Part shown: piece after piece, positions 1 to 39,122 of the stretch
How the letters are laid out: every line of letters begins with the position of its first letter
Numbering within the stretch: position 1 is the stretch's first letter
Origin: Saksenaea vasiformis B4078
Lineage: Eukaryota; Mucoromycota; Mucoromycetes; Mucorales; Saksenaeaceae
Length of the DNA: 39,122 nucleotides
Direction of reading: 5' to 3'
Assembly (NCBI GenBank): GCA_000697055.1
Contig: JNDT01001745.1
Span: 1-39,122 of the forward strand
Program-made: the position numbers and the translations under genes
Notes under the pieces: model-generated
Told to the model about the DNA's origin: nothing
The model's database searches: none
The model's input: only the letters and a program-made list of their open reading frames with translations

Positions 1-850
1 TTATCCTTAAACTACGTGGCAGCGTGCGTTCTTAGGGCAGTTGGTCTTCGGATTGATTGTTCTTTGGGTTAAGGATCTTGCTTGGCTGGTTATCCCTTCA
101 TTGGGCTAGCCTGCGCACGTCTCAAGACTTCGGTCTTGTGGGGGTGGTAGGTTCCCAGAGATGATTCTTTAAAATACCTCCGTTTTAGCTGGCTTTGCCT
201 AGAAAGTCGGTTAACGTATGTTCCTGTGGGTCCGGTCTACAGGGTCAGACTGGTTCTAGGCGCTGAATCATCTGGATAGTTTTCACTCCGGTGTGTTAGC
301 CGACATGCGCTTTAGAGCTTGACGTATGATTAGTTGGGTATACGCTCTTCTGGTTGTGCGCTTCCTGGTTCGAACTGGTTTGCATGACGCCAGAGGTTCA
401 TTTCTAAAGTTCGTGCACAACCGCTGGCTCTTGAGGTAAGAGTTGGCAAACCCCGGCACGGTCCTGATGGCATTTGCCTATTGGGCTGGACGACGTCCAT
501 CTTGGTTCAGTTGGTGTACGGTTCTGGCTCTGTGGGGGGCCATTCCGGAGGTGGGTTGAATCTCGCCAACGATCAACCCATGAGTTCCCGATGCATCCCT
601 GTCACGACGATAGGATGATGCTGCCGAGTCGAGCGAGTTCAGCAAGACGAACAACGAAGCGAGCAACGAGGCAAACAATGCAATAAACAACGAGACGAGC
701 AAAGCAGCGCAACAGGAAACGCGAGTAGCACGCTACCTGTATAGGTCACAGCATGAACACCTTCTTCGGTAGGCTTTACGTAGAATATGGCATGCTCGGA
801 GGTAATAAAATATTTTGAATGAGCGTTTTCCATCAGATAAGTATTACGTT
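1..850. other. Non-coding accessory DNA, no gene recognised
   Basis: No open frame here reads like a known protein. The first ~560 bases are G/T-rich on the plus strand, unlike the rest of the window. Bases 630-720 are a purine-rich stretch with many short 'caacga' and 'gagc' words. The block ends at the insertion site of the truncated LINE. It may be decayed transposon sequence, but I see no motif that proves it. Confidence 0.4.
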
Positions 851-1786
851 ACGTTGCTGATCCATTGTATGGATACCAGTTATCGCCAAAGCTCTGGCTC
901 AGATACCGGCTTCTCCTACTCCACTCATCACTAGCAGCACACGGGTAGCCCCACCTCTGACACACTGGACAATTAACCCCAGTCATCCCAAGCCCACGCA
1001 GCTTCTAGTTTGCAAGCCCCGCTCATTCAGAGTTTATTGGCGAGATAAAGAAAACCTGATGAGGCCACACCTACAAGATACTGATGTTATCGGGCTGACC
1101 ACAGCCAACCTCTCTACGAGACAGTGGAAGATCTTCTGGTCCTTGCCCATGCCGCATAATGCTCGAACGACATGGTGGCGTCTACTCATAGATAAGCTGC
1201 CAGTCTGTGTTCGATTACATCAGTGGATGCCAGCCACGTTTGGCTCTCCCACTTGCCCCATCTGCCACAGCTCCATTGACACTGCCTATCATTTTACCGT
1301 TGCATGCCCACAGAAATGGCATTTTTGGCCAAGTCGCATTGACAGGGTTTTCCTTACCACATGTTTCTGAGTCGCCAGAACGTGTTTGGCATGGACTCCT
1401 TCTGCTCAGTATGCCGGGTATGACACCAGTACTAGATAACGAGTCATACTCCACCTTGGGGCTCATTTTAGCCAGCGTCTGGCAACAACACTGGCGTTGC
1501 ATCTTCGACGAAGAACCCTGGTCACTATCAGCCGCCATCAACTCCGTGCTGTCATTGTCTCGGCGTTATACATTAGGCACATTTCCTCCTTTCAATCCAC
1601 CAGACCTTTGACCTGTCTCTAGCTATTTTTTCCTTTCTTCCTGCTCTTTATTTTCCTCTCTCTTCTTCCTTTCCTTTTCTCAGATGATTACTCGTGCCCC
1701 ATTTTTCTTTTCTCTTACCTATGGTCTTTAGCATGGGCAAAGCCCTAATAAATTGCAACATACAAAAAAAAAACGTTGCTGATCCA
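851..1786 (+). mobile_element. 5'-truncated LINE with 14-bp target-site duplication
   Basis: The 14-mer acgttgctgatcca occurs at 851-864 and again at 1773-1786, directly abutting an A-run (1764-1773). That is the signature of target-primed reverse transcription. Between the copies lies the 3' end of a non-LTR retrotransposon: a zf-RVT coding remnant, a pyrimidine-rich 3' UTR (1615-1680), a GGGC-AAA-GCCC hairpin (1735-1745), an 'aataaa' and the tail. The 5' part with endonuclease and reverse transcriptase is absent. The coding remnant resembles the C-terminus of the large LINE at the right end of the window, so they are one family or close relatives. The first A of the 3' repeat may belong to the tail. 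Confidence 0.9.
866..1611 (+). pseudogene. LINE ORF2 C-terminus with zf-RVT zinc-binding domain, frameshifted
   Basis: The frame is open from the truncation point and carries the zf-RVT core: WSLPMPH, then TTWWRLLID, then CPIC-x8-YHF-x4-C (Cys-Cys-His-Cys ligands), near 1120-1310. A frameshift around 1305-1330 moves the downstream coding, including a QQHWRCIFDEEPW segment, into the next frame, which ends at a stop at 1611. The zf-RVT domain sits at the C-terminus of ORF2 in several LINE clades and is thought to bind nucleic acid. This copy cannot encode the enzymatic domains, so it is dead. The right-end LINE has the matching WSLPIPH..TIWWRLLID segment. Confidence 0.85.
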
Positions 1787-2378
1787 ATAATTGCTGAAGG
1801 AGTTGGTCTTGATCGAATATCTCTTCCGTCAAAACGTGAAGATTGAGCTATTGTTGTGGTTGCAAGGCATTCACGAAGTACAAGGACTGGAGGAAGTCTT
1901 TGAGGATCTTTGGTTGCAGTATTGACCGGTCAAAGAGAAACGATCAAAGCTGTAGATAGTACATAGATAGAGCGTTATTATATAGCTTCGAATAAGATGA
2001 TCGCCTCTACTCTAGGATGATGTTTCGCCTTCCGGACAAGAAGTTAATTAAAAGCAGGGTAAAAGCTCCAATCGCAAAGGGGAAACCTTCTAGAATCTAA
2101 TACATCTTGCCATCCAAAAATCTCATATTATCCACACCATTTGTTATGCTTTCACGGTGAGTGTTATAGTAACGGCTTTACTGCATTTTTGCTATTATTC
2201 TGCGCTAACTTCAAGATTTCTGGCGCCAATTCCTGGCAAACTTTACGTCGGGTGTGGTCTATTTTTCGTACTGAAGCCTTGCATCTTGCGCGGGAAGTAG
2301 ATCTTCATGCATCGATTCGAAGTGCATTTCGTTGATGTATTTTTGGTTCCAGTGTCCACTTTCAACACATGATTTAGG
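1787..2378. other. Intergenic DNA, nothing recognised
   Basis: AT-rich DNA between the LINE insertion and the dispersed repeat. It has no open frame with recognisable motifs, no tRNA-like fold and no strong repeat. Confidence 0.4.
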
Positions 2379-2990
2379 TGATGATGAGTGATGGATATTT
2401 AAAGAGATGCATAAATTCTTTTTTTTTTCTCTGGCTCCGTTCTTTTTAACACCCCGGGTGTGTGTCTTCTTGATGGAATGCACATCTAGAATTGCTCATG
2501 TTTATTTTGTTCATCATTTAGACTAGAAGACCTTTGTCCAGAACCATCTTGGCTGTGGTAGTTCCCTTTGCCCATCATTAAACTAAGCAAATGCTCTCGG
2601 ACGCTCAGTACCACTCATTTTCTGCAATGGGTTGGCAGATCTTGCACCGCTTCATCCACTCTGCAGGCAGTTCAAAAGATGGCTGTTCCTATGGCATCGT
2701 GTCAGCACCGTTTCGTCGCTCCATCGATGGGTGGAATTACCCCTCGGGGCCAAGTGAGATGATATCTCAGTATTATTCCAAGGTATTAACCATGAACTGG
2801 TTTTTTTGCCGTTAGAATAAATTTTGCGTCCACTGAAGAGACCAAGTTCATGGAAACCGAGTAATCTTCTGGCGAAAATTTGATGTGCTAACGACAGCAT
2901 ATTCAATTCTTCTTTAATGCAAACTTGACCCTTCAGAGACGCAAGACTTACTTGCAGTAGAGTAAAAGGTAATTCAATAAAGGGTACAGC
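2379..2990 (+). repeat. Dispersed ~0.6 kb repeat, copy 1
   Basis: This block aligns co-linearly with 27806-28440. Matching landmarks in order are: gtgatg..atttaaag, a T-tract followed by ggctc-gtt, gaaccatcttggc (copy 2 gaaccgtcttggc), ttcaaaa-atgg, tcgatggg-ggaat, aataaattttgcgtccactg (20 identical bases), gagaccaagttca, gcaaacttg, and the terminal taattcaataaa. By eye identity is about 65-75% with small indels. No long open frame is shared. The end carries an AATAAA-like signal. This suggests a non-autonomous element or solo LTR; no target duplication was found. Confidence 0.75.
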
Positions 2991-3487
2991 AAACTGAAGC
3001 CCAAGTCTATATGAGCGACCCTATCATTTTACAGACTCAACTTCCCAAAGTTTCTCCTCCTTTTTCATATCCTTTAAAACGCACCATCTTTCAGAATCCA
3101 CCGTTACAACGTCCTATAACATGAACGGAACGATGCTCCGTCCATCTTCGGAATAAAGTGTACCATCTATGTAGAGAATCTCTGGCTTTAGAGTAAATAT
3201 AACGTATCGTTAGAGTCACTGATGGTTCTTTTGGAGAAATCACAGGTCCAATCAAGGCAGTATTCAAGGAGGCTAAGCGCATCGCAAGATGAAGAAAGTT
3301 ATTCCATATGACATAGAAGCACTGGCATGGATCACTCTACGTTCGTGAAAAGTATGCAGACGATCATGGTGGGATCCAAAATACAATGTGGTGGCGATAA
3401 ATAAAAGTGTAGTATGATCTGGTGAAATCGCGATCATAGGACGACCACCAATATTGCAACATCTTTCTTTATATGGCACAGGCCACC
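2991..3487. other. Intergenic DNA downstream of the F-box gene
   Basis: No recognised gene. It may hold the 3' UTR or a short terminal exon of the F-box gene on the minus strand, because a GTAAGT donor lies near that gene's end (3534). Confidence 0.35.
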
Positions 3488-3516
3488 TATTAAATTATGG
3501 TGGCCCAGTAAGCAAG

Positions 3517-5253
3517 TTAGAAATGTCTACTTACAAATCCAAAGATTACTTGGTCCACGGACCGACACTGAACAAATACTATAGCATTATTCTCTGTTTC
3601 TGGTAAAAAGGGTTGACTTTTGCGGTTTTCCGGCAACCGTTCCGGGTCATTCTCGTTGCCTATTCTTTCAGAGATTCCTCGAATATCGCGCGTATGCAGT
3701 TTTCGAGAAAACTCACCCCGTGGTCCCCATTCGCATCGGTACCACCTCGTCCAGCCTCCGATTTCGTGTTCATTAATTGATCCATAGTACTTCTTTTTCC
3801 GCTCCAAGATCCGTTTAGTTTTGTCTGTCTGCGTCAGTCGCATCACAGCATGCTGTTTATATTGTATATGGAGCCAACGTAGTCGTGTGTCATGCATATT
3901 GATCCAATGTTGTTGATTCGTGCTGCAATCGTACTGGCAATGAACTTCTGATAGACGAGGACAACACCGAGAAAGATATGGAAATAGCTCGTCCTGAATG
4001 TCTCCTCCGCTTATCCGTAACTTCTCTAGATCGCAGGGCTTTCCCATGACCTGATTAACATTGATACCTATCACCTTGCCGCTAACGTGCAGCACTTTAA
4101 GATGTTTGATGTAATTCAAGATGACATCCACCTTCAATTCTATGTTCTCGCACTGCAGCCAGAGATCTCTCAAAGCCATGCAAGGGATCAGTGCGTCTAA
4201 CAACCCTGTGATGGATGATTCGTCTCGCGATGTAAAATAAACCTTTGAGAGAGTTTGGTGAAATCCACTGATAGCAATCAAGCAGGCAGGAATAGTCCAA
4301 AACCGTAAATCTAATTCTGTTAAGGGTGTCCCGGTCTGTTGGAAGGTTCGTATTGCGTCTGGATAAGGAGAGGAGCTTTCGCCAAAGGGTTTGAAAACAC
4401 GAAATATTTTGAGGTGACGACTCGACCTTGCCAATGCCAAAAGGTCTGCTCGCGCTTCATCGTCATGTACCATAGAGTCCCACCACAAAGCGAGTTCTTC
4501 AAGATACGGATATTTTCGTGCACAATAAGGATACAGATTACCGTCCGACATATCCAATTTCAGGGAGCGTATTGTAGTTGAGGGCTGGATGTATTCTGGC
4601 ATATATTTGCTTGCTGTGAGAAGGGACAGGCTCAAGTGCTGCAGTTCAGGCAGCCTTGCATGAATAGCTTCGATGTCGAACGATGATATCCTTGAACTAT
4701 CGCTCGCCATTTCTTCTCCGTTCCCAATTATTTTTAGTGAAACGATGCGGGGTAGTTCTTTCAACAAGTCAAGCCATCCCGAATAAATATCAATGTGGAT
4801 ATTCAAATGTGTAATGCATTGACGGAAATGATGCAACGCAAAATCCGGCGCTCCGGGTAAGTAGAGCTCGGGAACGTTGCTCAGATATTTCCAGTCCGCT
4901 AGTTTGCTGGAAAATCGTAATCTCCAGAAATATTTGCAGTGAAATGCCACCAAATAAGGACAAAGACGAGGGAGAGACTCAAATTGGGTGCGGTGGAAGC
5001 CCACATCTTCGTGGAAATGAAGTTTACGGATGAGGTGCCCTACAGGATCTGTCGTTTCCGTGCGACAAAGCGTTTCATAAAACAACTTGAACTGACGTCG
5101 TGTTTGTATATATATGTCGGAATACAACAATGGTTTGAACACAGCTTTCCAACGACGACAGACGTATATGGCGGTGCACAGATCTCGTCGTGGCACATGC
5201 ACGATGATCGCTGTCAACATTTCACTTGGTATGGTGTTGTCCATTTCGCCCAT
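3517..5253 (-). CDS. F-box protein with leucine-rich-like repeats
   Basis: 578 residues, uninterrupted. An F-box at about residues 7-48 (IPSEMLTAIIVHVPRRDL, CRRWKAVFKPLLY) would recruit Skp1 in an SCF E3 ubiquitin ligase. The rest is a series of irregular leucine-rich segments (for example LPELQHLSLSLL, LEKLRISGG, CPRLSEVHCQY), typical of fungal F-box/LRR proteins whose repeats hold the substrate. The target cannot be inferred. The start is the first Met before the F-box. Near the C-terminus a perfect GTAAGT donor (3534 downward) lies in frame before the stop, with an AG at 3488-3489. The true end may therefore differ by a few residues. Such F-box genes are strongly expanded in Mucoromycota. 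It has no co-directional partner nearby. Confidence 0.8.
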   Translation of the reverse strand: MGEMDNTIPSEMLTAIIVHVPRRDLCTAIYVCRRWKAVFKPLLYSDIYIQTRRQFKLFYETLCRTETTDPVGHLIRKLHFHEDVGFHRTQFESLPRLCPYLVAFHCKYFWRLRFSSKLADWKYLSNVPELYLPGAPDFALHHFRQCITHLNIHIDIYSGWLDLLKELPRIVSLKIIGNGEEMASDSSRISSFDIEAIHARLPELQHLSLSLLTASKYMPEYIQPSTTIRSLKLDMSDGNLYPYCARKYPYLEELALWWDSMVHDDEARADLLALARSSRHLKIFRVFKPFGESSSPYPDAIRTFQQTGTPLTELDLRFWTIPACLIAISGFHQTLSKVYFTSRDESSITGLLDALIPCMALRDLWLQCENIELKVDVILNYIKHLKVLHVSGKVIGINVNQVMGKPCDLEKLRISGGDIQDELFPYLSRCCPRLSEVHCQYDCSTNQQHWINMHDTRLRWLHIQYKQHAVMRLTQTDKTKRILERKKKYYGSINEHEIGGWTRWYRCEWGPRGEFSRKLHTRDIRGISERIGNENDPERLPENRKSQPFLPETENNAIVFVQCRSVDQVIFGFVSRHF

Positions 5254-7089
5254 GCAAATAATGTAATGTGGGGAGAAGAACTAGGTTTTTGCACGAGGTT
5301 TTTTATATTTCCCACAAAGCGAAAGGAAAGTATAAAAAGAAGAAGAAGAAGAAGAAAATATAGAATGAATACTGGATTTGTTACGTTGTTTCGTATTACC
5401 AAAGTAACACTGCCTGATTGTCTCGGAATTAAAGATTTCTTGCTATTGTTTCAGGAAATCATAACTACCAAAGCCAGGTTGCATTTCGTACTATTTGTTT
5501 AACGAACGGCGAAGAAAAGTATTTAGACCATATGCCTTAACAAACATGGCCTAATCTGGGGCGTCCTGTATCGGGAAATTGCATCTGAAAGGTGTCATCT
5601 AAACGAAGTCGGATCCATGCAGAGTGTTAAACTTTTGAAAAGGACCAGGTAGACATAAGTGGTTATATAAGCAAATCCTTGAGGAAAAGGGGTAATGTAC
5701 GACATATCCCTGTTAGAATGATACAGACAAAATCAATCAAAAAGATATCGCGACGGGACAACCTTTCAACCATAGTAAGGATATCGTCATAAAGAAATAG
5801 ACACAGTGTAAGTTCAGCGCTCTCTTTCAGTCCCACCATGCTGGTAACTTTTTTTTTCTTTAACATGCAAGCAAATGCTACGGCAACGTTCCTTGTGAGG
5901 AACTCCTGTTCTCTACTAACTTGGTTCCCCAGTAATCGTTCTGTGAGTAATCGCACCAAGTTCGGAATAGTTTACATGGCTGAAGCTCTTATTCTGAGGC
6001 GCAAGTAACAAAGACAAATACGATATGATATTGCTGAGTGAGTGTGAAGGAAACCAAAGGAAGGGTTCTTGCGGAATGGTACATGGTTTCTGTGCACGTT
6101 GCTTTGGCATGCTCATTTTGCTTGGCTGACGCATCTTTCCATCCGTCAAACCAGAACCTACGTTTTGAAGCTGTAGATCAGCTTTTTTTTTTTTTAGGAA
6201 ATGGAAGCTGTTCGCTGGACAGTCTTTTTTGTATACATTTGCTCTGCTCATCTTGTTAAATTGATCTCTTTTCCTGCAAAAGTGTGTTTCTCTGTTGACA
6301 ATGTTTCTTCCAATCTGTGTTGGTAGAGAACAAACATATCTTTGAGGTTTTGTATCACAGACACGCAAAAATTACGCAGTTGCTGCTAACATACAAATAA
6401 CACGACAGACCACTCTTTGCCAAAATGTTATGTTTTCCTACAAGGTACCAAGGTCAACAGCGTGCTCCACCAGTGGGAAAGAGGGAGAAATCATTTGCAA
6501 CGATCAATGAGTGGAAAACGTGATCCTGAGGTCTTGAGCCACACCTCGTGTTCTCACGTTGACCATCTGGACAGCTGTGATACTGGATCCAATGGATGGA
6601 CCAAATGTTATTTTATTCGTGATCGTATGCTGCGTTTCCAAAATCAATGCCATGCCCATCCACATATTAGATCACTTCGATGATCGATTCATGTCGCAAA
6701 AACTGGCACATGACCTTTGCAGTATCTTGTTAAATCAGCTAACTACATGGTAAGAATGTGGAGTAGCTCAATTAGACTCATTTTATCTACGATGGTAAAC
6801 ATGATGTTATTTTGAGCTTGCTAACTCTTTCCCATTCCAATAAGGTAAGTAGAAACCTATAAAAGAATACTATATTTCTGTGGAGAAAAAAATGGGAAGG
6901 CAGCCTGGAAGGGGCAAAGAGACGCTAGGGGGTTCCGTCCCTTTCTACCTTTCCTAATGTCGAGTGACCACCCCAACTCTTCTTTTGCCACGGATAACTT
7001 GTTTGTAATAATAATTTTTTCATTTTATATGGCATAACATCGTCGGAAAACACATTAACATACAAAGTAATAACAGAAAGAACAAATCT
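5254..7089. other. Long gene-free stretch
   Basis: AT-rich, with T- and A-homopolymers and a short AAG microsatellite (5338-5358) upstream of the F-box start. Open frames of up to ~150 codons exist on the minus strand (5663-6368), but they show no domain pattern, no splice-consistent extension and low-complexity lysine runs. I consider them non-coding. Confidence 0.4.
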
Positions 7090-7360
7090 CACGTCTATGA
7101 CAAGACCTACTAGGAACAGAACCGTTGAATTGAACATGGACGATGCTACAAGTCCAAGTACGAAATGGTCCAGTGTTCCTAATAAACAGAAAAGAAGTTC
7201 CCACGGGTATGACAAGGCCGGAATAGGAACAGAACCGTTGAATTGAACATGGACGATGATACAAGTTCAAGCGCGAAGGGTATCGTGCTCGCGCTAAACG
7301 GAAAAGGAAGTTTTCCACGTCTATGACAAGGCCAGGATAGGAACAGAACCGTTGAATTTT
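7090..7360. repeat. Tandem duplication, 112-114 bp unit, ~2.3 copies
   Basis: The word tatgacaag starts units at 7096, 7208 and 7322. Each is followed by agg-cc, aggaacagaaccgttgaatt and, in the first two units, gaacatggacgatg-tacaagt-caag. The third unit breaks off after the 'gaacagaaccgttgaatt' block. Units one and two are nearly identical in the first 60 bases and diverge afterwards. Confidence 0.85.
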
Positions 7361-7426
7361 TTAAAAACTTTCTTTCTGTCGTTTCGACAATGACCCTTTG
7401 GACAAAATCCTGGATTACGCTCGAAA

Positions 7427-8306
7427 TCATGCATCCATGCATCCATTGATCCAAAGCGCGGATATTCTAGCTGGGATAATTTTCCGAGCTTCTTTTTGAA
7501 CCCTTTGAATCCTGTCCATCCAGTAACTCGTCCTTGTTGTAACGTCAACAACAAAATCCATATTTGTCGCAGTCGAAGCAGCTACATGGTATTTGACAAC
7601 ATACTCACGGTTGCCGGCACGTTTAGGTTTGTAAACTCTGCCATTCTGGTCTTGGCATCGCTTCATTCGGAATGACAAAGCTTGCTTCCTTCATATCAAT
7701 ATCGTACGTGAAAACCGACTCGGTTTCCAAGGTTGTCATACGGAAGGTGATGGTATAACAGCACAGGTAACTGGAATTACGTCGTAATAATAGCCACAGC
7801 AAAATTTTCCGCATCGCCCGCTCATCGTACGCACTGTTGATGAACCGTCAAATAAACCACAGCAACGCGTTCTATAAATGGCTGCAGTACCCTGGAAACC
7901 ATGCGTTCCTTGCATGCGATGCCGACGTGCGTCGCAAAGAAGCTCTTCCGTTGAAAGCTTGCAACTTCTAGCCGTGACGCGGTTTTAAATTTCACCGCAA
8001 GTAGTTTCGTACGACACTCACCCATTCAGATGATGTGCAAGGTCATCCCACGAGCCGCTTCTATTGCTGTGATCAATTTTGCGCGACCATTCATTTTGAA
8101 TTTGGAAAAATTCTTCCGCTTTGGACCGTTATAATGTTCAGTACTTCACTGTGCAAGTACTTTGCTTCTTTACCGAGAGCAGTTTCTCTTTTTGCCCATC
8201 CGCGACAGGAATTCCTACTACAATTAAGTCTACTGCGAAGCTGATGAATTGCGCTGTACCTCATATCATTGGTGTGGTCGGATAGTACTTGGGCTGCGGC
8301 TACCAC
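7427..8306 (-). pseudogene. Frame-broken remnant of an unrecognised gene
   Basis: Several short minus-strand frames follow each other co-linearly and read like protein rather than noise, but they switch frame repeatedly. They include a basic segment GWAKRETALGKEAKYLHSEV (8250-8150), then WSRKIDHSNRSGSWDDLAHH, then KLLAVKFKTASRLEVASFQ and KSFFATHVGIACKERMVSRV (8010-7890), then TTLETESVFTYDIDMKEASF (7740-7680), and REYVVKYHVAASTATNMDFV with YWMDRIQRVQKEARK (7600-7480). Stops separate them. One junction has a GTGAGT donor-like word, so some breaks could be introns, but at least two look like indels. I have a weak impression of a repeated mucoralean hypothetical family; no function is claimed. 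Confidence 0.4.
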
Positions 8307-9167
8307 GGAATAAATGGGCTACTAGCGGCAGTGGCTCAGACGAGATGCGTTATGTCACATATTTCTATGTACTCATCTATCTCTGAAGGAACCTATCTTT
8401 CTTTGGAGGTACTTATCTTTTTCTGAACGTACATCGTGTTTTTGGTACTGGATCCGAAAGATTCATGATCCTTGTTTAGTCAATCAAACGTAAGTAATGA
8501 CTGTGGAGCTGGGACCAGCTTCCAGCTATTCTACTGATAGGGAAATAGACTTCATATGAGCCGTAAGCAAAGGAAAGCATCAGAACAGTTAATGGAGTAT
8601 AGAATGAAAGAAAAAACACCAACATGTGCGAGAAATCATCCATTTAATGGGATAAACCCTTCTGTATTGAAGAGAGCACATATATCCTCAGACATCCGAA
8701 TCTTATTGCCATGTTTTTATAAGCAGACGTTGAAAGGTAAAAAGCGTGCACTTTTCTTCTGTGAAATTCCAATAGATTGGAATGTCAGTTACCAGACAAT
8801 CTGCGTTAATGCAGTTATTGAGACTCGCCATTGACAACAACAGTATTTTCGTCAAGATAGACAATGTCATTCCATTCATTTCCACTATAATAGGAACTTA
8901 TGTTATTATATTTACTGGTTGGAAAGTGAGAGCTTACTGTTCTGATGATATCAGGTAATAATAATAGCTACTTCCTCTTATTCTGTTGACAGCAGATAAT
9001 GAATGCTATTTCTTTCAACTGTTGTTGACTTGTATTATCAAACAGCAGATCTGCGCCTGCGTAACTAAACTTTTTTCGCCAAGGAAAATGATTGAGTTTG
9101 TGCAACTCGACGTCTATTTTAATTCACTTTTTTTGGTCATTTTTTCTTTCTTCTTTTACTTTTCATC
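8307..9167. other. Intergenic DNA upstream of the WW-domain gene
   Basis: No gene recognised. The last ~100 bases before the WW gene are T/C-rich (ttcactttttttgg..ttctttcttc), typical of fungal core promoters and leaders. Confidence 0.4.
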
Positions 9168-9883
9168 ATGTCTGCGCCATTACCTCCAGGTGCGCGCATG
9201 AACTAAAAATTTTAGTTGGTTAACCAATGCATTTTACTAGGTTGGGATGCTCGCCAAGCGGCTGATGGAAGATGGTACGTACTAAAAAAAAAAAAAAAAA
9301 AAAGAAGTAAATATGCTGACATTTTTATAGGTATTTTATCGATACAGTCAGAAACATAACTACATGGGAGGACCCCCGAAGTGCACCTCCACCTCCGCCA
9401 CCCGCTGCGTACGCTGCTGCAGCCAATCCATCAGAAAGAGCAGGAGCACCCCAGAGTTATGGACAGCCTTCCAGTTACTACGGCCAAGCTCCAGCCACTA
9501 GCAACTATGGTTATCCACAGCAACCACAGCAACCACAGCCACAACAAGCGCAATCTTACCCTCCTCCTCAACAACAATCTTATTATGCATCCACAGCCAC
9601 ATATCCCCCTCCGCAGCAGCAGCAGGCGGCGTACCCTCCTCCTCAACAGGCAATCTATCCACCACCGCAAACATCGCCTTATCCTCAGCAGCAATGCTAC
9701 GGCGCTCCTCCTGCTCAGCAACAACCATCAGAGGAAAAAGGTCTTGGCAAGATTTTCTCCGGTCCGAACAGTGGTATGAAAATGGCAGGTGCAGCAGCGG
9801 CTGTTGGGCTGGCTGGGGTTGCGATTGGGGAGATGGTAGAGCATCACAAAGACGAGGAACGCTTCTATGGCGATCGATGGTAG
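9168..9883 (+). CDS. WW-domain protein with Q/P/Y-rich tail
   Basis: Three exons: 9168-9189, 9241-9274, 9331-9883, all joining in phase (202 residues). The WW domain covers residues ~4-35: LPPGW, then DGRWYFIDTVRNITTWEDP, with both Trp and the final Pro present. It should bind proline-rich PPxY-like ligands. The middle (~45-150) is low-complexity Q/P/Y/A sequence with PPPQQ repeats, prion-like in composition. The C-terminus has a Gly/Ala-rich hydrophobic stretch (MAGAAAAVGLAGVAIGEMV) followed by a charged end, like glycine-zipper proteins. Intron 1 uses a GTGCGC donor, which is atypical; intron 2 contains an A20-like run. The next gene begins only 87 bp downstream on the same strand. The cellular role is unknown; membrane-associated scaffolding is a guess. 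Confidence 0.85.
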
Positions 9884-9970
9884 ATAGCGTCCATTTTTTA
9901 CCAGAGTAAAGGAATCTTTTTTCTTTCTTTCGTCTCTTTTCTTTACTTTCTTTATCTTTTCTTTCCTTTC
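9884..9970 (+). promoter_or_regulatory. Short CT-rich intergenic promoter/leader
   Basis: Only 87 bp separate the WW-gene stop from the kinase start. About 60 of them are almost pure C/T (tctttctttcgtctctttt..). Pyrimidine-rich tracts just upstream of starts are common in fungal promoters. The 3' UTR of the upstream gene must overlap this tract. Confidence 0.45.
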
Positions 9971-12066
9971 ATGTTGCACCAGCCTGGGCCAGTCTACCTT
10001 CAACGCGATGTGGATGACGCAAAGGTGTCATCCGATCGCCATTCACGATCAGACCCAAACATTGCTAAACCATCACCTCCAAAATCGACCAAAGCAGTTT
10101 CAGACAGTTTTTTATTATATGAAACGCAAGATCTTGCTATCTTTGATCCAGCCGGCTGGACAAATCAAACAGTTGCTATTGTGGAGGAGAAAGACGACGT
10201 ACCTCAGACTGATCCTGTCCCTGTCGGCGTTGATTTGGGCGATTTGAATGCCGAGGAACAGGCGGCATTGACAGCTGAGATCGCTGCAAGGCGAGCAAGC
10301 AGACGGGCAACCCGACGCAAATCCACAGATTCTAAAAGAAAGGGAAAAGAGGATGACGAGGAAGAGGAGGATGATGATGAGATGCAGCAGATGCCAATTG
10401 GCACGCGTGTGACAAAAGGGCATCGAAACTACGTACTCATGTAAGGACAGGCGTCTATTCCAAATGCAAACCTCTAGTCTTTGTTTGTTTGTTTGTTAGG
10501 TATGATATGCTGACAGGAATCCGTATCGCGGTAAGTGTGGATGAGGCTGAATCTCGTACTCATGTTATGGATAGGTCGGGAGAATCTCTGCCAAAATGAG
10601 ACGCGACTTCACCAATGATGACGTTCGTGCTTCTCATAAGTTAGTTTTCGATGTGTAAGTCTAATGTGGTTTTGAAGGAGGAACTTATATGCTGCTAGTA
10701 CTGGTAACGAGCTGACTCCAGGCGTCAAGTATGATTTCAAATTTAAAGATTATGCGCCGTGGGTTTTTCGCAACCTACGTGAAAAGTTTCATATTGATCC
10801 AGCTGACTATTTGGTGTGAGACACGTTTTGCCGAAATTATTCGATGGAGAGAACTAACAAAGTTGGCAATGTTAGATGTCACTGACAAATAAGTACATTC
10901 TATCGGAACTAGCGTCTTCAGGGAAAAGTGGCAGTTTCTTCTACTATTCAAGAGATTATCGGTTTATCATCAAGACCATCCGTCATGCAGAGCACAAGTT
11001 TCTGCGTAAAATACTCCCAGCTTATTACGAGGTGAGTTAAAAAAAATATTCAGGCAAGGTTTCACACGCTATGCTGGAGATCAGCATGTATGTGCAAATC
11101 CCAATACGCTCTTATGTCGGTTTTATGGCTTGCATCGGATCAAGCTTCCAGCAGGCCGGAAAATCCATTTTGTAGTCATGGGCAACGTGTTTCCCGCTAA
11201 CAAGGATGTACACGAAGTCTATGACTTGAAGGGATCTACCTATGGAAGATTAACTACGGAGGAAGACTTGAGCAGGAATCCACACTCTGTCTTGAAAGAT
11301 AATAATTGGCTCAATAGCAACAAAAAGTTGCAGCTTGGACCATACAAACAAAATCTTCTGCTGTTGCAATTGCAGCGTGACGTTGAGGTAAAAATTGGTT
11401 GCATGCGGCTCTAGCGGAACTTAACGCCTTCATTGTAGTTGTTGAAGCAACTTAATATTATGGATTATAGTTTGCTTGTTGGTATCCATGACTTGAAACG
11501 TGGTAATACGGAAGGATGTAGAGATAACCAATTGCATATGGTGCAAGTAAGTTTGAGTAGCTTTACAATAATAATCAAAAGCATAAAGTCACCCGCGATG
11601 GAAATGGCGCATGGACATAGGGCAGATGCTGTTCGAAAAGCACTTCAACGTGCCAACGTGGTCCAGCTGGACGCGTCTGAATTGCCGGAGAGTCCTTCGG
11701 AAGAGTAAATAATTTGGAATTTTTTTGGGGGGAAATATTCTGTTCACCAGCTATGTGTTAGACGCCGACATTGTCTGTTTTACGCTGAGGATGGAGGATT
11801 TCAATCAAGTGATGGGCAAAATAGCGGGACAGATGTATTGTATTTTGTCGGCGTCATTGACATTTTGACGCCTTACACTTTCCGCAAGAAGTTGGAACAT
11901 TTCTGGAAAAGCTTAACACACGACAAGGTGGGTTATATTCCCCTCGATTGCTTGTCTGATGATCTTATATGTGACGTCTTAGCACGCCATCTCTGCCGTT
12001 CCGCCTGGAGAATACGGCGATCGCTTTATACAGTTTATGCAAAGTTCTATGGATCCCTCCGCATGA
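9971..12066 (+). CDS. Phosphatidylinositol-4-phosphate 5-kinase (type I, MSS4-like)
   Basis: Makes PI(4,5)P2 from PI4P at the plasma membrane, controlling actin, endocytosis and PLC signalling. Ten exons: 9971-10440, 10500-10530, 10575-10654, 10699-10813, 10876-11031, 11085-11387, 11439-11546, 11589-11704, 11762-11927, 11983-12066 (542 residues). An acidic low-complexity N-terminus (~1-145) precedes the kinase domain. Motifs in order: [56 protein letters not shown] (ATP-binding Lys), [37 protein letters not shown] (catalytic signature), [12 protein letters not shown] (metal-binding Asp), [10 protein letters not shown]. It is shorter than yeast MSS4 because the N-terminus is short. The 42-bp intron after 11546 has no in-frame stop and a weak AAAG acceptor, so retention would add 14 residues. 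The first exon start is the least certain part. Confidence 0.92.
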
Positions 12067-12182
12067 GTTCTGTGCACTAAATTTGCATTATTTTTATTGT
12101 GTATGTACTGCCACAAGAATTTATAAACAATCATTGGAATCAATGTTTGCGTCAGATAAAAATACTGATAACCGCATATTTC

Positions 12183-12268
12183 ATACCTTCCTAGCGCAAA
12201 CCTGGCTCTTGATGGAAGCAGAATTTATTTAAGAGAGGTGTAAAAATTCATTCAATAAACAGTATAAA
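12183..12268 (+). repeat. Tail-only copy of the dispersed 0.6 kb repeat
   Basis: Matches the last ~85 bp of the copies at 2379-2990 and 27806-28440. It has cctagcgcaaacctggctctt (copy 2: tttagcgcaaacttggctctt, one base per word differing) and ends with attcaataaacagtata (copy 2: attcaataaatagtata). It lies between the convergent stops of the PI4P 5-kinase (12066) and the minus-strand WrbA gene (12282), so it probably falls in a 3' UTR and supplies an AATAAA-like word. Confidence 0.65.
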
Positions 12269-12281
12269 CGAACATATATAT

Positions 12282-13519
12282 TTAATCCGTTTGATCCGGA
12301 TTGCCACAACAAAACCAGAAACGTCTTTTCTTCTTTTGTGCAGGAGCAGCAGTAGTACCAGCTTCTTGGGGAATCGTCGCTTCTGGAGCGGGAGCCGCAG
12401 GCGTTTCCGCTGTTGCTCCTGCTGTTGTTCCTGCTGTTGTTCCTGCTGTTGTTCCTGCTGTTGTTCCTGCTGTTGTTCCTGCTGTTGTTCCCGCTGTTGC
12501 GGGTGCTGGGGTGATAGTATCCGCTGTCTGCGGTGGAGGAGCAGCAGCAGGAGCACCAGCAGTGGTGGTGGCAGTGGTGGTGGTGGCGCGAGGTTCTTCC
12601 GCTGCAGGCAGAGTTGCTGCCGCACCTGCAGCGGCCGTGGCAGCCCCAGCAGTAGCAGCTGTCGCTGCTTTCACTGGTGATGGCTCTGCAGGCGCGCTTT
12701 GTTGAGCTTCGCTTCCTTGAGCCGTTGTTGGTGTGCCTTGATCCAGGGGCGTTTCTCCTCGGATAGACCTTATAGAGGCATCGGGATCTGCGCCGTTTAC
12801 AATATTTCTTCCTCTTATAAATGTATTGAGAACAGTAGCAAAATTTTCCCCTTGCTCTTCGGCAATATTTAATTCTTCTTTGCTCGGCTGCCGTGATCCA
12901 TCACCACAAGTAATGGTACCAGCGCCATAGGCGGATCCACCGACAATAATATCGTTGTTGGACATATTGACATTCGCATAACCAAATGGTACATAGATCA
13001 TGCCATGGTGGGAAAAGTACGTTATCGCATTTAATGCAGTGGTTTCCTGACCTCCATGCTGACTAGCAGTGGAGAAAAACGTGGCAACGAACTTTCCAGA
13101 GAGAGACCCATTAGCCCACAATTTACCCGTTGCATCCAAAAGCCTACAAGTCCCATTATTCATTTCCTTTTTCATAACAAATGGTAAACATTACGCTTTT
13201 ATCTGAGTTGGGAAGATGCCAAAACGCGTGGGAATACCAAAGATGATACCATCTGGCTCGGCTAGTTGATTCGGCTCGATAATTGGAATATCAGGTTTAG
13301 CGGGAGCGTGCATTTTCTCCAGGACATATTCCTGCAAGGTTTCTTTCACTTGAAAAGTCTGGACTTCCACGCCGTTGGCTTCCAACCCTTATGGAAAAGT
13401 TGATTAAGATCTGAACGTTTGATGGCGTCATAGTCCATACCTTTTTGAATGGAGAGCGAAAGTTTATATATATGATGATAGAGCGAGTATAATACAATAT
13501 AAACCTTCGGTTGCGCCAT
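12282..13519 (-). CDS. WrbA/Pst2-type flavodoxin-fold NAD(P)H:quinone reductase with anchored tail
   Basis: Three minus-strand exons, 13519-13441, 13387-13195, 13143-12282, give 377 residues starting MAQPKVYIVLYSLYHH. The flavodoxin domain (~1-200) carries the FMN-binding start (VYIVLYSLYHHIYKLS), PDGIIFGIPTRFG, ATFFSTASQHGGQETT, HHGMIYVPFGYA and GGSAYGAGTI, all WrbA hallmarks. Family members reduce quinones by two electrons and protect against redox stress; yeast Pst2/Rfs1/Ycp4 associate with membranes and eisosomes. After residue ~200 comes an Ala/Pro/Thr-rich linker containing six or more GTTA repeats (~308-336), ending KKKRRFWFCC plus seven residues. A polybasic patch next to two Cys suggests S-acylation and a plasma-membrane anchor. 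Usual family length is ~200, so the tail is an extension. Its divergent neighbour is a tail-less paralogue. Confidence 0.9.
12409..12500. repeat. 12-bp coding minisatellite (gctgttgttcct)
   Basis: Seven consecutive 12-bp units. Five at 12421-12480 are identical; the first (12409-12420) and last (12481-12492) differ by one base, followed by a partial unit. On the minus strand they encode the Gly-Thr-Thr-Ala repeats of the WrbA tail. A unit length divisible by three lets the copy number change without breaking the frame. Confidence 0.95.
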
Positions 13520-13721
13520 TAGAGAAAGAAGAGGTGGGAAGGGTGCTGATTTTCCCGCGCTTGATTTGTAAATACCCTAGGAAGTTTTAAACGTCGCTGC
13601 ATATACCCTTGCTTTATTTTCCCCGATTCAGCAAATGTTTATAAAAATGTCTTGCTTTTTCGTGTGAATACCAGACGTTTTATTTTTCTCTTTCTTCTCT
13701 TCTTTCTCTTGTCTATGTATT
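13520..13721. promoter_or_regulatory. Bidirectional promoter between paired WrbA genes
   Basis: 202 bp separate the two divergent starts. The block contains cttgctttattttcccc, a T-run and CT-rich leaders on the side of the plus-strand gene. No defined transcription-factor site was identified. Shared control of the two paralogues is inferred from geometry only. Confidence 0.5.
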
Positions 13722-14542
13722 ATGGCTGGAACAGTCTATATTGTTGTCTATACGCTCTATCACCACATTTACAAATTAGCAGTGGAGGTTCAAAAGGGTT
13801 TGGAATCAGCAGGTGTCAAATCCAAAATCTTTCAAGGTAAACAAAGCAATCAATGGATTCGATTCAACTAATCCAAATTTAAAGTGGAAGAGACATTATC
13901 TGATGATATCCTTCAGAAAATGCATGCACCACCTAAACCTGACTTACCGATTATTACTGTCGATCAACTAACTGAACCAGACGGTATTATCTTTGGCATT
14001 CCTACCAGGTTTGCAAAGAAAAAAAAGTTTTATGGTATAGTTAGAAAAATTAACCTTTTTATCAGATTTGGAACCATGCCAGCTCAAATGAAAGCGTAAG
14101 TGTAATGTTTCAGACGATTTAGATTACTAAAATATTTATTCTTTCTAGACTCTTGGATGCCACTGGTAAACTATGGGCTACTGGAGCACTTTCTGGTAAA
14201 TTTGCTGGTACATTCTTTTGTACAGCTAGTCAACATGGTGGGCAAGAAACGACAGCATTGACAACGATTACGTATTTCGCTCATCATGGTATGATTTATG
14301 TACCATTTGGTTTTGCCAATGCACATTTGTTTGATATCAACGAGGTGGTCGGTGGATCAGCTTATGGTGCAGGAACCATTGCCAACGGTGATGGATCTCG
14401 TCAGCCTAGTGACAAAGAACTGGAAATAGCCTTGAATCAAGGAGGTAAGCTTATCATTATTGACAGCTTTATGCAAATGTTTTATTCTACCATAGAAAAT
14501 TTTGGAGCTATAGTAAATACCTATGTACAGGGTAGAACTTAA
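13722..14542 (+). CDS. WrbA/Pst2-type flavodoxin-fold NAD(P)H:quinone reductase
   Basis: Five exons: 13722-13836, 13885-14008, 14066-14095, 14149-14444, 14496-14542, giving 203 residues, the normal WrbA length. Motifs: TVYIVVYTLYHHIYKLA (FMN phosphate-loop region), DGIIFGIPTRFG, GTFFCTASQHGGQETT, HHGMIYVPFGFA, GGSAYGAGTI. The function is two-electron quinone reduction with FMN, probably as a tetramer in the cytosol or at membranes. It has two introns (after 14008 and 14444) absent from its divergent paralogue and shares the position and phase of the other two, so they arose by duplication followed by intron loss or gain. It lacks the Ala/Thr tail and Cys anchor. FAB1 starts 200 bp downstream on the same strand. 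Confidence 0.92.
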
Positions 14543-14741
14543 GAAAAAGAAATGATAGCGAAGTCTGCTTTCAATACTATGATATGAATAATAGTGAATG
14601 GTTTGTTTATCGTGTGACACTTTGGATCGCAGGTTTATCGGTGTTACGTTTCCGCAATCCGAGATTTCTTTTTTCTGTTTTCTTTTTGCAGCCAGATAAA
14701 AAAAAGCTGTTTCTCTCAGGTCCTCTCCATCCTTTATACAC

Positions 14742-17700
14742 ATGCTCCTCACTACCGCGAGAAGTTCTTTTGCAGATGTGAATAAACCTCTGCCATTTGT
14801 ACCTCTCGAACCATCATCGTCGTCATCCATCTCAATTCATAAACGATGCCTAGACGATGCTTCTCGTGCCCATCTTTGGAAACTAGTGAATGCTTGGTTA
14901 ATTCAGCTTGCGCTTCCCACAAACCCTTGGGCTAACGTACTGATGCAATTCCTTTTACGGTTATCCGAAATTGAGGGGTCTGATAACGGTCGTGGCATTT
15001 GGATAGCGTGGTTTGACACGGATACACCTAACCAGACCACATTTCTTCCAAACATCTGTCACGGTCAACCCTTGTCAGACATCTTGGGTAGGTCACCTGT
15101 GAATCAAATTGTATCAATTTTTTAAATGGTTTTTAGAAAATCTACCCTGCCAATGTATTCGTTTGACGGGTACGATTCGTCTGTACGGGGTCCATGTAGC
15201 CGAAGCCAACCATCTACTCAAGTTGACAGCTTTATTGGTATATATTTTGTGTAGCCTGAGCCTAGAAGCGCATGTAATGCGAGATCATCATGTACAGCTG
15301 ATCATGACACTGGACAGCATGGCTTTAAATACCTCAAACCCCCGCTGTGCACCCGAGTTTGTTACAAAGCAGCAGCAACAGCATGGGATTTTTGGCTGGC
15401 TTTTTGGCGGGAAAAGACGCAAGGCTGAGATGAATGGAACATCATCACCTACTGGCTGGCGATTGATACCAGCACCGCGTCGCCTATCTATAGCACTAAG
15501 TAGCCGCAGACAGTCATCCACGACACTGGTTGCAGAGGAGGAACATCAGCGTTTCTTCTCCAAATTGCGAAAGCGTCTTGAGCAGGCATGTGTATCCTCC
15601 TCACCTGACTGCCTCTTTACTTCACCCGCTATCATTGTGCGGCTTGAGCATGAGGAATCCGCCCTTTGTACGATTCGAACAGTGATGGCTGGGTCACAAG
15701 AGGATGATACCCATCCGTCTAGATTTGGTCTGAAGCGACGCTCGTCGTCAATGTTTTCTCTCTTGAGCAACAACAAAAAACTATTAGATAATCAAGAAGA
15801 ATCAGCAATACCCCAATCAGTTTCAGCATATACCATATTACGAACACCAGTAAGAGATAGTAAACTTGCTCTTCATTATTTGATGCTCGAGACAAATACG
15901 CTGGAAAGCTTTATTCAACATCAAAGTATCGCCTTCAATTTTTCGTGCTTCCCAATTGGTTGCCCTGATCGACCTTGTCTTGGTCCAGAGCTACGTAAAA
16001 TACAGTATTTCCAACCGTGCGCCGACAGATCACTTGGTGAGACAATTCAACGATGGTGTGATCATATCCAGACGCCGTGCAAAGATTGGATAGAGCAACA
16101 ACATCACACGACACATCATGGATGTAGTCAGCCATTGAAAGACCACGTGTTAGGCTTTGCACATGAGAGAGCTCGAATCTACGCCTTTCTGCAGCAGGAA
16201 CAACTAAGTATACCAGCCAACCAGGGGATACAGATGTGGCTATCTTGTACTGTATGCGACGCGTCGACAGCACCCATCACCATGTCACTCGAAACATTTC
16301 ACTATTCCTTTGCAAAATACCTCGAATTAATCATTTATAGTAAACGATTTGTCGCTCCTCATACGCTCTGTCCTCATGCGAATAGCAAGACCTCCACGAT
16401 GCGATGCTTCCATCTGATGGGCGTAACCATCAAACTTGTACACGAAGAAACACCACTGTATGAATTACGTATGCCACATATACAGGCTGGCCCTGTTGAT
16501 GAACAACTTACTTTTAACGACAGCACACGTGTGAGTGCCGCTGCACTGAAACGATGGCGTTCAGAAATAATGCAAGATGTGGATACCTTTTTCCACGCTG
16601 CTAATGGACACCTCGACCTCTTGTTACGTTATGTTAAAGCAGAAGCAAGACGGCAATGTCGTGAGAATCAGAGTCTGACGGATACAGTGATACGCGAGAC
16701 CCAGTTAGATTCAATGCGCAAAGCGTTCGAAGCCGATCACATCCATTTGCTACGAGAATTGAACGAACCAAACAGGTATGATTTCAACGATTTTCGGCGC
16801 CTATTTGCTCTCAAAAGCTCCATCCACTTGGATCGACTGCGACAATGGCAAAAGGACCACTGTGCTGAAGTGCCCGATGATTGCGCTTGGGATGCGCCAG
16901 ATTATACCCGTTCAAAACATATTCACTGTTTCCCTGGATCCCCTATTCCTGTACGGGAAGATGAACCAACATCCATCATTGCCTATACCCTAAGGTAAAA
17001 GAAACAAAAGCGGAGAATTGATGAACCTCTTTATTCCAATGTGCGCTGATGACGTTCCATTCAGTTCGAACGAGTACATGGAGGAAATGAAGCACGGACG
17101 CCAGTTTTTTAAGCAGCTTCATCAAGACACATTCACACCATCTTCAACACCTAGCACAGATATACCCATTTCGTCACCTGCTGATTCGGCGACATTACCA
17201 GACAACAACAATAATAATGATAATAATAATAATAATAGATCGCCTGTCTTGGATGGCTACTATTGCAGCACTGAGCGCAAGTACGTCCCTTCTTCTGCAG
17301 GCAGCGCAACCGAAACAGCTTCTTTTCGTACGATGATTTTGGAAACTGTCAAAGCCAGTGTCAGTGAGGTTCATCATCATCATGGACAACGCCTTTCTGG
17401 ATTATTTAAAAACCGATGGCTACATTCTAATTCACTTTTGCACAATGAATCAAAAATCGATCATCGCAAGGTTCAACGACAACGTAGCGAGCGTGTGCTC
17501 GAAACGGAACCGGCGGCAAAGAAAGACAAGATTGCTCCAAACCAGCAGCTGACAAAGGAAATTAAGATATCTTCCCATTACTGCGATGCAACAACGATGC
17601 ATGGAAAATCTCAGCAACAGACGATAAGCCCGCATATAAAGCATAGTAAAGTGTTCCGTCGTGTACTCCGCCCAAGTTGGTGGTTGTAACGTTTTGCCGT

Positions 17701-18881
17701 AGAATTTGTGCACGATCAAACCGAATTCACGTGCATCGTGTATTACGCGGAAGAATTCGAAGCCATTCGCCGTCAATGTGGCATTGATCAATTGCTAATT
17801 CAGTCCCTGAGTCGTTGCCATGAATGGCTGGCGTGTGGGGGCAAAAGCAAGAGTCACTTTTACAAGACACGTGGTAGGTTTTCTTATTTTTGAGGAAGAG
17901 GAGAGAGTTAACGCTTCACTAGATGATAGACTTGTCGTCAAGGAAATGATGAATGCTTGGAATATTGATGAAAAAGAAGCTTTTCTAAAGTTTGCGCCGA
18001 AATATTTCGACTATATGAAACAATCGGTGGAGGTACTAAATAACATGCCAACTGCGGAGGGAATTGCTTATCTATCGTTTTTTCTTTTTTAGCAACCGAC
18101 TGCACTTGCTAAAATTTTAGGTTTTTATAGTATTCAAATGAAAAGTACGGCGGATAAATCGGTCGATCTGGAGATGGATGTTCTGGTCATGGAGCATCTC
18201 TTCCACGGCCAAACGATCACCCGGGTACGGGTTACATAGGTGTCGTACAAACACTTAAACCTTTTTTTTTAGCGCTTTGACTTAAAAGGGATACAAGATC
18301 GGCATGTGGACGAGTGCCGCAAGCAGCAGAGCGATGCAACTTTGTGGGACGGTGACTGGGTAGATGGTAACGCAGATTTTACGTTTATTCGCATAGCTTA
18401 ACTTTTTATAGAGCATCGAATGAGACTTCCCGTCCATGAACATTCACGGGCTTTGATCATAAAGGCTATTGAAAATGATACGACTTTCCTTGCAGAGAGT
18501 AATATTATGGATTATTCCTTGCTGGTGGGATTAGATAATAACAAGAAGGAAATGACGGTTGGCATTGTAGGTCAGTTATAGTAAAATCACATGGCAAGTC
18601 AAATGCCCAGCTGACTTTATAGCAATATAGATTTCATCGGTGCCTATACATGGTATAAGAAAATGGAAAACAAAAGCAAAACAACATTACAGCCAAAAAA
18701 AGAGGTGACAGTAGTTCCTCCTGATCAATACAAAGAAAGATTCTGTCGTGAAATTGATCATTATTTCATTGCAGTACCAGGTAAGAAAAACCTTAACAAA
18801 AAACCATGCGAGAAAAAAAATTTTTTTTTATTTTTGACAGGCAAATTTGATCGGGTTCATCCAACATCGAACGACACCTAA
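14742..18881 (+). CDS. FAB1/PIKfyve-type PI3P 5-kinase lacking FYVE and chaperonin core
   Basis: Makes PI(3,5)P2 on endosomes/vacuoles in the FAB1 family. Ten exons: 14742-15087, 15137-16994, 17065-17645, 17703-17873, 17923-18032, 18093-18224, 18273-18366, 18412-18570, 18631-18780, 18841-18881 (1213 residues). Residues ~116-170 match the end of the TCP-1-like region (TGTIRLYGVHVAEANHLLKL). A long CCR-like region (~170-735) ends VREDEPTSIIAYTLSSNEYM, a FAB1 hallmark. A poly-Asn linker follows, then PHIKHKFVHD and the lipid-kinase domain (~928-1213): [66 protein letters not shown]. Typical FAB1 has ~1900-2300 residues; FYVE and most of the chaperonin fold are missing and there is no room upstream. 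Canonical FDLKGS is FDLKGI and GGKSGS is GGKSKS. The first exon is the least certain. Confidence 0.88.
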
Positions 18882-19461
18882 ACTTGGATCCCCGCTGGGT
18901 TCTCAATGAGGTTTAAAAACAGAGAAGAAACTATTGCAGGACAAGCCCATTTCAGAACATAAATGAGATAATAATAATAGTATACCCTTTTGGTTTAAAA
19001 GTAACCGAAAAGAAGAAGAAAGGGAGATAGTGATTGCTATATCAAAGGAATACACAATGTGACACCAATGTTGGCTGAGCCCGCGGGTCCTCACAGAGTG
19101 GGTAACTAGCTCAAAGAGAGAAAATTCTCTCTAGCAATGTGAAACGGATTTAAGTACAAAGTATCGCATAAAATGACAGGAACATGTGAATAAGGGTTAA
19201 TCATTCCTAGCCTTCGAAGAAGCGCAAGAAAGACAAGCGCGGGCAAAAAAAAAAAAAAAAAAAAAAAGGATTACCTTCTTTTTTCCTTCCTCTCGCGTGT
19301 CTAAATGACATCAGCTTAAACCTTAAAAAGTGGCAGTGATCATGAAAAACGCTTCCTTAAGCCTTTTCTCTCTCCGCCGCCGAACTTCCATACCTCACTG
19401 TCTACACTCACCTTCATTTTCTTTCTTGTTTTTCTCTTTTTCTTCTCATGCTATATTCTCC
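18882..19461. other. Intergenic region and RasGEF leader
   Basis: Contains an A-run (about 19246-19267) followed by a CT-rich segment (19276-19300) and a second C/T-rich leader before the RasGEF start. An upstream in-frame ATG at 19342 would add a hydrophobic, Ser/Phe-rich leader that does not look like real protein. Confidence 0.45.
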
Positions 19462-21865
19462 ATGGCAACGTCTCCAAGGATAATTTGCAGAGTGAGAGCC
19501 TTGTACTCGTTCTCGTCCGACGAGCAATCCTCATTGAACTTCGAGAAAGACGAGTATATCGACGTGCTCAACCAGTTAGACTCTGGCTGGTGGGATGGCT
19601 GGTAAATTAGACATGACGAAGAAGAAAAAGAAGTAATAAATTGTGTTCTCTTTTCTTTTTTCTTTTTTTTTGTCTCAGGTGCAATGGCACGCGAGGTTGG
19701 TTTCCTAGCAACTATGTCGAAATCGTCAGTGTCAACCCCGCCATGGTCGATAGCGTAAGGAGCAACCGTATCAATGATGAGAGACGTTATGTAGTCGATC
19801 AACAAACCAATGAGCAGAAATCACCGTTACTCGAAAGTCCCCGTTTTCGGCCCCATTCGCTAACCCCACCGGCAGCGACGATGACGAACAACCAGCTTGG
19901 CTGGAGCAACAGCAGCCGCAGTCGCTCTAATAGTAGCAACACAAGTTCGGAAAACGGTAGTTTCCATACGCCAGCAGCTGGATGGACAAAAAATCGTTTG
20001 CCGTACGATCTTCAACCGGGTGATGAGGATGACTCTGAATATGACGACGAAAACGAAACGAACCATCCTCATCGTCCCCGTCGTCCCCGTCGTGCTATGC
20101 CAGCCAACGGTTCGATCGACTCGGAAGATGAAGATCACTTCTCCAATGGACCACATCAGCGCCGACTAAGTATCGATTCTCTCCCAGCAAGCATCGAAGC
20201 AACCCCGACGGAGGATCCAAACCTTGTGAGTGAGAAGATACGGACGAGAAACATGCTCATGCAGATCTGACTAAAACGTTTGGTTTTCGTCTAGGTCATG
20301 TCGCAGTGGGTGGAGAGAACCACACCTCAGGGCAGAATCTATTACTGTAATCTGACAACACAAGAAACAACATGGGACTATAATGAAATCGATCAGATCA
20401 CTGGAAGACTGGTAAATTTTCAGCCAGAGAAATGATTTGCGATCGTAACCACACTTTTCTTTTTCAGCGAAATAACAAACGAGAGGAAAATATACGTCAA
20501 AGTACACACATGTATGATGACAGGAATACCCCTTCATCTATCTTAGAAGTGGAATCGTTGACATGGCAGAAATTATCAACGGATATCGCTACAGCCGTTC
20601 ATCAGTTGAATACAGCAGCGCAACGTGGACAGCATGAAAAATGTGGAACCAGTATTCTTGCTGTTGTGGATACCATTCGATTGATGCTCTATTCCTCACG
20701 ATCAATGGACAGAGAGGCGGCGCATATGCAAGATCGTGAATTGCGAGATCCTCATCGAGCTGTGATGGCATCGTTATCGAAACTGGTGCTATCCGTAAAA
20801 ATGGCGACCGAATCTGGCCATTCGTCAGGGTCGGCAGAGACTCTTTATAAGGTTCAGCGTGACGCAGCGGATTTGCTGACAGCCGTTCGTAACTTTGTTA
20901 CAGTATGCCAAAACAAGCAGATTGATGTCGAATCCGTCTGTCCAAAGTTGGTAGGACGTGATGGGCACGTTCATCCTACGCCATCCGAAAAGCGAGAGAG
21001 CCTTGATCAGACCACGACGTTGGTGCACAAGGCAAAATATCCGCTCAATCAAGATCTGATCGTTAGTTTACAGACACATGCCAACCAAATTTACGGTTCA
21101 ACCGAAGCCTTATCGCGCGCAACTAATTTTATCCTCTCAATTCGGGAAAATACCAACGAACTAAAAGCGCGGTCCAATGTAGTGATCCTGTTTCGCAACC
21201 TCTCGATGCAGATTGGACAGTACCTAAGCATTTTAGGAGATATGGATTTAACGAACGTTGATAACTCTCAGATTCCCTCGTTGTCAGATTACCGCGTGAA
21301 CAAACAGCAACTGTACAATGCAATTGGATCTCTGTTTGGTGCTGTGCAAGGTTTCACAGACGCAGGTGTTGATACTGGAAACAGCGTGACGGAGATTGAA
21401 GATGCGTTGCATTTGGTTGAAGATACCATTGAGAATATCTTGACGAGTGTTGATCAGATGGTCAGTCAGCGACGCATGTGGCTCATGCGTGGAGGAGTAG
21501 GAGCGGATGATGATCGCATTGGCGATGGAGGACCGCTGACACCAGAGACGCCTTACGGCTCTGAAGAGAGTAAATGGGAAGCAGGAGCAGGGGAAGGTTT
21601 GGAGACTGGAGCAGGGACAGATGTGGAGCAGACCCCATTGGTGTCACGAGGATATCATCGTCATCGACCATCTATCGGTAGAGGAGATAAGGCTCGTAAA
21701 CGGCAATTGAGCAACAAGACGTTGGATGGACATGCAGATGCACTCTGGTTCCTTGGTTACGATTACAATGAAGGTGACATTGTGTTTACTACAGATGGTA
21801 GTGTAAAAGGGGGTACGCTCCCTGCTCTTGTGGAACGACTTACACTTCATGATACACTTGGTAAG

Positions 21866-21897
<32 letters not shown>

Positions 21898-23191
21898 GTT
21901 CAAATGGGCTGATTATTTTTATGGGGTCGACTAGACATGAGCTTCATTGCCAATTTTCTGCTTACCTATCGATCGTTCTGTACTACCGACGAATTCGTGA
22001 GTTTATTGGAGCAGCGATACAACTTGCGTGCACCCGAGGGGCTTACACCTGACGAACTGGATATGTGGACAGATCGGAAACAGAAATTAGTGCGATTACG
22101 GTAAGACAAGGATAGGTATAAAAAAAGCAAGTGGAGACTAAAAACGTTTTAGTGTGTTTAATGTGATGAAGAATTGGTTGGAGAACTATTACAACGATGA
22201 GGATGAGCCCATACTGAATCGATTGGAATTCTTTACGAATACAGTGATACGCGATGCATCACCATTTTCGGCCGATCAATTGAACAGGTTGATCCGCAAA
22301 CGCAAGGAGCTTGATGCAAATGGTGGGCTGAAGAAACTTGTTCCCGCAACTGTGACAGGACCCAATCCGATTATGCCTAAAAATATGTCACGTATCCGAC
22401 TACTTGAAACGGATGCTTTGGAACTTGCACGTCAACTCAGTATTATGGATTTCAAGCTGTATAGCAATATTCGACCTATCGAATGTCTCAGCAAAGCGTT
22501 CTCCCGAGAAGATGCGAATATTGCCGTTAATGTGAAACAATCTATTGATTATTGTAATCGATTGACGGCTTGGGTTACTGGAAGTATCTTGGCGTATGAA
22601 GAAGCAAAGAAACGTGTTGTCATCATCAAATACTGGGCACAAGTTGCTAATGTAAGTACAGGAGCAATTCTACTTGAAGACTTATGGGGATTTTTTTCTT
22701 TCATATAGCGATGCCGAATAATGAACAATTACAATACGTGTATGGCGATTATTTCAGCATTTGATAATAGTTCAGTCGGTCGATTAAAGAAAACGTGGGA
22801 ATTGGTTGGCGGACGTACTAATCAGATCCTATCAAATATTCGCAAATTAATGGGATCCAATCGAAATTTTACAGAATACCGAGAAATGATTCATTCAGTG
22901 AATCCACCATGTATTCCATTCTTGGGTATTTATTTGCAAGATCTGACGTTTATTGAGGATGGCAATCCAGATTATTTGAAGAAATCCAATAATCTTATCA
23001 ACTTTGCTAAACGACAAAAAGCAGCAGAGTCTATTCGAGAAATCAAACAATTCCAATCACCTCCTTACACATTCCAGGTCGTACCAGAACTTCAAGAGTT
23101 CATCAAATTCCACCTAAAGAATAGTCATGACGTCGAAACATTATACGAACGAAGTTTGGAACTCGAACCAAGAGAGACATCAACATTCTAA
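19462..23191 (+). CDS. Ras guanine-nucleotide exchange factor, SH3-WW-RasGEF_N-RasGEF (CDC25 family)
   Basis: Activates Ras by GDP/GTP exchange, upstream of cAMP/PKA or MAPK signalling. Seven exons: 19462-19601, 19679-20225, 20295-20411, 20468-21860, 21935-22100, 22153-22651, 22709-23191 (1114 residues). The SH3 (~8-65) shows RALYSFSSDEQSSLNFEKDE, then SGWWDGW and RGWFPSNYVE. A Ser/Asn and acidic linker follows. The WW-like segment (~233-266) has QWVERTTPQGRIYYCN and TTWDY, without the final Pro. Residues 269-690 are helical without a recognised domain. RasGEF_N (~715-835) has FIANFLLTYRSFCTTDEF. The catalytic RasGEF (~875-1100) has LELARQLSIMDFKLYSNI, MNNYNTCMAIISAFDNSSV, and the end CIPFLGIYLQDLTFIEDGNP. 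The start was chosen at the Met just before the SH3. Intron 4 contains a (TTA)n microsatellite. The gene is convergent with MoaE. Confidence 0.92.
21866..21898. repeat. (TTA)n microsatellite in RasGEF intron 4
   Basis: About ten TTA/ATT triplets occur directly inside the intron that starts with GTAAGT at 21861. The run has no coding effect if the intron is spliced. Confidence 0.9.
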
Positions 23192-23496
23192 AGGAAAAAC
23201 AAAAACAAAAAAAAAGAATTACACTCCTTTTTCTTCTTCTTTACCTTCTTTTCTATTTTTTATTACTACTTTTTTTTCATATGTAATTTTTTCTTTTTTT
23301 ACCTTTATCCTTCTCTGTTTGTGTAATCTCTTCTTTCATTCATTTTTTTCTTTTTGTACATGCGAAACTTAATTCACTGTTATGACAATTGGCCTTAGTT
23401 GACGGACTTTTTGGTATGTTCCGATGGTTGGAATCATGTGCGTCTATCTCTCTCGGTGGTTATTCAATTAAAAACCATTTATTTTCTCTATATATT
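23192..23496. other. Convergent 3' UTR region between RasGEF and MoaE
   Basis: Strongly T/C-rich DNA (23215-23360) with A-runs just after the RasGEF stop. It probably holds both 3' ends. No gene. Confidence 0.5.
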
Positions 23497-24012
23497 CTAA
23501 TCTTTTCCATGTCGTTGTGCACGGCAACCTTCACAAGATCCCTTCCACTCACTTCCATCAGTGTACACTTCTTTTTTCCAGATAGGACAACGTTCCTTTA
23601 GCTGATCGATCAGATATTCTGCAGCATGAATAGAATCGCCTCGATGAACTGAAGAAACAGCGACGATAACGCTGGTCTGCCCAACTGGCACCGTCCCAGT
23701 ACGATGATAAACCGCTATGTGTTTCAATGACCACTTGTTACGTGCTTCTTGCACAATCGTGTTAAGCACCTTACAAGCCATGTCATTGTATGCTTCGTAA
23801 TCTAATTGCACCACCTGTTTTCCTTTAAATGGGTCAATGACTATTCTATATAACTCATTCCGTTGCTCACCTTGGAAAGTGTCCCTTGTTGTCCCTAGAA
23901 ATACACTAATGGCACCAGCAGAGTCATCCTGTACCAGCTGCGTAACGGAATCCACTGGAGGTAAATCCTCACTTGTGATGCGGATAACATTCCTGTCTTC
24001 TGACAATGCCAT
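23497..24012 (-). CDS. Molybdopterin synthase catalytic (large) subunit, MoaE/MOCS2B
   Basis: With the small MoaD/MOCS2A subunit, it inserts the dithiolene sulfurs into precursor Z to form molybdopterin, the cofactor for nitrate reductase, sulfite oxidase and xanthine dehydrogenase. Two exons, 24012-23871 and 23822-23497, give 155 residues, the normal MoaE length. Motifs: GAISVFLGTTRDTF, QLDYEAYNDMA, HIAVYHRTGTVPVGQTSVIV, VSSVHR, and PIWKKEVYTDG, whose Lys pair corresponds to the catalytic lysines of bacterial MoaE. The intron is 48 bp with GTGAGC..TTAAAG and has no in-frame stop. An unspliced reading would insert 16 residues between two conserved segments, which is why splicing is preferred. 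No molybdenum-cofactor neighbour is in the window. Confidence 0.93.
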   Translation of the reverse strand: MALSEDRNVIRITSEDLPPVDSVTQLVQDDSAGAISVFLGTTRDTFQGEQRNELYRIVIDPFKGKQVVQLDYEAYNDMACKVLNTIVQEARNKWSLKHIAVYHRTGTVPVGQTSVIVAVSSVHRGDSIHAAEYLIDQLKERCPIWKKEVYTDGSEWKGSCEGCRAQRHGKD

Positions 24013-24429
24013 CGCTGTCGTTTGCTACCTTGGAACGTTCCTGGGAAACCTGAGAAACAGTCCTTGTGCGTCATTTTCTCTCAGATGTCTAAATTTCGAG
24101 AAGAGCAGCGTTGCACTTAAATTGCGTTGTGGAAGAGTTAACACCAATATCTAGTTATAGCTACAAGGAGCCCTTGTAATCCTAACTCGGTGGTCAGGTA
24201 CCGTAGGCGTGACTCATCCGAGACAGCCTGCAGTGTTGATATACTAACAAGAACGGTGAAACCAGTATAAGAAAGAAGCGGTTCTCCGTAGGAGCGTTCA
24301 AGACATTGATGAAAAACGAAGTGCTTCTGCAAGCATCAGAAGCGTCTCTGCCAGATGATAATATGTTAAACAGGCATGTTGATGATAAAACTCAGAAGAC
24401 ACATCGCCTTGAGACGAGTGAAGGCAGTG
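24013..24429. other. Intergenic DNA upstream of MoaE
   Basis: Contains the MoaE promoter. Nothing else recognised. Confidence 0.4.
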
Positions 24430-25152
24430 TCGCGTAGTCTACTCATTTTTTTGGGTATTTTGGTGACTTTATTGTCTCACTGGTTATCTACTTCTATACT
24501 ATTCTAATCTAAAGGAAATCTATCGTTGAAATTCTAATTACAAGGCTATTCTGTCAGGGAAGAATGGTAGGACGAAAGTGCTACTTCGCGGACCCATGGT
24601 TTATGCTCGAATGTGAGCCTCCAATGGTACGACCAGATGGTGCCTAGTACTTTTCCGATCCATAGCAGAACCCGGCGATTATCACCTGTGGGGCATGTTA
24701 TCAGTGCTCAGAGGTTGTCTGTGGAGGGGGGAGAGGCGGTCGATCTCTAGGTGGCTACCCATAATTGGCGCTTTAGCGGGCACGTCAGAAAGAAATGCTG
24801 TTCGTCTTCAACTGCATCTGTGCAGAAGCTGCAGTTCGGGATGGGAAACGAAGAGGAGCAAGGCGGTGTAACCGTGCCTTGGTTGGTAAACAGCCTTGGA
24901 GGAGGCGCCACCACGGAGTGCGTATTGTGTGTGTTATAGGAAGTAACCAAAAGCTTTGCCAGTTCTTTGGCCTTATCCGCCAACCTATTGGGATTGACAA
25001 TGGTGGATGTAAGAAGTACCGGAAGTTGCTAGGAGAAACAGTGCTGATGGGAATTAGTGCTTTGTTCGTTGGATATGGGGGTGGAGGTAGAATTGAAATG
25101 ATGGAGCATAATTGTTGTAAGTTAGGAATAGTACGCTCGCGTAGTCTACTCA
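24430..25152 (-). mobile_element. 5'-truncated LINE with 16-bp target-site duplication
   Basis: The 16-mer tcgcgtagtctactca is present at 24430-24445 and exactly again at 25137-25152. The insert between them, read on the minus strand, ends in seven A's directly against the target duplication (plus-strand T-run 24446-24452). It contains a broken zf-RVT coding region. The perfect duplication suggests a fairly recent insertion, although the coding part already has frameshifts. Sequence differs clearly from the 851-1786 element, so it is a separate lineage. Confidence 0.92.
24560..25010 (-). pseudogene. LINE ORF2 C-terminus (zf-RVT), frameshifted
   Basis: Read downward from ~25000: NWQSFWLLPITHTIRTPWWR, then a frame change, then PNCSFCTDAVEDEQHFFLTC (Cys-Cys-His-Cys ligands of zf-RVT). 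After further breaks comes IWSYHWRLTFEHKPW near 24610-24570, matching QQHWRCIFDEEPW in the 851-1786 element. There is no reverse transcriptase domain. It is a dead fragment. Confidence 0.85.
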
Positions 25153-25600
25153 GGTATGTTCTATTTCCATATGAAAAATTGACTTTGTTAGTATGAATTA
25201 CTATGGACGATGACAGCTGGAGCGATATTGGTAGAAAATATCAATGTATCCTCACCTGTAATACAAACAGAACTAATTAGAAGTAGTTAGCATAGACGAT
25301 AAGTTTCTTTTGTCGCGCCGTGTCATATCCAAACGTCGTTCAACAAATAATATTACTTCCGATAGCATAAATATACAAGTGGTCTATTTATTCTAAATAT
25401 AAAATAATTCAATAAAACGGTTTATAGCAAAAGTAAATACCAGCTACGTGAGAGAAAAGAGGCCTTATGTATGTGGCACACGCCATAAGCCAATTACAAC
25501 TGATAAGAAGCGCTTTATAGTAACGTTGAGAACCAATCGCAGATAACAAGAGACGCATTAGATTAAAAGTTTGAGCCAATCGCTGAACTTCAGAAAAGGA
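25153..25600. other. Gene-free AT-rich DNA
   Basis: Nothing coding recognised. A taattcaataaaa word at ~25405-25418 resembles the end of the dispersed repeat (taattcaataaa), with weak similarity upstream. This may be a fourth, very eroded tail. Confidence 0.3.
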
Positions 25601-25720
25601 AATCTCCATCAAATCTCCATCAAATCTCCAAATCGTCTCCAAAATATCTCCAAAATGTCTCCAGAGGCGGTCAAAAAGTGGAGATTTTTCTAGATATGAT
25701 GGAGATCTTATGGAGATTTT
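25601..25720. repeat. TCTCCA/TGGAGA array with inverted arrangement
   Basis: Six TCTCCA words spaced 10-12 bp apart lie in 25601-25665 (aatctccatca x2, aatctcca, tcgtctcca, aatatctcca, aatgtctcca). After a ~15-bp spacer come three TGGAGA words in opposite orientation (tggagattttt, atggagatctt, atggagatttt) up to 25720. The two halves can pair as an imperfect hairpin. Confidence 0.85.
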
Positions 25721-27540
25721 CTTCCTGTAGCGTTTGCCACGACTTACTCTTGATATTCCTTAAGGATTTATGATGGCGAAAGGTCTTACTTTCTTAGTTT
25801 AGCAGCAACAATGAAACTGGTCGTCGCTTCATGAAACTAGATTTCAAATAACGTTGGAACTGCTGGTACCTTATCCAAGATATCTTTTTCCTTCTATCCC
25901 TACTTCCTTTACCAAAAATCTGGAGTCCTTTCCCCCAGGAGCACGGAGGGTGAAACAGCTAGCACGACTTCCATTTCTGAAGGTACGAAATCGACTTTGA
26001 TTGGCCAGCGACATTAATTTTGAATAATCACGACATTGCTTGCCGGATGCGCTGCACATGTGGTCGCGCGTGATGCAAAAGGCAGCCAGATAATTAGCAA
26101 AAATGCACAGTAACTGTTATTACCTTGATTTCATCAACTTTTTAGAACACCCTGTCTTTGAGGCGCAAAGATATGAAACAGGAAAGAAGGAAAGGAGTAT
26201 ATACTATCCACTGACAAAGAGCTGCTAGGAAAGTAACTCTACGTTTTCTGCTTTAGCTGTGTCAGCTATCTAAGTACCATTTCATAGAAGTGCATTTCAG
26301 ACTTACGGCTTCAAGCCGCCTAGGAGACTGTTCTTCCTTAGAGGTTTCCGTTGGTCTGTAGAGGTATTTTCTATTGTTTCCATTATTTCTGCAAAGGAAG
26401 ATACTAGAAATTCAGGATTCATCTTTTTTCGTTTATTCTTGTAGCGCCATCTAGACAGCTATTTGGCAGATATCCTAATTGCCATAAATAGTTAACTGAG
26501 TACCTAAATGTCTGTGATATAATGTCTATGAAACGAATGTCCGCAGACGAACGTCTATTCAGTGTCTGCGAACGGATATCATTACCTTGCAGTTGGGATC
26601 TTTGTAATATTAGTGTTCATAGGAAGTTACAAGATACGTATCGAGTGGCTGTTTAAATAATGCTACATGAGATTCTCTAAGTGTAGCAGTGCTACAGATA
26701 GGTCTTCATGACTTGTGTGCGGGTTGGCTCCTAGTTAGCAACGATATTGTATTCAATACCATTTGCATATATTTGCTCTCCGCATACAGATGCGTTCATA
26801 TGAAAGGACGGAATCCTAAACCCAGGATCTCTACGTTTTTGCCCTACGAAAAACGGTGCTTACCATTCCTAACAGACATCCAACAAGGCCGCTTCCTGGC
26901 CCTCATCCCCTTTACCTACGAATCCAATCTTTGTAAGTCAATAGCGACGTTGGCCAACGGCCGTGCTATTATACTAAGAAACAGAATTAGTCGTTTATAA
27001 AACTACCTGCTTTGAGATAGTAGCAGCTCTTCTACAAAACTCAGCCAACACATCAAGAAAAGCGACGTTTGAAACTATCCTTATAGCGACGGAAATTTCT
27101 AGTTGTTTTCCAGCCTAGTTTGCTGAAAGATAGTCGGATAATTTATGACAGGTGCTATCACCGAGAGGCCACATTGGATTGTGCTTCTTTGTATACGGCC
27201 CTTCTTTAATTACCTTAGAAGAGTCAATGGACGTTGCGAATTATCCTTTGATGACAGGCCTTTGCTCTGATATATCTCACGCTTAACAATTGATCGAACG
27301 CCCATGACTTTTGTCTAGTGGACTTTATGAATCGATATGGTGCGCATAGCCATCCTTTATGGATTAAAACAAACTACTGGATTTTTCCCATGACTGTGCG
27401 TCTATTTGAAGATATTTGGCGTTACTTCCAGATGAAGTCTGCGCTTTGAAGTAAGTGTTTTTGCGTTCATCCGATGCTATGATTTGCGTATCATACTCTT
27501 CCGTGCCACGTTTGTGTCATTGATAGCTTCCCATTATCTA
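25721..27540. other. Long gene-free stretch
   Basis: 1.8 kb without a supportable gene. The longest frame (26689-27000, plus) has no domain pattern or splice-consistent extension. A small inverted repeat cgcagac/gtctgcg lies near 26540-26575. Confidence 0.4.
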
Positions 27541-27547
27541 ACGTAAC

Positions 27548-27805
27548 GGACGTGTCAGAGACAGGGTTTCATTGTCTCATGGAAAAGGCACGCTGAAGAT
27601 AGAACTCGATTACCCCGTGTTAAAGATAGGGTTCTTTTGTCTCATGCAAAAGGCGTGGCAATGATCGGATTTTTTTACATCATGCCAAAGGGTGTATTAT
27701 CGCGCGCAGAAGGGTGTCGGTGATAGGGTACCATCATCTCACGCAAAGGGTGAATCAGTGATCGGTTTCTTTTGGCTCATAAAAACGGTGTCTCAGATAA
27801 CGGAA
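27548..27805. repeat. Degenerate tandem array, ~38-bp unit, ~6-7 copies
   Basis: Units follow the pattern gggtgt-(a/c)-gtgatagggtttc-tt-tctcatgcaaaa. Examples begin at 27548 (ggacgtgtcagagacagggt), ~27616 (cccgtgttaaagatagggtt), ~27654 (ggcgtggcaatgatcggatt), ~27714 (gggtgtcggtgatagggtac) and ~27750 (gggtgaatcagtgatcggtt). Some units are truncated. The array runs straight into dispersed-repeat copy 2. Confidence 0.75.
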
Positions 27806-28440
27806 AGTGATGCACATTTAAAGGGATCCCTTCTTTTTCCTTTTTTTTTTCTTCTTCTTTGGCTCAGTTGGCAAACATCCCCGGTACGGATGTCGACTTC
27901 TTATTACATATCCAGGAGCACTCATTTTTTTGTATGCCGTTTAGGCTGCATGACCGCTGTCCCGAACCGTCTTGGCCGTGTTGGTGCTTTATGCCCACAC
28001 TCAAAGTACGTAACGTTGTCACACAAACTCAGTATGCTCATCTTCCGGAATAGATTGTCAGACGTAGTATCGCTTCAAGTCCTCTGCACGCCGTTCAAAA
28101 TGGCCGCTTCCAAGCCATCGGGTAAACCCTACCTCTCGCCGCCCCCGCCGCTCAGGTGCGGGGCTTTGGCCCCGTCGATGGGCGGGAATACCCCTTCGGG
28201 GGAGCAAGTGAAAAGATATCAAAGCATCTTTCATTTACTAACCATGAATTATTTTTATGCTGCTCGAATAAATTTTGCGTCCACTGGAGAGACCAAGTTC
28301 ACGTAAGTTGATTAATCCTCAGACGAAACATTGATGTACTAATGGCCGCATATTCGATCCTTCTTTAGCGCAAACTTGGCTCTTCAGAGGCTCGAGGTTT
28401 GTTTAGTGTAGCGTAAAAGATAATTCAATAAATAGTATAC
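27806..28440 (+). repeat. Dispersed ~0.6 kb repeat, copy 2
   Basis: Homologous along its length to 2379-2990, with shared landmarks including the 20-mer aataaattttgcgtccactg and the terminal taattcaataaa. This copy has a GC-rich centre (28130-28205) with two tight hairpins, ggggc-tttg-gcccc and cccc-ttcg-gggg; the second is a UUCG tetraloop if transcribed. A 204-codon open frame crosses it from the upstream array, but the reading is low-complexity and not conserved in copy 1, so I do not call it a gene. Confidence 0.75.
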
Positions 28441-28867
28441 TAACAACGCATTCTGCGCAATATTTGTTATTCGCTGTGTAATAGTTGCATGAGCAACCGT
28501 AGGTTTCTACTATACGACTCCTGTTTCTAGCTGCTCATTTGCTCCAAATCGATCGCTCTTTCCTAGAGTCACCGGATCTTCTTCACGGTTTATCCATTTG
28601 ACAAGCCAAGTTGAGCAACTGAAACGCGGCTGATCGAGATTAACACCATTACACTTGCTCAGTACAAGCAAGATCGGAGTAATATAAACATAAGACAACT
28701 GATGCAGGGCTCGAACTAACCCAGAATGATGATAACAACAACAACTCCATTGACGGTGTTGGAAACGCTTTCCAGTTCTCTAGCATTTCACTGTCTGCTT
28801 TTTTTTTATTCTTATTCAACCATAAGATACTACCTCACGTTCGCCATCATTGACGATGTGGCTCCGA
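28441..28867. other. Region downstream of RAT1, including its 3' UTR
   Basis: No gene recognised. A ttcgagcccc-like word near 28708-28716 (minus strand) resembles a tRNA box B, but no tRNA fold surrounds it. Confidence 0.4.
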
Positions 28868-31800
28868 TTACTGGTAATAATAATGATCTTGGTTTTGGCC
28901 TCTACCTCTGTAATTGTTACCACGATATCCTTGTTGATGTTGGAAACCGCCGCGGCCTCCACCTCGAGGTGCGTTATAGCCTCCGCCATAGTTTCCGCCA
29001 TAACTGTTTCCATAACTGTTGCTATAGCCTCCGCCACCGCCATAGCCACCACCGTAGGTATTACCATAACCACCACCGCCTCTGCCACGGTATCCGCCTC
29101 GGCTTCCTCCACCATAGCCTTGATTACTGTGGTAGTTATTGTAGCCCCATTGCTGTTGTTGTCGCTGTGGATAATAGTCTTGGTCGCGGTACCCGCCGCC
29201 ACCACCGCTGTTGTAACTATTATATTCACTGTATCCTTGATAGCTGTAACCACCTCGTCCGCCACGAGGGTTCTTTCCATGGCGTATTGTATTACTAAAC
29301 GGAATAAGCACCAAATCATTGTGACCACTGTACTTACTATTCGCGATACTCTTCCAAATGCTGAATTTGAGGTGTCCATCCTCGATTATCGTGATATCTT
29401 TGTCGATGGTCAATTTTTTCAAATGTCGCTGATTGTACATCTTCGTATCCTAGCACATTCTTATCGGCCTTCACACCACGCAACAGCGCCGTGACAAACA
29501 CATAGCCGTCTGACACTGGCGGAAGCGAATAGATAACGCTAATATCATTTTTAGTTCGAAACTGTGAACCTATCAAACATTCTTACCTTATGGATTTGTC
29601 ATTGGCGATATCCGGTAAGTCATGGTTTGGAAGTGGTGTACGAAGAGTGCTTCGAGGAATGCATTCAACGTCTTTATCAACCTGACCAGTCATACCATCA
29701 CTTAAACGAGGGTCAATCTTCAGGTGCTCATTGGTAGCCCGTTTGGTATAAACAGTACTAACAGAGTTGTAGAGCTTGTGTTCTTCACTGACAAACAGAA
29801 TCGATTGACCCTTGGAGTTTCTGTTAACTTCGACTTCGCTAAGTTGATCGTAAACGGTATTCATTGCATCAAGGAGCCTCTTAGTGTCAATGAATGGAAG
29901 TTTGACAACACCTAAATTTGTTCGAGTCAGCTACTTGGAATTCTATGCGTTGACAAAACTATCACCTTGCCACTGCCATTTCTTTCCGTCCATATCAACT
30001 TCAAAATCTGTAGGATAGAAATCCTTAATTGGTGACAATTCATTTGTCATTAATGAATGGAATGGTTGAGGAATATGAGCACGACTACACAAAATAGTTC
30101 AACATGGCACTTTTTTCACACGATGGTTATAATATCTACCTCGCTGCAGGCAACACGCCCATCAACTGTTCAAAAGGCCGAAGCGGTTCACTTAACTCGA
30201 AGGTCATATCGATGGAATCGAGCTTTACAAAGTCAGACGCCATAGGAGCATAGTAGTATGGATAGTACCACGACCAAGACACGCAGCCCTATATGTATCC
30301 AAAGTGTCAAAGGCATGTCCAAACGGTTTGTGAATCCGTACCTGATAGTAGTACTTGAATACCCATACAAGACCCTGGCAGTACGCCTTTACAACACTAT
30401 TCAAACTATCAGCAGCCTTAACTAAAAGCAGAATATATAGCACATACTCAGATATCGCCTCTCGGTCATCTAACCGGTACCCAAACTTGATATCGTAATA
30501 TCGTTCTTTCCAGCCTTCAGAACCCAGACTAACAGCAAAATTAAGTGAATGCTTAGGGTTGGCGCCCTTTTACATACCGCACGGCATCGTCCGGCTCACG
30601 CTCCTTGGCAGCATCTTCTGCAGCTTTTTTATCTGCCGCAGCTTTTTCTAAAATGGCTTTGGCAACTGCTTCAAGATCAGATTCTTCCGTTGTTGCCGGA
30701 GCATCATCTTCATCCTCCTCTTCGTCTTCTTCTTCTTCTTGTTCTGGCTCGTCTTCTGCCTTTCGTTTCTTTCCTCTTTCCTCTAATTCCATCGACTGCT
30801 GTGAGGCTGACGTATTTTCCGGTTCAGGCGCTTGCATATTTTCGAGAGTCAACTGTGTGCTTGTTCCAAGCAACTCAGCTTTCATAGCAGCTGCAGCACT
30901 CATATTAGCCATACGCAAATTGGCTCTGTTCGCCACTATGTCGCTGTTGCTCATTCCAGCTTGAGGATTATTCACGGCAGTTGCTGTCATCTCGGCAAAA
31001 TTAGAACCATCAAAATTCAGGGCTTGTTCCTTTCTCCGTTGCTCCTCCAGTTTTCTACGCTTTGCACCTCTAGCGCGACGCTCTTCCTCTGCATAAAAGT
31101 GTGAAAAATATACTCGATTATGGAACATGAGTGGTACATACTATTACGTCTTTCCATGAAGATGTTATTTTCCATTTTTCCAAGTTCTGTAACAAGTATT
31201 TCCACTCGTTTCAGATCCACCTACACAATGTAAGATATGGAAGGATGTGGGATATGAGACAAACCTCGCCGTTGTGCGTCATGTAGCCGCCCATCATCGG
31301 TAAACACTGTTTCCACAACAGACTGAGTGTACTAATAGCACCTTCTCTGATTTCTAACGATGGCAAATGCGGCAAGAAATCGTTTCCTACAAAAAAGCAG
31401 AGGAAAATCCAATCATCGATAGCTCGCTCCAAATCCCATTGTATTCCCGGAACGTCAAATTTAAGCGCATGCTCTAAATATTCTCGGAGCACATTCACGT
31501 GGAGAAAGACGTACGGCTTGATGTCTGACTTTTTGTCGTCTGTACACGGTTGCTCTATAGGCATGGGCGCGTTCGATGTCCGCGCTTCTCATTGTCAGCC
31601 TCCCCTATAGCATGGATGTTCACTTACTTGGACATTTCTGTGCACTATGACCACTTCTGTTACATACAGTGCAGTTTCGTTTGACACCATCTTGGGAAAA
31701 CACATCTTCACGAAGAATTTTGAAATGCGGTTCATGAGTTCCTAGTCCTAACATGATCAAATCCGCATCCTTCGCAACATGACGTCAGTGTCTTTTCTTC

Positions 31801-32801
31801 CTTCTACCATTTCTTAATTCTTACCAATCCATAAATTACGTGTGATGTATTCGGATTGTGCTCTGGTCGCGTTCTCTGTACACGAATATATTCCATAATC
31901 TTGTGTTCGCCTTCGCCAGGAACAGTAGCATCGGATAGAATCACCTTACACTAGAGTTTCCACACCAATATGTCAGTGTAGTCGCTTAAACTCAATCCCT
32001 AATACTTGCGTTTTTCCACAGCGGATCCGTATTCTGCTTAGCCGCAATGTGATAGCGAAGACAGGTTGCTAAATGCTCCATAAATGGAGTGCCGGGTGTA
32101 ATACAATTTGAATCGAAATGTGCCTTCTCTTCGGGCAACTGATGTGCTTGGCCAATCGCTACATAAGACACATTATCAACACTAGTCTCCCTTTGCGATG
32201 ATTACGCACCTTCCAATTCGCGCTTAACCTTATCTGTTGCTTCACGCTCCAACTCTGCCAATTGGGATGCCCGAAAACGACGTGAGCGTTGCTGATTCAT
32301 TTTTGCTCGAGGAGCAACACCATCTAATGAACATTTAGATAATATCAAAAGTGAGCAAATATAAAGAGCCCTACCGATTGCTAAGTACATCAACTTTCGT
32401 GGCCGGATCATGTCGACGATTCGGTCAAGATAGGCAAAAATTTCAATCATCATGTCATCCTCTGTTGCTGGCGCAGGCTACATGGCCGGTATTTGTACAT
32501 CCGTTAACAAATGCGACAATGCCATGATCGGACGTACCTTATTTTCAGGATGGCAACATGGATGAATAATGCCATTCATGTCCAAATACAGGTTATCAAA
32601 TTCAACACCATTGGGATTCGGTTTGGTAGTATCGACGGGGATCGTCGTTCCATTGACTGTTCTTGGTTGATCTTCCACAACTTGGCTAACAACTTTAGGA
32701 AACTTATCCGAAAGCCATCTGTACACAAGAATTGAGTCAATTTTTTTTATCAAAACCGTATCATTGTATCGGCCCTACCGGAAAAAGGCCGGTACTCCCA
32801 T
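28868..32801 (-). CDS. RAT1: Nuclear 5'-3' exoribonuclease RAT1/XRN2 (Dhp1)
   Basis: Degrades 5'-monophosphate RNA in the nucleus: torpedo termination of RNA polymerase II and rRNA/snoRNA trimming. Seventeen minus exons: 32801-32779, 32718-32538, 32477-32375, 32323-32210, 32158-32010, 31950-31825, 31769-31628, 31587-31265, 31220-31142, 31088-30578, 30528-30448, 30405-30342, 30288-30140, 30084-29966, 29911-29587, 29538-29338, 29294-28868 (1038 residues). Motifs: [78 protein letters not shown], a zinc knuckle [14 protein letters not shown] (~265-278, present in RAT1 and not XRN1), [50 protein letters not shown]. The last ~140 residues are an RGG/GGY-rich tail. Exon 5 ends at a GC donor. Exon 8's start and the 42-bp intron after 30448 are uncertain by a few residues. 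Confidence 0.95.
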
Positions 32802-33689
32802 GAGTAAGTAGTTAAAAGGATCTGACGAAAGAGTAGCCACACATCGAGTCCGTGAAGGTTAATTTGTAAGTCACGATTTTTCGCGCTGCTTGAACCTGCT
32901 TTTGCATCAGCCAATCCGTTTAGACGTTCACCGTCGTGTCTCACCACGTCTCTTTGCTTCTCAATTCTGTCCCACCGGTATTGAACTCGCGAGTTGAAAT
33001 ACTGAAGGTATTTGGAACGCTCTAATGTTAAACCATTCTAAATCCTTGGTATCTCGAATTGGGGTCTCATAAACTTGAGAAGCGCCAATCGCACGGCCTA
33101 TGTTATATAGGTTAAGTGGGCCAGTAGAGGGATAGGATCCTCTTTGTTTCATTCAATTCACTACTGGGAAATGGAATTCTGTAAATATCCCCTCCACATT
33201 GGAACGATATTTGGATCCCCCGAACTTCTGCAAATATCGCTTTTCCTACATGAACTTCTGGAAGTCTCCGAAAACCATCCGGGACATATCTTCATGCAAT
33301 CCCTCCACCAATAATGGTGCACGAGATACAACGTTATAACAGTCTCTTGTTCATCAGAACATAATGCGATACACGCAATTGGTTGCGGGTTATATTCGTT
33401 TTTGAAGTCATATGTCTGCTGATATACACGCAGCCACTGGAAACATATCAGTGAGATAAAATCAAAATATTTATATCCAGGAAGAATATGTCTGATATAT
33501 CAGCAGACGCCAAAATATCCCCTGTAATCATATGAACGTTCAGTACGTAACGTCGCTGCCGGTTAATTCTTTACTATTTATTTCCAGGAGAGATAATAGT
33601 AAGCTGGCATACGGAGTTACAAGAAAGGATGTGCGATTTATTTTTCCAAATTGGCTAACCCCATGACAGTAGCTTCCTGCCATTGATAC
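32802..33689. other. RAT1 upstream region and gene-free DNA
   Basis: No gene recognised. Short words recur (tctgtaaatatcccct near 33180, ctgcaaatatcg near 33228, caaaatatcccctg near 33510). A 13-bp inverted repeat is listed separately. Confidence 0.4.
33414..33508. repeat. 13-bp perfect inverted repeat
   Basis: gtctgctgatata at 33414-33426 is the exact reverse complement of tatatcagcagac at 33496-33508, with a 69-bp loop. It could be the ends of a tiny MITE-like element or a hairpin. No flanking target duplication was found. Confidence 0.7.
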
Positions 33690-34330
33690 GTCTATGCCCT
33701 TTGTAGAATCCTTCTTCGGATACTTTGTAAGTTTCTTTGCGCAAGGGACAGAAGAAGATTTTTTTTCGATCTTTCGAATTGAACTTGGCGAGAATGCCTA
33801 TTCAGCGCCAAGAAAAAGCAAAGCCAACGTAGAAGAGGGAAAGTCCATTTCTCCTGAATTTTGTAGGGAAATTCGTACTATGAAGACCTACCAGCGACTT
33901 GCAGACATCGAGCGAAGAAGTTTCCCACAGGAGCTGGCTTCGAAGCTGCGGTTCACCTTTACGGACACTGGCGACCTTGCAATTCACTTTTCAAAGGTCA
34001 CGCTCGCAGGGCCACCAAACGGCTTCGGACAGAACAGAAACGAAAAGGAATCGTAGTTATGGTGCATGGATTCAACACTAGTAAAACATGCCATTGGTAT
34101 TTGAAGCCGCTGTAACTGCAAAGATATTGGACAGAGACAGACGCGTTAGACGATCCACAGGAGCCCTTTGCTGTGTAAATCCGAGTTGCGCCAGCTTCGT
34201 CAAACGGTTGTAACACGATGAATCGGGATGTGAATGCCGCTAAAACTATCGCATTGAAGAGCTCCTCGGTGATACTCTCTCCCGACGGAAATTCCCTCCC
34301 GCCTTTTAGTCCTCAGCATACAAGCACTTA
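33690..34330 (+). pseudogene. Decayed Fanzor/TnpB-like nuclease C-terminus
   Basis: Three reading frames in order reconstruct the C-terminal layout of TnpB-family proteins. Frame one (~33948-34105) has HWRPCNSLFKGHARRATKRL, then KGIVVMVHGFNTSKTC; the F-x-TSK-x-C element is the start of the TnpB zinc ribbon. Frame two (~34148-34205) has LCCVNPSCASFVKRL, a second Cys pair (C-x4-C). Frame three (~34215-34330) has TMNRDVNAAKTIAL, the NRDxNAA motif holding the last RuvC Asp, followed by LSPDGNSLPPF. The second Cys of the first pair appears replaced by Tyr. At least two frameshifts and one stop kill the gene. Fanzors are eukaryotic RNA-guided TnpB homologues carried by transposons. The open frame 33694-34056 may hold more upstream sequence, but I recognise nothing in it. 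No transposon ends were found. Confidence 0.65.
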
Positions 34331-34910
34331 CCAGCTTGATCCGCTTTTTGTTTGTCAACCGACCTCGGTTCGACAAGTGCAGGGCCTGTGAAAGGCAATT
34401 ACCGAGTAAGTGGGGTTCATACTACTGTGTCGGATATTCAATTTTGGCGTAGATAGCCCGTCGGTATGGGACCCTACCGTGATGTCAGAAGTATGCTATT
34501 CTAAAAAAAAGTCTTACATCCATCAAGTGTCCAATTTGTGCTAAGAAAATATTGAACCTCCGTTATTATTTCATCACTTTTTCATCAGATATCAATTAAT
34601 TATGTGAACTTGGACCTGCAATTGATACAGAGTTTATTATAGTAGCATAAAATAACGGCCACAATCCATGGCCAGTAAATGGAATAATCATAACGTTGGA
34701 TGAACGTAGAAATACATACTTGCAATCACACAGTTCGTTTGGAAGTAACACCAGATAATCGGGAAAATCCTGTAACCTGGACAAACTCCCCTGAGAAATG
34801 ATTTTTGGTTGAACGGAAAGTTGGCAGATGGAAAATCATCTCCCGATCTGAAAGATGGTAAGTAAATGTGTAATATCTGATTATCTCTCCCACCTTTATT
34901 CTCTCTCTCA
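34331..34910. other. Gene-free DNA between Fanzor-like and LINE remnants
   Basis: AT-rich, no recognised coding. It may contain further eroded parts of either neighbouring mobile element. Confidence 0.35.
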
Positions 34911-34914
34911 AAGT

Positions 34915-35345
34915 TCATATGCGCTATCCATCCAAGAAGCTACATATTTCCATGATCGTTTTTAGCAACATCTTCAACCAAAGGCCTCGACTAACTTCAC
35001 TGCATATTTCCTAGGTCCAACGCAATATTCTCTCGTCACTGCGCATCGGTTTGCCTCAATCCATCATTGACTCTCCATAATTCATCAATTACCTTTGATC
35101 AAAGATAAATCATTGCAGCCATCCTTGATTCAACTAAAAATGACATTTTCCACGTCATCGTAATCTATGCTACTAGCAGATAAACAAAAATCCCCAGACT
35201 TCTACATCCACATTCTGTCACTGATCCATTGTCTGCCAGCTTCTAATGGCTAGATAATTCTTGGGCGATTTCAACGCCAATTTATACCAGTCAATCCTTG
35301 ACCGAATCAGATCTTAGGTCGACTTCCTCTGCAACGCTGTCAAAC
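34915..35345 (+). pseudogene. Eroded LINE endonuclease (APE-type) remnant
   Basis: Frame-hopping translation matches the endonuclease of the intact neighbour step by step. SIQEATYFHDRF corresponds to GIQELANLF (catalytic Glu). Then IFSRHCASVCLNPSLTLHNS corresponds to IFAQHCALICLNPYLSLRDS, TFDQR to TIDQR, VIVIYATSR to RIRNIYAPAQ, DFYIHIL to AFYDQLY, ILGDFNANLY to IMGDFNMQLH, and VDFLCNA to IDWLNTA. Several stops and indels interrupt it. It is an older, more decayed LINE copy lying directly upstream of the next one. Confidence 0.75.
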
Positions 35346-35552
35346 TTGAATCATACGACAGAGGGACATTCAGATGTCATGGATAGCGAAGCCTCTGCGG
35401 AAGAAAATACAGTAATGTTAGTGAAGAAAAACACTATCCAGTCTACAGTTAGAGAGACGTTGAGTTGGACGGCAGCCCAACCACGCGGCCAAGGTCAACC
35501 AATGTTAAATAGTATGCGTCACCACCACCACTATGGCGATACGCCACAATGA
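35298..35552 (+). CDS. Possible C-terminal end of LINE ORF1, low confidence
   Basis: 84 codons, Ser/Thr/Glu-rich then His-rich (MRHHHHYGDTPQ), with no zinc knuckle. Its TGA stop overlaps the ATG of the endonuclease frame in an ATGA arrangement (35549-35552), which is what one expects of a LINE that translates ORF2 by termination-reinitiation. Its first ~15 codons overlap the older endonuclease remnant, so the true start is elsewhere or it is spurious. Confidence 0.35.
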   Translation: MTESDLRSTSSATLSNLNHTTEGHSDVMDSEASAEENTVMLVKKNTIQSTVRETLSWTAAQPRGQGQPMLNSMRHHHHYGDTPQ

Positions 35553-36790
35553 TCAGAAAACACACCCGCATTGCTACTTTAAATGCTCGTAGCATTTTTA
35601 AAGTGGCCAATCCACAAACACAATCACAGTTCATGCATTATCTTCGTTCTACTTCGCTCGGGGTGGATGTTCTTGGTATCCAAGAGCTGGCAAATCTTTT
35701 TCAACGCTCCATACATCTTACACCAGCCGATATCACTCTTTTACATCGAATGTTTCCCTGCAAAGACCCTATCTTTGCTCAGCACTGTGCATTGATCTGT
35801 CTCAATCCCTATCTTTCTCTCCGCGACTCTCTGACTACTATCGATCAGAGATGTATTGTAGCTACTGTCTATAATACCGACAATCAGCCCCTATGCCGAA
35901 TCAGGAACATTTATGCTCCAGCTCAACGTTCTCAACGAACAGCCTTTTATGACCAACTCTACGAGCTCATACATACACTCCCAATATCAGAGCAATGGAT
36001 CATCATGGGAGATTTCAATATGCAACTTCACAATCCTCAACCAGCTCGCATCAAACCATGGATCGACTGGCTCAACACTGCATGCGATGACAAATCACCC
36101 AAGTCTGCTTCCTCTAGGCCACTCCCTACTTACTTTCACCACAACCAGCGAACAGCCATCGACTATATTTTCGGTCACCACAGGCTCTCGCCACGTATGG
36201 TAAATCTGCAACAACATTTTCTTCCATCTGCATGGACAGATCATACTCTTCTTACGGTGGACCTCGCCCAGACTCAGTCTGACCTTGGCCCAGGCGTATG
36301 GCGTTTTAACCCTAGCTTGTTATCTGATGCATCTTTCTGCGAACTCTTGACTATTAGCATGGATAGCTTTTTCCAGAATAGCCAAGATAGACCTGACACA
36401 CCACAAATCCAATGGGATCAACCCAAAGAGGTCATCAAATGGGTGGCCATTCTTTTTGCACAGCGAAAGCAGAAAAATCGGAAGGAAACCGTCAGAGACT
36501 TGCAGCAACAACGTCAAGTAGCGCTAGCACGAACAGTGGATGATCACACAACAGCACAGCATAGCGAAAAACTGCGCCGCATCGAACTACAGCTGAATGA
36601 ACAGATGCAGGACGAAACGCAACAATTATCAATTATTATTGCGAACAGCCCACACGGTGGCATGAAAAAGGAGAGCGCAGCAACAAGTAGTTTTTTCGGA
36701 TACTCAAACAACGCCAGAGACAACAGACCATTTCTACAATACATAACCCAGATACCGGCCATACAGCTGTCACAATGGGCGAGATTTTAG
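35549..36790 (+). CDS. LINE ORF2 N-terminal part: APE-type endonuclease
   Basis: A 413-codon open frame. Endonuclease/exonuclease/phosphatase motifs are all present: IATLNARS (Asn), GIQELA (Glu), NIYAPAQRS (Tyr), IIMGDFNM (Asp/Asn), TAIDYIFG and WTDHTLL (final Asp-His). This domain nicks target DNA to prime reverse transcription. A linker follows (WDQPKEVIKWVAILFAQRKQ and a Gln-rich coiled segment). After residue ~382 the sequence leaves the conserved frame at a T6 run (36691-36696); the expected continuation FRILKQRQRQQTI is in the next frame and leads into the RT. The last ~30 residues as read are therefore out of frame. Confidence 0.85.
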   Translation: MIRKHTRIATLNARSIFKVANPQTQSQFMHYLRSTSLGVDVLGIQELANLFQRSIHLTPADITLLHRMFPCKDPIFAQHCALICLNPYLSLRDSLTTIDQRCIVATVYNTDNQPLCRIRNIYAPAQRSQRTAFYDQLYELIHTLPISEQWIIMGDFNMQLHNPQPARIKPWIDWLNTACDDKSPKSASSRPLPTYFHHNQRTAIDYIFGHHRLSPRMVNLQQHFLPSAWTDHTLLTVDLAQTQSDLGPGVWRFNPSLLSDASFCELLTISMDSFFQNSQDRPDTPQIQWDQPKEVIKWVAILFAQRKQKNRKETVRDLQQQRQVALARTVDDHTTAQHSEKLRRIELQLNEQMQDETQQLSIIIANSPHGGMKKESAATSSFFGYSNNARDNRPFLQYITQIPAIQLSQWARF

Positions 36791-38330
36791 CCAAGGCACG
36801 AAATTTTTATGAAAAGCTGTATGCTACAGAAGATATCAACCAAAGGGCAGTACAGAGCCTATTAGATGCAATTCCAATAGACGCCCGTCTAGACCAGCGC
36901 TCACGACATGATCTAATCCGGGATCCATCAATGGATGATCTGCTAAGTATTATTACGCATGCTCCCTCAAGCAAAAGTCCAGGATTAGACGGTCTCCCCT
37001 TTGAATTACACAAACATTTGGTCCATAGTCAAAGCAATATCAAGAACTGATGCTCAAGGTCGTTCAGGATGCTCTCCAAGACAAGTTCCTGGTCTCATGG
37101 ATGCAAACCAGAATGGTGCTTCTATTGAAAAAAGGCGACCCGCAACTGCTCTCGAATTGGAGACCGCTCTCCATGATCAACACAGATGCCAAAATCTTTA
37201 CTAAACTGCTTGCCAATCGGCTCAACCAAGTATTACCGCAACTGATCAACCCGTATCATACTGGGATCCTTTGGAACCGCCTCATCAGTGACGATAGATG
37301 GACAACGCAAACACTGATGGCCCATTTCCAGTCCCACATGCCAGACCTTCCTGCAGTAGGGGTCCTTTTTGATCAAGAAAAGGCTTATGATCAGGTTCAT
37401 CCTGATTATCTACGGCAGGTGTTAAATTGCTTCGGTATACCAGCCCAATTGGTTGACGCCATCAGTTCCTTATCCTTTGGGACCGATATCTCCATCTCAA
37501 TTAATGGATGGCTAGCCCCCACCCTACCACAAAAGCAGGAGCTTCGGCAAGGTGATCCTCTATCACCGCTTTTGTTCAACTTGTGTTTGAACCAATGTTA
37601 CGGTCGATCCTGGCTTCCACGACAGTACATGGAGTATCATTTCCTGGAAGCTGTAGTGATACCAGCGTCAAATACCTAGCCTATGCAGACGATCTCTTAG
37701 TGTTCCTTCGAAGCACTAGTGAATGGCAACCGCTCCTGGATCTTTTCTCCACATATGGGGCAGCTTCAAACGCGCGACTCAACTTGCAGAAGACGTCGGT
37801 TTTCTCCCTTGCTGGTACAACCCACAGTGAATGGATACAGCTGCTAGAGTCGTTCAACATTCCTTGGCATGACAGCCGGTGCAATGAATCTCTGATATAC
37901 TTAGGATATCCCGTACATTCTTCGAGGACACAACTACAGCAGTTTCTAGATGGTATTTATGCAAAAATCGCTCGCCATGTGGATATAATGAAACAGCGCC
38001 ATTTATCGATTCAAGGCAAGGGGATCATTGCTAACTCAGTCTGTCGCGGCTTTGGCATGTCTTACGAGTGGTAGTAGTAGCCCCAGGGGAATGGCTGACA
38101 CGATGTCAACGCCTTATTCGCTCGTTTCTGGTACCTTTCTTTCCCGCCTCATCATGGTCACGCTTATGTCAGAGTAAAAAGACAGGCGGTGTGGGACTTG
38201 TGAATATCCACCAACAACACCTGGCGCTCCATTCGATCTATTTGCAACGGCTGGTTCGAGACAATCACAACGAACGCATTCTTTTTATTAATCCGGTTAT
38301 CCGTCCTCTTCTAAGTTTCTACTGAGGCCG
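36697..38330 (+). pseudogene. LINE ORF2 reverse transcriptase, frameshifted
   Basis: Segments in order: ILAKARNFYEKLYATEDI and SKSPGLDGLPFELHKHL (36775-37020); a frameshift near 37025-37040; LLLKKGDPQLLSNWRPLSMI, AKIFTKLLANRLNQVLPQL, VLFDQEKAYDQVHPDYL (catalytic Asp), ELRQGDPLSPLLFNL (37050-37580); a one-base shift near 37583; FEPMLRSIL then KYLAYADDLLVFL (YADD catalytic pair) to 38040; a shift near 38050; then WLTRCQRLIRSFLVPF and CQSKKTGGVGLVNIHQQHLA to 38325. All catalytic residues are present, and the breaks are single-base indels, so this is a recently dead copy or one carrying sequencing errors. Confidence 0.88.
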
Positions 38331-39122
38331 TAGCTTCATCGCGTTCTTAATGCATCCAAAGGGTTTTAGGAACCGCCTGCGACGGATACCACAGTTAGCA
38401 CACCTGTGTAGACTTGTCTTGACTCCCCCAGTGCTCTCCATCAACTCTCAGTGGCCAAGCAAGATCCTTCTTGGATTACCGCTAAAGGCTGCCTTGCAGA
38501 ATGGTTCTACCTTCCAACACCTGCAACGCATCCCAATTGCTCATACTGTCGATACCTTCCTAGAGCATAACAACCATCCAGGCATAATTTTTTATCCCTA
38601 CGAGGCATCAACCTGCAATGGCTAGACATGGGTCAACCCAAATGGCATCCAGCCATTCAGTCAAAAATCGAAGCTGGATTTATGCGCCGTCTCACTGTAT
38701 CACCATCTACTAGTAATAACCTATCGACGGTTTTCTCTCAATGGACTGGCGATAGTAGCGAAAGGACCAAAATGTGTATTGGGTAAGCTCGACCAAATGG
38801 GCTACGCCGTTTGGGGACAAAGCACCATCATCACAGGTAGTGGTCTCCCGTTCCCGTCCCCAATGGGCGACTAATACCTCCCTATTACTAATTCCAAAAG
38901 CTTGGAGATTATCCTGGTCCCTGCCTATACCGCACCGTTCTCGAACCATATGGTGGCGCCTGCTGATCGACTGACTTTCCATACGATCCAGCCTACATCG
39001 TTGGATTCCACACCGACACCCGTCCCCTCTCTGCCCAATTTGCAACAGTGAGCCTGACACCGACTGGCATTTCTTTGTTACATGCGCATCGAAATGAGCT
39101 TTCTGGCTCACCGCGTTGTCAG
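38331..39122 (+). pseudogene. LINE ORF2 post-RT region and zf-RVT, partial
   Basis: Continues the same element after a stop at 38323-38325. Recognisable pieces are WSLPIPHRSRTIWWRLLID (38915-38970), then after a stop LHRWIPHRHPSPLCPICNSE and DTDWHFFVTC (zf-RVT Cys-Cys-His-Cys), then another stop. They align with the zf-RVT copy at 866-1611. The window ends inside it. Confidence 0.85.

Follow-up and report, generated by a model that had tools for sequence, protein, structure and literature searches.

A broken Fanzor remnant in Saksenaea vasiformis and the predicted guide-RNA scaffold at the right end of its family

Introduction

Fanzors are eukaryotic relatives of TnpB and Cas12. A sequence-only reading of a 39,122-nucleotide stretch of the Saksenaea vasiformis genome (hereafter the window; contig C348 of an assembly of 38.7 Mb in 666 contigs) had proposed the fossil of a nuclease of this kind, and the locus raises the question of what the fossil derives from, how much of it is left, and what its relatives carry at their ends. 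Fanzor1 genes were reported in 2013 from Rhizopus, Phycomyces and Mucor, together with MCi-2 and its partial Crypton transposase (PMC3627910); the Crypton association of Fanzor1 is mentioned in PMC10711439, and ghost loci and the overlap of guide RNA and gene have already been described (PMC10432273), as far as the available parts of these papers go. The fossil itself is ordinary; what is new is the scaffold covariation and the intron-like stretch in its family.

Results and discussion

Broken 3' part of a Fanzor gene in the window

A profile was built from five paralogue pieces, with the window excluded, and 1,621 six-frame pieces of the window were scored. Four collinear matches were obtained (Table 1), lying, from piece 1 to piece 4, in the open stretches 33673-34053, 33867-34112, 34085-34210 and 34179-34388; the next best piece scored 7.8 bits, and the best across 20 dinucleotide shuffles of the window 8.5 bits. 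The window and its nearest relative, L010, showed 81% DNA identity over 33864-34455 (594 aligned columns). These results confirmed that the window carries a broken Fanzor 3' end. The motifs FNTSK-T-C, C-x4-C (CVNPSC) and NRDVNAA were found on the forward strand in the order that had been claimed. They had been assigned to three consecutive frames; the frame changes are real, but FNTSK and NRDVNAA share one frame and C-x4-C lies in another, and a further piece, REIRTMKTYQRL, lies upstream in the third frame. The span had been given as 33690..34330 and was corrected to 33864-34467, since the paralogue proteins matched nothing at 33690-33863 and the homology of the family extended to 34467, where it stopped. 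Over 32400-33880, there was one other genome match (88% over 32931-33141).

The term fossil proved apt. Besides the frame changes, piece 2 terminates at a stop (34113) and has Gly in place of the alternative Glu and Tyr in place of the second zinc Cys, and the RuvC-I part is absent from the window copy, so that the full Fanzor motif set is no longer present. The window copy is a remnant and not a working Fanzor. The probability that chance motifs or an unrelated zinc-ribbon gene explain these motifs is negligible. The Pfam zinc-ribbon model by itself remained under its cut-off of 26.3 bits on the separate window pieces (14.8 and 12.5 bits), as such an explanation would have it, but piece 2 reached 112.8 bits against at most 8.5 bits in the 20 shuffles, and 81% DNA identity to L010 is maintained over the 594 columns. 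A chance match was rejected on the comparison of the profile scores with those of the shuffles. Rfam gave a single chance-level match over 33500-35200 (E 0.9), and no 7-12-base match from the first base of the right flank, as a target duplication by the remnant would leave, was found within 33301-33900.

Table 1. Features of the Fanzor remnant, its right end and its flank (window coordinates)
Feature	Position	Strand	Evidence
Entire remnant (Fanzor gene 3' part, as far as the element's right end)	33864..34467	+	81% DNA identity to L010; right end by copy alignment
Protein piece 1, frame a, REIRTMKTYQRLADIERRSFPQELA	33865..33960	+	Profile 102-133, 39.0 bits; tblastn 33865-33960
Protein piece 2, frame b, GHWRPCNSLFKGHARR ... 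FNTSKTCHWY	33912..34112	+	Profile 121-187, 112.8 bits
Protein piece 3, frame c, CCVNPSC	34130..34204	+	Profile 194-218, 31.7 bits
Protein piece 4, back in frame b, with NRDVNAA (RuvC-III) and the C-terminal tail	34200..34385	+	Profile 217-278, 74.0 bits
Predicted guide-RNA scaffold, 19 pairs	34340..34467	+	Covariance model, 115.8 bits (window among its 17 rows)
Paired segments of the scaffold	34349-34351/34379-34381, 34354-34360/34367-34374, 34384-34387/34393-34396, 34400-34404/34462-34466
Intron-like GTAAGT ... GTAG, 47 nt, in the closing-stem loop	34406..34452	+	GT..AG signals
GGTAT, counterpart of the 5-bp terminal repeat, also 3' arm of the closing stem	34463..34467	+	C641 and C539
Host flank, would-be guide if the scaffold is transcribed	34468..34482	+	Analogy with the Spizellomyces Fanzor

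A Fanzor family in the genome

The genome search for paralogues proposed earlier was productive: with all 123 candidates scored, a 131-residue piece of L010 had matches at E 1e-3 in 104 places, a number that exceeds the number of copies because several rows can be one copy and the window alone gives three. With 150 of 388 candidates scored, PF07282, the TnpB/Cas12f zinc ribbon, was found at 137 or more places; those listed belong to several TnpB-like lineages and do not include the window. Ten family loci were read. The nuclease-core exon is open in four of them (L069, L070, L074 and, to the contig end, L071), and frame breaks lie upstream in L070; a copy intact over the whole gene was established in none of the ten. 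L069, L070 and L074 carry D-155/156-TS-x2-C4-x11-RD (D-TS gap of 155 in L070 and L069 and 156 in L074), in agreement with the published Fanzor motif, D-X(125,275)-[TS][TS]-X2-C4 zinc finger-X(5,50)-RD (PMC3627910). DPG in RuvC-I and an alternative glutamate are Fanzor features according to the available part of PMC10711439. DPG was read in L070 and L074 and DPR, a point against intactness, in L069 and L071, the fifth row of the alignment being without that part, and the alternative glutamate stands six residues before the zinc finger in all five paralogue rows. Both paralogue exons tested with PF07282 scored above its cut-off (32.4 and 35.9 bits against 26.3). The motifs thus show the less damaged relatives to encode a predicted RuvC nuclease core with a zinc ribbon, and the TnpB/Fanzor-like identity suggested for the window was supported by the PF07282 matches of the two exons and the motif spacing of the three paralogues.

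In profile searches of the kind that had been proposed as a check, the paralogue exons exceeded the PF07282 cut-off and the window pieces fell under it. The NCBIfam TnpB model stayed far below its cut-off of 100 bits on three paralogue exons (22.2 bits, 9.3 bits and no match). In the PDB, one paralogue had the Spizellomyces Fanzor as its sole match up to E 10 (E 1.6), and of the two matches of the profile this Fanzor was the better (E 0.25), values that prove nothing alone; a mucoralean Fanzor for which a structure exists (PMC11423790) was unmatched in both comparisons. None of 641 candidates from a large protein database matched residues 557-810 of the joined L071 exons at E 1e-3. The family is called putatively Fanzor1-type, as against Fanzor2; its elements have direct repeats and a Crypton-type fragment. 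No serine recombinase was found in the element pieces scanned.

Other TnpB-like lineages occur in the same genome (L001, L002 and L004; L003 and L005-L008). The ribbon of L004 has Cas12m and the TnpB-like protein L79 as its closest PDB entries, and L003 weakly matched TnpB and Cas12f chains.

Element ends and a Crypton-type protein

Two copies were followed to both ends, giving elements of 6,597 bp (C641) and 6,485 bp (C539). Their right ends read CAGTAT and GGGTAT, respectively, and the end readings indicate that each element has five identical bases at both ends (AGTAT in C641 and GGTAT in C539, the two elements with both ends read), the two repeats differing in the first base. The left end of C641, AGTATCATCGGTCG, is common to C635 and C194, and matches on C437, C639 and C140 start 64-135 bp further in. 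In the case of C539, matches on C624, C423 and C255 start at query base 1000, where C539 reads GGTAT; the repeat at this left end was read on C539 only. The right end is sharp in 17 aligned copies. The comparison of paralogue flanks that had been advised thus delivered both ends of two elements and a right end common to many copies. Since the window's own left end is missing, its repeat is deduced from C641 and C539.

On the opposite strand of the C641 element, the end of a protein matched NDC10_II (33.3 bits, 235-316 of 317) and GCR1_C (41.7 bits, profile 1-43 of 80). GCR1_C was found in 28 genome places, including left arms on C641, C639, C437, C194, C140 and C635; in the case of C539, the sole match to the recombinase fragment sits outside the element. 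The elements yielded no catalytic core of a recombinase, and may therefore be moved in trans. When pieces of six loci were searched for the right end in inverted form, the matches were weak and none was recognisable as an element end, and a 500-base stretch around the left end of C641 held no target duplication of five or more bases from the first positions of the right flank.

A second frame of the C641 element (L077 343-945, minus strand; 201 residues compared, without a Pfam match) shares 48% identity (191 residues) with a frame of the C539 element, and is a putative conserved accessory gene. At L054 on contig C22, two right ends from oppositely oriented copies, 1946-2063 (+) and 2124-2248 (-), face each other 60 bp apart. 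On contig C24, a DDE_3 (Tc1/mariner-type) transposase frame (L069 4311-5270) lies ca. 500 nt beyond the end of the Fanzor copy.

The right end as a predicted guide-RNA scaffold

Duplicate loci and L071, which is cut by the contig end, were left out of the right-end alignment beforehand. Eighteen of its 27 rows had a readable end, nine (L056, L057, L058, L063, L064, L066, L067, L068 and the + copy of L050) having been dropped before the count, and 17 remained after the removal of L069, whose last bases differ. RNAalifold gave -17.0 for the 17 copies against a mean of -0.5 (sd 0.8) over 100 column shuffles. In the last ca. 120 nt, 96.9% of 323 cells were paired, as compared to 22-35% with slid partners. 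Cells with double changes numbered 19 against 5.8 (sd 1.8) expected, and the covariation score was 0.214 against 0.111; neither value was reached in 500 shuffles, and as the copies are related these counts are non-independent. The number of pairs with double changes (5 vs 3.7) and of pair types (12 vs 12.1) showed no excess over the shuffles.

Because the structure had been derived from the 17 rows, 12 further copies were tested. In these copies outside the model, 181 of 201 cells (90%) were paired, with 26-38% for slid partners; they are relatives, and six of them have a closing stem that is broken or falls mostly or entirely into gaps. Of 50 sources searched with the covariance model, 13 contained matches, 14 in all. 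Two of these matches (the window and a copy that also appears as L050) came from the training set, and the count of right ends, covering 50 sources, is a lower bound. No match was obtained in eight loci of other TnpB-like lineages or in five protein-fetched loci, and one was obtained in 25 repeat-fetched loci. The latter, L022 1082-1190 (-) on contig C390, scored 53.0 bits without a match to the L010 protein piece, and may be a locus where a guide scaffold stands without its gene.

In the closing stem, the last bases of the element, including the terminal repeat, pair with bases ca. 60 nt upstream. The partners co-vary (UACUG/CAGUA, UACCG/CGGUA and UAUCC/GGGUA), with one broken pair each in L010 and L055. 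Stem 2 starts at codon position 1 in L069, L072 and L050 and at position 2 in L043, L055, L070 and L074, and it is kept across both codon phases though the tail peptides differ. It is very unlikely that the 3' fold is conserved merely as protein-coding sequence: stems 1 and 2 do overlap C-terminal codons in open copies, but stem 2 occupies codon position 1 or 2 depending on the copy, the tail peptides are unlike, and the closing stem draws on bases past the stop, at the very end of the element. The occurrence of stem 2 in two codon phases, together with a closing stem that changes with its partner, points to conservation as RNA. We take the right ca. 120 nt to be a guide-RNA scaffold overlapping the last codons, the fold being supported by covariation, and transcription and binding being presumed.

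An intron-like stretch in the closing-stem loop

All 17 copies have an AG at a distance of 15 nt from the element's end, the search for it having been anchored near that end. The donor is GTAAGT or GTAAGC in 15 of the 17, GCAAGT in L010 and GTAGGT in L059, and the stretch from donor to AG is 38-52 nt long. If it is spliced, the frame would stop in the last exon in four copies, across the junction in seven and before the donor in four; L010 and the window have lost the frame and stand outside these counts. Since the unspliced frame of open copies also stops within a few codons, the stops do not decide for splicing. The stretch may be spliced out.

It is rather unlikely that the GT..AG stretch, instead of being an intron, belongs to the transposon end or the RNA fold. 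The TTAC before the donor can pair with GTAA in all copies, the copies are homologous, so that 17 of 17 is a non-independent count from an anchored search, and the stops are uninformative, all of which would agree with a structural role. Column identity, by contrast, averages 92% over the donor and 98% over the acceptor but 68% between them, the AG follows a pyrimidine-rich stretch in L045 and L052, and L071 has another GTAAGT..TTTAG of ca. 50 nt before its DPG exon; these observations favour an intron.

The predicted scaffold of the window after the loss of the protein

The window keeps all 19 scaffold pairs, as do 11 of the 16 other copies, while L010 keeps 14. Given random placement of the window's five paired-column differences, so many kept pairs would be expected with P 0.0009. 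Changes specific to the branch of the window fell in 0 of 37 paired columns and 16 of 385 coding columns (P 0.38), which gives no support for selection on the window scaffold since the protein was lost. The compensatory changes are common to the window and L010, and may predate that loss. The Spizellomyces Fanzor has a guide of 14-15 nt (PMC10432273, in its available part), and the corresponding bases of the window are listed in Table 1; the 18-base sequence starting at 34468 has a single occurrence in the assembly when up to two mismatches are allowed.

These data bear on whether the locus is a living ghost, with a dead protein and a right end whose transcripts would supply a guide to Fanzors encoded at other loci. 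The 19 of 19 pairs against 14 of 19 in L010, with P 0.0009, and the functioning of ghost scaffolds in the Spizellomyces system (available text of PMC10432273) speak for such a locus. The changes shared with L010, perhaps older than the loss of the protein, the comparison of paired with coding columns on the window's own branch (0/37 vs 16/385, P 0.38), a flank without a second match in the assembly, and the merely putative activity of the copies with an open nuclease core, speak against it. On balance, a living ghost locus is improbable.

The proposed picture and known systems

Taken as a whole, the window very probably holds a Fanzor gene, putatively Fanzor1-type and from a Crypton-like family, of which the truncated and inactivated 3' end is left, with a right end that bears the predicted scaffold. 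The earlier expectation of intact relatives with guide-RNA-bearing ends was borne out in that paralogues with less damage were found, together with the ends of elements and a structured 3' region that is conserved, but whole-gene intactness was established for none. In the proposed picture, the right ca. 120 nt of the element would give a folded guide-RNA scaffold that overlaps the last codons, and host DNA past the last base would serve as the guide, as in known Fanzors. The 5-bp terminal repeat, seen as sequence inside the closing stem, may be used by a tyrosine recombinase, and cutting of the vacated site would favour retention of the element, as described for TnpB systems. In the window the protein is dead, and the predicted scaffold still satisfies the 19 pairs of the model. 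These results suggest that the last bases of the element are both recombination repeat and part of a folded guide RNA. A more specific proposal, namely a Crypton-borne Fanzor1 family with a spliceosomal intron in the closing-stem loop, a repeat co-changing with its opposite strand, splicing that parts mRNA from guide or shortens the loop and leaves the scaffold unharmed, and dead copies each with a private guide, is put forward tentatively, as possible but short of probable.

The following comparisons refer to the available parts of the papers cited. Like MCi-2 of Mucor circinelloides, which was compared by description only (PMC3627910), the family has a putative Fanzor1 gene near the 3' end, variable 5' parts, a partial Crypton transposase in one subfamily and no terminal inverted repeats; unlike MCi-2, with its target duplications of 11-12 bp, it has 5-bp terminal direct repeats, and no long duplication was found at C641. 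A right-end guide RNA, host flank as guide and protein-less guide-RNA loci, here predicted, are shared with Spizellomyces Spu-1 (PMC10432273), which differs in its 30-nt inverted repeats, whereas a direct repeat and an intron-like stretch lie in the scaffold here. The guide RNAs of IS607 and of insect-virus Fanzor1 (PMC10711439) have transposase-imposed sequences inside the scaffold, as would be the case in this family, but here the sequence is an end direct repeat that changes together with the opposite strand of the closing stem. The GCR1_C domain and short terminal direct repeats recall CryptonF (6 bp in most fungal Cryptons; PMC3212892), from which the Fanzor element differs in yielding recombinase fragments only. 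IStrons likewise combine intron and transposon in one element (PMC4227781), but there bacterial group I introns are joined with insertion sequences, and here the signal is of spliceosomal type and in a eukaryote.

In the titles and abstract openings searched, from a literature with subscription journals mostly outside its scope, neither an intron in a Fanzor scaffold nor a recombination repeat covarying with the scaffold was reported. This large family, in which some copies are broken and others open, the ends can be read and the scaffold covaries, offers a test bed for the making of guide RNA, since the guide RNA here would overlap a gene, a recombination repeat and an intron-like stretch. 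If the proposal is true, it would add a further case of a recombination sequence built into a guide scaffold, a principle set out in the available part of PMC10711439.

Surroundings of the remnant

A dispersed repeat (34505-34688; 33 other listed places, 69-82% identity) starts 38 bp past the Fanzor remnant, and its other copies have ca. 60 bp more in common on the left. It matched neither the Fanzor family nor the non-LTR retrotransposon of the window. The repeat was rejected as a part of the element, as family homology ends at 34467 and the 33 listed places are mostly unrelated loci. Just downstream of the remnant, endonuclease/exonuclease and reverse transcriptase domains at 35549-37676 (+) mark a non-LTR retrotransposon. 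Elsewhere in the window, a 488-residue frame (20432-21895) matched DUF7783 with 117.7 bits and DUF7784 more weakly, and an F-box-like protein of 578 residues is encoded at 3517-5253 (-).
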